Assembly: GCA_020831485.1 (NCBI GenBank)
Contig: JAFIGG010000003.1
Coordinates: forward strand, 62,001 to 126,000
Source of the DNA: Opitutales bacterium
Lineage (GTDB): Bacteria > Verrucomicrobiota > Verrucomicrobiia > Opitutales > Oceanipulchritudinaceae
Direction: 5' to 3'
Length of the DNA: 64,000 nt
In this document: positions 1-64,000 of the stretch, in pieces
How positions within the stretch are numbered: position 1 is the stretch's first letter
Layout: each line of letters begins with the position of its first letter
Made by a program: the position numbers and the translations under genes
The notes under the pieces: generated by a model
Database searches by the model: none
The model's input: only the letters and a program-made list of their open reading frames with translations
Told to the model about the DNA's origin: nothing

Positions 1-3000
1 ACCTCTTTGACCTTGCCAGCCTGGGCCGCCCGGCGGATCGCATGGGCGATATCAACGCCAGCGGCCTGACTGATCTTGTCTTCTACCGTTACGACGAAAG
101 CCTCGGCGCGACTGTCATAACCATTATTTTTGGCGGTGAAGTGCTGCCGCGGCTGATCACCGCAGACAATCTGGATCCGGTTTATTCCCGTCAGATAATT
201 CTGACCGACGACGAGTTGCGTGCTTTCGAAAATGAAAATTCCAACCCCAAGACCGGCGCACTGGACATTCAAGTGATGGTTGCCCGTTGGAGTGGCCACT
301 ACAACGCCCAGGCCGGAAACTACTACGATGACCTCGTTGTGGTGAGTCCGCTGCCGAATTCGGTCAACGACTACGGTTACATTTTCGCTGGCGACGTGAT
401 TCGCAGTCAGGCAATCGGAGTGCCGATGTCCAGTGCCGACGCGCTGGTCAACCTGAACTTGTTTACCGTTTCCGTCGACAGTGGTGTCATTGAAGTGCCG
501 TTCCCCGAGCGAATTCTAATCCGCGAGGATGGCGCATTACAGATGCCAAGGCACACTACAGACCGTGTGCTCGGCTCTGCAGACGATGCTGAACTCGTCC
601 CCGGTGATCCAGAAGAGTCGGAAACATTTGGCACAGGAGTTATCATCAATGATGGTGCCCAAGAGCAAAACCGTGACGACTACATCGAATCTGTCACATT
701 GACCGGGAACGCGGATGGAACGGTGAGTGGAGCTGCTGTCTGGTACTTTAGTTCCAGTGGCTTCTACAGTTCTGCCTTCGGGGTGAACATGAAGGTATTT
801 GTAGGAGGCATCAACGGCTGGGTTCAGATCAAGGACGTTTCCTATACTTCCGATCAAAAGGCACTGGATCAGTTCCACACTCTGGATTTCGATCTGACCG
901 AAGTACAACGAAACCTGGGCGATTTTGTCCGCGTATCGATTCAGGATAAAGCCAACTCTACCGATAAGATATCCGGCTTTTTCGCAACAAGTGCCAATGG
1001 CAGCCATTTCGACAACGTCGATACCCCGATGCCATCGGGCTCCGCGCAGACCGGAGAGAAGGTCTATGCCCCTGGTTCCTTGCCTATTCTGGATCACCAG
1101 GTGTCAGAGTCGGAGATCAACATCGGTGGCAGTGGTCCAGTGTCCTCTCTGGTTGTGACCATTGACGACCTCCGCCATACTTGGGTTGGCGATCTGGTAA
1201 TTTCAATCCGTTCTCCGGACGGATTCAGTCAGATCCTGCGCAACCGCGAGGGTGGCTCCAGCCAGAATATCTTCAATCAGACCTTCACGATCGATAGCGG
1301 TAGCATCATTGGCAGCAATGCTGGCGGTGATTGGACCCTCGTCATCGAAGACCGTGCAACCCGTGATCAAGGTCATCTCAACAAATGGAGCCTTGCTGTG
1401 GAAGTTGCCAGCCAGGAGATCCTTTCGACGGTGACAGATATACCGCTCACAGTTTCCGGACTTAAGGGCAATATCACGGATGTGGACGTCAATATCCACA
1501 GTCTGACAACCGGCAACCTCTCTGGATTGCGTCTCGAATTGGTGGCGCCGAACAGTGGCGGCACGGTACTGCTTTTTGACGGAATTGGCGGTTCAGGCAC
1601 ACGCATGTCGAATACAGTCTTCAGCCAGGAGGCGATTCGCTCCATCCTCAATGGCGGTGGAACATTCAGCGATGTCTTCCGGCCCGAGGGCAACCTGAGT
1701 AGTCTGGCTCTGAAGGGTAGTCAGACTCTGGACCCGAACGGCATCTGGAATCTGCGCATTACCGATTCTTCTCACAACAACGGTATTCAAACCAATGTCG
1801 ATTGGTCCCTTACTATTCGAACCGATGAGTGGGTGAGTTCCTCCATTGAGGTGGATGGAGTCGGCAAGATCAGCGACGCCGTTCTCAATATCCAGTTCTC
1901 GCATTCGAATGGCAACGATCTGCGCTTTGAGCTGCTCAATCCGGCCAATAACGATGTCATTGAGCTTCCGAACCGTTCCTCCTGGAGCAATGTGACCTTT
2001 GATGACGAAGAAGGTATTTCGGGCACTATCCGCCTCGCAGACCTGGATGATCTGCGCAATATCGATGCAGACGGTATCTGGACTCTGAGGGTCAAAGATA
2101 TTGCGGGTAACCGTAACGGGACACTCCGCAGCTGGTCGCTCGATCTGGCGAAGATGGAAACTGAGGTCGAACTGGAGGTCGAGGATCTGCCGCAAGGCGC
2201 GACAGACATGAGTGTGGATGTGCGTTTCGTCGCCAACCCTGACGATGAGCGCTCGCTCGACCTGTCTGGTGTGGGGCTGGCACTGCGCAACGAAGCAGGG
2301 GAAAAGGTTGTCCTTTTCAGCCCGGGAGACCTGAATGGGTCCGCACTTGGCGGAAATCTCCGGAGCATCACATTCGCCGATGGTGCACTGGTATCGATCA
2401 CAGATGGCCTGGCCCCCTATGCGGGCTTGTTCCGCCCAGTCAATAGCTTGAGCACCTTTGGCATGGACGATGGCACCTTTGCACCCTTTGATCCAAATGG
2501 AGTCTGGGAACTGGTCATCACGGATACCAAAGGCGACATATCCGGCCTGGTTGAATCCTGGAGCCTGAACTTCTCGTTTGAACCCATTGATCGGCATGCG
2601 CTGCGCGCTTCGGTTGTGGGCGACGTCAATGGCAATGGCCTTGAAGACCTCGGATTTGTCGTCAGCGGCTTCCGCGGCGAAGAAGGCCTTGATCCGGCTG
2701 TGGGCCGTGCCTTTATCCTCGGAGGACGCGATTTGCCGAACAACAGCGCCAATGGCACGATCCTCGATTCAATTTCCGGTCTGGCTGACGGCGAAATAAT
2801 TGGTGAAATCATCCTGTCCGGCGGCGGCAGCAACAGCCGTGCATCTGGGATTTTCGACATTGATGGACCGAACAACAATCTGTTGTTCCGTGCCAAGAGC
2901 ACAGGTAGCTCTGCCAATGACACCCGTATCCGCTTTATCTACAACCCAAGCCAGACCGAAGGCGTTGAGGTCGAGTACAACTCAGGCAGTAAACTGCTCG

Positions 3001-6000
3001 AAGTGAAAATCCGTGGTCTTGGGGTCACCGCTGGTGATGTCATCAATCGAATCCTTACCAGCACTCAGTCGCAGGCTTTTGTAGCGCTGTTTGATGTGGT
3101 TCCGTATGCGGAAACCCAGGCTCGGTTGTTCACCGATTCCATTTGGCAGGTGCATGGCAACAATATTGCCGGATCCTTCCAGGCACTGGGTGATATCAAC
3201 AAGGACGGGGCCGATGACTTTGCCCTGATTCGCAATCGGGAAGACGCTGCAAATTCCAATGGCGCCGTTCTGGTTTACCTCGGCAATGAAAACTGGCGTC
3301 AACCTGTGGAAGGATCGACCAACGCTACCGTAAATACATTCCTGCGGATTAATCAGGCGAGCATCGGTCAGTTTGGTTCGACGTCTATTCTCAGTGAACT
3401 GCATGTAACTGCTGGTGATTTCAATGGTGATGGCTTTGTTGATTTGGTCGTCGGGCGTCCCTCCTATCAGCGGATAACCGGTCAGCTGGACACCTTCAGC
3501 CCCGAGCAGATTCTAGCCAACTCCACCCGTGGCGAGGTCTATATCTTCTTCTCCATTGCCCAGCACGGCGGCTCCTTCCTGCGCCTGAGTGATGCGCACA
3601 TTGTCATCGAAGGTCAGGGCGAAACCGATCGCTTCGGCGTCCTGCCGAACACGCCGCAAATGGATGTCAACAACGATGGCATAGATGACCTCTTTATCGG
3701 TGCGCCGACGGCCAATAGCAGTATTGGCGGGCTGCGTGTGGAAGCCGGCCGTCTCTACCTGATCTACGGAGCCCGCACCATAGAGCGCATGCCGGACCGT
3801 GGCTTCGATATCCTCACCAATCGCAGCTTTGCCGGCGCTGGCAGTTTCCTCGTAGACGTGGGCACAGGACGTCCATCCGTATTCTTTGATGCAGACCTTA
3901 CGGGTGATGGTAATCTGGACAGCACCCGTTACACCCTGATGCCTGGCCAGGGCGACAAATGGTATCGCTTCACCACTCTGGGTGACGGCGGCCTTGGCGA
4001 CTTCATCCGTCTCAGCCCAACAGGTGGCGTTTACAACGAAGATGCTATTGGCGGTCAGTCCGGTGTGGTCCGCAATCCATCCGAGAATACCTTCGAACTC
4101 GACCTGAGTGGCGTTGGCCTATTCCTGGGTGACAAGACTGACACGGCTGTTCTTGAGTTCGACCTCGCAGCCTACCTTGGCCAGCTTGATAACCCGAACA
4201 CCCTGAAACGGGTGGAGCTCCGTATTGCTGGCCTGAGTTCAGACGATGTGCCGATTCCAACCGGTCTGGATCTGATTGGAGAAGTTGGATCCGAGCTTTA
4301 CTTCACTGTTGATACTGGAGCAGGTGGCTACGAACTGTGGCGCACAGACGGAACGCCTTTCGGAACGCAACTTGTGAGCGGTCTGTCGCTGAAGCCGGAA
4401 CAGATCATCGACCTCGATGGCCGCGCTTACATCCTGCAATACAACAACAATACGGACCGCTACAGTCTGTGGACGGTGAATGAAGCGCTCAACAGCGTTG
4501 TTCAGGTTCTGAATACGGTCGAACCGGCTGACAGTCTGTTCCGTCGTGAGCCGCAGAGCTTCGTTGCTGCCGGAGACAGCCTGTATTTCGTCAGTGATGC
4601 AAGGGTCTACCGCGTTCAGGACAACAGCTTTTCCCGGATTTCCAGCGTTACCGGTGCCCAACAGCTTGCTGCTTCAGCGGATGATGTCTATGTTATCGGC
4701 GGATCTCAGGTCTGGAGGTTGGATGGAAGCAATGCTGTAGGTGTCGACCGGATCGCCCCGGCGGTTGGGGTCAGCGGATTTGAGGCTGTTGGCGATTTCA
4801 TCTTCTTTATCGATACGTTCAACAATGTTGAAGTTCTGTGGTATGCCCGCGTCACTGGAACAGGAGCAGGCAGCATTGCCCTCCCGGTTCAGAACGCTAG
4901 CGGGGATACTATGTCCAGTCTGCAGCAGGCCTTGATGGTGGGTGATTACCTGTATGTGATCGGTAATACTGGATTCTGGTATTTGGCTCCAGAATCGAAT
5001 GCCTTCGTTCAACTCACTGGCAGTTTTGCAAATCCGGCCGAAATGGTTGAACTTTCCGGAGATCGCATGGCCTTCCACTATGGTGACGGATTTGCGCGGA
5101 ATAATATTGCCGTTGTAGGCTTGGTCTCCGGAGCACCCAGTGTGCTGATTACTCAGAGCTTGCCGGACAGTGGCCTCAACCTTGGCGACATGGTGGCCTT
5201 TGACGATGTGCTTGAAATTTCCGGCACAACTCTCTTCTTCAGTGCTGAAAATGAAGAGGGTGACATTGTGCCTTGGCAGGCAGTGGTCGGCTCCTCGTCA
5301 CTGAGCATTTCCGAATTTGAGACTGAAGGTAACGACCCGAAGGTGATATTGCCCGAATCCTTTACTTTCTTCGGGAACCTTATTTACTTCGTTGCTACGA
5401 ATGAGACCATCGGTCGCGAATTATTCGCCTACGATGGCAGCAAGATCCAGACTGTCGCGGACATCCGTCCCGGGCCGGCCAGCAGTAATCCGACCGATCT
5501 GACCGTGGTCGGGAACCGCCTCTACCTTACTGCAATCTCTGCCGATACGGGAGCGCCAAAGCTCTTTGTTTTTGATGCGAATGTTGGTGGTGTGACGGTG
5601 GATGCTCCGGGTGAGGACAACGCGCTCGTCTTTGTTGCTCCGAGTGGAGTCGAAACGCCGGTTGTGACCATCACGCATCCGATCCCGGATAGCTCCGGGA
5701 ACCTTCCGACCTCTATTCAACACAGCTTTATTGGAGACGAATTGATCGTGCGGGTTGTTGCCGGTGAGAGCACTGCCGAAGATGTGGTCACTTATTTTAC
5801 TACGGGTGCAGGTTCTTCCCTGGGTTGGACCGTAACTCTGGCGGAAGAAGACGCTGACAGTCTCGAAGGAAATAGCGGCGAGGGTATCCTGCTTGCTCCG
5901 AACACCACTGTGGTTGGCGGTGTTGAGGCCACTGACAACACCCGCACGCTGACACTCCCGGGCACCAGTGCTTCACTTACCTTGAGTGAATTGCCGTCCA

Positions 6001-9000
6001 AGAGCAATTTGGAGTCTTTGAATATTGTTCTGGTCAGCAGCGGTAGTTCAGCCTCCGCCAACTACAACCAAGGGCAAAAACGCCTGACGCTTACCTATCA
6101 GGCAGGAACAACCAAAGTTTCGGATTTGGCCGCTGCGATCGGACAACCGGGCTTTGAAGTTCCGTCGATACCTTTCCTGGCCGAGGTGAATGGTGATGGT
6201 GAATCCACTGTTGGAACTCTGACAGGCACCCTCGAGGATGGCGTCAATGAAGCTGCTGCAAAGGCCGTGCTGACGATTGGGTCCGCGGAAATTACGATCA
6301 CTGCGAAGAGTCCGGGAATTACCTGGAATGGCGTCAGCTTCCGCTTGGTAGCTGCTTACGTGGATGCGGCAGGTGAAGACATTGACCCAGTCCAGGTCGT
6401 GCAAGATGGAAACCTGATTACGATCCTTGCGCTGCCAGATGGTGCAACGCTCGGCGATATCGTCGACGCATTGAACCAACTGAGCGATTTCGGTGCGACT
6501 TTGACTCAAGGTAGTGCAGATGCCGAGATCAGCGGTATCACCGCCGAGATGGAGGCCAAGTTGACCGCCTCCGCCAATGTGGTCCTGGAGATTGAGGATC
6601 CAGGTGTCGCTCTTGAGGAATATTCCGTCTATCGCTTCAGCATGACGGTCGATGGTGATGTCTACGTTTTTGATTACACACTCAAGGCGGGTGATGACCT
6701 CGCAGCGATTGCCGCCGGAATTGCCGCTAAAATCGATGCCGACGATGACTTCGAAGCCGAGAGTGATGGTGCAGAAATAAAGATCACCGATGGAGCGGGC
6801 CTTGGCACTGCATTTACCTGGTCTTACTGGTTGGCGGTCAGCAGTACGGCAGGGACTTCCGATGCATCTGACGACTTTGCTTTGGAGGGCGTGGAGTTGG
6901 AGATTGTCGATCCGGGCGCAGCCCTTGAGCAAGATGCGGTTTACCGAATCACCATGAGCATCGGTGGTACCGATCTCGATTTTGACTACACTCTCACTGA
7001 GGACGACGACCTCCAAGCCATCGCAGCAGGAATCGCTGCTGTAATCAACGCCGACGATGATTTTGCTGCGACCAGTGACGGCACAACCGTCACCATAACC
7101 GGAACGGGTCTCGTTACTGCCTTTAGTTGGTCTTACTGGCTCGCCGCCAGCGATACGGAAGATCCTGCGGATGAATCCGACGACTTTGATTTAGCGGGTA
7201 CTGAACTGGAAGTTATTGATCCGGGTGAAGCCCTTGAGGAAGATGCGGTTTACCGGATCACCATGAGCATCGGTGGTGCTGATCGTCATTTTGACTACAT
7301 CCTCGGCGAAGATGACGACCTCGAAGATATTGCTGCTGGAATCGCCGCAGCGATCGACACTGACGATGATTTCTCCGCCACCAATGACGGCACAACCGTG
7401 ACCATCACCGGAACGGGCCTCGTCACTGCCTTCAGCTGGTCTTACTGGCTGGACGGTAGCGATCCGGATGAGGATGATGCCGATGCCGGCGACGAGTTCG
7501 TGGTGGCCGGTGTAGAACTGGAAATTGTCGATCCGGAGACGGACCTGAAAAAGAATGCGGTCTACCGGATCACGATGACCATTGCTGGTGATGAACATCA
7601 TTTCGATTACACCCTGGTTCAAGGTGACGCGCTCGAAGATATCGCCGCTGGAATTGCCGCTGTAATCAATGGCGACGACGATTTCTCCGCCACCAGTGAC
7701 GGGACAACTGTGACCATCACCGGAACGGGCAAAGTTACTGGCTTCGGTTGGGCTTACTGGCTGCCAGTTGCCGATACGACGGAAGTTTCTGATGCATCCG
7801 GAAGCTTTGATCCAGACTTTGAATTTGATACCGCGGAGGCTGTGGTTGCTACGAATGGTGGAAATGTTACCGTTACCGGCGCCGAGTCGGTCGAGGGCAC
7901 CATCATTCGCTTCAGTGGAAGTGGCTCCGGCACCACATCCGCAACTCTGACAGATGACATTCTCGATGTGATCTACACCCCTGGTGTCTCAACGCTGAAT
8001 CAAATCAGAACAGCCATCGAGGGAGCGACCGCTTTCAATACAGAGACGACCGCCGGGAACGCTACTATCGCCTCTGCTGCGGCTGATACCTCAGACGGTG
8101 GCGAAGACCCTGAACCGGCCGAGGCCAGCGTTGATTTGCCGAGTGGTGAAACCCTGGAATTCAGCACCACAAATGATGCCGCACACGCCGACTTGAATAA
8201 CTATACCATCGAAGTTGCCATCGGCAGCTCTCTCAAAGTGGAACTGGATGCGGTCAACAATCGATTGGTAATCACAATTGTGAACGGTGTGACAACCGTT
8301 GGGGATTTGAATTCTGAGTTGGCTGAGGCCGGCATCGACCTTACCGCCACGATCGACGAGGGTGTAAGCGATCCGCTGGTCGCACTCCTGGGCGAGGTCA
8401 ATGAAGGCGAGGCTGCAGAGCCTTCTTCCGCCGAGATCGTCATCCCTGGTCCGAACAACGACTTTGAAATTTTCACTACCCCGCGCATTGATGGCTTTGA
8501 AGTTCGTTTTGAAGATGGGGGCCCCGGCAGCGGCGTTTCCATTGTGATCGACACTGTTGCTCAGGTCATTGCGATCCTGATCGATTTTGGAACCACTACG
8601 GCTAATGATGTCATTGATGCCCTGGGGAATCCCTTCACTTACGAAACGGAATTGACGGGTGGTGCATCCGATAGCCCTGCCGCAAGCGAGTTCTCTGTAC
8701 AAGGGAATCTGATTTCAATCGCAGCTGACGTAGATGGAAGCACGGCGAACGGAATCCGCATCCTGTTGGTTGGCTCAACTGATCCGGATGCCACTGAAAT
8801 AACCGCAGACTGGCTGGGAGACTTTAATCCAGCCGAACCTCCGGCGGGTGTTTCGGCCGACGCCATCGCCCGGACACTTACTATTACCTACATTCCGGAT
8901 GTGACCACCATTGGCCAGATCATCACCTTCATCAATGAATACGATGGCGTGGTTCTGGGCGAGTCAACTGCCGTAAGCCTGGAGGCGGAATTGGTCTCCG

Positions 9001-12000
9001 GCGACCGCGCGGATGTCTTCCTGAGTCTTGATGGTGGTCTAATAGAAGAGAATGGAGCGCTGAACAACGGCACCGGTGTCATCAACCCTGCCTCCCGCAG
9101 TGCCGGAGACCTTCTCAGCCTTTCCGGTCCGGAACTCTTCAACCCGAGCTCGCCGGTTGTAGTCGATGACATTCTATATCTGGTCGGTGAGCAGTCCCGG
9201 ACGGTCGGGGGAACGATGGCTGGTGGCGATGACACCGATGAGGCTAAGGTAACAATTGAGCTGGATGGTTTCGAATTGACGGTTGCCAGTGCTGCCACTG
9301 GAGCCACCTTCAATGGTCTGTTTGTCCGGATTAGCAGTGATTCGGTTTCAGGTGTGCGGACCAGCTTCAGCCTCTCGGACCAGGAGCTGATTGTTTCCTA
9401 TGTTGCCGGTGAAACAACCTTCACTCAGCTGGCTAATGCAATCGATGCACTGCCTAATTTCACAGCAACCTGGGCTGGCAATGTGGGTGGTGACGCCCTT
9501 ACAGCCAATACCGTTTATCTCTGGCGGCAAAGCTCTGCAGGAGCCCTGACCGTCGATCCGGTGCTGCCAGACGTATTGACTCTGGGCGGAGACTTCCGTG
9601 TCGACCGCGTCGACGGAGGCCTGTTGATCTTTGATGCTGTGAACGGTCTTCGCTTCCTGAACACCGATAATGAGCATCTGGCAGATTTCGATGATGATGA
9701 CCTCGTTGAAATGCATGCAGCTGGTGACCTTCAGGCTTACCGCATCCTGAATGCTGAAACTATTGTTACCCAGGATGGCACCGGTGCTTTGACCCGTGAG
9801 ACTATCGATCTCAGCGAAAGCACCAACATCGGTCGGATCCAGCCCTGGGCGTCGCTTGGAGTTGCTACTACCCGCGAGGGTAAGGTGCGCGTCGTTGAAA
9901 ACGACAACGGGGTTTATCGTATATACGAGATCAACGGACTGGTTGCCGACGTCATCGCAACCGCGCCGGGCAACCGTGAGATCACCCAGTTGATTTCGGT
10001 GGCTGGAGAATTCTACTTTGTCACGGTTGATAGTGGCAACAACGCCCGCTTGTATCACCTGGGCGACACGGTTGAATCGGTTCAGCTCTCTGCTGGAACG
10101 GCCGAAATCACTACCGGATCCATCGCCAACGGCCGCTTCCACTCATTTGTTGAGGTAGGCGACAATATAGCCTTTGTCTTCCTCGGCGGCGGTGCCAATC
10201 GCCTTGCGGTTATCAGCCAGGGTGAATGGGCTCAGGCCACACAGGTTCGCAATCTGGGAGGCGGCAGCGTGACAGATTTGACCTCCGTCGGCGACCGGAT
10301 CTACTTCGGCCTTGGCAATGCCCGCGGTTCAGTTTTGTGGACCAGCAATCTGACTCCCGATGGAACGAAACGTGCAACAGATCCGGAGAATACGGACATC
10401 GCTCAGGCGGAATCGCCGACCCAATTGGTTTACTTCGATGGACGCCTCTACTTCGTTGCAACCGCAGGTGGCGACAACGGTGTGCTCTGGGTATCGCAGC
10501 CAGGCGGGAGCTCCAATCAGATCGAAACCGCGCCAATGGTCGACCTCGTTGAATCGGTGGTGCCTGCACTGTGGATTGGCGTTCTCAAGGAGCAGGGTGA
10601 TGGAGTTGTCACTACCGGCGATGCCACTGCCGAATACATCGAGATCCTCTACACCAGCAGAGATTCCAATTTCATCGACGTCGATGTCACTGAAATCGTC
10701 CGTGCATGGCTCGCCAAGGGCTATACCCGTATTACTTTTGTTATGGGCCTCGACCCGAACGTGTCGGACCACAACGAAGATGGCTATACGCTGGCGCATG
10801 CCCGTGAAGACGGAACCCGTCTGAATGTGGTTACCGGCGAGGCCGATGTGGTCACTGGAACTCTGTATTCGGCAGACGGGCGTGTGCTGCAGTCCAATCA
10901 GGAAGTCATCGACCTCAGCCAACTTCCTGCCGGAACCTATTTCCTCCGCGTCAACGGAACTACCGATGGAATCGAACTGGTGCAACGTGGCACCGCATCC
11001 ATCCGCGATAATGGCCGATCTTTGGGCACAGGTAAGGATTACACCTATTACCTCGATAGTCAGGACATCCTGCGGCGCACCAATGGATTCTTCGGCGACA
11101 ACGACTTCTTCACTGGCGCCGTTCGTTTTGGCTCGGGTGAAGGTGAAGTTGTCCAGGGCGAAGACATCGTCCTGGTGGGCGGAGCCGGAGACAGCTTCTA
11201 CTTTACCCGAGAAGACGACGGCGCTACAATCCTCTGGGAGATTTCCGGTGCATTTGCCCGTGAAGTTGGGGAGATCCCGGCTGACATCAGCGAAGCCATC
11301 GCCTTGGGTGACAAACTGGTCTTTACCGTCGGCAACAAGCTGTTCGCAGTTTCGGGTATCGAACTGATTCAATTGAAGGATTTTGAGGACAGTCTCGTCA
11401 GCGACCTCCAGGTTGAGGCTGGTAGGGTGGTCTTCCTCGTTGAGAAACCAGACGATATCAAACGTTGGAACGCGACCGATGGAACGCTTGCCGGAACCGT
11501 TGCTCTGGATGTTGTCGATGCCCAGGGTCAGGCTGCTGGTGAGATCATTGCCGCAGGCGGATTCCTTTACTACCTGAGCGAGGACAATGGTAATCTGCGC
11601 CTCTGGCGGGTCACCCCTGGTGAAGGTCAGAATTACGGTGGCGAGCCTTTGACGGTTGCAAATCTTGTCGCCCAGAATGCCGTCAGCTGGGCCATACTCG
11701 CCGTGTCCGACTTCAATGTCTTCTTCACGATTACCACAGCTGAAGGCGCCGTCCAACTCTGGATGAGCACCGGTGTCGGCGACCCCGTGCTCGGCGGTCA
11801 GCTGCCGGGCACCATCCTTCTCGAGGAAGATCTGGGCGGAACCGCTTCCTATATTGGTGTGGCGGATGGACGCATGTTCTTCGTCGTCAATGAGGGCAAC
11901 AAGCAGGTCCTGTGGTCCACCGTCCGGGACGGTAATATCATAAGCGTTGAGGTTGAGGATGCTGACATGCCGGGCAACGTCCGCGACCAGGTCACATGGA

Positions 12001-15000
12001 ATGGTGAAACCTACTTTATCGCAGGGCCAAATATGACACCGTTGCTGTGGAAACTCACCAGCGAGGGTGTGCAGTTTGTGTCCTTCCTGCCGTCTGATGC
12101 AGGCAACCTGATTGCTGCCGGCACCCGGTTGGCCTTCACCGCCGTGTTTGCAACGGACGAAACCAGTGGCGATGCTCTCTGGGTGACCGATGGCAGTCGC
12201 GACGGTGTGCGCATGGTGATTGAATTCTCGCCAATCAACCCTGGCCAAATCTCCGGGCTGACCTACACCTCGAATGGCATCGTCTTCATGGTCGCAAACG
12301 ATTCGGCTATCCTTGACGGTTTTGTGGATTACAGCCTGTGGATCTCCAACGGCTTCCGCAACGGCACCTATCCGCTGCTGAGCTCCAATGGTGGAACTCT
12401 ACCATTTGGCACCTTTGGCTCCTCCGGGGTCGACCCGATTCGTCCGGAGTTGTTGGGCGTTGTGGGGTCGGTTGCTTTCTATCACTTCGACGGTCGCATC
12501 ATTTCAACCGATGGGACCGCTGCCGGCTCACGGATCCTCAACCCGGCTACGCCGATCACACCTGTCGAAACCATCGAAAGTGATGGCCGCCTGGTAATTC
12601 TCGACTCGAACAATCGTATCTGGATGAGCGACGGAAACCTTGTCGGTCTACCGTTCCGCATCGAGGTCAAAGCTCCGGTCCAGGGCCGCAGCCATCCGGT
12701 TGGCGATCGCGACACCCTGATCGGTGGCGAGGGCAATGACATTCTCATCGGCAATGCCGACCACGACATCATCTTCGGTGGCGGCGGCATCAACTTCTTC
12801 ATCGCCGAGAGCAAGGAAATCCGCGACCTCCAGCCTTTCGAAAACTTTACCCTGCCACCGATTGAAGAATTCAGCTTCCAGCAGCCACGTGGAACGGACT
12901 TTGAAGTTTGGATCCCGGATGTGAACCTGCGGGCCGCGATCGCTAAGGCTCTGGGTATTCCGGTTACCGAAGGCTTCGACGGCAACCCTGTCATCCACGG
13001 CAAGATCATGGCCAGCCAGATGGCAACCCTGACGGAGCTTCAAGCCGCCAACCGTGGCATCCAGAGTGTGGTCGGTCTCCAGTTCGCACGGAATTTGCAG
13101 GTCCTGAACCTCAATGGAAACCGGATTGAAGACCTGTCGATTCTCGTCCCTGCAACCGACCCGGTCTCCGGGGCGATTACCGGCCTTTCCAACCTGCGCG
13201 AGTTCAGCATGGACTACAATGGCATGGGTATCGTGACCTTCGCCGGTGAGGATAAAGATGAAAACGGCGTCGGAACCGGCGTCGGCGAATACATTGATTT
13301 CGAAGGCTTGATCAGTGAGATCCAGATGACCGTTACCTTCTGGTTCCGCACCGATAATCTCGGCGAGGCCATGGGCTTGTTCTCCATGGACAGTGGCACC
13401 CGCGGCAGCAACGGTCTCGACCGCTCGATCTTTATCGATAAAGACGGCAATATAGGTGCATTCATTTATGACGGTGCCGACAACGGCTATGAAGTCATTC
13501 TCAGCGGAGGCAAGAACTACGCGGATGGCAACTGGCACCACGTAGCCTACGTCTTCAGCGCCAATACGGATGTGTCTCAGCGCCTTTACGTTAACGGTGA
13601 AGAAGTGGCCGTTGGCACAGTGACATCTTCAAGCCTTTCGATCCAGACCGGCTTCAACCTGGGTTACGGCCACGCCATCAACGATCTGAATCCGGGAATC
13701 ACCTCGATTGCCGGTGGCATTCCGAATACCCCTGGCTTCCGCGCCTACTTCAAGGGCGATATGGATGAATTGCGCATCTGGGATACCGCTTTCGAAGATG
13801 TGCTGGTGAACGCCGATATGATCAGTTCCTATGCTGCTGAGCGCGTCTTCCTCGTCGGTTACTGGAGCTTCGATCAGGCCGCCAGCGGTTTTGCAATCGA
13901 TCACAGCCTGTTCGGCCGCAACGGCGTGCTTGGCGGTGGCAATATTGACCGCGCACCGGCCTTCGCCTTCATGCAACCCGATGTCAGCCTGCGTCCGAGC
14001 CCGCTACATGAGGAATTCAGCGATGTTGGACCCGAGCGCACGCTCTTCCCGACCGTTATCCGCGACCTCGGCCGGCTGAACCAGCCGGGCCGCCTGGAAA
14101 AGGTCAGCCTCGCCTACAACCGTATCGACGTGCTCGATCCTCTGAGCAATCTGGTCGAACTCAACTACTTGAACCTGCATGGTGTGATCAACAGCCAGGA
14201 GTCGACCCTTGGACTCTTGATCGACCACACCGACAGCGAACAGCCGCAGACTCGCCTGTTCACTACCAAGGACGGCACCAAATTTGCGGTCACTCACAAT
14301 GATACCCTGGTTCTCAGTGCCGGCACCTGGGCATGGCGTCGCCTGACCCTCGGCGGTGGAGTTGACGGCGACGAACACTTCACGCTGAGCCTGCGGATTG
14401 AAGAGGGTGAGCATTGGATCGACGTCACCGCCTTTGGCCGCACGGACTCTTTCAACATCACCGACTTCTACGATGAGGATGCCGAGACTTATGCAATTCA
14501 GGTCGTCTTTGACGGTGGCCATGGCAACGACTCCCTGATCATTGAAGGCGACTTCCCAATCGATATCTACGCCAGCGGCGGTGCCGGCGATGACCACCTC
14601 GAGGGCGGTCATGCAACCAACTTCCTCTTCGGCGGCGCCGGCAATGACACCCTCGTTGCCCGCGGTGGCCACACCACGATGAGTGGCGGCAGGGGTGATG
14701 ACACCTACGTATTCATGCAGGGTTGGGGCACAGCGATCGTCAACGAAAGCCCAGGCAATGGCATGGATACTCTGGACTTCTCGAATGTAACCACCGACCT
14801 GGAAATCAACGTCCGGGGCAAGTCGAAGACCGTTGGCGGCGCCAATACAGTCGAGCACTTCGCCAACACGATCGAGCGCTTTATAGGGGGTAAGGGCGAT
14901 GACCTCATGAATCTGCACCGTGAACAGGGTGGCATACTCGAACTCGGTGACGGGTTCCTCCGTTGGGATGGCACTTCGATTACGCACAAGGATATCGACC

Positions 15001-15944
15001 GGATTGATATTCGCTTCGTCGACAAAGATGGCGTGCGCACTGGTGCGGTTCGCGTTCTTGCGGATCAAGACTATACTGGCAGTGACCTGCGCATCGAAGC
15101 CCGGGGCATCGACATCCGCGCCTCCATCAAGGCCGACGGCATTTCTCTGCAGGCAACCAACATCATTGGCATCAGCCAGAACTTCAATGTGGAGACTGGT
15201 CTCGGCAAATTGATCGTCCTGGAAGCCGACCGCGTGCGGATCTCTGCCAACAATGGAATAGGGGATGTCAACATGCCGCTGTATATCCGTGCCAATACCC
15301 TCGAAGCTCACACGCTGGGAGCCGCCGGAATCTATATTGTAACCTTGGGCGAAACGACCATTGGCAATGTCGAATTCGACACGATCGGTGCCGGTAGCGC
15401 CGGATTGACCACTGGAGCTGGCGGCAATATCCACATTGTCAACCTCGGCGGCGGGATCATCGTCGAAGAGGCAATTAAGGCCACTGGCGGGAACATTGTG
15501 CTGACTACTGAGCGCATTGATATCGGAGCCGAGATTTCCAGCATCCGCACCATTGGCTTGCAGAGTTTCCGTGGGACCCTCGTCCTGCAACCGCTGTCCG
15601 CCCGCAGCTCCATAGGCATGGCCACCGAAGACGCACAAGCCGGTCAGACCTTGCACCTCAGCGGTGAAGAAATTGAACACTTCATGCAAGGTTTCGACTC
15701 ATCCGAACCCGCAACCTTCTACGCCAACGGTCGCCTGGTAACCTCGCAAGCGGTCTCCGGAATCAACATCGGACGTGCGGATGGCCGCCACGTGATTGCC
15801 TTGGGCGCCTATACTTACTCGGAATCCGTCACCTTCCGTGCACCTCAACCGCCGGGCCGTTTCGATATTCTCGGCACCATCTCGCTCACGGCCTCGCAAG
15901 TCGATGGGCAGTCCCCTTCACTCACATTCCTTGGCTGGCGATGA
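1..15944 (+). CDS. Giant multidomain surface/secreted protein (5'-partial)
   Basis: The frame is open to the left edge (first full codon at base 3), so the N-terminus is missing; more than 5,300 residues remain. In order I see an FG-GAP-like GDINASGLTDL at the edge, four proprotein-convertase P-domain-like segments (about 1,075-2,580, each ending in a WTLxIxD...WSLxx pattern), FG-GAP/integrin-type GDxNxDGxxDL repeats (about 2,620-3,910), ELWRTDGT-type repeats (4,330 and again 11,200-12,650), a block of VxDALN repeats (6,285-9,470) containing four close copies of about 104 residues, a DNRLRE-like stretch (10,570-10,835), an RTX-like GGEGNDILIG segment (12,710-12,810), LRRs split by a LamG-like domain (12,905-14,190), more RTX-like repeats (14,570-14,920), and a haemagglutinin-like beta-helix end. 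No membrane anchor or barrel is visible. Inferred role: cell-surface adhesin or sheath. It ends abruptly inside a beta-helix module. The domain calls are by eye. Confidence 0.9.
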   Translation, partial: LFDLASLGRPADRMGDINASGLTDLVFYRYDESLGATVITIIFGGEVLPRLITADNLDPVYSRQIILTDDELRAFENENSNPKTGALDIQVMVARWSGHYNAQAGNYYDDLVVVSPLPNSVNDYGYIFAGDVIRSQAIGVPMSSADALVNLNLFTVSVDSGVIEVPFPERILIREDGALQMPRHTTDRVLGSADDAELVPGDPEESETFGTGVIINDGAQEQNRDDYIESVTLTGNADGTVSGAAVWYFSSSGFYSSAFGVNMKVFVGGINGWVQIKDVSYTSDQKALDQFHTLDFDLTEVQRNLGDFVRVSIQDKANSTDKISGFFATSANGSHFDNVDTPMPSGSAQTGEKVYAPGSLPILDHQVSESEINIGGSGPVSSLVVTIDDLRHTWVGDLVISIRSPDGFSQILRNREGGSSQNIFNQTFTIDSGSIIGSNAGGDWTLVIEDRATRDQGHLNKWSLAVEVASQEILSTVTDIPLTVSGLKGNITDVDVNIHSLTTGNLSGLRLELVAPNSGGTVLLFDGIGGSGTRMSNTVFSQEAIRSILNGGGTFSDVFRPEGNLSSLALKGSQTLDPNGIWNLRITDSSHNNGIQTNVDWSLTIRTDEWVSSSIEVDGVGKISDAVLNIQFSHSNGNDLRFELLNPANNDVIELPNRSSWSNVTFDDEEGISGTIRLADLDDLRNIDADGIWTLRVKDIAGNRNGTLRSWSLDLAKMETEVELEVEDLPQGATDMSVDVRFVANPDDERSLDLSGVGLALRNEAGEKVVLFSPGDLNGSALGGNLRSITFADGALVSITDGLAPYAGLFRPVNSLSTFGMDDGTFAPFDPNGVWELVITDTKGDISGLVESWSLNFSFEPIDRHALRASVVGDVNGNGLEDLGFVVSGFRGEEGLDPAVGRAFILGGRDLPNNSANGTILDSISGLADGEIIGEIILSGGGSNSRASGIFDIDGPNNNLLFRAKSTGSSANDTRIRFIYNPSQTEGVEVEYNSGSKLLEVKIRGLGVTAGDVINRILTSTQSQAFVALFDVVPYAETQARLFTDSIWQVHGNNIAGSFQALGDINKDGADDFALIRNREDAANSNGAVLVYLGNENWRQPVEGSTNATVNTFLRINQASIGQFGSTSILSELHVTAGDFNGDGFVDLVVGRPSYQRITGQLDTFSPEQILANSTRGEVYIFFSIAQHGGSFLRLSDAHIVIEGQGETDRFGVLPNTPQMDVNNDGIDDLFIGAPTANSSIGGLRVEAGRLYLIYGARTIERMPDRGFDILTNRSFAGAGSFLVDVGTGRPSVFFDADLTGDGNLDSTRYTLMPGQGDKWYRFTTLGDGGLGDFIRLSPTGGVYNEDAIGGQSGVVRNPSENTFELDLSGVGLFLGDKTDTAVLEFDLAAYLGQLDNPNTLKRVELRIAGLSSDDVPIPTGLDLIGEVGSELYFTVDTGAGGYELWRTDGTPFGTQLVSGLSLKPEQIIDLDGRAYILQYNNNTDRYSLWTVNEALNSVVQVLNTVEPADSLFRREPQSFVAAGDSLYFVSDARVYRVQDNSFSRISSVTGAQQLAASADDVYVIGGSQVWRLDGSNAVGVDRIAPAVGVSGFEAVGDFIFFIDTFNNVEVLWYARVTGTGAGSIALPVQNASGDTMSSLQQALMVGDYLYVIGNTGFWYLAPESNAFVQLTGSFANPAEMVELSGDRMAFHYGDGFARNNIAVVGLVSGAPSVLITQSLPDSGLNLGDMVAFDDVLEISGTTLFFSAENEEGDIVPWQAVVGSSSLSISEFETEGNDPKVILPESFTFFGNLIYFVATNETIGRELFAYDGSKIQTVADIRPGPASSNPTDLTVVGNRLYLTAISADTGAPKLFVFDANVGGVTVDAPGEDNALVFVAPSGVETPVVTITHPIPDSSGNLPTSIQHSFIGDELIVRVVAGESTAEDVVTYFTTGAGSSLGWTVTLAEEDADSLEGNSGEGILLAPNTTVVGGVEATDNTRTLTLPGTSASLTLSELPSKSNLESLNIVLVSSGSSASANYNQGQKRLTLTYQAGTTKVSDLAAAIGQPGFEVPSIPFLAEVNGDGESTVGTLTGTLEDGVNEAAAKAVLTIGSAEITITAKSPGITWNGVSFRLVAAYVDAAGEDIDPVQVVQDGNLITILALPDGATLGDIVDALNQLSDFGATLTQGSADAEISGITAEMEAKLTASANVVLEIEDPGVALEEYSVYRFSMTVDGDVYVFDYTLKAGDDLAAIAAGIAAKIDADDDFEAESDGAEIKITDGAGLGTAFTWSYWLAVSSTAGTSDASDDFALEGVELEIVDPGAALEQDAVYRITMSIGGTDLDFDYTLTEDDDLQAIAAGIAAVINADDDFAATSDGTTVTITGTGLVTAFSWSYWLAASDTEDPADESDDFDLAGTELEVIDPGEALEEDAVYRITMSIGGADRHFDYILGEDDDLEDIAAGIAAAIDTDDDFSATNDGTTVTITGTGLVTAFSWSYWLDGSDPDEDDADAGDEFVVAGVELEIVDPETDLKKNAVYRITMTIAGDEHHFDYTLVQGDALEDIAAGIAAVINGDDDFSATSDGTTVTITGTGKVTGFGWAYWLPVADTTEVSDASGSFDPDFEFDTAEAVVATNGGNVTVTGAESVEGTIIRFSGSGSGTTSATLTDDILDVIYTPGVSTLNQIRTAIEGATAFNTETTAGNATIASAAADTSDGGEDPEPAEASVDLPSGETLEFSTTNDAAHADLNNYTIEVAIGSSLKVELDAVNNRLVITIVNGVTTVGDLNSELAEAGIDLTATIDEGVSDPLVALLGEVNEGEAAEPSSAEIVIPGPNNDFEIFTTPRIDGFEVRFEDGGPGSGVSIVIDTVAQVIAILIDFGTTTANDVIDALGNPFTYETELTGGASDSPAASEFSVQGNLISIAADVDGSTANGIRILLVGSTDPDATEITADWLGDFNPAEPPAGVSADAIARTLTITYIPDVTTIGQIITFINEYDGVVLGESTAVSLEAELVSGDRADVFLSLDGGLIEENGALNNGTGVINPASRSAGDLLSLSGPELFNPSSPVVVDDILYLVGEQSRTVGGTMAGGDDTDEAKVTIELDGFELTVASAATGATFNGLFVRISSDSVSGVRTSFSLSDQELIVSYVAGETTFTQLANAIDALPNFTATWAGNVGGDALTANTVYLWRQSSAGALTVDPVLPDVLTLGGDFRVDRVDGGLLIFDAVNGLRFLNTDNEHLADFDDDDLVEMHAAGDLQAYRILNAETIVTQDGTGALTRETIDLSESTNIGRIQPWASLGVATTREGKVRVVENDNGVYRIYEINGLVADVIATAPGNREITQLISVAGEFYFVTVDSGNNARLYHLGDTVESVQLSAGTAEITTGSIANGRFHSFVEVGDNIAFVFLGGGANRLAVISQGEWAQATQVRNLGGGSVTDLTSVGDRIYFGLGNARGSVLWTSNLTPDGTKRATDPENTDIAQAESPTQLVYFDGRLYFVATAGGDNGVLWVSQPGGSSNQIETAPMVDLVESVVPALWIGVLKEQGDGVVTTGDATAEYIEILYTSRDSNFIDVDVTEIVRAWLAKGYTRITFVMGLDPNVSDHNEDGYTLAHAREDGTRLNVVTGEADVVTGTLYSADGRVLQSNQEVIDLSQLPAGTYFLRVNGTTDGIELVQRGTASIRDNGRSLGTGKDYTYYLDSQDILRRTNGFFGDNDFFTGAVRFGSGEGEVVQGEDIVLVGGAGDSFYFTREDDGATILWEISGAFAREVGEIPADISEAIALGDKLVFTVGNKLFAVSGIELIQLKDFEDSLVSDLQVEAGRVVFLVEKPDDIKRWNATDGTLAGTVALDVVDAQGQAAGEIIAAGGFLYYLSEDNGNLRLWRVTPGEGQNYGGEPLTVANLVAQNAVSWAILAVSDFNVFFTITTAEGAVQLWMSTGVGDPVLGGQLPGTILLEEDLGGTASYIGVADGRMFFVVNEGNKQVLWSTVRDGNIISVEVEDADMPGNVRDQVTWNGETYFIAGPNMTPLLWKLTSEGVQFVSFLPSDAGNLIAAGTRLAFTAVFATDETSGDALWVTDGSRDGVRMVIEFSPINPGQISGLTYTSNGIVFMVANDSAILDGFVDYSLWISNGFRNGTYPLLSSNGGTLPFGTFGSSGVDPIRPELLGVVGSVAFYHFDGRIISTDGTAAGSRILNPATPITPVETIESDGRLVILDSNNRIWMSDGNLVGLPFRIEVKAPVQGRSHPVGDRDTLIGGEGNDILIGNADHDIIFGGGGINFFIAESKEIRDLQPFENFTLPPIEEFSFQQPRGTDFEVWIPDVNLRAAIAKALGIPVTEGFDGNPVIHGKIMASQMATLTELQAANRGIQSVVGLQFARNLQVLNLNGNRIEDLSILVPATDPVSGAITGLSNLREFSMDYNGMGIVTFAGEDKDENGVGTGVGEYIDFEGLISEIQMTVTFWFRTDNLGEAMGLFSMDSGTRGSNGLDRSIFIDKDGNIGAFIYDGADNGYEVILSGGKNYADGNWHHVAYVFSANTDVSQRLYVNGEEVAVGTVTSSSLSIQTGFNLGYGHAINDLNPGITSIAGGIPNTPGFRAYFKGDMDELRIWDTAFEDVLVNADMISSYAAERVFLVGYWSFDQAASGFAIDHSLFGRNGVLGGGNIDRAPAFAFMQPDVSLRPSPLHEEFSDVGPERTLFPTVIRDLGRLNQPGRLEKVSLAYNRIDVLDPLSNLVELNYLNLHGVINSQESTLGLLIDHTDSEQPQTRLFTTKDGTKFAVTHNDTLVLSAGTWAWRRLTLGGGVDGDEHFTLSLRIEEGEHWIDVTAFGRTDSFNITDFYDEDAETYAIQVVFDGGHGNDSLIIEGDFPIDIYASGGAGDDHLEGGHATNFLFGGAGNDTLVARGGHTTMSGGRGDDTYVFMQGWGTAIVNESPGNGMDTLDFSNVTTDLEINVRGKSKTVGGANTVEHFANTIERFIGGKGDDLMNLHREQGGILELGDGFLRWDGTSITHKDIDRIDIRFVDKDGVRTGAVRVLADQDYTGSDLRIEARGIDIRASIKADGISLQATNIIGISQNFNVETGLGKLIVLEADRVRISANNGIGDVNMPLYIRANTLEAHTLGAAGIYIVTLGETTIGNVEFDTIGAGSAGLTTGAGGNIHIVNLGGGIIVEEAIKATGGNIVLTTERIDIGAEISSIRTIGLQSFRGTLVLQPLSARSSIGMATEDAQAGQTLHLSGEEIEHFMQGFDSSEPATFYANGRLVTSQAVSGINIGRADGRHVIALGAYTYSESVTFRAPQPPGRFDILGTISLTASQVDGQSPSLTFLGWR
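6580..7830 (+). repeat. Four tandem ~104-residue coding repeats in giant protein 1
   Basis: Four copies begin near 6,585, 6,896, 7,206 and 7,518, about 310 bp apart. Each reads LEIxDPxxxLxxxAVYRITM, then FDYTL, an AAGIAAxI helix-like stretch, DDDF, and DGTTVTITGTG ending in WSYWL. Copies 2 to 4 are also close at the DNA level around the TVTITGTG segment. The first copy is the most diverged, which suggests expansion by recent internal duplication. Confidence 0.85.
12905..14190 (+). other. Leucine-rich repeats split by a LamG-like domain
   Basis: This region lies inside giant protein 1. An internalin-like start (VNLRAAIAKALG, then NLQVLNLNGNRIEDLSIL) lies at about 12,920-13,225. A concanavalin/LamG-like domain follows at about 13,270-13,950, recognisable by VTFWFRTDN, DGNWHHVAYVF, RLYVNGEEV and MDELRIWDTAF. 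LRR text resumes at about 14,060-14,190 (LEKVSLAYNRIDVLDPLSNL). The order suggests that the LamG domain was inserted into the LRR array. Confidence 0.6.
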
Positions 15945-16039
15945 AAACTGATTTCCATAGCCAATTATCCCCTAGTTTTGAATTGACTGAACTCCGTCTT
16001 CAATCGTTAACTACACCGTCGGCTGTCTCAACTAAATAG

Positions 16040-19000
16040 ATGTCTTTGTCTGCCTCATCATCCAAGCCCTGCTTCAGGGTTGAAGGTCTGGAAGCCCGGA
16101 TCCTGCTTTCGGCTGCGCCGGTGGATGGTGGAATTGATGCTTTCGATGAACCGGATGTGTTTGAGCGGGTAGAGGTCGATGACGCATTGCTCCAGCAGGC
16201 GCATTCGGGCCCAGCTGGCGACGATGGCCTCTGGGATGGGGCTGGCGACAATGAAGCCGCGGCCTTTGCTGGCGAAGATCAATTGATTTTGGAAAGCGGT
16301 TCGACGGATCCATTTGCCGGTCTTGAAGTTTCCGCGCCTTCAGTGATTATAGGCGATTCGGTGTGGTCCGGTGACAATGTGATTTTTGCCGACTCCATTG
16401 AGATTGTCGGCGAGCTGACTGCCAAAGCCGGCGCTACATTAACCCTGATTCCCAGCTCGCTGGATGCGGGCATTACCTTGGGCAAGTATGTGGAGGGTTT
16501 TGCCCTTGGCAGTGACGAGCTTCAACGCCTTGCGGCAGCAGGGTTTGCTGAGTTGGTCATTGGCAGTCAGCAGGGTAGCCACCGCTTCACGATTGATGGT
16601 CTGAGCTACCAGGGCAACCTGAGCCTGCAGGCCCCGGTTGATGGTGGTGGTTTCGACGTTCTCAGCAAGATTTCGCACAGCGGTGGTCAGTTAACCTTTA
16701 TTGGACCTGGTGCCACACAGAACACGAGTGCAGACACGGAGAACGAAGGCGAAGCAATCCTCATCAACGACAGCGTTCAGCTGGTGTATACGGAGGACAA
16801 TCAAAACACTATTCGCATGGTCACGACCCATAATGGTCATCCGAATGGCGCAGACATTACTATTACCGGAGATATTCTTGGCAGTGATGAAGGACGGGGC
16901 GGTCACCTGATTCTGGATGCGGGCAATCAGGGCACCATTTTCATTGGCGGCAGTATTGGAACTTCCGCTGCGCTCGAGACACTTGAGATCATCAATGCGC
17001 GGGAAGTGATTATTTCCGGCAACGTCCAGGTGGACGCCTTGCTCATCCGTGCAGTCCAGACCAACGTCACCATCGGTAGCGGCTCATCAAACTTCCTGCG
17101 CATCGACGCCGAGAAGGATTCAGAGGAGCCCGGCAATATTGAAATCACTGCGGCCAACAACATCACTGTTGAAGGCGATCTTGAGGTGATTGGCGGGGAT
17201 GCCATTTTCAATATAACGGGCAGCACTGGCGGCCGGCAGCTTTGGTTCAAAGGTGAAGTCAGTTTGAGCGATGGCGACTTTACAATCGAGCGGGCGGCAC
17301 GCGTGCTGATGTCCAACGACGTAAGCATCTCGGGACATATGACTCAGGTTGTTGGCTTGGATAGCACTTTGTTTGAGCAGGATGTCATCGTCGGCAGCAT
17401 GGATTTAACTGCTACCAACCAGATCCGCTTTGAAGGCCAATTGGACATGGCTGCGGGCGATCTGCGGTTGACAACCAACAACATAGATTTCCGCGGAGGC
17501 GACTTTACTGTTATTGGAGCCTTGGAGGAGAATGAGACCCCGGTTTCCAATGCCTATTTCCGGCCCTTCTCCGCCGCGGGTAACATGAACATTGGAGCAC
17601 CGATTGGGGCCGGCACAAATTTCACTTTCTCGACTACAGACATTGCGGCGCTTGCCGAGGGCTGGCAGTCGATCACCTTCGGCTATGAGACCGGATCCAC
17701 GAATCTTGCCCGTGTTGGCACTGCCGAGTTTCTGGATCAGGTGACCATGTATGCGGGGAGCTTCCTGATCAATGGGCCATTGTCCGCTAAAACCTCTTTG
17801 GACCTGAACGCGGCGACCGGAAACATTGATGTCCGCAACGGTGCCAATATCCGTGTGACCAATCAGGAGCTTGATGAGGTCTTCCAGTCCAGCCGGATTA
17901 CTTTCCTGGCTCAAGAGGGGGATATTGAATTTCGTAACGCTGCACGCTTGATCATCGCCAACGAAGATGACAGCGATTCCGCGCAGGGCTCCTTGATTGA
18001 GATGGAGGCAACCAACGGGCGTATTGTTGACTTGTCGGCTTCACCCAATCGTCAGGAAGCCAGAGAGTTGCACTTGCTTGCAGCCAATGCCATCACGCTT
18101 TCTACCGAAGTGGCGGAGTTGACGGCTCAATCCACCTCGGGCGGTTCTATTTCCATCAATGAACTCAGTGGGCTCTACGTTCATTCTGCCATCACTGCCA
18201 ATGGAGCCATTTCAATTACTAGTGGCGGTCTGACAATTCTGGAATCGCTGCAATCTTCGACAAGCACTACAGCAAATACTATTTCTGTAACCGCACTGGG
18301 CAGCATCGCGGTCGGCGAACTGCTTGCTGGTACTCAGGGCCATGTCAACCTGACTGCTGAAGGAAGCATAATCCGTCTGGAGGCTGATCCGCAGGATCCA
18401 CCGCTGGCACATTTAATTCAGGGTAACCACCTGAGCCTTTCCAGCGAGAGCGGGCAGGGGCAAACCGGAACCCCATTGGAAACCCGGGTGAACCGTATAA
18501 CCAGCACCAATAGCGACACTGGGGTTGTGCGGATCGAGCAACTTGCAGGGCGGCAGAACTTAACCCTGTCAGTTATCAACGAGAGCGAAGGCATCGGCGA
18601 CTACATCGGCATCCTGGTAGCCAGTGGCACCGGAGTCTTTGTCCATCCGACGGGGATGCGTAGCGAGTCTTCGGCAGGCATCTCCCTGACCCTAAACGGT
18701 GGCGCCATCCAAGTGGAAGGCGATGTGACTACCACGGGCGGTTCGATTGCGTTTAAGGCCACGCAGAACTTGAACCAACTGGCAGACACCAGCATCGAAT
18801 CCAATGGCGGAGATATTCTTTTGGATTTCGGGACAGGGGTCACTATGGCTGCGAGCGCTTCCGTTGAGTCAGGTGCTGGCAATATTGTCATCCTCGGAGG
18901 AACTGGTAACATTTCTCTGGGAGTAATCGATGCGCGCATCGACGATGAAAGCACGGACCTGGACGCCTGGGGAAATATCGCGCTGTTTACCTCCGGACGC

Positions 19001-22000
19001 ATCCAGGATATTTCGGGGAGTGACAGCATTAATCTCTATGCCAACGAATTGCAATTGGTTGGCGAAAATGGGGTAGGACTGCCAGCCGTCGATGGTGACG
19101 AGCGTACGGTGGAAACTATGGTAAATCGCATGGCAGTCGCTGTCTCGCAATCTTCTGCTGTGATTGCCATTCACAATCAGGGAGATCTTCGCACCGGCGT
19201 GGTTGCTGTGGTCGATTTGGATTTGATCGATTTTGATGGAGATGCTTACACCTTTTCCGGCCAGAGTCCGCCCGCTGGCATTATCAATGCGGGTGGCGGT
19301 CACATCCTGATTCAGGTCGATGGCCTACTGGTTCTGGAGAGCAACGATGCGGAAAGCAATTCCGTTGCCGTGCGGACACAGGGCAATGGCCGAATCGTGA
19401 TCCTCGCAGGTTCACTGCTTGTTGAAGATGCCATCCTCAGCAATGGTGGCAGCATCACCATTCAGACCTCGGAGAATTTGGAAGTCGCCGGCACCACGGC
19501 AGTGTCGACCTCCGGAAGCGCTACGGTTGCGCTCGAGTCAGAGAGTGGAAACATCTTCCTTGGTGCAGACACTCTTGTTTTCACCGGCACCGGTTCGATT
19601 GTGATCGCCGCAGATTCCTCTATTACCCTTGGCACCGTCGAGACCACGGGAAGCGTTGGCCTCAGAACGGATGAAGGCTCCATTCGCAGTGCTTCAGGTG
19701 GAGACAACGATCGCGTTGTCATTACCGCCGACTCCCTGGCTATTGTCGCCGAAGGTCTGGTGAATGGATCCGTGGACAGCGGTTCAGATGAAGCCGGACG
19801 GCAATTACTTTTGACCCACATTGCCACCCTGAGCCTGGCTGGCGTCAGTGGCTCCCATTACCGGATTCACAATTCACGTTCGCTGAACGTCAGCACAACT
19901 TCGGCCCGTGCCGACAGCTATAATAATCTGATGGAGCTCTCCGACCTTGAAGTGGAGGCGCAGGACAGTTTCATCATCACCGGGCAGGGCGATATTGAGT
20001 TGCTCGTTGACGGCAATGCTACACTTGCCGCTGAGCGGTCCATTCGGACCACCGGCAGCGGTAGCATAAACTTTGTGGGGAATGGATCTTTCACGATGGG
20101 AACCCTGTCTGATATTCAGACCGACTCGGGAGCTATTCAGATATCTGCTGACGGCACCGCGGCAATTGCCCGGGTTGAATCTGAGGATGGAAATATTACG
20201 GTTTCCAGCGCCAATGGCGCGATCATAGACAGCGATCCTGAGGAAGTAACGGTTGTCGATTTTGCAACCGAGGGCCAGCTGACACTTGTGGCCGAAAACG
20301 GGATCGGCATCGAATCCGGTCAACGCGACACCCTCAGCGTTTTGCTCGGCACCTTGAATGCCAGCTCAGTCAATGGCGGCATCTTTATCACATCCGCCGA
20401 ATCTTTTGCAATCAACGGCCTTGAAACCACCGGTACCTTGGTTCCCGTTTCTGTGCTTTCCGAGGGCAGCTTGAATCTATCCGGAACCACGGATGTGACT
20501 GGCGATCTGGTTCTGCGCGCGGACGAAGATTTGCATCAGACGACAGAAAGCCTGATTCGCTCCGGTTCTGACCTTGCTCTGCAGGCAGGTGGCGACATGA
20601 TACTCTATAGGGTTGCAACGCCGGCAAATGTCGCACTCGAAGTCGACGGCGGTGTCATGGGCTACAGCGACCCGCAGCATCCCGCTATTGAAGCCGCTGG
20701 ATTGCTTCTGAATGGGGTAGGGTCTGTTGGAAGTCCTGCTCAACCACTGGTCACGGAAGTAGACCGAATTGCCGGTCAAGTGACCTCGGGTGCTTTGGCG
20801 CTGGTCAATGAGGCCAATCTCACAGTGGGTCTGGTTGAAACAGAAACAACACCAGTCGGGAGCGCGGACACCTTGCCAGCTGCTGAGTCGCGTGTTCAGA
20901 GTGCGAACCGCTTGCAGATATCCGGCCAGGGTTTAGGGGTCTTCATTGAAGTTCAAGGCGATTGGACGACCGAAGCAGTCCTTGATCCATCGCTTGAAGT
21001 GATGGAGTCGATTCCGGTGCTTGTTCAGTCCACTGGAGAGCAGACTTGGAATGGCCATTTTGACCTTGCCGGCGGCTTGACCACCCTGCGCTCCGATGCA
21101 GCGGTTGCTTTGCTCGCAGATGCGGCTTTCATTACATCCGGAGGTTCACTCTTGGTTGAGGCGGGCGGTTCGGTTGAAATATCGGCCGACAGTGAGCTTA
21201 CCCTCGGTGGCGCCGACCTGATGCTCGATTCGGGAAGCAGCATCCTGCTTCATGGCCACATCACTGCGGCAGGCAACTCAGCCCTGATTGCTGGACAGAG
21301 CGTTACCGCTGGATCCGACAGTTTGTTGCAGGCCACCGATCTTGTGCTCCGTGCGGGTAGTGGCATTGGCGGTTCCAATCAATCTCTCATCACTGAGGTT
21401 TCCCATCTTTCAGTCCTCACTGGTCCTGCCGGTGTGTTTATTGAGAATGAAGGCGATCTGCGGGTTACAAACCTTGCCTTTACCATTCCTTCCTTGTCGC
21501 TTGGTGGCATTGAAAACATTGCCTACTCAGGTGCGCAGGGCGGGATTATTGCCCGTGCTGGTGGAGCCGTGCAGGTTGAGAATAACGGCCAGGTCATCAT
21601 CGACCCCAGCGTATCGACGATCGTGGCTTTCCCGAATACCAACCAGACAATCGTTTTTATTGCGGATGAGTCAGGCCCGGATTTCAACGGAGCTGAAGTC
21701 GTTTTTGAAATCGTTCGCTCAGATGACGAGCCGATAGATGCCAGCACCGATCCCGATGTTGAGGATTTGCGGGATGGAAATCCTCCGACCACTTTGCTCC
21801 TTGTGGGTGAAAACACCATCGACTTGCGCGTGTTCGTGCGGGACGGGGTGTCCACATTGGCCGAGATCGTCGACGCGATCAATGCCGAGGGCGGCTTCCC
21901 CTGGACCGTAATTCTGGTTTCCGGCGAAGCGGATGGCTCGACCGTATTCAGCTGGCCGCAGGCTGAGGATTCCAACTTCTTCTCCTCTGGCGGTTCCGAG

Positions 22001-25000
22001 AGCGGTATCCAGTCCCAGGTTGCTGCAACGCTTAGTGGCGGTTCAGAAGCTGTATCCGCGACCGCTGGTATCCTGTTCCCGGAACGGAGCTACACTATAA
22101 TTGTCAGCGCGAATGAAGCCGGGGCAGAGGCCAATGACTTTTTTGTCCGGATTCTGGACGAAGGCCCTATTGATCCAATGGATGGGGGTCGGTTGAATCC
22201 CAACACCAATGCAGCTGTTATAGAGTGGGATGGTGGGGAATACCTCGATATTTATATCAACTATGGATACACTACCATTGGGGCAATTATTGATCGCATC
22301 AACACTCAGGAGGGCATTCCCTTCTCGGCCCAACTCGCCGGAGTTTTCCAGAGTTCGGATTTCGATGCAGTTGTTGGTGACTCTTCGGTCCTGATGGAAT
22401 CGAGCCTGCGTGCCGAAGCCACTCTTCGCCCGCAAGGCCCCAATAATGATATCCGGGTCGTGGCCACTTCCTCAGGTTCGCTCTTTAACGGTATTCAGTT
22501 CTTGTTTGTTGACGACGGCAGCCAGCCGGAAAATGGCGCTGTAGCAACCTTCAGTGGGACTACCAACCGAATGACTATTCGTATTGAAAGCGGGATCACC
22601 ACAGCCAATCAAGTGATCGCCGCGCTCAACGCCCAAGGCACCTTCTCGGCTTCGCTGGTCCCCGAAGTCGACGCGCCAAACAATGGCACCGGCCCGATCC
22701 AGGCCACCCGCTTCTTTGCCTCCGGTGGGGCTGTCGAAGTGCCTGCATCGGCCACTCTGCGAATGGTCGGCAGTGACAACGATGTTGTGCTGACGGCAAA
22801 AGAACTGGGTGATGATCAAAACGGCTATGAAATCCGCATTGTTAGTGACAGCACTCTGTCCCCTGGGCAGGTGGTGGTTCAGCACCAGTCGACGGAGCGC
22901 CGCATTCTTCTGAACATGAATCCGGCATTTACCTCAGCTGCTGCAGTTGAGTCCGCCGTCAATGCGGTCAGTTCCTTGCCATTCACCGCCGATGCCGGCG
23001 GAAGTGTCGGCACCATTGTCCTCGCAAATTATCCTGCTACTTCCGGCGGAAGTGGTGCCACCGCTCGGGCTGATTTTGTTGCGACTGGAACGGACAACGA
23101 CTTTGAAGTGGTCGCAAATGAAGCGATTCCCTCCCTGGTCAACATTCGTGTCTTCCTGATCGATGATGGCAGCATCACTGATGGTTCCGCCAGCTCAGCG
23201 TATTTCACTGATACGCGCTATTTGATCGTCAACCTTCAGAGCGGAGTGACCACTGCTTCCACCGTTATTGCAGCGATCAATGACAACGCGAATGTTCCGG
23301 TTACCGCTACGCTGCTTTCCGGTAACAATGGCTCGGGCGTATACTTTATAGAAACCGCTGACTTTTCCGGTGGCATCGAAGCCATAGCGGCCAGTGCCGG
23401 CTACACACTCCCGGCCGGGCCTGTTGTTGAGGTGCTTGCCGATGAAGGCGGTGTTTCAGCCAATGGGCTTCAGGTCTCATTCGCGATCGACAGTCGACTG
23501 GATGCCGGGACTGCCTCGGCGAACTATTTTGAATCCGGTGGTATCCGGATTCTTCAGCTCCGTGTCGCGGATGCCGGCACACCTCTGGAAGTGTTGCGCG
23601 ATGCATTGGCTTCCGCGGAGGACATTCCCTATAGCCTGATTGTAGATGCGGCGGACCTTTCCTCCGGCTTGGGTTTTGCTGCTGTTATGGATGGCGAATC
23701 CAACGAGGGTGGAGTAATTCTGACAGTTGAAGGGTCGATTTACTTAAAGGGACGCATTCAATCGCAAACTGGCCGGGTCGAGTTGACGACCACAAACAGC
23801 GACCTGGTTTTTGACTCTGAATTTGCCCGCATCGAAGCCATCGACGGGGTCGACATTTCGGTTTCAGGAAACTTCGTCAACGCAGCTTCACTGGAGCAGC
23901 CGTTGATAACAGTTTACGGTAGCCATGTGCTCAGCATTGAAACGGGCAGTCAATCCACCGCATCCACCGAGGCTCTGCACTTGCGCAGTTACGGTGATAT
24001 TGAAATCTTCGGTGCGGGCCTTGCGATCGAAGATGCATTTAACCGTGAAAGGCCTGTTTTGCTGGACGCCGAAGGCAGCATTGTCATCGATGCGGAAGTC
24101 AATGTGGTAGCGACTGATGTCGATGCCCAAGGGTTGGTGTTTGAGATCATTAAGTCTGAAACCGATGCCTTGGGTGAGGACCTGACTGCTTCCAACCCAG
24201 TCGACATAGTTGAGGACAACGGTACAATCCTCATTTACGTTCTGCCCGGAGTTGCTACCCATGCCGACATCGTAAGTGCGCTGAATGCCTATCGGATCAA
24301 CGACCTTCAAGTCTTCTTCAGCAGCTTGGGCCGCCAGCAGGGCACCCTTACGTTTGCTGGCCACACATTCTACCTGACTGCGGTTGACAGCGATGTCATC
24401 AATGTTGTGAACATCGGGTTTGCGGATCTGGGTTCGGAACCACTTGCCGCTGAATTCAGTGGGACCACGCTCTCGATTACCCTCGGTGCGTTCGACAACG
24501 CCACTGTGGCGGATTTGGTTGCCGCATTGAACCAGTTGAGCTCCTTCACCGCCTCGACTAGCTCGGCGGACACTTCGGTGCTTCTGCGCGGGGCCAATGC
24601 CAGAGATTTTATCGCGGACTATACCCTCGAGATTGTATCTGCAACGGAGGATGCTGAGGGCAATCCGTTGACCGGCTCCAATCGCGTCAGCATCCACGAA
24701 GACAACGGTAGTTTTACGATCTATGCCCTCGCGGGAGTTGCGACCCGCCTCGACATCCAATCCGCCTTGTCCGCGAGCGGATTGTTTGGTGCGAGTGTTC
24801 CCGTACTCAACGCCGAACTGCAAGTCGGCGATGTGGTTTATTACATCAACACCGGCACGACCTCGGTTACCGGAGTTGACTTGGAATTTGGCTTTGTTGA
24901 AGAAGGCTTGGTCGAGCTGGACGTTACCGGTGAAACCCTGGGCATCCTCCTAAATAACATCGATGCGGTTACCGGCCAGGATCTACTGGATGCGCTTCAG

Positions 25001-28000
25001 GCCTTTGGCTTCACTGTCTACACTTTTGAATCCGATTTGGAGACCGTCTTCGATGTTGAGCACACCGAGGCCGTTTTCACAGCCATCCCATCTTCTGACC
25101 GCAATGCTCCGTTGGACCTGGCTGCGCCGGTCGTGGCAACTTTGCCGGTAGGTTCTGACGGCGTCTTTGCTGTAGTGAAGATTGAGATCGACGGTATGTT
25201 GCTTTTCGTAAACTGGCGGGTTCCAGTGCTGACAGCTGCTTTCGAATCGACCACTGCAACGGAAAACCGGAGTGCGCTTATTGAGGACAACGGATCCGCT
25301 CCTTCCGTGACTATGGAATACGGCTCTGTCGGACGCTTTGCTTCGGCAATTCTCATCGTCGATGGTGTGGAGCTTTCAATTGCTGCGCGCTCATCTGAAA
25401 TTATCATGCGTGCCGGACAACAGTTGCTGCTCAGCGAGGATTCGCAGGTTTCCGGAGGAACTGTTCAGCTCGAGTCCGGGGATTTCCTTGCAATGGCTGG
25501 CTCGATTCTGGGCGGCAGCCTGAACGCACAGGCCCATGGAATCATTGTGCAGCCTGGCAGCATCCAGGTGACTGGCACCGCTGGGGTGACTGTTTCAAGT
25601 CTGCTGGATTCGATCTACATGTCGGGTGACGGCGAAACACTTACAGAATCTGGGAATGTGCTCTATCAGGCTGCCGGGCGGGTGACTCTGGCCTACATCG
25701 CTACTTCCGGAGGTGGTCGAATTGATATCAACGTGGGTCTCGATATCATTGATGCAAACCAGGACGATGAACTCAATCTGTCCACTTCAGGTCTGATCAC
25801 GCTGACCGCACAGACAGGGATAGGATCGATAGAGGAGGGCGCGATACAGACTTCATCCGGACAGCTTTTACTGCGGAACTTTGGCAGTAGTGGTGATATC
25901 GTCGTCACTGAAGTTGCCTCTGGAGGCACGCTGAATCTCATCGAACTGACCCAGAATGCGATTGAGGGTTGGTCCATTCTGCGGGCCTTGGGCGGGGACG
26001 TCCTGATTTCCGGTCCGGTACTGCACTTGAACGACGGTTCCTTTTTCGTCGAAGCGGCTGCTGGTCTGGAAACAACAACGGAGGGAAGCATTGACCTAAA
26101 TGGTGGAAGCCTGAGTGTTCTTGTTGAGGATGGATCTGTTTCCCTAAATGCCGACTTGTCAACCAATGGTGGTGATGTCCTCATTCTGGTTAATTACGGC
26201 GGTCTGATAATGCTTCCAAGCATCACGCTTGATGCAGCAGGTGGGAGTATCCTGCTGGGGGCCCGATTCGATATCGAGCTTGCTCAGCTCAGGACGTCTG
26301 ACGGGGCCATCCTTATTGATTCCATCGAGGGATCAGTTGTGCGGAGCGCCAATGATGGACGGACGAATCTCATCGCCCAGAATCTACTTTTGTCCGCAGG
26401 CCTTTCCATCGGTGACCTCAGCACGGCTGATGCTGCACTGATCACGGATGTGGATTACTTGGCGGTTGCTGCAAGGGCTGGCGCTCTTGCACTGCGTGAA
26501 TTGAATGACCTCGAGATCGGTTCGGTCACCGTACACGTTGGCGTTGGTAGCCCATCCAAAGATGTGATAGGTTTCAGCTATGGACAGGAGCAATCGACCG
26601 TTACTCCCGGCAATTCGGTCATTCGTGTCGGCGGCAGTCTGACGGTGAATACAATCGATGGTTCTGACCCAACTTTTGAGGTAGATGGCAACCTCCTCAT
26701 CGACGCCGGAAATAGTATTTCAGTTATCGGTGACCTGATTGTCACGTCCGGTTCCATCGAGATGGTTTCCGGGAATGACTTTAACTTGGATGGAAGCCTG
26801 AGTGTCAGCGGAGGAACACTGCTGATTCAAGCAGGTGCTTCTTTTGTGCAAGGTTTGGATTCGTCCCTGAGTGTGACGGATAACCATGCAGCAATCGTTG
26901 CGGATCAAAGTATCACCTTGAATTACATCAATACCGGTGACGGCTATCTGGCCCTGACCGCTCTCGCTGGAGGAATCAACCGCAATGCCGATGCTCCGGC
27001 TACCCAACTGGTCGCCGAGCAATTGCGAATCCAATCCAGCGCGGCGGTCGGCAACTCCACTGATGTATTGGTGGTCGATGTCAATCGTATGAGCGCTCTC
27101 GCTGTGGACTCAATGCATTTGCGCGCGGTCTCCGCAATGAGTGTGGACGCAGTTGACGTTTCCGTCGCGACGGTTTCCATCAACGGCAGCACCGCTACTG
27201 ACCCCGACTGGGTTGAGTCTGTGCAATCGGACCTGCGCTCTTCCGGAGGGGGCAACATCCTTCTGAGCGTTGACGCAGAGCTGACACTTCAGGATGGCCA
27301 CAACGATGACGGTACAGCTGTGCAGGTAGCGGCCGCTGGCAAAATCCATCTTTCGGCCACTTCGCTTATTGCCAATGCCAACATTGAGTCCGATGCGGGG
27401 CCAGTAACCGTGATCGCTTCCGGCGATGCCGCAATGACAAGCGGTGCCGAGGTCCACTCGAATGACGGCGATCTATTCGTTCAGGTTGGCGAAAACCTGA
27501 GCATGCACGATCTCGCCCGTATGGTCACTCAAAGCGGCAATGTCGGTATCGTTGTCGGCGGCAATTTCTCGATCGCTAATGTTGAGGCCCCCAGCGGCTA
27601 TGTTTTGATCCAGACTTCAGGAAGCCTGATGGATGCCGGCGAGAGCCAAATTGATATCGTGGCTGACCGTCTGCAGATTGAATCCGGGGCAGGAGTGGGA
27701 ACTCTTTCAGCCGGATCGGTGGGCTACGACTCGATAGAAATTCTTGCCAACCGCATTTCCGCAACGGTTGCCAATGGTCCCTTTGCGATTTCCGCTGAAG
27801 CTGAGCTTGAGGTTGGCATGACTTCCGGCGAAGTCATCCGCGTCGAAGTGGATGGCACGTCAACATCTGCTTTTGACAATGATGACGCCCTTTACGGAAT
27901 CCAGTCGATTGGCGGTGGTAGCGTTTCCCTGGTCGTTAATGAAGGTCTCACACTGCTCGCGGGCGCGAATCCCTCCGTGGGTATCCAAGCCAGCAATGCG

Positions 28001-31000
28001 GGCAATGTAGTGCTGAATGCAGCTACAATCACCCTTCGGGCGGACGTCGATGCGGAAACCGGCCACATCACCCTTCAGTCGACCAACGCTTTGGTCCTGG
28101 GTGAGGACACGACAGTATCGACCGGAGGCAACGGCAGTGTTTCCATCCTTTCAGATTCGGGTTCGATTTCCCAGGAGGCCGGAAGCCTTGTATCGTCTGT
28201 TGATGGAGACATCGTCTTTAGCGCAAACAACAGCATTGCGGTCGCGTTCATCTCAACCAGCGCCAATGTTTCTGTTCGCTCCGCAAGCGGATCCATCACG
28301 GACGTAGAACCGGACCACGTGAATATCGAAGCCGCTGCACTTCGCCTCTACGCGCAGGTTTCTATCGGAAGCGGGTCGAATCCACTGGATACAGAGGTCG
28401 ATAGCCTTTCTGCCCGGACCCTCAACGGCGGCGTATTCCTCAGTGAAGGCTCTGACCTGGCTGTCACTACGACCACAGCTGTCACTTGGGTTGTTGCTGC
28501 GGATAATACTTTGACTCAAACTGTTGTCGGCGCACAGTCCGGAATCGTTACTGGTGGCTCCAACGGCACCGTCAGCCTGCTGGTTGGCGGAACAGTGGCG
28601 GTGGCCGATCCCGTCTCCGCAAGCCAATCCGGCCGAATCCTGGTCAGTGCTGACGGAAGTCTTCAGCTGCAGGCCAACGTCTCCAGCGGATCGGGTTCCA
28701 TAACTTTCGAAAGCGACGGAGCTTTCACCATGGCTAGCGAAGTGACCGTAACGACCGCTGGTTCGGGGGAAATTCATGTCTTTGCCGGAACAGAGATCCA
28801 AACGGTCGCCAACTCTCGCTTCATCAATGCCGCGGGTAATATAGTTTTGAGCACCACTGGCGACCTGGTCCTCGGCGGGATTGAATCCGCTGCGAGGGTC
28901 GCACTGACTTCTAGCGAGGGTTCCATTCTGAGCGCCGGTTCAAGCAATTTTGATTACGAAGTAATCGCTACCCGATTGCTCTTGAGCGCGGCAGAGGGAG
29001 GCGTTGGCACCTTGTTCCCTGAAGATCCTGTAAACCTCTTCCGTACCCAGGTGAACCGGATTGCTGCGGAGGCCGGGGCCGGTGGTATCAATGTCCGCAA
29101 TGACGGCAATACTCTGGTAGATGTCGTTAGCCTTACTTACCGTACCGTCAACTCGAACGGCAGTCTCAGTAATGTCGGTCCAGCCCTCTCATTGTCTGAC
29201 CTGACCACGTTGGCGGGCGGTGGATCCATCGTTCTTCGCTCTGCAAGTGGAAACATTACGCTGATGGAGGGCTCTAATGCAAATGGTGCATCCGTCAGCG
29301 CCCATGGCAGCGGACGGATCCGGATAGAAACTGAAAGTGCCGGCGGAGATATTACGATCAATGCGGATGTGCTCAGCGGCGGAGGCTCCATTTCAATCCT
29401 CGGCGACGGCAGTGTGTATCTCAATGCGAATGTGCTTAGCCAGGGCAGCAATGATATCGACATTATGGCGCGGGACGGCTCGCTCGAGATGCATGCCGAA
29501 TCAGTCGCCGAGACCGGTGGCTTGCTCGCCCTGCGTGCAGGCTCGAACATTTCCCTCGGTTCTGTCACTGCAGCACGGGTTTACGTTTCGGCCGGCGCTG
29601 CCATTGTGAACAGTGGGGTGGCTTCCATTAACATTACAGCCAGTGATCTACAGTTGCTTGCAGGCCTCTCCATTGGCCAACCGGTAGGCACTGGCAACGG
29701 GCCCATTCTGACCGCGGTCGACCTGCTCGGCCTCAGCACGGGAGATGGTAGTGTCTACATTATCGAGCAAGACGGATTGCTGCTAACCCGTATCAGCCCA
29801 ATCAACGTTCAGCGGGTAACGGCTGCTGCTGCCATTGAAATCGTCGACGGCCAGGTTCTCGTCGGTGAACAAGAGGTCAATGGCGATACAGTTATTGAGT
29901 TTGCAACTTCCTCCGAGGGAGACCTCACTGTTGACGAGACTTTCACGAGCTTTGGTTCATTCAACCTGTTTTCTGATGATGGCAATGTCTTCATCTTGGC
30001 CCCGGTCATTTCGGAAAACGGAAATATCTCCGTCGATGCCTTCAACAGCATATTTGTCTCCGATCAGTTAGTTGACGATGGTGCTGGCGGCACCGTTCGA
30101 GTCATTGGTTTTATTCGTGCTGCAGGCACCGTCGACCTCCTCGCTCGGAATGGGTCTATTTTCATGGGCGAAGATACCTTTGTCGAAACAGACGGTTCGA
30201 ACATCCGAGCCGAAGCGGCCAACAACATCCGTTTCGACAAACTGGATGCGCGCACAGTTGAGGACCGGACCGGAGCTGAAGAAGCGTATGCCTTGTCCGA
30301 GTGGGGTTCCGTTTCAATCATTGCAAACAGTGGATCTGTCGCAGCCATTGGGCCGGATCGTGGTTTGACCAAGGTATATGCGGATGCTTTGAGCCTGCAG
30401 GCAGGCACAAGCATCGGGGAAGTGGACAACTTCAAGGTGCTGGTCAACACCTTTGCGGCCCGTGCTGGGTCCAACATCTGGGTCCAATCCCTGGGTTCAG
30501 TGGAAGTTGGAACCGTCGCTGATGTTCAGATCCAAAGAGTAACCCGTGAAGGCATTGTCTTTACCTATCCGGAGACACCTGCTACCGACCTTTCCGGAAT
30601 CACAACAACCGCACTAAATGGCTCGATCTACTTTGAGGTCTTGTCTGGTGACCTGAATGTTTCAGCTCCTGTTGCCACCAACGGAACCGGTAAGCTGCGC
30701 TTTAATGTAGCGGAAGGCAGCGCGACATTTAACAGTGCGATTACGGTTGGCGGTGCGGTGAGCCTGCTGGTCTACGGTGATGTTCAGCAGAACAGCAGTT
30801 TTGAGATGAATGGTTCCAGGTCGGTGGATTTAGAATCCCTTACCGGTAGCATCACCATGGTCGACGGCGCATCGGCAAGTGCTGCCACACAATTGCGCTA
30901 CCGTGCGCCGGGCAACATTACCGTTGGCAGCCTCAGTGCTGAAAGGATCCGGCTGAATACGGATGGTTCCATTCTTGATGGCGGTGACAGCGATCTCGAC

Positions 31001-34000
31001 CTGGTTGCGCAGCAGGCACAGCTGACTGCAGGTGGAAGCATCGGCCAGAGCAATGGCACTGGCATGGGCTTCCTCAACACCAATATAACTTATCTGGCTG
31101 CGAGTGCGGAGGATGGGATCTTTATTGCAGATGAAAGCACTCTTACCGTTGGCTCTGTTGCGGCTGTCCAACCGGTTCGGATTGCCAGCGACGGAACCGA
31201 AACCATTATAACAGGCTCCAGCCTGAGTGGTCTTGCAAGCTCCGGGCCTGTTCTTGTAACTGCTCTAACTGGGCTCAACATTGTCCAGGCAGTGACAGTT
31301 TCCGGATCCTACAACCTCCTTCTGCAAACGCTGGGCGGCTCAGCGGACCTGGTCGTTCAGGCGCCAGTAGAAACTGCGGGCGGTCATATTTCAATCATTG
31401 CAGGTCGCAGCCTAGTCTTCGAGGGAAGCGGTAGCGTTCAAACGACTGCCGGCGGCAGCGTCGACATCGAAGCGCTTTCGGGTTCGATTCAACAGCAGGC
31501 TGCCCTGACAGTACTTACGGGCGGTGGCAACATCCTGCTGCGTGCGGAAGGCGATATTTCTCTTGGAGTTCTCAATGCGACTGCCAATGGCCGTGTGGGT
31601 GTTCAATCGAACAACGGCTCTATTCTGGACAGCAAAAGCCGGACCGCGACCTCCAACAATATAGTTGCGAACGCAGTCAGCCTCATGGCATCCGGGAACA
31701 TCGGCCTGATCGGGCAAGGCGTCGACAATGCGCTGGAAATTTCAGCCACAACCTTGACTGCTCAAACCACCGAGGACGGATCCATCCACATCAGCGCTTT
31801 GGCCCTGCGGGTCGATACCGTCTCCGCATTCAGTGTGAACCGAGTGGCGGAGGATGCTTCGACCAGCACGACATCCACCACCGTTTCTGAGCAATCCGAT
31901 GTGCGCACCGCTGGCAACGGGAACATCGTTCTCCGCAGCGCCGTCAATGCGTCGCTCAACGGCGGCTTGGCCGATGACTATTCCGGCATCGCTGTTTCCA
32001 CAGCTGGCAGCGGTAATATTCTGATCCATGTGACAACCGGGAATTCCGGACTCACAGCAAATGCGGCGATTCAATCCGGCAGCGGCAACATTTCGATCCG
32101 CACAGGAAACCGTATTACCCTTGCTGGCTCCGGGGATATCCGCGTCCTTGAAGGCAGTGGAACCATCGACCTCGATGCGGGTATCGGGACCATTCTCCAA
32201 TCCGCCAATCTGGTCGTTCAAACGGACGGCGGTAATATCAGCCTGCGCGGCAACGGAAATATCAGTATCGGTGTTCTGGATGCACGGACCAATGCGGACC
32301 GCAGCAGTCAAAGTCTGGATCATCAAGGCGATTGGGGAGCGATTGGCATTCAGACCAGTGGTGTCATTCAGGACAATAAACCGTCGAATGCCACGGCCAT
32401 TAACCTTTATGCCAGCCGGGCAATCCTGATCGCCGCGAACGGCATTGGTCATCTAAATGGCGGAACGATCAACGCGATCGAAACCGAATTGCGTTCCCTG
32501 GCGGCTGTTTCCAGTAATGGGGTGCTCAATATTCACGAATCAACGGACCTGTCCATTGAGACGATTGCAAGCTTTGCGACCAATCGGGTGGCCCAGGACG
32601 CCACAACCGCAAGCGGATCCACCACTTTCAGTCAACAGGCCGGATTGTCCGTCGGCAGCGACCTGCGCATCGTTTCGGCCAATGGTTCCATCGCCATGGA
32701 AGATGGAGTGACCGCCAGCAGCGCTACCAGTGTCTACTTCAGTGCAGAAGCCGATGTGGTCATTGGCGGTATCTTTGCGCCTCAGGTGCGCTTGCTCGCC
32801 GGTGCGTCCATCATCAGCGCAGGGGCTGCGACACTGGATGTGGTAACGGACTACCTGCAACTGCTGGCGGGGGCATCGGTTGGCGAAGCCTCCGGCGTGG
32901 GCGGTGGATTTATCCACGTGGCCGCAGACAGTATTGCAGCTGTCGCTGATTCGGGTGACATCTATCTCCGCAACGACGGAGACCTGACTCTCGCCGAAGT
33001 TGAATTTACCCAGCCCGGATTGGGCACTGTCTCGATGAACGGCCTGGCGGCAGGTTCAAGCATCAGCCTTTGGGTCGATGGCAGTCTGACTATTAATCAG
33101 GCGATTACCGCCACGGATGGGGATCTGCGAATCTCCAACTCGGCTGGTAGCATCCTCGCAGATGCAGAGCTCACCGCAGGACAACACCTCAGCATTGAGG
33201 CCGCAGAATCTCTGAGTCAAAATGCGAATTTCAGCGCTGTAGGCACCTTGTTTGTGCGGGCTGTCTCCGGCAGCGTTGAAATGGATTTGGGAACTCTTTC
33301 CACAGGCGAGTCCGTGCGTTACGAAGCTGAAGGCTCGATCACGATCGCGGCCATCACAGCGTTCGAAGGTGTTGCGGTTGTGAGTCACGACGGTGGTCTT
33401 ACTGCCTTGGCCGGGGTTAACCTGACGGCCGAGCGGGCGTTGCTGGATGTTGTGCAATCGATTGGCAGCGCCGGTGCAGCCTTGGATGTCGTAATCAATT
33501 ACTTGGCTCTGGAGTCTGCTGCGGATGTATTCATTCGCAATGATGCCGAACTCGAAATCGGAACGGTTGCGGTTTCAGTCAATGCAATCCAAACCGATGC
33601 GAGTTTGGAGTCGGTGGACGGAACACTCTCCGGCATGGAGAGCTCGGGTCAGCTGACACTCGTGAATTCTGAGGGCCTCCTGATCCGTCAATCCGTATCG
33701 GTTGGGGGAGACCTTCTCCTGCAGGCAAGCTCTGTCACGGCTGAAGCCAATCTGGAATTTGAGGGCGATGCCAACGTTCTGGCATCCGACAGCATTGCAT
33801 TGGATGCTGCTGTCCTCGGTGCTGGCAGCCTGCTTATTGAGGCCGCCACAGGCGTCCTCACGATGACTTCCGGCAGTAGCATCGAAGCGGCAGCCACATT
33901 GTTGAAGGCATTCGGAACCCTCACAGTCGCCACGATCAGTGCCGACCTGGTTATTCTGGAGACGGACGAAGGCAATCTTGTTGCTCTGAGTGGCCAGAAT

Positions 34001-37000
34001 ATTACTGCCGAATCTCTGGCACTCAGTATTGGCGGTTCTGTCGCCACAGAGAATTCACGCTTGGAAATCGAAGTCGACTCCATCGCTATTGTAGCCGGCG
34101 GCGACACCTTTATTTCTCAATCCGGCAGTCTTGAACTCTCTAATATTGATTGGAGCTTCCGCCTTCTGGCTATTTTCGACAGCATTGCTGAAAGCAGTGA
34201 ATCAGGCAGCCTCAGTGACATCGATGTCGACGGATTGCTGGATCTGGAGATTGCAGGCAGCTTCAGTATGCAGTCGGGCCGGAGTATCCACGTTGTCGGT
34301 GCATTGACCTTTGCCGCTGAAGGGGCCGTCTCATTGACTCAGTTGGAGGCCGCTTCCATTGCGATTCAGTCTGAAAACGGAAACATCACTCTCCAGGAGA
34401 GCTTGATTGCACATAGCGGTGGATCGATCCTGCTTGAAGCACTTTCAGGTAGCCTCGAGCTCAATGGCAGTGTCACTACTGGCACTGGTCACATCACTTT
34501 GAAGGCCAGCGGTTCGATCCAACTCCAATCGACGGAGATTCAAACCGGTCAGCCCGGCACCATCAGCATTAAGGCGCTAACGGGTGCGATTACCCAGTTC
34601 GGCAATTCGAGCATTGATGCCACTGGATCTTCGTTGCGTATGGCGGCTGCTGGATCAATTACTGTTGGTAACCTGGTTGCCGCAAATGTATCGATCTCCT
34701 CCGGTGCTGCTATCGTCAACGCAAGCGGCAGCAGCCTAAACGTCAGTGCCAACATCCTGCGGCTCGAAGCGGATCAATCCATTGGTGCGTCAAGTCGCCA
34801 CCTGAGCCTGAGCGTCCAGCAGCTGGCTGCGCGTTCGGCTTCCGGATCTATTTTCCTTAGCGAAGCATCTGCCATCACCGTTGCCGCAGTCAGCGTGACG
34901 GTCACTGAAGTTTCCTTCGCAGGCAACACGACTACGGTAACCGATTCAAGTCTGAGCGGTTTGCAGACGGGTGCCAATGGTCACATTGTGCTGGAGAGTG
35001 CCACTGGTAACGTTTCGCTCAACAACGCGGTGTCCGCACAGGGGTCCGGCAACATTCGCATCGCCGCAGCTTCGGGCAACCTTGCAGTGGGGTCCAGCGT
35101 CCAAAGCGGCACCGGCCACATCACTCTACGGGCTTCGGGTTCTCTGAGCATCGCCGCGGTCACAGTGAGGACTTCAAGCGCCGGCCACGTCAGCCTTTCT
35201 GCCGGCGATGGTAGCCTGACAATGATTGGTGGCAGTCAGGTTGAAGCCGTAAATTCAACCCTGCGCATCAGCTCGAGTGGCAACCTTAGCCTCGGCAACT
35301 TGACTGCAACCCACGTATCGCTGATTTCGACCGGAGGCTCCATTCTGAATGCATCCGGAACCCAGCTCAATGTGACGGCCCAGAATCTTCGCCTGCAGGC
35401 CCAGGGCAATATCGGAGTTGCAGCTCGACGCCTGACGATTGATGCCTCCCTGCTTTCTGCTCACTCCAATAGCAGCGGTATTTTCCTGACGGAATCCAAC
35501 TCCGTTACTGTCGGCAGCGTAAGCGTCAGTTATACAGAAGTCTCCGGGACGGGTAGCACCAGCTCTCAAACCGATCTCAGCCAGGCAGGCTTGAGAACTC
35601 AGTCCAATGGCCGGATTCAGTTGAATGCAGTCGACGGAGATTTGACGGTGAACGCCGAGGTAGTGGCGCAGGGCAGTGGACAGGTCCTCCTCAGGACCAG
35701 TTCCAGCTCAGCGGACATCAGTATCGCCGCCGCGATAAATGCGGGCACCGGGCGTCTTACATTGCTCGCCGGTCAAAATCTTAATTTGTCAGCGAACCTG
35801 AGCAGCGACGGTGGCGATGCCTTCCTCAGGGCTGAAAGCGGATCCTTCGTTCAGAGCAATGGAAGCATCTCAGTCGGTAGTGGAGACATTCGGATCGAAG
35901 CGCTTGGGGATGTGATCCTGCGCCAGATCCTGAGCGGCGGAACCCTCTTTGCTTCAAGCAGTGAGGGCTCAATTCAGTCAATGACCTATCAGCCCTCCAA
36001 TCCCATTGTGATTTCGGGCAGTCTGCGACTCGAAGCCGGTGATCGCATCGGAACGGTCGAAGGTGGCGCATTGCTGGTGCGTGCAAACCGGATTCAGGCT
36101 TCAACTCAATCCGGCGAGCTGAATATTGCGGTCTTGGGCGATACGACAATCGGTTCTGTTGGCCTGTCGGTGGAACGGGCTTTGGCAGACGGTAGCAGCG
36201 AAACGGTTAACTACCCGGTCGTATCGGATAGAGGCCTTTCAGCTGGCAGCAATCTCTTGCTCGGAAGCAACTCAGACCTCGTCATTGAAAACCGCCTGGA
36301 GGCCAGTGGGGCCATCGTTGTCAACGCCGACGGCTGGTTGCGCCATAATCTTGCCGCTGCAGGGCCGGTCATGAGCGCTGAGATCGTTGTTTTGAATGCC
36401 GGTGCAGGTTTGGGCCGAACGGGTTCCGGGGCGCTTTGGATTGAAACAGACGAGCTGAATGCCATTTCTGAAACCGGATCCATCTATCTGGCTTTCGACA
36501 GTGACACCTCGATCGCTGTCGCTCTCGTCAGAGATCTGGGCAGTGTCTTTATTCGGCAGAGTGCTGGTGATCTTAACATTGAAGGCGTTGTCGCCGCATT
36601 TGGCGGAGGGGTTAATATCCGCACGGTCGGGGGCCTTGTTCTGGACGATTCCGGCGTGCTGGCAAACGGAGGTATTGATGTCCTTGCCCAGTCGATTGTG
36701 GCAGAGGGCAGCGAAATTGCTTCTGTGACCGGAAATATCCGGATTCGCAGTGCCGGCGGTCTGAGTCTGGACGCAGAGTCAAGCGTGGTTGCCACGCTCG
36801 GCGCTATCTACCTGCAGAGTGCCAATGAACTTGAAGTTTCCACTGTTGAAGCACAGGGACAACTTCAGTTGATTGCCGGTGGCAGTGTGCTTTCAAACGC
36901 GGCGGGTGATTCGGATAAAGCCATTCGTGGTGAGGACGTTCGCATTCGCGCGGGTGGCTCAATTGGCAGTGGAGAAAGCCCCTTGATTGTGGATTCCGAA

Positions 37001-37882
37001 CGCCTTGATCTTGAAGCCGGAGACGGCTTGAACCTCCGTAGTCTGAGCGGCCTGTCAGTTGGCGCTTACGGTCTGAGCGTCGAAACTCAAGCCGGTGAAA
37101 CCCTGCGCATTGAAGTCGCCGGCGGAGCCCTCAGCAGTAACGGTGGCACAATTACAGACCGTGGGACTGGCACCTTCGTTTTGGAAAGCTCGGGAACACT
37201 GGAGATCAACACTTTGGTCCGGAGTGTCGGAGGAAGCATCCGCATCGTTGCCGAACGAATCACCCACAACGGCTCCGCAAGCGCTGTGATTGAAGCGCCT
37301 CAGGGCGGAATTGAACTTGTTGCTCAGTCTGGCATCGGATCTGAAAGCAATCCGCTTTATTTTCTCGCACCTGACATCCGCGCATACTCTACCACTGGTA
37401 TACTGAACCTGTATGGCCTGGGCTCGACCCGGATAGGCGGTGAGGGTGTTTGGATCGGCGGTGGCAATGGTCTGCTCCAACTGCGCCTCGCTTCCGGTAA
37501 TCTTTCGGTGCATAGTGACCTACGTCACTTTGGAAGCGGTCGTATGAGGATTGAGGTGCTTGCGGGGTCGCTGCAAATGAATGCTTCCGGTCACATTTCC
37601 ACCACCACAGGGAACCTGAATATTGTCGCGCAGAGCGATATCCGCGTCGCCCGTATCGGCAGTGCCAATGGAAATATTGTAATGGAAAGCCTCGGTGGAT
37701 CGATTCGTCGGATCGATGCTGCTATCACCGGTGGAAATCTGATATCGGCCCGCAGCCCAGTCCTCCGTCTGGTTGGCATTGCTGAACTAACTGTTGACGC
37801 GGATGTGGTTAATGTAAATGGTTCTGATATCTTCCGGCGGAATGCTCCGTTCATTCAACTCTATCTTGTTTTTAGCTCATGA
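16040..37882 (+). CDS. Giant LEPR-XLL-type beta-helix (FHA-like) surface protein, 7,280 aa
   Basis: The N-terminus carries a variant LEPR-XLL motif, EGLEARILLSAAP at residues 15-27; proteins with this motif in Planctomycetota and Verrucomicrobiota are usually huge extracellular proteins. Almost all the rest is beta-helix text of GxIxLxAxxGxI type, like filamentous haemagglutinin. A long-period module, [LI]xLxAxxSIGxxxxxL.T.V..L.A....G.I, recurs about 26 times from about 18,430 to 37,440. A block from about 21,640 to 25,390 instead holds repeats related to those in giant protein 1. No C-terminal barrel, TPS domain, LPxTG or PEP-CTERM motif is visible. The ATG at 16040 is chosen because the LEPR motif follows at once; no Shine-Dalgarno is present. 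It lies 95 bp after giant 1 and overlaps the next gene by ATGA. Inferred role: adhesin or surface fibre. Confidence 0.93.
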   Translation: MSLSASSSKPCFRVEGLEARILLSAAPVDGGIDAFDEPDVFERVEVDDALLQQAHSGPAGDDGLWDGAGDNEAAAFAGEDQLILESGSTDPFAGLEVSAPSVIIGDSVWSGDNVIFADSIEIVGELTAKAGATLTLIPSSLDAGITLGKYVEGFALGSDELQRLAAAGFAELVIGSQQGSHRFTIDGLSYQGNLSLQAPVDGGGFDVLSKISHSGGQLTFIGPGATQNTSADTENEGEAILINDSVQLVYTEDNQNTIRMVTTHNGHPNGADITITGDILGSDEGRGGHLILDAGNQGTIFIGGSIGTSAALETLEIINAREVIISGNVQVDALLIRAVQTNVTIGSGSSNFLRIDAEKDSEEPGNIEITAANNITVEGDLEVIGGDAIFNITGSTGGRQLWFKGEVSLSDGDFTIERAARVLMSNDVSISGHMTQVVGLDSTLFEQDVIVGSMDLTATNQIRFEGQLDMAAGDLRLTTNNIDFRGGDFTVIGALEENETPVSNAYFRPFSAAGNMNIGAPIGAGTNFTFSTTDIAALAEGWQSITFGYETGSTNLARVGTAEFLDQVTMYAGSFLINGPLSAKTSLDLNAATGNIDVRNGANIRVTNQELDEVFQSSRITFLAQEGDIEFRNAARLIIANEDDSDSAQGSLIEMEATNGRIVDLSASPNRQEARELHLLAANAITLSTEVAELTAQSTSGGSISINELSGLYVHSAITANGAISITSGGLTILESLQSSTSTTANTISVTALGSIAVGELLAGTQGHVNLTAEGSIIRLEADPQDPPLAHLIQGNHLSLSSESGQGQTGTPLETRVNRITSTNSDTGVVRIEQLAGRQNLTLSVINESEGIGDYIGILVASGTGVFVHPTGMRSESSAGISLTLNGGAIQVEGDVTTTGGSIAFKATQNLNQLADTSIESNGGDILLDFGTGVTMAASASVESGAGNIVILGGTGNISLGVIDARIDDESTDLDAWGNIALFTSGRIQDISGSDSINLYANELQLVGENGVGLPAVDGDERTVETMVNRMAVAVSQSSAVIAIHNQGDLRTGVVAVVDLDLIDFDGDAYTFSGQSPPAGIINAGGGHILIQVDGLLVLESNDAESNSVAVRTQGNGRIVILAGSLLVEDAILSNGGSITIQTSENLEVAGTTAVSTSGSATVALESESGNIFLGADTLVFTGTGSIVIAADSSITLGTVETTGSVGLRTDEGSIRSASGGDNDRVVITADSLAIVAEGLVNGSVDSGSDEAGRQLLLTHIATLSLAGVSGSHYRIHNSRSLNVSTTSARADSYNNLMELSDLEVEAQDSFIITGQGDIELLVDGNATLAAERSIRTTGSGSINFVGNGSFTMGTLSDIQTDSGAIQISADGTAAIARVESEDGNITVSSANGAIIDSDPEEVTVVDFATEGQLTLVAENGIGIESGQRDTLSVLLGTLNASSVNGGIFITSAESFAINGLETTGTLVPVSVLSEGSLNLSGTTDVTGDLVLRADEDLHQTTESLIRSGSDLALQAGGDMILYRVATPANVALEVDGGVMGYSDPQHPAIEAAGLLLNGVGSVGSPAQPLVTEVDRIAGQVTSGALALVNEANLTVGLVETETTPVGSADTLPAAESRVQSANRLQISGQGLGVFIEVQGDWTTEAVLDPSLEVMESIPVLVQSTGEQTWNGHFDLAGGLTTLRSDAAVALLADAAFITSGGSLLVEAGGSVEISADSELTLGGADLMLDSGSSILLHGHITAAGNSALIAGQSVTAGSDSLLQATDLVLRAGSGIGGSNQSLITEVSHLSVLTGPAGVFIENEGDLRVTNLAFTIPSLSLGGIENIAYSGAQGGIIARAGGAVQVENNGQVIIDPSVSTIVAFPNTNQTIVFIADESGPDFNGAEVVFEIVRSDDEPIDASTDPDVEDLRDGNPPTTLLLVGENTIDLRVFVRDGVSTLAEIVDAINAEGGFPWTVILVSGEADGSTVFSWPQAEDSNFFSSGGSESGIQSQVAATLSGGSEAVSATAGILFPERSYTIIVSANEAGAEANDFFVRILDEGPIDPMDGGRLNPNTNAAVIEWDGGEYLDIYINYGYTTIGAIIDRINTQEGIPFSAQLAGVFQSSDFDAVVGDSSVLMESSLRAEATLRPQGPNNDIRVVATSSGSLFNGIQFLFVDDGSQPENGAVATFSGTTNRMTIRIESGITTANQVIAALNAQGTFSASLVPEVDAPNNGTGPIQATRFFASGGAVEVPASATLRMVGSDNDVVLTAKELGDDQNGYEIRIVSDSTLSPGQVVVQHQSTERRILLNMNPAFTSAAAVESAVNAVSSLPFTADAGGSVGTIVLANYPATSGGSGATARADFVATGTDNDFEVVANEAIPSLVNIRVFLIDDGSITDGSASSAYFTDTRYLIVNLQSGVTTASTVIAAINDNANVPVTATLLSGNNGSGVYFIETADFSGGIEAIAASAGYTLPAGPVVEVLADEGGVSANGLQVSFAIDSRLDAGTASANYFESGGIRILQLRVADAGTPLEVLRDALASAEDIPYSLIVDAADLSSGLGFAAVMDGESNEGGVILTVEGSIYLKGRIQSQTGRVELTTTNSDLVFDSEFARIEAIDGVDISVSGNFVNAASLEQPLITVYGSHVLSIETGSQSTASTEALHLRSYGDIEIFGAGLAIEDAFNRERPVLLDAEGSIVIDAEVNVVATDVDAQGLVFEIIKSETDALGEDLTASNPVDIVEDNGTILIYVLPGVATHADIVSALNAYRINDLQVFFSSLGRQQGTLTFAGHTFYLTAVDSDVINVVNIGFADLGSEPLAAEFSGTTLSITLGAFDNATVADLVAALNQLSSFTASTSSADTSVLLRGANARDFIADYTLEIVSATEDAEGNPLTGSNRVSIHEDNGSFTIYALAGVATRLDIQSALSASGLFGASVPVLNAELQVGDVVYYINTGTTSVTGVDLEFGFVEEGLVELDVTGETLGILLNNIDAVTGQDLLDALQAFGFTVYTFESDLETVFDVEHTEAVFTAIPSSDRNAPLDLAAPVVATLPVGSDGVFAVVKIEIDGMLLFVNWRVPVLTAAFESTTATENRSALIEDNGSAPSVTMEYGSVGRFASAILIVDGVELSIAARSSEIIMRAGQQLLLSEDSQVSGGTVQLESGDFLAMAGSILGGSLNAQAHGIIVQPGSIQVTGTAGVTVSSLLDSIYMSGDGETLTESGNVLYQAAGRVTLAYIATSGGGRIDINVGLDIIDANQDDELNLSTSGLITLTAQTGIGSIEEGAIQTSSGQLLLRNFGSSGDIVVTEVASGGTLNLIELTQNAIEGWSILRALGGDVLISGPVLHLNDGSFFVEAAAGLETTTEGSIDLNGGSLSVLVEDGSVSLNADLSTNGGDVLILVNYGGLIMLPSITLDAAGGSILLGARFDIELAQLRTSDGAILIDSIEGSVVRSANDGRTNLIAQNLLLSAGLSIGDLSTADAALITDVDYLAVAARAGALALRELNDLEIGSVTVHVGVGSPSKDVIGFSYGQEQSTVTPGNSVIRVGGSLTVNTIDGSDPTFEVDGNLLIDAGNSISVIGDLIVTSGSIEMVSGNDFNLDGSLSVSGGTLLIQAGASFVQGLDSSLSVTDNHAAIVADQSITLNYINTGDGYLALTALAGGINRNADAPATQLVAEQLRIQSSAAVGNSTDVLVVDVNRMSALAVDSMHLRAVSAMSVDAVDVSVATVSINGSTATDPDWVESVQSDLRSSGGGNILLSVDAELTLQDGHNDDGTAVQVAAAGKIHLSATSLIANANIESDAGPVTVIASGDAAMTSGAEVHSNDGDLFVQVGENLSMHDLARMVTQSGNVGIVVGGNFSIANVEAPSGYVLIQTSGSLMDAGESQIDIVADRLQIESGAGVGTLSAGSVGYDSIEILANRISATVANGPFAISAEAELEVGMTSGEVIRVEVDGTSTSAFDNDDALYGIQSIGGGSVSLVVNEGLTLLAGANPSVGIQASNAGNVVLNAATITLRADVDAETGHITLQSTNALVLGEDTTVSTGGNGSVSILSDSGSISQEAGSLVSSVDGDIVFSANNSIAVAFISTSANVSVRSASGSITDVEPDHVNIEAAALRLYAQVSIGSGSNPLDTEVDSLSARTLNGGVFLSEGSDLAVTTTTAVTWVVAADNTLTQTVVGAQSGIVTGGSNGTVSLLVGGTVAVADPVSASQSGRILVSADGSLQLQANVSSGSGSITFESDGAFTMASEVTVTTAGSGEIHVFAGTEIQTVANSRFINAAGNIVLSTTGDLVLGGIESAARVALTSSEGSILSAGSSNFDYEVIATRLLLSAAEGGVGTLFPEDPVNLFRTQVNRIAAEAGAGGINVRNDGNTLVDVVSLTYRTVNSNGSLSNVGPALSLSDLTTLAGGGSIVLRSASGNITLMEGSNANGASVSAHGSGRIRIETESAGGDITINADVLSGGGSISILGDGSVYLNANVLSQGSNDIDIMARDGSLEMHAESVAETGGLLALRAGSNISLGSVTAARVYVSAGAAIVNSGVASINITASDLQLLAGLSIGQPVGTGNGPILTAVDLLGLSTGDGSVYIIEQDGLLLTRISPINVQRVTAAAAIEIVDGQVLVGEQEVNGDTVIEFATSSEGDLTVDETFTSFGSFNLFSDDGNVFILAPVISENGNISVDAFNSIFVSDQLVDDGAGGTVRVIGFIRAAGTVDLLARNGSIFMGEDTFVETDGSNIRAEAANNIRFDKLDARTVEDRTGAEEAYALSEWGSVSIIANSGSVAAIGPDRGLTKVYADALSLQAGTSIGEVDNFKVLVNTFAARAGSNIWVQSLGSVEVGTVADVQIQRVTREGIVFTYPETPATDLSGITTTALNGSIYFEVLSGDLNVSAPVATNGTGKLRFNVAEGSATFNSAITVGGAVSLLVYGDVQQNSSFEMNGSRSVDLESLTGSITMVDGASASAATQLRYRAPGNITVGSLSAERIRLNTDGSILDGGDSDLDLVAQQAQLTAGGSIGQSNGTGMGFLNTNITYLAASAEDGIFIADESTLTVGSVAAVQPVRIASDGTETIITGSSLSGLASSGPVLVTALTGLNIVQAVTVSGSYNLLLQTLGGSADLVVQAPVETAGGHISIIAGRSLVFEGSGSVQTTAGGSVDIEALSGSIQQQAALTVLTGGGNILLRAEGDISLGVLNATANGRVGVQSNNGSILDSKSRTATSNNIVANAVSLMASGNIGLIGQGVDNALEISATTLTAQTTEDGSIHISALALRVDTVSAFSVNRVAEDASTSTTSTTVSEQSDVRTAGNGNIVLRSAVNASLNGGLADDYSGIAVSTAGSGNILIHVTTGNSGLTANAAIQSGSGNISIRTGNRITLAGSGDIRVLEGSGTIDLDAGIGTILQSANLVVQTDGGNISLRGNGNISIGVLDARTNADRSSQSLDHQGDWGAIGIQTSGVIQDNKPSNATAINLYASRAILIAANGIGHLNGGTINAIETELRSLAAVSSNGVLNIHESTDLSIETIASFATNRVAQDATTASGSTTFSQQAGLSVGSDLRIVSANGSIAMEDGVTASSATSVYFSAEADVVIGGIFAPQVRLLAGASIISAGAATLDVVTDYLQLLAGASVGEASGVGGGFIHVAADSIAAVADSGDIYLRNDGDLTLAEVEFTQPGLGTVSMNGLAAGSSISLWVDGSLTINQAITATDGDLRISNSAGSILADAELTAGQHLSIEAAESLSQNANFSAVGTLFVRAVSGSVEMDLGTLSTGESVRYEAEGSITIAAITAFEGVAVVSHDGGLTALAGVNLTAERALLDVVQSIGSAGAALDVVINYLALESAADVFIRNDAELEIGTVAVSVNAIQTDASLESVDGTLSGMESSGQLTLVNSEGLLIRQSVSVGGDLLLQASSVTAEANLEFEGDANVLASDSIALDAAVLGAGSLLIEAATGVLTMTSGSSIEAAATLLKAFGTLTVATISADLVILETDEGNLVALSGQNITAESLALSIGGSVATENSRLEIEVDSIAIVAGGDTFISQSGSLELSNIDWSFRLLAIFDSIAESSESGSLSDIDVDGLLDLEIAGSFSMQSGRSIHVVGALTFAAEGAVSLTQLEAASIAIQSENGNITLQESLIAHSGGSILLEALSGSLELNGSVTTGTGHITLKASGSIQLQSTEIQTGQPGTISIKALTGAITQFGNSSIDATGSSLRMAAAGSITVGNLVAANVSISSGAAIVNASGSSLNVSANILRLEADQSIGASSRHLSLSVQQLAARSASGSIFLSEASAITVAAVSVTVTEVSFAGNTTTVTDSSLSGLQTGANGHIVLESATGNVSLNNAVSAQGSGNIRIAAASGNLAVGSSVQSGTGHITLRASGSLSIAAVTVRTSSAGHVSLSAGDGSLTMIGGSQVEAVNSTLRISSSGNLSLGNLTATHVSLISTGGSILNASGTQLNVTAQNLRLQAQGNIGVAARRLTIDASLLSAHSNSSGIFLTESNSVTVGSVSVSYTEVSGTGSTSSQTDLSQAGLRTQSNGRIQLNAVDGDLTVNAEVVAQGSGQVLLRTSSSSADISIAAAINAGTGRLTLLAGQNLNLSANLSSDGGDAFLRAESGSFVQSNGSISVGSGDIRIEALGDVILRQILSGGTLFASSSEGSIQSMTYQPSNPIVISGSLRLEAGDRIGTVEGGALLVRANRIQASTQSGELNIAVLGDTTIGSVGLSVERALADGSSETVNYPVVSDRGLSAGSNLLLGSNSDLVIENRLEASGAIVVNADGWLRHNLAAAGPVMSAEIVVLNAGAGLGRTGSGALWIETDELNAISETGSIYLAFDSDTSIAVALVRDLGSVFIRQSAGDLNIEGVVAAFGGGVNIRTVGGLVLDDSGVLANGGIDVLAQSIVAEGSEIASVTGNIRIRSAGGLSLDAESSVVATLGAIYLQSANELEVSTVEAQGQLQLIAGGSVLSNAAGDSDKAIRGEDVRIRAGGSIGSGESPLIVDSERLDLEAGDGLNLRSLSGLSVGAYGLSVETQAGETLRIEVAGGALSSNGGTITDRGTGTFVLESSGTLEINTLVRSVGGSIRIVAERITHNGSASAVIEAPQGGIELVAQSGIGSESNPLYFLAPDIRAYSTTGILNLYGLGSTRIGGEGVWIGGGNGLLQLRLASGNLSVHSDLRHFGSGRMRIEVLAGSLQMNASGHISTTTGNLNIVAQSDIRVARIGSANGNIVMESLGGSIRRIDAAITGGNLISARSPVLRLVGIAELTVDADVVNVNGSDIFRRNAPFIQLYLVFSS
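18430..37440 (+). repeat. Long-period beta-helix module array in giant protein 2
   Basis: I counted about 26 copies of a module core of the form LxLxAxxSIG, a short variable turn, then an L-T-V-x-x-L-x-A strand and G-x-I/F-x-I with an acidic residue before LxVxxV. Examples begin near 19,045, 21,338, 26,380, 28,335, 29,640, 31,010, 34,750, 35,380, 36,940 and 37,300. Typical spacing is 550-700 bp. The regular spacing is broken between about 21,600 and 25,800 by an unrelated block. Confidence 0.75.
21636..25390 (+). repeat. Block of VIxAIN-type repeats inserted in giant protein 2
   Basis: Nine or more degenerate repeats of about 65-110 residues share a start of the type NDIxVxAxxxGxxxNGxxV, a middle acidic VDDGS, and an end of the type LxVxIxxGxTTAxxVIAAIN followed by a strand. 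Good copies start near 22,443, 22,773, 23,095, 24,370 and 24,617. The same pattern is found in giant protein 1 at about 2,868, 6,285, 8,455, 8,703 and 9,262. I do not recognise it as a named family. Confidence 0.65.
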
Positions 37883-39030
37883 TCTCTGCACGAGCAACTG
37901 TCTTCAGCCTTATTATCCTCGCCGCTTTTATGCTTTCCAAGCCACTCCTGGTGGCGGATTGGGAAAGAACCATATCCAGTGATATAGTGGCTCATGTCGC
38001 TGCGGAAACTCCTTCCGGCTATTTTTTATTCACTTGGGACGATGTGATAATGCGGGCGCCTGCCTTGGATGAGACCCTTGTTTCCGTCCACGATTCTTCC
38101 GAGCGCCTGAACGCTATTGGGCATGACAGTGGCAGCACTGTGGTTGCCGTTGGTAACAACGGGCATATTGTCTATTCGACCAATGGTGGTGACAGCTGGC
38201 AGACTGCAAGCCTTGCCGCGCCGCTTCTGGGAGACCTCCACGGTGTTGCCTACGGCGGAGGCAACTGGGTTGCCGTAGGCAGTGGTGCCGATGGAATGGC
38301 CGTTCTGCGGTCGACTGATGGCGGAAGCAACTGGACTCAGGAGAACAGCCCGGGTGAAGGCGAACTCAAAGGTGTCGCCTGGAATGGCAGCAGTTTCTAC
38401 GCAGGCGGTGGTTACCTTTTTGATGGAATCCTGCTGACGTCGAGTAACGGTTCAAGCTGGACCCCCGCCTCGGTAGATGGTGATTTTGGCCTGTTAAACT
38501 TTGTGGTGTCAGACAGTGCCGGAGCGATCCTGGCGGGCGGAGAGGAAGCAAGCCTAGTGCGCTCGGAGGCCGCCGGCGCCAACTTGGCGGCCATGCAAGC
38601 AGATGTTTCAGGTGACCTGACCACGGCGGTGACTGTAGCCAACGGACACTGGCTGGTAGGAGGCCCGGAGCTGATTGTACTTGAGGTGATGGCGGGGCAG
38701 ACCCCGGTTCTGATTCACGGTCCTGCGGACGGGGCTGAATCCGTGGACGCCCTTGTGATTTCCGGACCAAATAGCTATATCATCTTCGGGAATTTTATCG
38801 ACCTGTTTCGACCCTTAAATCTTGTGGTTGATTGGGGTGGCTCTTCCGGAACCGTTTCGATTCGAGTTTCCAACTTGATCTGGGGTGACGGATACATTCT
38901 GCAACGCAGTGGAAACCTTTCGGACTGGTCTGATTACCAGTCCTTCACTGCAAGCGGGCTCACTCAGACCTGGAATCTTTCCGTTCCTGAGGGGCAACAA
39001 TCTTACTTCTATCGGGTCGTTCCCGAGTGA
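37879..39030 (+). CDS. Secreted BNR/Ycf48-like repeat protein
   Basis: A 383-residue protein with a signal peptide (residues 1 to about 26, hydrophobic VFSLIILAAFML). The body repeats a sialidase/BNR or Ycf48-like pattern: IVYSTNGGDSWQTA, GGGNWVAVGSG, VLRSTDGGSNWTQ, LLTSSNGSSWTPA, so a beta-propeller is likely. The C-terminal 60 residues have the pattern YILQRSGNLSDW...FYRVVPE, common at the ends of secreted Verrucomicrobiota proteins. Its ATG lies within the stop of the 7,280-residue gene (ATGA overlap), implying translational coupling and a job tied to that protein. Enzymatic sialidase activity is not implied, since no catalytic arginine triad or tyrosine was identified. Confidence 0.85.
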   Translation: MISARATVFSLIILAAFMLSKPLLVADWERTISSDIVAHVAAETPSGYFLFTWDDVIMRAPALDETLVSVHDSSERLNAIGHDSGSTVVAVGNNGHIVYSTNGGDSWQTASLAAPLLGDLHGVAYGGGNWVAVGSGADGMAVLRSTDGGSNWTQENSPGEGELKGVAWNGSSFYAGGGYLFDGILLTSSNGSSWTPASVDGDFGLLNFVVSDSAGAILAGGEEASLVRSEAAGANLAAMQADVSGDLTTAVTVANGHWLVGGPELIVLEVMAGQTPVLIHGPADGAESVDALVISGPNSYIIFGNFIDLFRPLNLVVDWGGSSGTVSIRVSNLIWGDGYILQRSGNLSDWSDYQSFTASGLTQTWNLSVPEGQQSYFYRVVPE

Positions 39031-39057
39031 TTTAATACATCGATCTTTTAAAATATC

Positions 39058-40044
39058 ATGCAAAAGCTGTTAATCCTCTCTGGCTTTGTTTTGGGTGCAC
39101 TGGCTGCGGATGCGCAAATTTCTAATTTTGACAGTTTAAACGGCTATACCTCGGGTATTGAAAACCGTTTAACCTTGGTTCGGGATCGTGGTTTAGAGCC
39201 GATTCGAAGTGTCTCTGAGAGTGAATTCTACTTTAATCTGGGTTACATGGACCAGAAGGTGGACCCTGTAGATGAGCGCATCCGCCGGGATATGAGTTCT
39301 TCCCAAGCGATGATCGGGTATCAGTGGAGTCAGGGAACCTGGGCATTTGGGCTGAACCTGAATTACGACCGGACCAACACCGACTATACAGAATTGGATT
39401 CACCTTCTCCGACGCCTACCAGTGGCCGCGTAAAGGGGACTGGGTATCAGTTGGCCTTGCATACGCAAAGTTCAGTCGGGGTTTTCCATTTTGGTCTTGA
39501 GGCAGGTCTTGGCAAGGCAGATTACGATGCCACCCGACGGAGTGATGCGGGTTCTTCGACTGCCGATTTCGATTCGGATGGCAGCTTTGCAACGCTGCGC
39601 CTGGAATACCACCTAGGGTTTGAAAACGGTTGGACCATGATTCCCTTTGCCGCTTTTACCACCGCCCGGATGAAGGCGGATGGTTTTGCCGAGGCGGGTG
39701 GATCGCCCGATCGCCGTGTTATTCAGGATTTCAGCATCCGTGAGCACCTGGGGCTTTTCGGAGTGAGTTTCAGGGCGGATTGGGGCAATGTCAGGCCGCT
39801 TTTTTCAGTCGCTTGGATTGAGCGACTCAGCAGCGATGACTTTGAGCTCACCAGTACGGCTCCCGGTGGCTCCAACCTAGCTTCCGGGACGGTTCAGTTT
39901 CCCTATTCCGGCCTTCTGGCCATCCAGGTCGCATTTGATTTTGATTTGTCGCAAAACTGGCAACTGACCCCGGAAATCCGTTTCCTGAGCGGAGGGGACG
40001 AGACCAGCTGGCGGACGGGCCTTGGCCTTCGTTATCACTTTTGA
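39058..40044 (+). CDS. Outer-membrane beta-barrel protein, autotransporter-barrel-like
   Basis: A 328-residue protein with a signal peptide (cleavage likely after A19 in LAADA|Q) followed by alternating aromatic/hydrophobic strands. These include FYFNLGYMDQ, AMIGYQWSQGTWAFGLNL, YQLALHTQSSVGVFHFGLEA, and a last strand GLGLRYHF ending in phenylalanine, the classic outer-membrane insertion signal. The pattern resembles the barrel of type V autotransporters, but there is no passenger beyond about 30 residues and no POTRA domain. It starts 27 bp after the BNR-type gene and is the last gene of the giant-protein run, so it may anchor or export the giants. A generic porin-like barrel is the alternative. 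Confidence 0.85.
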   Translation: MQKLLILSGFVLGALAADAQISNFDSLNGYTSGIENRLTLVRDRGLEPIRSVSESEFYFNLGYMDQKVDPVDERIRRDMSSSQAMIGYQWSQGTWAFGLNLNYDRTNTDYTELDSPSPTPTSGRVKGTGYQLALHTQSSVGVFHFGLEAGLGKADYDATRRSDAGSSTADFDSDGSFATLRLEYHLGFENGWTMIPFAAFTTARMKADGFAEAGGSPDRRVIQDFSIREHLGLFGVSFRADWGNVRPLFSVAWIERLSSDDFELTSTAPGGSNLASGTVQFPYSGLLAIQVAFDFDLSQNWQLTPEIRFLSGGDETSWRTGLGLRYHF

Positions 40045-40067
40045 CGCGAGGTCTTTGCCTCTGCAAG

Positions 40068-41153
40068 TCAATGGCTACTGACTACCGGACTGCTTGACTC
40101 TTCCAGCTCTGCTTCTGTCTGAAGTACCACAGCTGGCTCAAGAGCTGCCAACAAAGCCTGGTCGCCCACTTGGAAGGCTGTGCGGTTGTCCGTATGCACG
40201 GTCCACTCCCGGTCTGGGAAGCGCACCTGATAGGTGATGTCATGACCCTTGAATGCACGCCCAACAACCTGTCCGGATGGGCGTTTGGCCTTGGGGTCTG
40301 GCGGAATGAGTGTCAGGTGCTCGGGTCGTAGCGAGATCTGAACCTTGCCCCAGGCCGTGCGGTTCAGGCGTAGGCGCCCCAGTGGGGTTTCGGCCATGCA
40401 GCCGGTGGCCTTGCCTTCGATTAAATTCGTTCGACCCAGAAATCGGGCGACAAACTCTGTGCGCGGGGTGTTGTAGACTTCTTCGGGGCTGCCGATTTGC
40501 TCGATTTTGCCATCCCGCATCACCGCCACCCGGTCCGCGAATGAAAGAGCTTCTTCCTGATCGTGGGTGACTAGCACAGTCGTCATTTTTGCCTGGTGCA
40601 AAAGGCTGCGGACTTCCGCGCGGGTGCTCTCCCGCAAAACAGGATCCAAACTGGAAAAGGGCTCATCCATCAGAATGAGATTCGGCTGTGTTACCAATGT
40701 CCTGGCAAGGGCCACACGCTGTTGCTGGCCTCCAGACAGCGTTTGCGGCGCAGAGTCCTCACAGTGATCCAAGCCGACCAGCGCCAGCACTGCCTTGGCC
40801 CGTCTCAGCTTTTCCGCCTTGTCTACCCCTTTGAGTCCAAACATGACGTTCTGGACCACGTTGAGATGGGCGAACAGGGCGTAGTCTTGAAATACGATCC
40901 CAACGTTGCGTTTCTCGGGCGGTATGGTTTTTGCAGGGGACTCTACCAGCTGCCCATGCAGACGGATCGAACCTTGATCGGCCCGCTCAAATCCGGCTAT
41001 CAACCTGAGTGTAGTCGTCTTGCCACAGCCACTGGGCCCCAGCAAGGCGAAGATTTCGCCCGCTTGTACCTCGAGATCGATCGAGTCGACCGCCGGGTAG
41101 CGACCATTGGCGAACTTCTTGGCGAGGTGGCTGATTGTTAGCAGAGCTTCCAT
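40068..41153 (-). CDS. fbpC: Ferric-iron ABC transporter ATP-binding protein
   Basis: A 361-residue ABC ATPase. Walker A GPSGCGKTT is at 39-47, the Q-loop glutamine at about 89, the signature LSGGQQQ at 139-145, Walker B LILMDEP with D163/E164, and the switch histidine at about 197. A C-terminal TOBE-like domain covers about 285-345, as in FbpC/PotA/CysA-type importers. Its start codon shares one base with the stop of the permease gene (TAATG), so the two are translationally coupled. The iron assignment comes from the neighbouring binding protein; in isolation it could be a spermidine or sulfate ATPase. Confidence 0.88.
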   Translation of the reverse strand: MEALLTISHLAKKFANGRYPAVDSIDLEVQAGEIFALLGPSGCGKTTTLRLIAGFERADQGSIRLHGQLVESPAKTIPPEKRNVGIVFQDYALFAHLNVVQNVMFGLKGVDKAEKLRRAKAVLALVGLDHCEDSAPQTLSGGQQQRVALARTLVTQPNLILMDEPFSSLDPVLRESTRAEVRSLLHQAKMTTVLVTHDQEEALSFADRVAVMRDGKIEQIGSPEEVYNTPRTEFVARFLGRTNLIEGKATGCMAETPLGRLRLNRTAWGKVQISLRPEHLTLIPPDPKAKRPSGQVVGRAFKGHDITYQVRFPDREWTVHTDNRTAFQVGDQALLAALEPAVVLQTEAELEESSSPVVSSH

Positions 41154-42730
41154 TAGAGACGTTTTTCCCTTAACATCAGGAAACCAACAAAGAATAGCGA
41201 AAACAGCAAAAGTGCAAGTGCGTGGGGAGCTGCTTCCGCATACATTCCTTCATTCGACAGATCCCATATGTTTACTGCCAAGGGACTAAAGCCCCAGGGC
41301 GATAGGATATAGGTGATGGGCAACTCTTTCATCACGGATAGGAATACGAAGGCGATCCCGGCAATCAGCCCCTTGAAAAGCAGGGGAAATGTGGCCCTGA
41401 AGAAAGCAGTGAAAGGATTGCACCCGAGCGAACGGGCCGCTTCCTCCAGGCGGGGCGAGGCTTGGTAAAGCGCGCTGCGGATGGGGCCCATGCACTCTGC
41501 CAGGAAATGCAGGGCGTAAATCGCCACTAGCAGAAACAGGGTTTGGTAGAGAAAGGGTAGCAGGTAGAGCGATAAAAAGGCAGCAGACAGCGCCAGCGCA
41601 AGGGGAGGCATCGCATAGCCAAAATAGGCGGTGCGCTCGAGGCCCCGGCTGATTCCCGACGGATACCGCACACCCAGATAGGCGAGGGGGAGTGCCGCCG
41701 CACCGGCGAGAAAGGCTGCGGGAATAGCAACCGTCAATGAATCACCTACCGCAGCGGCAACGCGGCCGATTTCATTGACAGGCGGAAATTCGATCAGCCA
41801 GAAAAAGATGGCGAAGAGGGGAGCGAGCAGCGAAATGGAGATGACGACGGCCACAAAAGGCCCTGCGAGCCAGCGGGTCCAGCCAAGGACGTGTAATTGA
41901 GCCGTTCGGTTGGTGCCTCCGCCAACCCGGTAGAGGTTGACCTTGCCCAGAAGGCGCAGCTCGATCCACAGCAATACAGCCGTGATAAGGATCAAGAGCA
42001 GGGCTAAGCCCGCTGCAGTCCGGCGATCCATAAGATTTTGGTATTGTACAAAGATGGCCTGACTGAAGGTCTCGTAGCGCATCAGCGTCACCGACCCGAA
42101 ATCACCTAGAACATACAGGACAATAATAAGGCAGCCCGCCAGATAGCCTGGCCGGCACTGGGGAAGAATGACCTGAAAAAAGACTCCAGCGGGCCGGCGG
42201 CCCAGACTGCGGGCCGCATCTTCCTGAGAAGGGTCCATGCCCAGCAAGGCTGAGCGCAGATTCAGGAACAGGTAGGGGAAGGCGTAGAGGCTGATTGCAA
42301 TCAGAGCCCCCCAGTAGCCGGAGATGCGCGGAAAACCCCAGCCTGTTAATCGGTTGATGATGCCATAATCACCACCCAGACTGAGCAATGCCCAGGCCAT
42401 TATATAGCCCGGAATCGCCAGCGGAAGGATGCAAAGCAGTGATAGCAGGCGCGAGCGGGCGAAGGTGGTTCGGGTTGTCAACCAGGCGAGCGGAAAGGCA
42501 ATGATGGTTGTTACCGCGATAACGCCGATGGCGAGGCGTGTGGTGTTCCATAGCAGATCGAGGGTGCGTGGACGCCAGAGAACTTCCATCAGTGAATCGA
42601 TGCCCCCTTCAAAGGCCCGCCAGACCAGGTAGGCGATCGTGAAACTCAGGCAGAAAGCAACGACGCCCGCCGGAAATACAAAATACCATGGCGGGCGGTT
42701 GGAAATGGTTTTCCAGTTTGTCTGTGACAC
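41153..42730 (-). CDS. fbpB: Ferric-iron ABC transporter permease (fused two-half type)
   Basis: A 525-residue inner-membrane protein with about 12 hydrophobic segments in two halves, the usual length and layout of FbpB. Each half has an EAA loop that contacts the ATPase: EDAARSLGRRPAGVFFQ in the first and EEAARSLGCNPFTAFFR in the second. It lies 13 bp downstream of the binding-protein gene and overlaps the ATPase start by one base, so the three form one operon. It should move Fe(III) released by the periplasmic binding protein into the cytoplasm. Confidence 0.9.
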   Translation of the reverse strand: MSQTNWKTISNRPPWYFVFPAGVVAFCLSFTIAYLVWRAFEGGIDSLMEVLWRPRTLDLLWNTTRLAIGVIAVTTIIAFPLAWLTTRTTFARSRLLSLLCILPLAIPGYIMAWALLSLGGDYGIINRLTGWGFPRISGYWGALIAISLYAFPYLFLNLRSALLGMDPSQEDAARSLGRRPAGVFFQVILPQCRPGYLAGCLIIVLYVLGDFGSVTLMRYETFSQAIFVQYQNLMDRRTAAGLALLLILITAVLLWIELRLLGKVNLYRVGGGTNRTAQLHVLGWTRWLAGPFVAVVISISLLAPLFAIFFWLIEFPPVNEIGRVAAAVGDSLTVAIPAAFLAGAAALPLAYLGVRYPSGISRGLERTAYFGYAMPPLALALSAAFLSLYLLPFLYQTLFLLVAIYALHFLAECMGPIRSALYQASPRLEEAARSLGCNPFTAFFRATFPLLFKGLIAGIAFVFLSVMKELPITYILSPWGFSPLAVNIWDLSNEGMYAEAAPHALALLLFSLFFVGFLMLREKRL

Positions 42731-42743
42731 TAGGAGAGAGAAT

Positions 42744-43763
42744 TCAGAGTAGATTCACCTCGCGCAAGAGCCGAATGGTTCCCTGGAGGTCTTCCAGACT
42801 GTCGAGTGAAATTTCCGGTCGAATCGCCTGCAGTTCGGCAGGAGTGGCCATACCGGGTAGTGGATCGATGTCATCCCGAACAGGATATTCGAACACTTTC
42901 TCGCTGAAGTACTGCTGCGCCTGGCGGTCGAGCAGGAAACGGATAAAGCGCTTGGCTTCTTCGCTGTTGCGGCTGGTTGCAAGCAGTCCGATCCCTGCGT
43001 AGTTCACCAGATTACCGGTTGAATCCGCTGTGAAGAACTGCTGCGCTACCGGGAAATTTGGATCCCGCTCCTGGAAGCGATAGAGGTAGTAATGGTTGGT
43101 GATGGCCATATCGATCTCACCGGCAGCGATCGCCTGCAACAGTGAGGAGTTGTTTGGATAGGCTTGGGTATTATTGGCCCGCATTGCGCTCAGCCATTCG
43201 CGCGTGGCTGCTTCTCCCTCGAGTTGACGCATGGCCGTAATAAAACTCTGAAAGGATCCGTTGGACGGTGCCCAGCCGACGCGGCCACGCCACTGGCGAT
43301 CAGTCAGGCCCTGGAGACTGTCAGGCAGGGCCTCGGCATCCACCCGGGTGCTCGAGTAGGTCAATACGCGGGCGCGGCCACTGGTGGCCACCCAATTACC
43401 GTTTTCATTGCGCAATGCCGGATCCAGCGGATCTGTCAGCTCGAAAGGAAGTTGCTGCAACAGCCCGCTGATACTGCCTAGGGCACCGGCATCCTGAGCC
43501 CAGAAGAGGTCTGCACGCGAGCGTCGGCCTTCTTCCTGCAAGGCGATTGCCAGTTGTGGCGTGCCGCCGAATCGAGCAAGCACACGAATGCCGGTTTCCG
43601 CCTCGAAAGCCTCAATAATGGGATCCACCAGGGCTTTGCTGCGTCCGGAATATAGGACCAGCTCTTGCGCGCTGAGAGGCAAGGCCACCAGCAACCCCGC
43701 GCCGGCCAAGAGCAAACGAATGGATCCTATGGTTTTGAATAGAAGCAGAAAGCCCAATTTCAT
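42744..43763 (-). CDS. fbpA: Periplasmic Fe(III)-binding protein of an ABC importer
   Basis: A 339-residue protein with a signal peptide (cleavage near A32, LPLSA|Q). The mature start ELVLYSGRSKALVDPII and the segment ADLFWAQDAGAL are typical of the FbpA/FutA family. The adjacent tyrosines Y225-Y226 in ITNHYYLYRF match the Fe-coordinating tyrosine pair of the family. It is the first gene of the fbpABC operon. A Fur-like box lies 7 bp upstream of the start codon. Closely related family members bind other anions, but the tyrosine pair favours iron. Confidence 0.88.
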   Translation of the reverse strand: MKLGFLLLFKTIGSIRLLLAGAGLLVALPLSAQELVLYSGRSKALVDPIIEAFEAETGIRVLARFGGTPQLAIALQEEGRRSRADLFWAQDAGALGSISGLLQQLPFELTDPLDPALRNENGNWVATSGRARVLTYSSTRVDAEALPDSLQGLTDRQWRGRVGWAPSNGSFQSFITAMRQLEGEAATREWLSAMRANNTQAYPNNSSLLQAIAAGEIDMAITNHYYLYRFQERDPNFPVAQQFFTADSTGNLVNYAGIGLLATSRNSEEAKRFIRFLLDRQAQQYFSEKVFEYPVRDDIDPLPGMATPAELQAIRPEISLDSLEDLQGTIRLLREVNLL

Positions 43764-43769
43764 ATTAAT

Positions 43770-43784
43770 TGATATTGGATCTCA
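43770..43784 (-). promoter_or_regulatory. Weak Fur-like box upstream of fbpA
   Basis: On the minus strand the sequence TGAGATCCAATATCA matches the 7-1-7 Fur consensus TGATAATnATTATCA at about 10 of 14 positions. It overlaps a possible -10 (TATCAA) behind a TTGACG -35 (plus-strand 43,794-43,799, 19-bp spacer). Position and gene function fit iron repression, but the left half-site is poor. Confidence 0.3.
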
Positions 43785-43829
43785 TTCTTGCGGCGTCAAC
43801 TATTCAGTGCAGCTTTTAGCGCCTGCGGT

Positions 43830-45068
43830 CTACATCAGGTTTTTGTCATTCTCCGCTTTGAAGAAAACGGCGATGAGGATGACGACAAAAATACAGATGA
43901 CTCCCGAGATGAAATAGATCATCAGCAGGTCCGGATGGCGCTCCGCCATGCTGCCCGCCCAGAGACTGCCGACAATGCGGGGCGCACCGACGATCACCAT
44001 GGTGAACAGGCCCTGAATCGAATTGCGGAAACGGTCTCCGGCAATGCTGTTGAGGTAGAGCACCGGGCCAACGTGGATGGCGATGATGATGGGGCCGTGG
44101 AGGATTTGCGTGATAATTGCCATTTCCGGCGTCGGAAATGCGGCAAGGGTGAGCATCCGCAGCGTTGTGGAGGCCATGCCGATGATCAGAATCCACTTCA
44201 ACCCAATCGTCCTTATTGCCCAGCCCAGGCCCAGCAGGAAAAAGATTTCCAGAAATGCACCGATGTTAAAAACCAGACCGGCTACCTGATCGCTGAACCC
44301 AACGGTCCGGGTCAGGTAGATCGGATAGAAGGCCATGTAGGCGGTGGTTGCTCCGTGGGCCAGAAACAGGGCGATACAGAAGACCAGAGTACGTCCCCTG
44401 AATAATACGGCCGCTGCGTCCAGGGTCGGCAGCCTGCGCTTGGGCTGCTTCTTGCCTTGGTCTTCTTCTTTGGCACCGGGATGAAAAGTAGGCAGGCGTC
44501 GGGTATTGAGAAAGCTCAACACAGCAAAGGCCGCAGTGGCGTAAAGGATGATTCCAACGCTGAAACCGGATTCGAGCAGGACGTAGATGACAAGGCTGGG
44601 GATGATGAAGCCTACGGTCCCCCAGATCCGAATCTGGTGATAGGGAGTGGTCGATTTTCCTTCTTCCAGGCGTTGTTTCTGCACCGTGAAGTTCATGCCA
44701 TCGAGCAAGGGCAGCACCGACACGAAGAGGAATACGTGAATCCCGAAAAAGACGAAAGCCGCCCAGGGTGCGGCGAAATAGGCCATAGCCAGCATGCAGG
44801 CCGTGCTGCAGAGGAAGATCGTTCCGAGCAATTGGCGGCCGCTGATTTTGGTGTCCGCGATCGCCGTCATGACCACCGGCGAAAGCACCACCGAAACGGC
44901 TGCACCGGCCAGTAGCAGGCCGATGGTCGAGTCGCTGATGCCTAGCTCCTTGTTCAGATAGATCGTCAGGTAGGGCATCAGCGATCCCATGATCGCATAG
45001 GAAAACAGGAACTGAAATCGGACCGGCAGAAAGTTATGCAGCCAATTGAAGAAAGTACTTGGGGTCAT
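43830..45068 (-). CDS. MFS transporter (MFS_1-like, HcaT/nucleoside-symporter type)
   Basis: A 412-residue membrane protein with about 12 hydrophobic segments and a charged central loop (about 200-220, KEEDQGKKQPKRR). The opening FLFSYAIMGSLMPYLTIYL, the early helix ending DTKISGRQLL, and IRIWGTVGFIIPSL resemble the MFS_1_like group (3-phenylpropionate permease HcaT, nucleoside:H+ symporters). The substrate cannot be read from sequence. It is on the same strand as the iron operon, 66 bp upstream, but that operon appears to have its own promoter. An intrinsic terminator sits in its leader. Confidence 0.85.
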   Translation of the reverse strand: MTPSTFFNWLHNFLPVRFQFLFSYAIMGSLMPYLTIYLNKELGISDSTIGLLLAGAAVSVVLSPVVMTAIADTKISGRQLLGTIFLCSTACMLAMAYFAAPWAAFVFFGIHVFLFVSVLPLLDGMNFTVQKQRLEEGKSTTPYHQIRIWGTVGFIIPSLVIYVLLESGFSVGIILYATAAFAVLSFLNTRRLPTFHPGAKEEDQGKKQPKRRLPTLDAAAVLFRGRTLVFCIALFLAHGATTAYMAFYPIYLTRTVGFSDQVAGLVFNIGAFLEIFFLLGLGWAIRTIGLKWILIIGMASTTLRMLTLAAFPTPEMAIITQILHGPIIIAIHVGPVLYLNSIAGDRFRNSIQGLFTMVIVGAPRIVGSLWAGSMAERHPDLLMIYFISGVICIFVVILIAVFFKAENDKNLM

Positions 45069-45081
45069 TCGTTGATGGAAG

Positions 45082-45113
45082 AAAAAGCACCCGAGCTGCT
45101 ATTTCCCGGGTGC
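45082..45113 (-). terminator. Intrinsic terminator/attenuator in the MFS gene leader
   Basis: On the minus strand a 9-bp stem (GCACCCGGG / CTCGGGTGC, one G-U pair) with a 9-nt loop occupies 45,113-45,087 and is followed directly by TTTTTC. It is oriented to stop transcription going into the MFS gene, whose ATG is only 13 bases beyond the T-run. The reverse orientation has no T-run. Confidence 0.75.
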
Positions 45114-45132
45114 GCGTGCGTAAACCGTTCAA

Positions 45133-45160
45133 CTTATGACCTCCAAATCGCTTCTGTCAA
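45133..45160 (-). promoter_or_regulatory. Predicted sigma70-type promoter of the MFS gene
   Basis: The minus strand has a perfect TTGACA (45,160-45,155), a 16-bp spacer and CATAAG (45,138-45,133). A start near 45,126 would place the terminator hairpin about 13 bases into the transcript, before the start codon. Confidence 0.45.
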
Positions 45161-45217
45161 AGGGAAGGGCAAATTGCATCATCACAGATGTCCGTCTCCG
45201 TTTCACTACGCCGTGAC

Positions 45218-45306
45218 GGGGTAGGGCCGTCTCGCCGAGACGGCCGCTGGCCGAAGGCGGAAACCTCTGACTATCCGCGGCGGTTTCGCCGAAACCGCCC
45301 CACCAT
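45218..45306. repeat. REPIN-like pair of inverted REP hairpins
   Basis: This element sits in the 299-bp gene-free gap between the MFS gene and the M14 peptidase. Two perfect 9-bp hairpins share a GCC loop: GGCCGTCTC/GAGACGGCC at 45,225-45,245 and GGCGGTTTC/GAAACCGCC at 45,279-45,299. Read outward-in, the left end GGGTAGGGCCGTCTCGCC and the reverse complement of the right end TGGTGGGGCGGTTTCGGC align with only scattered differences, so the element is two related units in inverted orientation about 30 bp apart. That is the layout of a REPIN. Confidence 0.7.
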
Positions 45307-45367
45307 GGAGTCATAACTTCGTTTTCACTTTCCTTCTGCCCAAATCTAATTTGTCTCTTCCACAGAC

Positions 45368-46111
45368 ATGGATCGGCCCTCTTTTAAAGAATTTGACCAG
45401 AGCTTTGCTCAATTCGCCCGCGAACAAGGCTTTCGCCGCACGGAGCTGACCGATTTGCCCACAGGGGCCTTGGTCGCTTACGTAAGAGATGCCGAAGGTG
45501 CAGGTGTCGAGCGATCCGTGTACATCTCCGCCGGCATTCATGGCGACGAGCCGGCTGGGCCGCTGGCATTGTCTGAACTCATGCGCAAGGGGAGCTTCAG
45601 CCGGAACGTCAACTGGACCCTGCTGCCGCTCCTGAACCCGGACGGTTGGCAGACTGGGACCCGTGAGAATGCACAAGGCATCGACCTCAATCGCGATTTT
45701 TTCAGTTTTGCCGCAAGCGAGACCCAGGCGGTCGCGCAATGGATTCCACAGCGGGCACCGTTCGACCTATATCTGTCGCTGCATGAGGATTGGGAGTCGA
45801 GCGGCTTTTACCTCTACGAAATCAATGCCTGTGCAGCGGCTTCGCTGTCGGCCACCATTCTCCAGGCAGTGGCTGGAATCATCCCGATTGAGCCGCAGGG
45901 CATTGTTGACGGGCATAAACTGTGCGCTCCGGGCCTTATTCTACATCCGCCGCGGCCGGATGAACCCGATTGTTGGCCAGAGGCGATCTTTCATGCCGAC
46001 CTCTACTCCCTGCACTCCTATACCTTCGAATCGCCGAGCAGTCTGCCTTTGGCGCAGCGGATTGCAGCGCAGGTGACCGCCGTTAAAGCAGCTGTTCAGG
46101 GTTTTGGCTGA
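45368..46111 (+). CDS. M14-family zinc peptidase/amidase-like protein
   Basis: A 247-residue protein without a signal peptide. Zinc-ligand motif GIHGDEPAG has H58 and E61; LLPLLNPDGW and IDLNRDF (N108, R109) follow, and the third ligand is in LYLSLHED (H139). This is the pattern of M14 succinylglutamate desuccinylase/aspartoacylase and MpaA-like murein peptide amidases. The substrate is unknown; a peptide or N-acyl amino acid is likely. It is preceded by the REPIN-bearing gap, has no clear Shine-Dalgarno, and its last 16 bases overlap the end of the convergent PGPGW gene. Confidence 0.85.
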   Translation: MDRPSFKEFDQSFAQFAREQGFRRTELTDLPTGALVAYVRDAEGAGVERSVYISAGIHGDEPAGPLALSELMRKGSFSRNVNWTLLPLLNPDGWQTGTRENAQGIDLNRDFFSFAASETQAVAQWIPQRAPFDLYLSLHEDWESSGFYLYEINACAAASLSATILQAVAGIIPIEPQGIVDGHKLCAPGLILHPPRPDEPDCWPEAIFHADLYSLHSYTFESPSSLPLAQRIAAQVTAVKAAVQGFG

Positions 46112-46521
46112 GAGCTCTTTGTTGTTCCACGCAGCGGCGGCCGTTTGGCCTTTGCCCGCAGGCCATTGATGGCTTTGGCGATTTTTGGATTCCTCAGAAT
46201 CCGCGATTCGAGCTTTCGCTTGCCGGGGAAATTGACCAGTGAAAGCCCGACGAGTAAGGACAGTATACCCTGCCCAGGCGTAACCAGCATCACGATCCCA
46301 GCCAGCAGAAAAATGACTCCCAGTAAGTTTTTAAGGACGATCAACGGCCAGCCAATAACCGGTGTCTGCTTGAACAAAGCACTTTCCCTTTGCAGGTAAT
46401 CTTCCGGCAGGTAGATGATCACAAGGGGCACGACGATCAAACTGCTAAAAAAGAATAACAGGGAACCCCCCATCAGCCACCAACTCCACTGTTCGACCCA
46501 TTCAACCATTTGCCTCTTCAA
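46096..46521 (-). CDS. Small PGPGW-type membrane protein
   Basis: A 141-residue protein with two hydrophobic regions (about 13-40 and 58-95). The second contains IVMLVTPGQGILSLLVGL, the signature of the PGPGW (putative transmembrane) family, here TPGQG. The C-terminus is basic (NPKIAKAINGLRAKAKRPP). Its function is unknown; the family may act in the cell envelope. It is convergent with the peptidase gene, overlapping it by 16 bp, and divergent from the efflux operon. Confidence 0.8.
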   Translation of the reverse strand: MKRQMVEWVEQWSWWLMGGSLLFFFSSLIVVPLVIIYLPEDYLQRESALFKQTPVIGWPLIVLKNLLGVIFLLAGIVMLVTPGQGILSLLVGLSLVNFPGKRKLESRILRNPKIAKAINGLRAKAKRPPLRGTTKSSQPKP

Positions 46522-46595
46522 GGCTTGTATGATTGGCGCAGGCTTTCAAGCGGATTTGACTCAACTATTTTGATGTGGTTGAATGTTTTGCTTCA

Positions 46596-47906
46596 ATGAT
46601 GTTCGCAGTTACCCAATTACTTCGTGAACTGGCAAAAGCCTTTGCTGTTCCTCTTGTCGCCTTGTTCGGTTTTCTGTGGGAGGCCACGGGGGCGAATTAC
46701 GAGGCGCTTTCGCTGGAGGAGGTTTGGCAAAAGGCTCAACAGTTTGAGCCGGGGTATCAAGCGCAGCGAGAGTTGGATGCGAGTGTCGAATTGGAGTGGC
46801 AGGCGTTGCGGAGGGAGCGCTTTCTGACTCTGGCAGTTTCAGCAAGTGCCGACCACGGTCAACGAGTGAGACCGGGGGAGGAGCGGGACATGGGCATCAG
46901 CAGAAGGGGGGAACTTCTGGCCCGGGGCAGCTGGGTTTTTGCCGACAGTGGTCAGGCTTCGAGAGAGGCGTTGGTGTCTCACCGGCGAAAAATTCTGCAA
47001 AGTGATGCACATCTCTTTGACAACGAATTCCGTTCCGAATTGGCGCGTATTTTTGTGGAGACAGCATTTGCCGAGACCCGTTTCGAGCTGACTAGGAAGC
47101 ATGTCGAACAGCTGCGGTTGCAGCTTGATCAAATGGCCAGGCGGGTCTCTGGAGGGGTCGAACGAGTCGATCGCGCTCATCTGGCTGAAAGGCAGATGCA
47201 TGATTTGCAGAACCTTGTCGCCGAGATAGCACAGGAGATGGACTTGATGCGGGGTGAGCTGTCGGCCTTTGCCGGCACGCCGACTAATCCAAAACCAGTG
47301 GTTCCCAAAGCTTTTGCACCTGAGGCGCGGTCGGCGATCGACAATCCGGGCATTCATTCGCTTCGTGCTGAAGCTGAAGAACGCCTACTGCTGGCCGACA
47401 ACATTCGGGATCAGGATCGTTGGAGTTTAGAGGTGTTTGGTGCAGGTGGGACCTATTTTTCCAGAGCTTTTGAGAACCGGTCAGCCCATTCTGAGTTTTA
47501 CGTGGGGGTGGGTGCCCAATGGAACCCTGATTTTGCGGGTGTAAACCGGCATCAGGCATTGGCTGAACAGCGCCGGGCACGGGCTGAGCTCGCCCGGGCA
47601 GACAGCGAAGAGCGGCAGTTGGACCGACAGCTGGAGCGCCTGCGGGGCCTGCAGGTTCAATTGCTGGAGCGCGAGGACTTGCTTACAGAGAAGCATCGCC
47701 AGACGGCGCGGCAGCTGGAGATAGAGACCTTGCGCTGGCAGGAGGGTGTTGGCTCTTGGGATGCCTTGCTTGGTTTATACCAAGAACTTTACGAGCTGGA
47801 ATTGGAGCGCATCGACCTGCAACTGCAGCAGGCACTGGCCTGGATTCAATACGCTGAGCTCACCGGGGCCTTGAGCCAATTGGCAGGCTGGCTGGGACAA
47901 CATTGA
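46596..47906 (+). CDS. TolC-family outer-membrane efflux protein
   Basis: About 436 residues from the ATG at 46,596; an upstream in-frame GTG at 46,575 would add 7. A hydrophobic N-terminal segment (VPLVALFGFLW) serves as signal sequence, followed by LSLEEVWQKAQQFEPGYQAQ, a typical TolC opening. Long heptad-rich helices with many E, Q, R and L residues (RKHVEQLRLQLDQMARR; ERQLDRQLERLRGLQVQ) give the periplasmic coiled coils. It is the first gene of the RND operon, 13 bp before the adaptor. It should form the outer-membrane exit duct of the pump. Confidence 0.85.
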   Translation: MMFAVTQLLRELAKAFAVPLVALFGFLWEATGANYEALSLEEVWQKAQQFEPGYQAQRELDASVELEWQALRRERFLTLAVSASADHGQRVRPGEERDMGISRRGELLARGSWVFADSGQASREALVSHRRKILQSDAHLFDNEFRSELARIFVETAFAETRFELTRKHVEQLRLQLDQMARRVSGGVERVDRAHLAERQMHDLQNLVAEIAQEMDLMRGELSAFAGTPTNPKPVVPKAFAPEARSAIDNPGIHSLRAEAEERLLLADNIRDQDRWSLEVFGAGGTYFSRAFENRSAHSEFYVGVGAQWNPDFAGVNRHQALAEQRRARAELARADSEERQLDRQLERLRGLQVQLLEREDLLTEKHRQTARQLEIETLRWQEGVGSWDALLGLYQELYELELERIDLQLQQALAWIQYAELTGALSQLAGWLGQH

Positions 47907-47919
47907 AACTCCGAATTAT

Positions 47920-48963
47920 ATGTGCATGAATAAATACCTCAAAGTCTGTTTCCTTTATTGCATGGCACTGCTAATCTCCGTCTTGGGCGGCGGTTGTTCC
48001 AAGGGTGAAAGCGGTGTGTCTGGAGGCGAGGCTGAGGCATTGACCGAGGTCGAGGTCTGGAAGGTGGGGTCCGAGGCCATAAAAGTGCAGCGCCATTGGT
48101 TGGGAAGCCTGCAGCCGCTTCGAGTGCTGTCTATTCAGGCTCCGGCCTCGGGCATTGTGGAGCAACTGAATGTCAACGAGGGGGATCGGGTTAAAGCGGA
48201 CGATGTCTTGCTGCGAATCGGGGGTGGAGCCTTTGACGCCCGCAGGCAGGTGCTTCAGGAGCGCTACCATCAACTACAGGCAGAGCTGGACCGCTGGCAG
48301 CGACTGGCGGATGCAGGTGCCGCAGGTCCGGCTGAGCTCAGTGAGGCCAAGTTGCGCTATCTGGAGGTTAGCGAGACCTTGGCAGGGTTGAACGCGATTA
48401 TGGAAACGGCTACCGTTCGGGCACCCCGTAACGGTCGAGTCGGAGCTATTGCGGTGAGTCGTGGGGGGCTCGTTCAGGAGGGGGTGCTATTGCTTCAGTT
48501 TGAGGATGAGGAGCGCTGGGGGCTGCGCTTGAACGTTCCCTCAAGGCAGCTCGATTACCTGCGCAAGCCGGAATCCCTCTCTGTTGTCGGAACAGAGGGC
48601 CAGCGGTTCAAAGTTAGCCAGGTAGTGGATGTCGGCGAGATTCAGGGCGGCTTTGTCGCGGTTGAGGTGCTGTTGGATACCGGCGATGAGCGCATACGGA
48701 CCGAGGTCGAATTACAGTTTGAAAATACCGTGCATGCGTTGATTGTGCCGTGGACCTCAGTTGCGAGTGAAGGCGATGACCACTGGGTTGCACTGGTGGA
48801 CCCGGACAGTGGTGAAATCGAGCGAAGAAAGCTCCGTCTTGGACGAGCTCACGCATCGGGAGTCGAGGTGCTGGACGGGCTTGCTGAAGGGGATTGCATT
48901 GTGCGCTATGAGCCCCGGTCGCACACCGAAGGAACCCGAATCAAGCCAGCCGGAATTCAGTGA
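47920..48963 (+). CDS. RND efflux periplasmic adaptor (membrane fusion) protein
   Basis: A 347-residue protein with an N-terminal hydrophobic segment and C26 in SVLGGGCSKG, a weak lipobox because leucine sits at -4. Two biotinyl-lipoyl half-motifs are present, SIQAPASGIVEQLNVNEGDRV (start near residue 70) and VRAPRNGRVGAIAVSRGGLV, around a short helical hairpin (QVLQERYHQLQAELDRWQ). The C-terminal strands match the beta-barrel and membrane-proximal domains. The next gene begins at its stop codon (TGATG). It links the RND pump to the TolC-like duct. Confidence 0.88.
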   Translation: MCMNKYLKVCFLYCMALLISVLGGGCSKGESGVSGGEAEALTEVEVWKVGSEAIKVQRHWLGSLQPLRVLSIQAPASGIVEQLNVNEGDRVKADDVLLRIGGGAFDARRQVLQERYHQLQAELDRWQRLADAGAAGPAELSEAKLRYLEVSETLAGLNAIMETATVRAPRNGRVGAIAVSRGGLVQEGVLLLQFEDEERWGLRLNVPSRQLDYLRKPESLSVVGTEGQRFKVSQVVDVGEIQGGFVAVEVLLDTGDERIRTEVELQFENTVHALIVPWTSVASEGDDHWVALVDPDSGEIERRKLRLGRAHASGVEVLDGLAEGDCIVRYEPRSHTEGTRIKPAGIQ

Positions 48964-51900
48964 TGTCGGCCTCTGTAACTTTGTTGGAGCGCATCCTCCG
49001 TGCATTCGCTGTACGGCGCATTGCGGTGGCGGCTGTTGCCATGGCTATTATGGCGATTGCAGCCGTTTCTCTGGTCCAGATGCCCCTGCAACTCCTGCCG
49101 GAAGTGCGCTATCCGCAAGTGCGGATCATCGGAGACCTGCCGGGGCAGACTTCCAGGGTGATCGAAGAAAGTATCAATGAACCCTTGGAAGCGGCCCTCG
49201 CTGGCTTGCCGGGAATGGTGCGTCTTGAAAGTCGATCGGGAGACGGTCGAGCCTATCTGGATCTCTATTTCGAGCCCGCCCATGACCTCGATCGCGCGAT
49301 CCGTGATGTCACTCAGGCTGCTCAGCGGGCGCAGTCTCAGATTCCTGCCGAGTTTCCTGAACCGCGCATATTCGCAGTGTCCACGATGGAGGATCCAGTG
49401 CTCCAATTCGCTTTTGGCTCCAGCGAACTCTCGGCTGCGGAAGTCCGCCAGCGTTTGAGGTCCTCACTATTGCCCAGACTGAGGGCCGTACGCGGTGTCG
49501 ATGCGGTCTTCATAGGCCGCGAGGAAGTTCGGGAACTGGTTGTTGACGTGGATCCCAAAGCCCAGTCCAGGCTTCAGGTGTCACTGCAAGAGATCGAGGC
49601 CTTGCTGCGCGAAGCAACGGATCCGCCTTCCAGTGGGGCCTTGCGTTCGTCTTCTTTTGAAGGGGTGGGGATTCTGGGCGATTCAGGCTGGGACAGCGAG
49701 CGTCTGGGTGAGCGGCTCATGTTGCTGGGGGAGTTGGGTGATCGTCATGTGTCACTCGACAGCGTGGCCCGGACCTACCGAGCTTCGTCCGAAGAGAGTT
49801 TGCGCACCCGTCTGGATGGGGAGTCTGCTGTTCTGCTCACCGTTCACCGCTCAGCTGATGCTCATTCTCTAAGGCTTGCCCGGGAAGTGCGGGGTTTGGT
49901 CCAGCGGGTGGGTGATAGTTCAGGATTCGAATCGATTCAGACGACTTTGCTGTACGACGATTCAGTCGTGACCCAGAGTGCTGTCCGAAGTGTTCTGGTG
50001 GCTGCGCTGGGAGGTTCTTTTCTGGCGATGTTGCTGTTGTTTCTGACGCTGCGGCAAAAGCGCTACATTCCTCTTGTTGCCCTGTTGGTTGGCGTGAGTT
50101 TGGCGGCCGCAGTAATCGTGCTCAATTTTATGGGCATGACTCTCAACCTCTTAACCCTCGCGGGCTTACTACTGTCGGTTGGGTTGGGGCTGGACTATGC
50201 CATTATCTATTTTGACCGACTGGACCGTATGCATCGTAAGGTCGACGAAGCAGGCGATATACATGTCCGGGCGATGGCTCGGGTCGCGGGTCCGCTGAGT
50301 GGTGCCATGTTGACCACCCTTGCGGCAATACTGCCGTTTCTCCTGGTTGAGGGGCTGGTGGCGCGTTTGTTTGAACCGCTGATCTGGACGGTTGTGGTCT
50401 GCGCTGTGTTTTCCTACCTTTTTGCACTGATCCTTTTGCCAACTTTTGTTCGGGGGTCGGCAGCCTGTAATGAGCGGCCGTCTTCCCCGCGTACCGATCG
50501 TGTCTGGGGATTGCTGCATCGGCCTTGGCTGAGTTGGGTCGTGATTGTGTTGCTTTTGAATGGCTTGTTCTGGGGTTCGCGGGCACTGCCTTTCGAGGTG
50601 CTGCCGGTGGTGGACGATGGATTTGTTGACTTACGAATGACTCACCCAGCGGGTATCCCCATGGCGGATCTCGATGCTTTGACCCAGCGGGTGGAAGCAA
50701 AACTGCTGAATTTGAAAGGCAGCGATGCGGTCTTTTCAACTGTGGGAGGCTACTTCAGGGAAGGCTTGCCTTCCTACCGTCCGGGAACGGCGAATTTTAT
50801 GGTTCGGGTCGACACTTCCAGGGCTGGGTCATCGGCGGAATGGGCCGATGCGGCAAGGGCGGCTGTCGCCGACTTGCAGGTCCCTCAACTCAATCTATCG
50901 GTGAGCTTGCCACGGATTCGCGGTGTTCAGACGCGCCTGGCCGACGCGGACCTGATTGTGGTGCTGACACATGACGGCGGTGACCTGCTCGCTTTGTCCG
51001 AATTGGAGAACGAGGTTGTCGAGTCATTGGGGGAGGTGGAGGGTTTAACCGATGTAGAGAGGGTCCGCGGTGGTGTGAGTCCCCGCTGGGAAATACGCCC
51101 GGACTACACCGCCTTGGCCTATTACGGTGTCGAGCCTTCGGTGCTGCGACAAGTCATTGAGTATGCGCTTGAAGGCCGTGTGCTGCGCGAACGAATGGAG
51201 CAGGGTGAGCCGCTGGCTTTGCGGGCACGCTACGATCGCAGCCGTTCCGGGGGGCCGGAGCGCCTGGAGTCTGCCTGGCTGCCAACGCGTCAGGGAGGGT
51301 CCGTGCATCTGGGGGATGTCTCCAGTTTCGCACTGATTGAGGAACCCACTCATATCGAACGACGTGAGAATCAGCGTGTGTTGCGTGTGGCTGCACAGCT
51401 GGCCCCGGCGGGTCCCGGTGCCTCTGCGATTGCGGAGAGGGTACAGGATCAGCTGGCGACGATGGATCTGCCAAGTGGTGTCAGTTGGTGGCTTGAGGGG
51501 GAGATTGAGGCCATTGAAGAGACCCGCCGAACCTTTATGGTAGCAATCGGGCTGGCTTTGTTGATGGTCCTGACCTTGCTCTTGATCCAGTATGGGTCCG
51601 TCAGCTACGCGGTGGCTGGCTTATTGGCCATCCCTCTCAGTGGTGCCGGGGCAATGATGCTCCTTGTTGCAATGAACAGAGCTTTGGATGCCATGGTGCT
51701 GGCAGGCTTGCTGATTGCGATCGGCATTGTTGCCAATAATGTGATTCTAGTTTTGTCACAGGCTCAAGCCGCGCGGGAAGAGGATCCTGATCTTTCAAAT
51801 GCTGAGGCTCTAAACGCTTCTGCGCGTGACCGCTTCCGCCCTATTCTTCTTACTGTCACCAGCACTGTTTTGGGTATGAGCCCATTGATTTTGGGAGGGG

Positions 51901-52031
51901 CAGAAGTATTCGGCCTGCTGCAGCCGCTCGCCATCGCCTTGACGGGTGCGTTGCTGCTTTCGATACCGGTTGCGTGCGGGGTCTTGCCTGGATTGGCGAG
52001 AACGACTTTCAGCTTGTTCAGAGGTCATTAG
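48963..52031 (+). CDS. RND-family efflux pump inner-membrane subunit
   Basis: About 1,022 residues, the usual AcrB/MdtB size. TM1 is followed by a periplasmic domain starting LLPEVRYPQVRIIGDLPGQ, then TM helices with GLGLDYAIIYFDRLDRM (proton-relay aspartate in TM4), a second porter half, and a C-terminal TM bundle with IGIVANNVILVLSQA and FRPILLTVTSTVLGMSPL. Both repeats of the RND fold are complete. The ATG at 48,963 shares a base with the adaptor stop; a GTG at 48,960 is also possible. The substrate (drug, metal or lipid) cannot be fixed; the TM4 motif is not the usual DDAI of HAE1 pumps. Confidence 0.9.
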   Translation: MSASVTLLERILRAFAVRRIAVAAVAMAIMAIAAVSLVQMPLQLLPEVRYPQVRIIGDLPGQTSRVIEESINEPLEAALAGLPGMVRLESRSGDGRAYLDLYFEPAHDLDRAIRDVTQAAQRAQSQIPAEFPEPRIFAVSTMEDPVLQFAFGSSELSAAEVRQRLRSSLLPRLRAVRGVDAVFIGREEVRELVVDVDPKAQSRLQVSLQEIEALLREATDPPSSGALRSSSFEGVGILGDSGWDSERLGERLMLLGELGDRHVSLDSVARTYRASSEESLRTRLDGESAVLLTVHRSADAHSLRLAREVRGLVQRVGDSSGFESIQTTLLYDDSVVTQSAVRSVLVAALGGSFLAMLLLFLTLRQKRYIPLVALLVGVSLAAAVIVLNFMGMTLNLLTLAGLLLSVGLGLDYAIIYFDRLDRMHRKVDEAGDIHVRAMARVAGPLSGAMLTTLAAILPFLLVEGLVARLFEPLIWTVVVCAVFSYLFALILLPTFVRGSAACNERPSSPRTDRVWGLLHRPWLSWVVIVLLLNGLFWGSRALPFEVLPVVDDGFVDLRMTHPAGIPMADLDALTQRVEAKLLNLKGSDAVFSTVGGYFREGLPSYRPGTANFMVRVDTSRAGSSAEWADAARAAVADLQVPQLNLSVSLPRIRGVQTRLADADLIVVLTHDGGDLLALSELENEVVESLGEVEGLTDVERVRGGVSPRWEIRPDYTALAYYGVEPSVLRQVIEYALEGRVLRERMEQGEPLALRARYDRSRSGGPERLESAWLPTRQGGSVHLGDVSSFALIEEPTHIERRENQRVLRVAAQLAPAGPGASAIAERVQDQLATMDLPSGVSWWLEGEIEAIEETRRTFMVAIGLALLMVLTLLLIQYGSVSYAVAGLLAIPLSGAGAMMLLVAMNRALDAMVLAGLLIAIGIVANNVILVLSQAQAAREEDPDLSNAEALNASARDRFRPILLTVTSTVLGMSPLILGGAEVFGLLQPLAIALTGALLLSIPVACGVLPGLARTTFSLFRGH

Positions 52032-52091
52032 TAGCGATTGCTTAGCTTTTTTCAGATTGCATCCTTCTGTCCTAAAAAGCTGTATGGCCAC

Positions 52092-53432
52092 ATGGCCGAT
52101 TCGCACGATTCGAGTAATTCCCGACCTGAGCACCCCGGTATTCTTCAAGCTTTCGGGGTTTGGTTGAAAATCGGATTGCTGAGCTTCGGCGGGCCTACGG
52201 GTCAGATCGGCCTGATGCACCGCGAGCTGGTCGAACGGCGACGCTGGATCAGCGACGAGCGCTTCCTGCATGCTCTGAATTACTGCATGCTGCTGCCGGG
52301 GCCGGAGGCCCAGCAGTTGGCGATCTACATTGGCTGGCTGATGCACCGGGTCTGGGGTGGGGTATTGGCCGGCCTGCTGTTTGTGCTGCCGGGTGCATTC
52401 CTGATGGGAGTCATCAGTTATGTCTATGTAGTTTTTGGGCAGGTGCCTCTGGTGGAGGCCATATTCGACGGACTGAAGCCGGCGGTGATTGCCATTGTGG
52501 CCGCCGCCATGCTGCGGATCGGTAGCAAAGTGCTGACCCATCCGCTGATGTGGGCCCTTTCGCTGGCGGCATTCTGCGGTATCTTTTTCTTCAATCTCCC
52601 TTTCCCTGTGATCATCATTGGCGCCGGGTTCATCGGTCTGGGTGTGCACTGGGCTAAACCAGGGCTGTTGGGCTCCGCTTCCGGTCACGAAGCCGGCGCG
52701 GCTTCAGCGGATGCCGGTTATGCAATTGGAGAAGCTGCCAGCGAGCGAATCGGGCCTGCGAGTTTTGGCCGATTCTTCCGCAGTGCATTGCTCTGGTCTT
52801 TCATCTGGCTGGCACCTTTGATTGCCTGCCTGTCCTTCCTTGGCCGTGGACACGTATTGACCGAGCTGGGCCTGTTCTTCAGTAAGGTGGCCCTGGTGAC
52901 CTTCGGCGGCGCATACGCCGTTCTGCCCTACGTCGCTCAGCAGGCCGTCGAGCAGCATGGCTGGCTGTCGGCCGTGGAAATGATGGACGGCCTTGGCCTG
53001 GCCGAGACCACCCCCGGCCCATTGGTGCTCGTCTTGCAATTTGTTGGCTTCCTCGGGGGGTGGATCGAAGCCGGTAGTTTAGCCCCTCTTGTGATGGCCA
53101 TCGCCGCCGCCGCCTTGACCAGCTGGATGATCTTCATGCCCGGCTGCCTGTTTATCTTTGCCGGCGCACCCCTCGCCGAGGGCAGCCGCAAGCACCGTGG
53201 TATCGCCAGCGCACTGACCGCAATCACCGCTGCGGTAGTCGGCGTCATCCTGAACCTGACCGTCTGGTTTGGTGGACAGGTGATCTTCCCCGAAATGAGC
53301 ACCGTAGATTGGTTTTCACTACTTCTCGCCTTGACCTGCTTTCTGCTCCTGCAGCGTTATAAATGGGATGTACTTTGGGTGATCGGCCTCGGCGCGGGTG
53401 TTGGAGTGTTGTTTCACTTTGTTGTTGGCTGA
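52092..53432 (+). CDS. chrA: Chromate/sulfate-analogue transporter, two-domain CHR family
   Basis: About 446 residues from the ATG at 52,092, where MADSHDSS begins; an in-frame TTG at 52,038 is an unlikely start. Both CHR halves are present. The first has LSFGGPTGQIGLMHRELV and LLPGPEAQQLAIYIGW, the second VTFGGAYAVLPYVAQQ and ETTPGPLVLVLQFVGF, with about 12 hydrophobic segments in all. The family exports chromate, a sulfate analogue. The start lies 60 bp after the RND gene and 205 bp before the sulfate island, so it may belong functionally to either neighbour. Confidence 0.88.
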   Translation: MADSHDSSNSRPEHPGILQAFGVWLKIGLLSFGGPTGQIGLMHRELVERRRWISDERFLHALNYCMLLPGPEAQQLAIYIGWLMHRVWGGVLAGLLFVLPGAFLMGVISYVYVVFGQVPLVEAIFDGLKPAVIAIVAAAMLRIGSKVLTHPLMWALSLAAFCGIFFFNLPFPVIIIGAGFIGLGVHWAKPGLLGSASGHEAGAASADAGYAIGEAASERIGPASFGRFFRSALLWSFIWLAPLIACLSFLGRGHVLTELGLFFSKVALVTFGGAYAVLPYVAQQAVEQHGWLSAVEMMDGLGLAETTPGPLVLVLQFVGFLGGWIEAGSLAPLVMAIAAAALTSWMIFMPGCLFIFAGAPLAEGSRKHRGIASALTAITAAVVGVILNLTVWFGGQVIFPEMSTVDWFSLLLALTCFLLLQRYKWDVLWVIGLGAGVGVLFHFVVG

Positions 53433-53485
53433 GATATCCCGATTCTGCGATGTTTCGGTCTTCTGAAATATTCCGAGAAAATCCC

Positions 53486-53535
53486 TTGACTCTAAACCCT
53501 ATAAAACACTATACATTAAAAAATAGAGTTTAAAG
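53486..53535 (+). promoter_or_regulatory. Porin promoter overlapped by a 13-bp inverted repeat (candidate operator)
   Basis: TTGACT (53,486-53,491), an 18-bp spacer and TATACA (53,510-53,515) form a plausible sigma70 promoter. An imperfect dyad overlaps it: CTCTAAACCCTAT (53,490-53,502) and ATAGAGTTTAAAG (53,523-53,535), with 11 of 13 positions complementary and half-site centres 33 bp apart. A related element is upstream of the sulfate-binding protein gene at 56,733. The leader of about 115 nt to the porin ATG also contains the palindrome CAGTCGACTG (53,545-53,554). Confidence 0.5.
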
Positions 53536-53637
53536 GGACCTGATCAGTCGACTGAAAGGCGGTAAAAACCAAACGAGAATTTGTGCCTAAGGACGACCAG
53601 ACAGCTGGAGAGTTTGGCAAGCTAGATCTAAACCTTC

Positions 53638-54966
53638 ATGAAAAACCATGTTTCTCTAACGCGAAATATCGCATCAATAGCGGTCCTTTCAGGTATCCTT
53701 TCGGTGGCACCAGTTTTGGCAGATGATGAGCTATCAGGGCTCCGCCAACAAGTCGAACAACTGAGCCTTGCGGTTGATAGTCTGCAGTCTCAGAATCAAC
53801 CTGCATTCAGGGTCGCTGCGTCCGGATTCAGGGTAGACTCTCCCGATGGGGTATTCAAATTTCAGGTCAATGGCCTGATCCAATTGGACCACAGGGCTTA
53901 TCTGAACAGCGAATCGGGGGACCGGGGCGGCCACGATACTTTTGAGCTTCGTCGAGTAAGGCCGACACTCCAAGGACAGCTTGGAAAGTCTCTGGGATTT
54001 CGGTTTACGCCTGAGCTTTCGGGTACGGTGCGCGTGCTTGATGCGTATGGTGATTTTTATTTTGCGGACAATTCGTTCATTCGCTTTGGGAATGCCAAAG
54101 GTCCTGTCGGGCTTGAACGTTTGCAGGGTGGTGCGAACCTATTGTTCAATGAACGAGGATTGGCGACTGAATTTACGCCAGCACGTGAACTGGGTATCCA
54201 ATTGCAGAGTCGGTTTGCTGACCAGACGGCTACCTTGCGGTTGGGGGTTTTTAACGGAGCGCTGGATGGTTCCAATGGAGCACCATCGACAAGCTCGAAT
54301 GGTGATTTCAGTGTCGCTGGATCGTTCTATCTGCAGCCATTTCGATCCGATCCGAAAAGTCCGCTGAATGGCTTTGGTTTTGGTCTCGCAGCAAGTTATG
54401 GCAAGAATGAAGGAAATGCCGCTTTTCGATTACGGGCTCCACATCGCCTTGATGTAGCGCGAAATACTTCCGTTCTCGAGGATGGATCCGCATATCGGCT
54501 GAATCCGGGTGCCTATTTCTACAGCGGGCCATTTGGTTTGTTGGCTGAATACATTCAGTCGAATCGTGAGTTGTACCTTGCAGGTGGTTCACCAACGCGC
54601 TACAGCAACAATGGCTGGACAATTGCTTTTAGCTACTTCCTCACAGGAGAGAATAATGGCTACGGCAGGGTGAATCCATCAAACCCGTTCCAGGGCTTGG
54701 GTGCCGGAGGCATTGGTGCCTGGGAACTGGCTTTTCGCTTAACCGGGATTGACCTGGATCAGTCCTTGTTCGCTGATGGCCTATTGAACGAGTCTCAGGC
54801 AACCGCAGCACGCTCATATGGTCTTGGTCTGAATTGGTATATCACCTCGAATCTCAAATTACTGCTGAGCTACGAACAAACAGCCTATTCTGACGGTTCT
54901 GGACACCCTGGAATAGATAGGTCGATCGACCGATCGGTGCTCAGTCGGCTGCAAGTGGTATTCTAA
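53638..54966 (+). CDS. Phosphate-selective porin O/P-type outer-membrane protein
   Basis: A 442-residue protein with a signal peptide (cleavage near A28, PVLA|DD), a short coiled coil (LRQQVEQLSLAVDSLQ, about 34-50), then a barrel. FKFQVNGLIQLDHRAYL, the FELRRVRPTLQGQLGKSLGF stretch, the FIRFGNAKGP segment and a final LQVVF match the OprO/OprP family of anion-selective porins. Gene order places it at the head of a sulfate-uptake island, so the likely solute is sulfate or an organosulfur anion; this is inference. It shares a putative operator with the sulfate-binding protein gene. Confidence 0.85.
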   Translation: MKNHVSLTRNIASIAVLSGILSVAPVLADDELSGLRQQVEQLSLAVDSLQSQNQPAFRVAASGFRVDSPDGVFKFQVNGLIQLDHRAYLNSESGDRGGHDTFELRRVRPTLQGQLGKSLGFRFTPELSGTVRVLDAYGDFYFADNSFIRFGNAKGPVGLERLQGGANLLFNERGLATEFTPARELGIQLQSRFADQTATLRLGVFNGALDGSNGAPSTSSNGDFSVAGSFYLQPFRSDPKSPLNGFGFGLAASYGKNEGNAAFRLRAPHRLDVARNTSVLEDGSAYRLNPGAYFYSGPFGLLAEYIQSNRELYLAGGSPTRYSNNGWTIAFSYFLTGENNGYGRVNPSNPFQGLGAGGIGAWELAFRLTGIDLDQSLFADGLLNESQATAARSYGLGLNWYITSNLKLLLSYEQTAYSDGSGHPGIDRSIDRSVLSRLQVVF

Positions 54967-55002
54967 TCGGTTATTTTCCGTAGCTTGAGTTGAGCTTGGC
55001 CG

Positions 55003-55031
55003 GCACCGCGAGGTGCGTTCTCTCTATAGAG
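55003..55031. promoter_or_regulatory. GNRA hairpin followed by a CTCTATAGAG palindrome
   Basis: Downstream of the porin, GCACC-GCGA-GGTGC (55,003-55,016) is a 5-bp hairpin with a GNRA loop and only a mixed pyrimidine tail, so it is a weak terminator candidate. The perfect 10-bp palindrome CTCTATAGAG (55,022-55,031) follows, 69 bp upstream of the next gene, and contains the ATAGAG core seen at the porin and cysP promoters. Confidence 0.3.
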
Positions 55032-55100
55032 CGGGCGGTATTCAGGCATGGTCTCGGCTGCAGAATGAAAAGAAGGTGTAAACCTAAATCCCGATAGCGT

Positions 55101-55799
55101 ATGAATCACCCAATCGAAATTAACTTCGTCCACCCTTCGGAGGAAGCATTGATGAATCGCTTTCGAGAAGGGAAACCTTTTGCAGAGCTGATTCAGCCGG
55201 TAGTCGAGCTTGCCGAATTTTCGAGCAGTTTACTCGTAGGCTACGCTGGAGGAGGCGAGCTGAGTCGTGAGAGACTGATTCCCTATTTTCACGTGCTTAG
55301 CTCAACCTTGTCACATCATAATCTTAGGGTTTTTGTTGTCGGCAGCCAGTCATGCGAATCGGTAAACGTGGCGACCCTCAGCCTGCTTCGGCTGATAATT
55401 GCCATGGAAGTCCGAGCTACTCTGGTTGAAGGAATAGAGTTGACCGTTTTTCCCGCTGTGGTTGAGGAATGGGCTCAGCCGGCACTACAGGGAGCGGTTT
55501 CCAGAGAGTTTAGGCGACTGAATCCTCACATTCTCATAAACGTCAGCGAAGTGCCGGAGCAAAGGAATAGTGTCTTGTCTATTATTCATCCCAGTAAGGC
55601 CGCAGTGCAGCGTATTCGTGAAGCACTTTTGAAGGTTGTTGCAGAGGGTCTGGTGATCAAGGTTTACGATGATCCTGAGGCCGATGGTTACCCGCTCGAA
55701 TTGGATCTGGAGGTAGGGAGCGAAGGGGGGAGTTTTCAGAGGTCCAAAGAGCTTCGTAACGCAATGCTGATGCTTCTTCACGTATTGAGGAGCGTATAA
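55101..55799 (+). CDS. Unknown protein resembling a degenerate M14 peptidase fold
   Basis: A 232-residue soluble protein with no signal peptide. I do not recognise it as a named family. Reading it against M14/AstE proteins, RVFVVGSQSCESVNVATLSLL (starting at R76) falls where VxxGxHGDExxS would be, GIELTVFPAVV where the xxLPLLNP strand is, and NPHILINVSEVPEQ where xxDLYLSLHED is. If so, zinc ligand H is Q83 (E86 kept), the DLNR segment is lost, and the third histidine is S149: an inactive M14 fold. The alignment is by eye and weak. It lies between the porin and the Rrf2 gene in the sulfate island and has no Shine-Dalgarno. Confidence 0.7.
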   Translation: MNHPIEINFVHPSEEALMNRFREGKPFAELIQPVVELAEFSSSLLVGYAGGGELSRERLIPYFHVLSSTLSHHNLRVFVVGSQSCESVNVATLSLLRLIIAMEVRATLVEGIELTVFPAVVEEWAQPALQGAVSREFRRLNPHILINVSEVPEQRNSVLSIIHPSKAAVQRIREALLKVVAEGLVIKVYDDPEADGYPLELDLEVGSEGGSFQRSKELRNAMLMLLHVLRSV

Positions 55800-55871
55800 T
55801 ATTGCACATGAACGTTTTAAGGGTTGCTTAGCTGCCCGCTTCGATAAATTGAGGCAAAAGATGGTTTTTTC

Positions 55872-55899
55872 TTGAAACCCGATTGATTTAATGTAGATT
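55872..55899 (+). promoter_or_regulatory. Predicted promoter of the Rrf2 regulator gene
   Basis: TTGAAA (55,872-55,877), a 16-bp spacer and TAGATT (55,894-55,899). The ATG follows 12 bases after the -10, so the transcript would have a leader of only about 5-6 bases. No Shine-Dalgarno is present. Confidence 0.4.
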
Positions 55900-55911
55900 A
55901 AGAAAAATACA

Positions 55912-56469
55912 ATGAAGCTTAGCAAAAAAGCAGAATATGGTTTGCGCGCCCTTATCAATATGGGGATCGCCGAGGAGTTGGGCCGGGATCGGGTGTCGAT
56001 TTCGGAGCTGGCTGCTTGTGACAATCTTCCGCTTAAATTTGTGGAGCAGATTTTAATGCAGCTCAGGGAGGCTGAATACGTGGACTCCAAGCGAGGCAAG
56101 TTTGGCGGATATTTTATCAAGAAGCCAGCTGGAGAGATTCGTATGGGAGACCTGATCCGTTTGCTAGATGGACCGCTTGCGCCTATTTCCTGTGCGAGTC
56201 AAAGTGCCTACCAAAAGTGTTCGTGCGCGGACGAGGCCCACTGCGGCCTGCGAATGCTGATGATCGATGTTCGTAACGCGATGGCTAACATTCTCGATCG
56301 CTATACCCTGGCAGACGTTGTTGAGGTGACGCTGCGAAAGATTCGTCGCGACAATGCAGGACACTTTTTTCTCAAATCCGATCAGGCTCAGGTTGCTTCT
56401 TCGCAGCCCGAGGATCCCGCGGATCCCGCAGATGGCTTTCTGGCAGGTCTAGTTAGCTCCAAGAAATAA
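55912..56469 (+). CDS. Rrf2-family transcriptional regulator
   Basis: A 185-residue protein with the canonical start MKLSKKAEYGLRALINMG, a winged helix (VSISELAACDNLPLKFVEQILMQL as recognition region), and the dimerisation region after LIRLLDGPLAPISC. Cysteines C94, C103, C105 and C111 (Cx8CxCx6C) sit where IscR/NsrR-type proteins bind an Fe-S cluster, but the spacing differs from IscR. CymR, the cysteine regulator of Bacillus, belongs to the same family. It lies next to DUF2292 and the sulfate transporter, so it probably controls this island through the ATAGAG elements. The C-terminal tail (150-185) is acidic and low-complexity. Confidence 0.9.
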   Translation: MKLSKKAEYGLRALINMGIAEELGRDRVSISELAACDNLPLKFVEQILMQLREAEYVDSKRGKFGGYFIKKPAGEIRMGDLIRLLDGPLAPISCASQSAYQKCSCADEAHCGLRMLMIDVRNAMANILDRYTLADVVEVTLRKIRRDNAGHFFLKSDQAQVASSQPEDPADPADGFLAGLVSSKK

Positions 56470-56477
56470 ATTTAACC

Positions 56478-56660
56478 ATGAAATCATCACCAGATTCCCA
56501 GGCCGCGGAGGCCGAATGGCAGACAATCGTGGCGGATAAAGTGCGCTCACTGCGCTTTGGCGTGGTCCAGGTAGTGGTCCACGAAGGTAAAGTCACGCAG
56601 ATTGAGAGTACCGAAAAAACCCGTCTCGAATCGCGCCCATCAAGCTCCAAAGGTCGTTGA
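56478..56660 (+). CDS. DUF2292 (YezD-family) small protein
   Basis: A 60-residue protein. The core SLRFGVVQVVVHEGKVTQIESTEKTR is the DUF2292/YezD signature (split here: FGVVQVVVHEGKV, then TQIESTEK). The family has no proven biochemical role but regularly sits beside Rrf2 regulators and sulfate or cysteine genes, as here; the gene starts 9 bp after the Rrf2 stop. The polar N-terminus (MKSSPDSQAAEAEW) and the C-terminus look unstructured. Confidence 0.85.
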   Translation: MKSSPDSQAAEAEWQTIVADKVRSLRFGVVQVVVHEGKVTQIESTEKTRLESRPSSSKGR

Positions 56661-56723
56661 ACGGTTATTCAAATGGCCCACCTTCATCCAGAAGGAGGCT
56701 GCACCACAGCATCCATTATCTCA

Positions 56724-56745
56724 CTTAACAAAATAGAGATTTAAG
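56724..56745 (+). promoter_or_regulatory. ATAGAG-type candidate operator upstream of the sulfate-binding protein gene
   Basis: ATAGAGATTTAAG at 56,733-56,745 matches ATAGAGTTTAAAG at the porin promoter (53,523) at 11 of 13 positions, and the similarity extends several bases upstream (AAA) and downstream (AC). Here it is also flanked by a 5-bp dyad, CTTAA (56,724-56,728) and TTAAG (56,741-56,745). It is 54 bp upstream of the start codon. Confidence 0.45.
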
Positions 56746-56798
56746 AAACGGCTGACCGGACAACCGGAGGTTTCGTTTTCATCATAGAAAGCGAATCC

Positions 56799-57896
56799 AT
56801 GCCTACAAAAAGCATATTCAAAACGGCGTCGAGTGACGGCCCACAACAAAATTCACGCAGCTTAATTCGCAGCGCACTCAACTGGAGTGGCGTTGTCGCA
56901 TTGGCGATTGGGAGCCTGGCCTTCGTGGCCTGCGGAGCTAAAGAAGAAGGCTCCGGAAGCGGTCGAACAATTGAGCTGCTCAATGTTTCCTACGATCCAA
57001 CCCGGGAATTTTACTCGGAATTCAACCAGGCCTTTGCAGCCCATTGGAGTGCAGAGACCGGTGACCGTGTCCGGATACGGCTATCGCACGGAGGCTCCAG
57101 TCGCCAGGCCCGCTACGTCATCGACGGTCTTGAAGCGGATGTAGTCACCCTGGCGCTGGCTGCGGATATTGATGCCCTTGCGGAGCGTGGCTTCCTCCCG
57201 ACAGACTGGCAGAGTCGCTTGCCGGCGAACAGCGCCCCCTATCAATCCACCCTTGCATTTCTAGTGCGGAAGGGAAACCCAAAGAACATTCAAAACTGGG
57301 ACGATCTGATCCGCCCAGGTGTTCAAGTGATCACACCCAATCCAAAAACTTCAGGTGTGGCGCGCTGGAATTATCTGGCGGCATGGGGCTGGGCGTTGAA
57401 CGAATTCGACGGCGATGAGGCCCGGGTTACGGATTATATTCGTCGACTGTTTCGCAATGTGCCGGTTCTGGACACTGGAGCGCGCGGAGCCTCCACAACC
57501 TTTCAGGAGCGCGGTATTGGCGACGTATTGATAAACTGGGAGAATGAGCTTCTCCTGGCTTTGCAGCAGCACGGCGATAAGTTTGAAATCGTTGTTCCTT
57601 CCGTCAGTATTCTTGCTGAACCTACGGTTGCGATCGTGGACCGCAATGTGGACCGCAAAGGTACGCGGGAGGTGGCACAGGCCTATCTGGAGTTTCTCTA
57701 TTCTGACGAAGGTCAGGATATTGCCGGCAAGCACTTCTACCGTCCCAGTAATCCGGAGTTCCTGGCGAAGTATAGTGACCAGTACCCGGATGTGGAGCTG
57801 TTCACTATTGACGATGCGTTTGGTGGATGGGCTCCGGCAACAGAAAAACACTTTCGCGATGGCGGTATCTTCGATCAGATCTACCTGACGGACTGA
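56799..57896 (+). CDS. cysP: Sulfate/thiosulfate-binding lipoprotein of an ABC importer
   Basis: A 365-residue protein. A long basic N-region precedes hydrophobic 31-44 and lipobox FVAC with C45, so it is probably a lipoprotein. The mature part starts [19 protein letters not shown], followed by [37 protein letters not shown] and [16 protein letters not shown], all diagnostic of the CysP/Sbp sulfate-binding family. WxNE ([11 protein letters not shown]) and the C-terminal [15 protein letters not shown] fit as well. It delivers sulfate or thiosulfate to CysTW. The candidate operator at 56,733 lies just upstream. The symbol sbp would fit equally. Confidence 0.92.
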
Positions 57897-57976
57897 TTCA
57901 CTACAACAACCTCGAACACTACCCGGCGGTCCGATCCCGCTTGGAGTGTCAGTATACACTTTAATTGATAAATACA

Positions 57977-58864
57977 ATGGCCATCGCCAGGAACATAATT
58001 GAAGCGAGTTTCCCAACGCCACTGTTTGAGATCCAAGCGGCGGACCCAGGGCTGTGTGTTGGTCGCGTATTGCTCAAGGCAGAGTTTCGTGCGCCCCTGG
58101 GTAATCTTGAAGACCGTTGGGCAAAGGAGCTTGAAGCATCTCGGGTCGGTAATCCGGAATCTCAAAGCACTAATGTGACTTTTGCTCCGGTCGCAGAGGA
58201 GCGCAGTCTGGCCGTGGCATTGGCAGCTTCGGTATTCAATCACAAATATGTGCCGATGTTGACGCGATCACCTAGCCCTTGTTACCAAAAGATTCTGGGA
58301 AGGTTTAGGAAGAAATTCCATGATGGCAATGCCGTTCAGAAAGTTGATGCACCTAAAGTCGAAGAAACGGCCAGCATTTGGGCTAACTACCTTCTGACGG
58401 CGCTCAGTTCCGATGAACTGTCGGGGAAGGAGGGACGGCACTGGAAGTCCCTTGTAGACGAAGTTTTTGACGAGATTAGCCCAGAGAGGGCACACTTCAT
58501 CTTTCCTGTCTTCCCTTTTCTGGACGATCCAGAGGTTATGCTGAAATTGAGAAATGATTTTCCAGACAGTTATTTCAGTTTCGTCTGGTGGCCTCGCAGT
58601 AGGATGGAGAGGCCACCGAAGCTGGAAGCTCCTGAACGCTATGCGATTCAGCAGATCAGCCTCAAAGAGGCACTCCTGGCTTCTGTATGGCTTGCTGAGA
58701 ACCATGGAATTATTGCGGCGGTGCCCACCGGAGCAGTGGTTCATATAGCCCTCCTCTTTGCCCATCAACCGGTTTTCTCTGATGCCACCCTGGTTCCTAT
58801 CGGATGCCACTTTTACGACCGCGAAGAGAATTATAATCCGTATGCCAAAAGGCTGCTGACCTGA
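57977..58864 (+). CDS. Cysteine-synthase-like protein lacking PLP residues (probable pseudoenzyme)
   Basis: About 295 residues from the ATG at 57,977; an in-frame TTG at 57,965 would add four. The length and layout follow O-acetylserine sulfhydrylase (CysK, ~310). SFPTPLFEI aligns with xGNTPLVRL, VLLKAEFRAPLGNLEDRWA with KxExxNPxxSVKDRIA, AHFIFPVFPFLDDP with DxFVAGVGTGGT, and WLAENHGIIAAVPTGAVVHIALLFA with the C-terminal REEGIxxGxSSGAAVAAALxLA. The Schiff-base lysine of SxKDR is E45, the TSGNT loop is VAEER (72-76), and the GTGGT phosphate loop is FPFLDD. It therefore should not bind PLP. It sits between cysP and cysT, so a regulatory or sensing role is inferred. The alignment is by eye. Confidence 0.85.
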   Translation: MAIARNIIEASFPTPLFEIQAADPGLCVGRVLLKAEFRAPLGNLEDRWAKELEASRVGNPESQSTNVTFAPVAEERSLAVALAASVFNHKYVPMLTRSPSPCYQKILGRFRKKFHDGNAVQKVDAPKVEETASIWANYLLTALSSDELSGKEGRHWKSLVDEVFDEISPERAHFIFPVFPFLDDPEVMLKLRNDFPDSYFSFVWWPRSRMERPPKLEAPERYAIQQISLKEALLASVWLAENHGIIAAVPTGAVVHIALLFAHQPVFSDATLVPIGCHFYDREENYNPYAKRLLT

Positions 58865-58951
58865 ATTATCAAAAAATGAACTCGAATAGATTCCAGCTAA
58901 TTCAGCAATGCGAGTGCGCCTGATTGGAGATCACTATCCCGATATATACTT

Positions 58952-59836
58952 ATGCATTCCGAATCATCAACAAAACCACCGAATTTCGTTGGAAGAGATG
59001 CGGTCAAACGCATCAACCGACGGGTGATACCCGGCTTCGGGTTATCTATGGGCATCACCCTTGCTTATCTAGGACTGCTCGTACTGATACCTCTGGCAGG
59101 TGTTTTCATCCTGACCTCACAAATGTCCTGGGAGGATTTTTGGAGGGTGATTACCTCGCGTCAGGTCGTTGCCTCCTATAAAGTGACCTTTGGCGTTTCG
59201 CTGGCGGCTGCTAGTGCGAACGCGGTTTTTGGACTGCTGGTCGCATGGGTTTTGGTGCGCTATCATTTCCCAGGCCGAAAACTGATCGATGGCATGGTGG
59301 ACTTGCCGTTCGCCTTGCCCACAGCCGTTGCGGGGATCGCCCTGACGGCCCTCTACAATCAGAATGGATGGCTGGGTAAATTCTTTTATGGCATTGGCAT
59401 TGAGACCGCCTATTCCCAGGTCGGTATCTTTATCGCACTGACATTTATCGGCATTCCTTTTGTCGTAAGAACGGTGCAGCCTGTCATAGAGGACCTGGAC
59501 AGCGAAGTGGAAGAGGCGGCTGCCTCATTGGGCGCCAGTCGCCTGCGGACTTGGTTCCGGATTATCCTACCTGTGCTGATTCCGGCGATGTTGACTGGTT
59601 TCGCTCTGGCTTTTGCCCGCGCGGTGGGTGAATACGGGTCGGTTATTTTTATTTCAGGCAACATGCCGTTGAGGACAGAGATCACCCCACTGATCATTGT
59701 GAAATTCCTCGAACAGTACCAATACGCGGAAGCGACTGCCATCGCCTGTGTGATGCTGATCGTTTCCTTTACGCTGTTACTTATTATCAATCTCCTTCAA
59801 CGCTGGACCGAGTCGATTGGCCAACAACGCAACTAG
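58952..59836 (+). CDS. cysT: Sulfate ABC transporter permease CysT (CysU)
   Basis: A 294-residue inner-membrane protein with about six hydrophobic segments. LVRYHFPGRKLIDGMVDLPFALPTAVAGI and the EAA loop EEAAASLGASRLRTWFRIILP (in parts: VDLPFALPTAVAGI; EEAAASLGASRLRTWF) are typical of CysT, as is ARAVGEYGSVIFISGN. A charged, polar N-terminal extension of about 30 residues precedes TM1. The following cysW starts 7 bp after its stop. It forms the channel together with CysW. Confidence 0.92.
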   Translation: MHSESSTKPPNFVGRDAVKRINRRVIPGFGLSMGITLAYLGLLVLIPLAGVFILTSQMSWEDFWRVITSRQVVASYKVTFGVSLAAASANAVFGLLVAWVLVRYHFPGRKLIDGMVDLPFALPTAVAGIALTALYNQNGWLGKFFYGIGIETAYSQVGIFIALTFIGIPFVVRTVQPVIEDLDSEVEEAAASLGASRLRTWFRIILPVLIPAMLTGFALAFARAVGEYGSVIFISGNMPLRTEITPLIIVKFLEQYQYAEATAIACVMLIVSFTLLLIINLLQRWTESIGQQRN

Positions 59837-59843
59837 AATAATC

Positions 59844-60716
59844 ATGGCTTCCATCATTTCACGTTTTCGCCTGGACCCGCTGCCTAAGCAGCAGAGCGCA
59901 ATCAATGAAGCGCGCTGGGTTCGCTATTTGCTCATAGGTATCTCCCTGAGTTTCCTGCTGCTGTTCCTCCTGATACCTCTGGTGTCGGTTTTCTATGAGG
60001 CGCTACGGCAGGGCGCTTCCGTCTTCCTTGCAACCTTTGGCGACCCGGATGCGCAGGCTGCCATCCGCCTGACCTTGACCGTGGCTCTGATCTGCGTGCC
60101 GGTAACAACGCTCTTTGGTGTGGCTGCTGCCTGGACCATTACCAAATTCTCTTTCAGGGGGAAGAGTCTGTTGACCACGCTTATCGATCTGCCGTTTGCG
60201 GTCTCACCAGTCATAGCGGGACTCATCTTTATCCTGATTTTCAGCGGTACACACGGTTGGCTGGGCCCCTGGTTTGAGGACCGTGGTATCCGGATAATCT
60301 TTGCTTTACCAGGCATTACCCTGGCAACGATGTTCATTACCCTGCCGTTTGTGGCCAGAGAGTTGATTCCAATCATGCAGGCCCAGGGGAAGGATGAAGA
60401 GTATGCCGCCTTGACTCTCGGTGCCAACGGCTGGAGGACCTTTTTTCGGGTGACGCTTCCCAATGTAAAGTGGGGGCTGTTCTACGGTCTGATTCTGTGC
60501 AATGCCAGGGCAATGGGCGAATTCGGTGCGGTGGCCGTTGTTTCGGGCAACATAAAAGGCCTCACCAGTACCATGCCGCTCTATATTGAGACGCTCTATT
60601 TCGAATACCAAACCGTCCCGGCCTTTGCGCTGTCTTCTCTGCTTACGCTGTTGGCTCTCCTGACCCTGATCCTGAAAAACATCATCGAATGGAAGGGCAG
60701 TCGGGCCAGGAGCTGA
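59844..60716 (+). CDS. cysW: Sulfate ABC transporter permease CysW
   Basis: About 290 residues from the ATG at 59,844 (MASIISRFRLDP). The open frame extends upstream to 59,817 through the end of cysT, but only via a non-ATG start. About six hydrophobic segments, the CysW motif FRGKSLLTTLIDLPFAVSPV, the coupling loop EEYAALTLGANGWRTFFR and ARAMGEFGAVAVVSGN identify it. It pairs with CysT as the heterodimeric sulfate channel and precedes the ATPase gene by 33 bp. Confidence 0.92.
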   Translation: MASIISRFRLDPLPKQQSAINEARWVRYLLIGISLSFLLLFLLIPLVSVFYEALRQGASVFLATFGDPDAQAAIRLTLTVALICVPVTTLFGVAAAWTITKFSFRGKSLLTTLIDLPFAVSPVIAGLIFILIFSGTHGWLGPWFEDRGIRIIFALPGITLATMFITLPFVARELIPIMQAQGKDEEYAALTLGANGWRTFFRVTLPNVKWGLFYGLILCNARAMGEFGAVAVVSGNIKGLTSTMPLYIETLYFEYQTVPAFALSSLLTLLALLTLILKNIIEWKGSRARS

Positions 60717-60749
60717 AATCCGTTTACTAATTTTAGAATTGAATTTCCT

Positions 60750-61829
60750 ATGAGTATTAAAGCCATTCAAATCACTAAATCCTTCGGTAGTTTCAAGGCG
60801 CTGGACAATGTTTCCCTTGAGGTGCCCGATGGAAAACTCGTCTCGCTGCTCGGGCCATCTGGTTCCGGGAAAACAACGCTGCTGCGAATCCTTGCAGGAT
60901 TGGATTTTGCCGATTCAGACAGCGATGGGCAGATTCTTTTTCATGGCCAGGATGTTACCGCTACGCCTGCGGGTAAGCGGGGCGTAGGCTTTGTTTTCCA
61001 ACATTATGCCCTGTTTAAACACATGACGATCGAGGACAATATTGCCTTCGGTCTCAACTCACTCAAGCGTGCCCTGCGACCGGCGAAGGATCAGGTTCGG
61101 GCTCGGGTTAATGAGCTGCTGGACCTGGTTCAACTGGACGGTTTGCAGAAGCGCTATCCAAGCGAACTCTCCGGAGGTCAACGTCAGCGCATTGCCCTTG
61201 CAAGAGCCCTCGCGGTTCGGCCCAAGGTGCTGCTACTGGACGAACCCTTTGGCGCGCTTGATGCCAAGGTGCGCAAGGATTTACGGCGCTGGCTACGAAC
61301 CTTTCAGGAAGAGATCAAGGTCACTACGATATTCGTGACCCACGATCAGGAGGAGGCGCTGGAGCTGGCTGACGAAGTGGTGGTGATGAACAACGCGACC
61401 ATAGAGCAGAAAGGTACTCCTCAGAAAGTCTATGACCGGCCCGTTTCACCTTTTGTTATCGAATTCCTTGGCAATGTTAACCGGTTTACCTCTGGCGTTG
61501 GCGAGATCAAAGACGGTGTCGAACGGGACGTCCTTTATGTCAGGCCTCACGATGTGGAGCTCGAACCGGAAGGTTCCAGTACCCATGAGTACGCGCTTAA
61601 AGCTAAAGTTCAGCATATTTTCTCGGCCGGAAATTATGGACGGGTAACCCTCGAACGCCTTGGCACCCACGAACCTTTTGAAGCAGAGGTTCCTCGTGAA
61701 CGCTTGCGTGAACTGAATCTGGAGCCAGGCACGATTGTGTCGGTGATTTTCCGCCATGTTCGCCTCTTCCCAAAAGGAGAGTTTGTTGAGGCCGACATCC
61801 GCGACGGTGAGCTGGTAGCCAATCGATAG
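60750..61829 (+). CDS. cysA: Sulfate ABC transporter ATPase CysA
   Basis: A 359-residue ABC ATPase. Walker [10 protein letters not shown] is at 35-43, the Q-loop at Q84, the signature LSGGQRQ at 140-146, Walker B VLLLDEP with D164/E165, and the switch H198. The C-terminal regulatory part (about 240-350) begins [13 protein letters not shown] and has the CysA pattern [14 protein letters not shown]. It is the third consecutive cys transporter gene; the HTH-EIIA gene follows after 35 bp, so all are probably co-transcribed. Confidence 0.92.
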
Positions 61830-61864
61830 GGAAAATGGCATTTAACTAATCTTACAAGTAATAC

Positions 61865-62596
61865 ATGAAAATGAAAACCAAAGATTACCTCAGTCTCGGT
61901 GAAGTTTCGGCCTACCTCGGCTGGTCCACTCGATTTGTCGAAGGGCTCGTCAGGGGCGAAAAGCTGCCTGGGCTCAACATTAATGGAGAGTGGCGGTTTC
62001 GGCGTGAAGAAATCATCGATTGGCTGGATCAAAAGATTCAGACTCTTGATGCGCCAAGAATATCAGAATTGGAACGGCAGTTGGAGGCCGATCTGGTTTC
62101 TGATGGCGTTTTTATCGCACAGAAGCCCCATCGACTGTCTTCACAGCTTTCTCTGGAATCAATTGGCTTGGACCAATCACACTCTAGTAAACGGGCCGTC
62201 CTTGAGCGTTTGGTTGAATTGGCCAACTATTCCGGTAGACTCCTGGATAAGGATCACTTGTTTGCGTCGTTGCTTGAGCGGGAGAGCTTGCATAGCACAG
62301 CGCTGCCGAATGGGATAGCCATCTGCCATCCGAGGAGACCTTTGCCTTCAGCAATCAGCGACTACGTAATTGCTATCCACCGAGCAGCGACACCTGTTCC
62401 GTTCGGATCCGAAGATGGCGAATCAACTCACTTGTTCTTCCTTCTTTGCGCCCCAGATGACCGTACTCATCTACACGGCCTTGCCCGTCTTGCCCGGATC
62501 CTGGATCCTGCAACCATTGAAGCGTTGAAGTCCCGGGAAACATTTTATCCGGAGCAGGTCATTGAAATTATCAAAGAAAGGGAAGCCACCTTATAA
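61865..62596 (+). CDS. Excisionase-type HTH fused to PTS EIIA (PtsN-like) domain
   Basis: A 243-residue protein. Residues 8-58 are a MerR/excisionase-like winged HTH (YLSLGEVSAYLGWSTRFVEG, then NGEWRFRREEIIDWL). Residues about 105-240 match PTS EIIA type 2/PtsN: ALPNGIAICHPR carries the phosphorylatable histidine at H155 (GIAIPH in PtsN), and THLHGLARLARIL matches the second conserved histidine. No EIIB or EIIC is nearby. The gene is the last of the sulfate operon. A phosphorylation-responsive regulator is inferred. The fused architecture is known in Planctomycetota and Verrucomicrobiota; its link to sulfate transport is what is unusual here. Confidence 0.85.
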   Translation: MKMKTKDYLSLGEVSAYLGWSTRFVEGLVRGEKLPGLNINGEWRFRREEIIDWLDQKIQTLDAPRISELERQLEADLVSDGVFIAQKPHRLSSQLSLESIGLDQSHSSKRAVLERLVELANYSGRLLDKDHLFASLLERESLHSTALPNGIAICHPRRPLPSAISDYVIAIHRAATPVPFGSEDGESTHLFFLLCAPDDRTHLHGLARLARILDPATIEALKSRETFYPEQVIEIIKEREATL

Positions 62597-62636
62597 AAAC
62601 GCGCTGTCGCGCACCCGCCACAGAAGTAGTATTGAA

Positions 62637-64000
62637 TTACTCTGAGGGAATCACATAGACCTCCGGATAATGCTCCGCACCGGTGTAATACCAGGTTTCC
62701 GATTCGGGGTGGTAGAAGTAGTAGCCTGATTCGTAATCGGCACCATCCTCGTGGATTCGCCACCAGCCATCGATGCCGATTTCACCACGGACCAGGGTCA
62801 GCACCCAGGGATAGTGCTCCGTGTATATGAATCCGTGCACACGGCTGTAGCGCCAATGGTCGTCTATTACATGCGTCCAGCGATTGTCGCATGGATCGAA
62901 CAGGGTATTGAAGGGCGTTCCGTCCTGTTCCACCGTGTAGGCAATGTTATTGATCCACACCGTTGCGGTACGGGCAGGGCCATAGTTTTCTCCAACTGTG
63001 AACTCAACGTTTGCACTGCCGCTTCCGGTTTTGATGCTGAATTGAATCCAATCAGCCTGAGTTTCGATGGTCCAGCTGCGCTCACCGGTGATCTGGAAGA
63101 AATGTCCGGCACCTGCATAGCCGAATTCCGCACCCGAGCTGTCAAGTGTCAAGGAATCACTACGGAAGACAGCGAGCAAATTCAGGTTGGAGGTTATGGT
63201 TTGGACCAACGGATTGTTACCGCTGGTTTCAGCTCCGTTAATCAGCCAGTGATCAAAGCTGTATGAACCGGCTGGTAGGGCGGTAAAGGTGACTTGGCTC
63301 CCCTCCAGATACTCTGTTGCCGCTGGGAAGGCATAGATTTGTCCGGCTCCCTGAACTTGTAGGTCGACCGTGTAAACTGGAATCGCGGTGAAGTTGGCAA
63401 ACACCGACATGTCCTCGGAGATCGTAAATCTCAAGGGGTTTTCTGTTGATTCAATGCTTCCTGTCCATCCGCTGAACAAATAGCCTGATTCCGGGATCGC
63501 TGCTATGCTTATTGCGGTGTCAGCATCGTATCGATCCAAGTCCGGGCTCATGCTGGCTGTGCCACCCTGAGCTGAATCCACAGTAACAGTGTAGGCGCGG
63601 CTAACAGTAACCGTGTCCGAATTGGCGCTGAGGCCGTCGTTGCTGCTGATGCGGACCCAGTATGATCCAACTTCGTCGCTGTTAACAGTGAACTCCGCTT
63701 CAATTTCATCGACAATTGGGTTTGAAGTGTCACCACTTTCACCAACATACCACTGGAACAGGTCTGCGCCGCTGGCTTGCACCGAGAGGGTAGCGGATTC
63801 TCCGTCAATCAGGGAGCTGTCTTCGCTGATCGTAATCACTACTGGCTGAACCAGCGCTCTGAAGTTTGCGGTCAGAAGCAGATCTGAATTTATTGTGACG
63901 GTCAGCGGATTATTTGTATCCACTATGTCGCCCGTCCAGCCGGTGAAGGTGAAGCCGGCTTCAGGCTGAGCGGTCAACAGGACCTGGGAACCGCCTATGT
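62637..64000 (-). CDS. Secreted repeat/Ig/BACON-type protein (5'-partial)
   Basis: The frame runs off the right edge, so only the C-terminal ~454 residues are seen. Bacterial InlB-like B-repeats (AQPEAGFTFTGWTGDI; IPESGYLFSGWTGSI; LPAGSYSFDHWLING) alternate with an Ig-like stretch (SATLSVQASGADLFQWYVG...VGSYWVRISSNDG). A BACON-like domain follows (ERSWTIETQADWIQF...RTATVWINNIAYTVEQDG). The aromatic-rich end (EHYPWVLTLVRGEIG, GYYFYHPESETWYYTG) resembles C-termini of secreted Verrucomicrobiota proteins. It is probably an extracellular or surface protein; any catalytic domain would lie beyond the window. It converges with the sulfate operon, 40 bp away. Confidence 0.85.
   Translation of the reverse strand, partial: IGGSQVLLTAQPEAGFTFTGWTGDIVDTNNPLTVTINSDLLLTANFRALVQPVVITISEDSSLIDGESATLSVQASGADLFQWYVGESGDTSNPIVDEIEAEFTVNSDEVGSYWVRISSNDGLSANSDTVTVSRAYTVTVDSAQGGTASMSPDLDRYDADTAISIAAIPESGYLFSGWTGSIESTENPLRFTISEDMSVFANFTAIPVYTVDLQVQGAGQIYAFPAATEYLEGSQVTFTALPAGSYSFDHWLINGAETSGNNPLVQTITSNLNLLAVFRSDSLTLDSSGAEFGYAGAGHFFQITGERSWTIETQADWIQFSIKTGSGSANVEFTVGENYGPARTATVWINNIAYTVEQDGTPFNTLFDPCDNRWTHVIDDHWRYSRVHGFIYTEHYPWVLTLVRGEIGIDGWWRIHEDGADYESGYYFYHPESETWYYTGAEHYPEVYVIPSE

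Follow-up and report, generated by a model that had tools for sequence, protein, structure and literature searches.

A CysK-derived pseudoenzyme gene between cysP and cysT in a sulfate transport operon of Opitutales

The window analyzed here is a stretch of 64,000 nucleotides from the 3.86-Mb draft genome of an Opitutales bacterium (G000). It holds a sulfate transport operon with the following genes, all on the forward strand: an Rrf2-family regulator with four conserved Cys and without a C-terminal Ile tail (55912 to 56469), a sulfate-binding protein gene of the cysP/sbp type (56799 to 57896), the gene under study (57977 to 58864), the cysT permease (58952 to 59836), the cysW permease (59844 to 60716, with the start taken from the sequence), and the cysA ATPase (60750 to 61829). 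Profile matches within the window confirmed the location given in the initial annotation, between cysP and cysT with the Rrf2 gene upstream of cysP, and the open reading frame was found to be intact as annotated, encoding 295 amino acids. The ATG at 57977 was favored as the start over an upstream TTG at 57965, which is less likely because the one relative found in another genome (G002) aligns from the Met at 57977. Scans for consensus promoters and terminators around the gene gave matches no more numerous than in shuffled sequences. A gene with HTH and PTS EIIA-like domains follows cysA at 61865 to 62596, as it also does in G002 and G004. At 55101 to 55799, the window encodes a protein without a Pfam match and with a weak likeness to an inactive M14-like family (16.1 bits; shuffles, ≤3.2); this region might thus hold another degenerate enzyme relative.

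The protein encoded at 57977 to 58864 matched Pfam PALP (PF00291) in two stretches with an E value of 5.4e-7, at 29.7 bits, under the Pfam cut-off of 35. Against a CysK profile built from related genomes it scored 35.7 bits, while the best of 500 shuffles reached 2.0 bits; against TIGR01136 it scored 23 bits, far from the cut-off of 344. Identity to nearby CysKs was 18 to 24%. The detectable likeness was limited to residues 1 to 95, the N-terminal part (57977 to 58261), and residues 224 to 282, for which hhalign gave a probability of 96.6% against CysK. These latter residues belong to a CysK-like C-terminal part of residues 224 to 295 (58646 to 58861; ISLKEA...GIIAAVPTGAVVHIALL...) that ends with GCxFxxxxNxNP and is partly common to the relative in G002, which itself gave an hhalign probability of 96.8% over its first 61 residues. 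Between the two ends lies an open middle of residues 93 to 222 (58253 to 58642), which scored under many of its own shuffles against the CysK middle, with an hhalign probability of 0.2%, and for which family profile searches returned no match. The initial annotation had described the protein as following CysK along its whole length, and this held for the two ends and failed for the middle. Judged by these comparisons, the protein is a true, very distant CysK relative by descent at both ends; for the middle, position and length suggest the same descent.

An AlphaFold2 model from the single sequence had a pLDDT of 33 and was discarded. When CysK relatives were supplied as the alignment, a CysK-like fold was obtained with a pLDDT of 63 and a pTM of 0.61, a result biased by that alignment, and the model matched CysK structures in the PDB with a Foldseek E value of about 1e-9 and a VIA-align Z score of about 14. 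The structure prediction proposed in the initial annotation thus gave a CysK-like answer in the aligned form only. Because its alignment consisted of CysKs, the model is consistent with a PALP fold rather than independent proof of one.

The residues needed for catalysis were found to be gone. Position 45 was Glu, whereas every CysK of the alignment had the PLP lysine there (LEDR for VKDR), and the TSGNT substrate loop was replaced by VAEER; both changes lie within the alignable N-terminal part, and Glu occupied the lysine position in the G002 relative as well. The GIGAGF segment was missing, and neither GTGGT, SVKDR, nor TSGNT occurred anywhere in the 295 residues, so that no displaced copy of the lysine motif or of the phosphate loop was present. 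Two of the three replacements claimed at the outset, those of the lysine and the TSGNT loop, were therefore borne out at their aligned positions. For GTGGT, the absence from the whole protein was established, and the position of the loop falls in the unalignable middle. Together with the Pfam and profile matches, the lost motifs support the earlier description of a catalytically dead CysK relative. The protein would make no cysteine, and CysK-type binding of PLP or O-acetylserine appears implausible. The same genome has, elsewhere, an intact CysK (L014, with VKDR, TSGNT, and GTGGT) and a CysE, whose gene is cut at the 3′ end by the contig end, and therefore the window gene is not the cysteine synthase of the cell.

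Searches of 373 genomes of the order, 384 of the class, and 289 of the phylum, in overlapping sets, found the pseudoenzyme in the window genome and in one other, G002 (record JAFIGH010000026), an Opitutales metagenome-assembled genome of the same family. A scan of genome contigs returned the G002 record as its sole match, and the weaker matches, where read, were ordinary CysKs with the lysine. The G002 relative has 118 amino acids: it retains residues 1 to 89 and the GCxFxxxxNxNP at the C terminus but none of the middle. It lies directly after cysP, in the same slot, and its stop codon shares bases with the start codon of the following gene (ATGA). Derived residues common to both carriers are APLGNLEDRWA with E45, FPTPL, and GCxFxxxxNxNP. 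A survey of homologues had been suggested for conservation of the Lys-to-Glu change and of the sulfate context; both were kept in G002, and these two genomes were the only carriers. In a survey of cysT regions, close relatives of the carriers were without the gene, and no remnants of it were found after cysP in G004, G005, and G013.

Comparison of the two carriers gave a signal of coding constraint concentrated near the N terminus. Over residues 1 to 49, codon positions 1, 2, and 3 were identical in 37, 37, and 17 of 47 codons (Fisher P = 9e-7), and over residues 1 to 89, in 55, 54, and 28 of 83 codons (P = 1.6e-6). The signal was not significant for residues 50 to 89 (P = 0.056) or the C-terminal 15 residues (P = 0.37), and dS between the two genes was saturated. 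The shared E45 and its neighboring residues indicate that the lysine had already gone in the common ancestor of both carriers, from which it follows that protein-level conservation of the N terminus continued beyond the loss of catalysis. As read from the codon positions, protein-level selection on residues 1 to 49 after loss of the lysine is shown as an average since the lineages split, and is thus compatible with recent decay in one or both of them. The C terminus was probably also kept as protein by selection. A stop-free frame of 295 codons would arise by chance with a probability of about 2e-7. The coding score of the middle varied with the training set and was set aside as evidence: with operon genes it scored as coding, and with a window-wide model it fell below all real segments. 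Over 83 aligned N-terminal residues, the two proteins were 53% identical, compared with 75 to 87% for CysP, CysT, CysA, and Rrf2, a difference that marks the pseudoenzyme as evolving far faster than its neighbors.

To place the gene in its setting, 60 cysT regions of the order were surveyed. Rrf2, a porin, and cysPTWA recurred across them, and the Rrf2-cysPTWA operon was conserved in many Opitutales without the pseudoenzyme gene. An accessory slot lies between cysP and cysT; it was either empty or occupied by M14-family genes (one or two), by a second cysP-like gene (L082, L085, and L124), or by an intact cysK (G054). In G152, an intact cysK adjoins cysT. The window pseudoenzyme gene is one occupant of this slot. 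It could plausibly have arisen from a cysK that occupied this slot; the tree calculated for the parent CysK cannot place it, and has end branches of 10 and 4, far longer than those of any CysK.

Other features of these loci were also recorded. An M14-family pair recurs in the slot (e.g., L081:3368-5909, L085, L090, L121, and L126), with the HG(D/N)E zinc ligands in 20/21 of one member and 0/24 of the other, and so appears by its motifs to be an active/inactive pair within a sulfate operon; the active copy of G002 matches AstE_AspA_cat. Between G002 and G005, identity is 99% for Rrf2 and 76% for cysT. The cysT and cysW of G002 are the closest to those of the window, and among the window, G002, and G287, the last from a different family, these genes are 76 to 87% identical; L075, L076, L073, and L116 are mosaic loci. 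Such mixed identities point to recombination or transfer.

The initial annotation had proposed an O-acetylserine or cysteine sensor tied to the Rrf2 regulator, that is, a dead CysK that still binds one of these ligands and controls the neighboring Rrf2 as CysK controls CymR. The Rrf2 gene in the neighborhood favors this proposal, as does the CymR-CysK system, a precedent for control of an Rrf2-family protein by CysK (PMC12895370). When CysK is docked by CysE, CdiA, or EGL-9, the C-terminal Ile of the partner enters the active site (PMC12895370; PMC5562914), and its deletion or replacement in CysE abolishes binding (PMC12895370). The window Rrf2 ends in LVSSKK, and of the 13 Rrf2 proteins compared from the window family, f4, f11, and f21, none has a C-terminal Ile. 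Because neither the Ile tail nor the pocket for it is present, a CymR-like arrangement is, on the evidence of the sequences, not encoded at the window locus. Moreover, the motifs for the substrate and the partner tail are lost, relatives without the pseudoenzyme gene retain the operon and its Rrf2, and two carriers are all that were found; the sensor proposal is not supported and appears very improbable. In the sister family f14, by comparison, 25 of 26 Rrf2 proteins encoded beside cysPTWA end in [DE]YxI (e.g., EGVLHQLLGDYTI; examples are L083:1974-2576, L090, L121, and L126), resembling the tail with which CysE plugs CysK, and CymR-like docking with a real CysK is plausible there. The four Cys of the window Rrf2 (ISCASQSAYQKCSCADEAHCGLR) are conserved in the relatives compared, and could possibly form a metal or Fe-S site.

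The reading preferred here, with a probability of roughly one-half, is that the protein is a CysK-derived pseudoenzyme that works, or worked until recently, by binding a partner without catalysis. The gene, now in the cysP-cysT slot, descends from a cysK copy; its product had lost the PLP lysine and substrate pocket before the two known carriers diverged, and selection thereafter held the first ~50 residues, and probably the C terminus, as protein. Contact with another protein would be made through surfaces resembling those of CysK at the two ends of the chain; candidate partners are the intact CysK, which the pseudoenzyme would join as a pseudo-subunit, and the other products of this operon. 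If the protein is made and binds such a partner, the binding may tune sulfate uptake or assimilation. Homology at both ends, derived residues shared in the same slot, the codon-position bias, the open frame, the intact CysK and CysE elsewhere in the genome, and the precedents of CYSL-1 and plant TSB-like argue for this reading. Against it stand the limitation to two sequences, the fast evolution, the close relatives without the gene, the weak signal at residues 50 to 89 and the C terminus, and a middle that is undetectable as CysK in one carrier and absent in the other, a pattern that erosion would equally give. A bolder form of the idea appears rather unlikely, namely, that in Opitutales a CysK descendant without cofactor, cut down in one lineage to a mini-protein of 118 residues made of the two enzyme ends, is under selection as a non-catalytic regulator acting on sulfate uptake or on CysK itself.

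Erosion is indeed the main rival, and a strong one, nearly as probable as the preferred reading: the gene may be a relic. In this view, the operon had a cysK copy that lost its function and has been whittled away in frame, since a stop or frameshift would have polar effects on the genes downstream. The state of the middle in the two carriers, the fast evolution and long end branches, the restriction to two genomes, the ATGA overlap in G002, and the way other members of the slot come and go would all be expected of a relic. Selection for an open frame alone, however, would not give the codon-position bias seen in residues 1 to 49 after loss of the lysine, and the middle scores as coding under the operon-gene model, although not under the window-wide one. 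That the middle is instead a new functional segment, conferring a new catalytic or ligand-binding activity, would accord with its open frame and its lack of likeness to CysK; since it is missing from the only relative and has no family match, this appears very improbable.

Non-catalytic PALP-fold proteins are already known. Caenorhabditis elegans CYSL-1 is a CysK relative without biosynthetic activity that acts through EGL-9, and it is reported to retain the site for bisulfide and to accept the EGL-9 C-terminal Ile (PMC5562914). As a non-catalytic CysK relative it is a precedent for the sensor idea, whereas the pocket of the window protein is gone and the neighboring Rrf2 is without the Ile tail. 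Plant TSB-like is a tryptophan synthase beta pseudoenzyme that acts with its partner TSA (PMC12727527); it likewise derives from a biosynthetic paralogue with the PALP fold, and partner action is what we infer for the window protein, but two residues explain most of its change from the parent, whereas the divergence of the window protein is extreme. In Bacillus, sulfur control likewise involves an Rrf2 regulator, CymR, together with CysK, but the partner of CymR is an active CysK, and the window Rrf2 scored 84.7 bits, short of the CymR cut-off of 195. Compared with CysK itself (O-acetylserine sulfhydrylase; PF00291, TIGR01136), the window protein aligns over 95 residues at the N terminus and 60 at the C terminus and its CysK-biased model is PALP-like, while the catalytic motifs are lost and the middle is unrecognizable. 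A search of the literature for a bacterial CysK pseudoenzyme found no description, and within the literature searched this extends to one that has neither cofactor site nor pocket and whose relative is pared down to the two ends; the earlier statement that none was known holds to that extent.

If the protein is functional, a bacterial biosynthetic PLP enzyme would have been turned into a protein without a cofactor site or pocket, and the relative with two ends only would offer a view of the parts that a pseudoenzyme has to retain. If the gene is instead a relic, the locus would record the insertion of a cysK copy into a regulator-transporter operon, followed by its inactivation and trimming. 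In both cases, the survey locates where real CysK-Rrf2 docking is likely to be found, in the sister family with [DE]YxI-tailed Rrf2 proteins.
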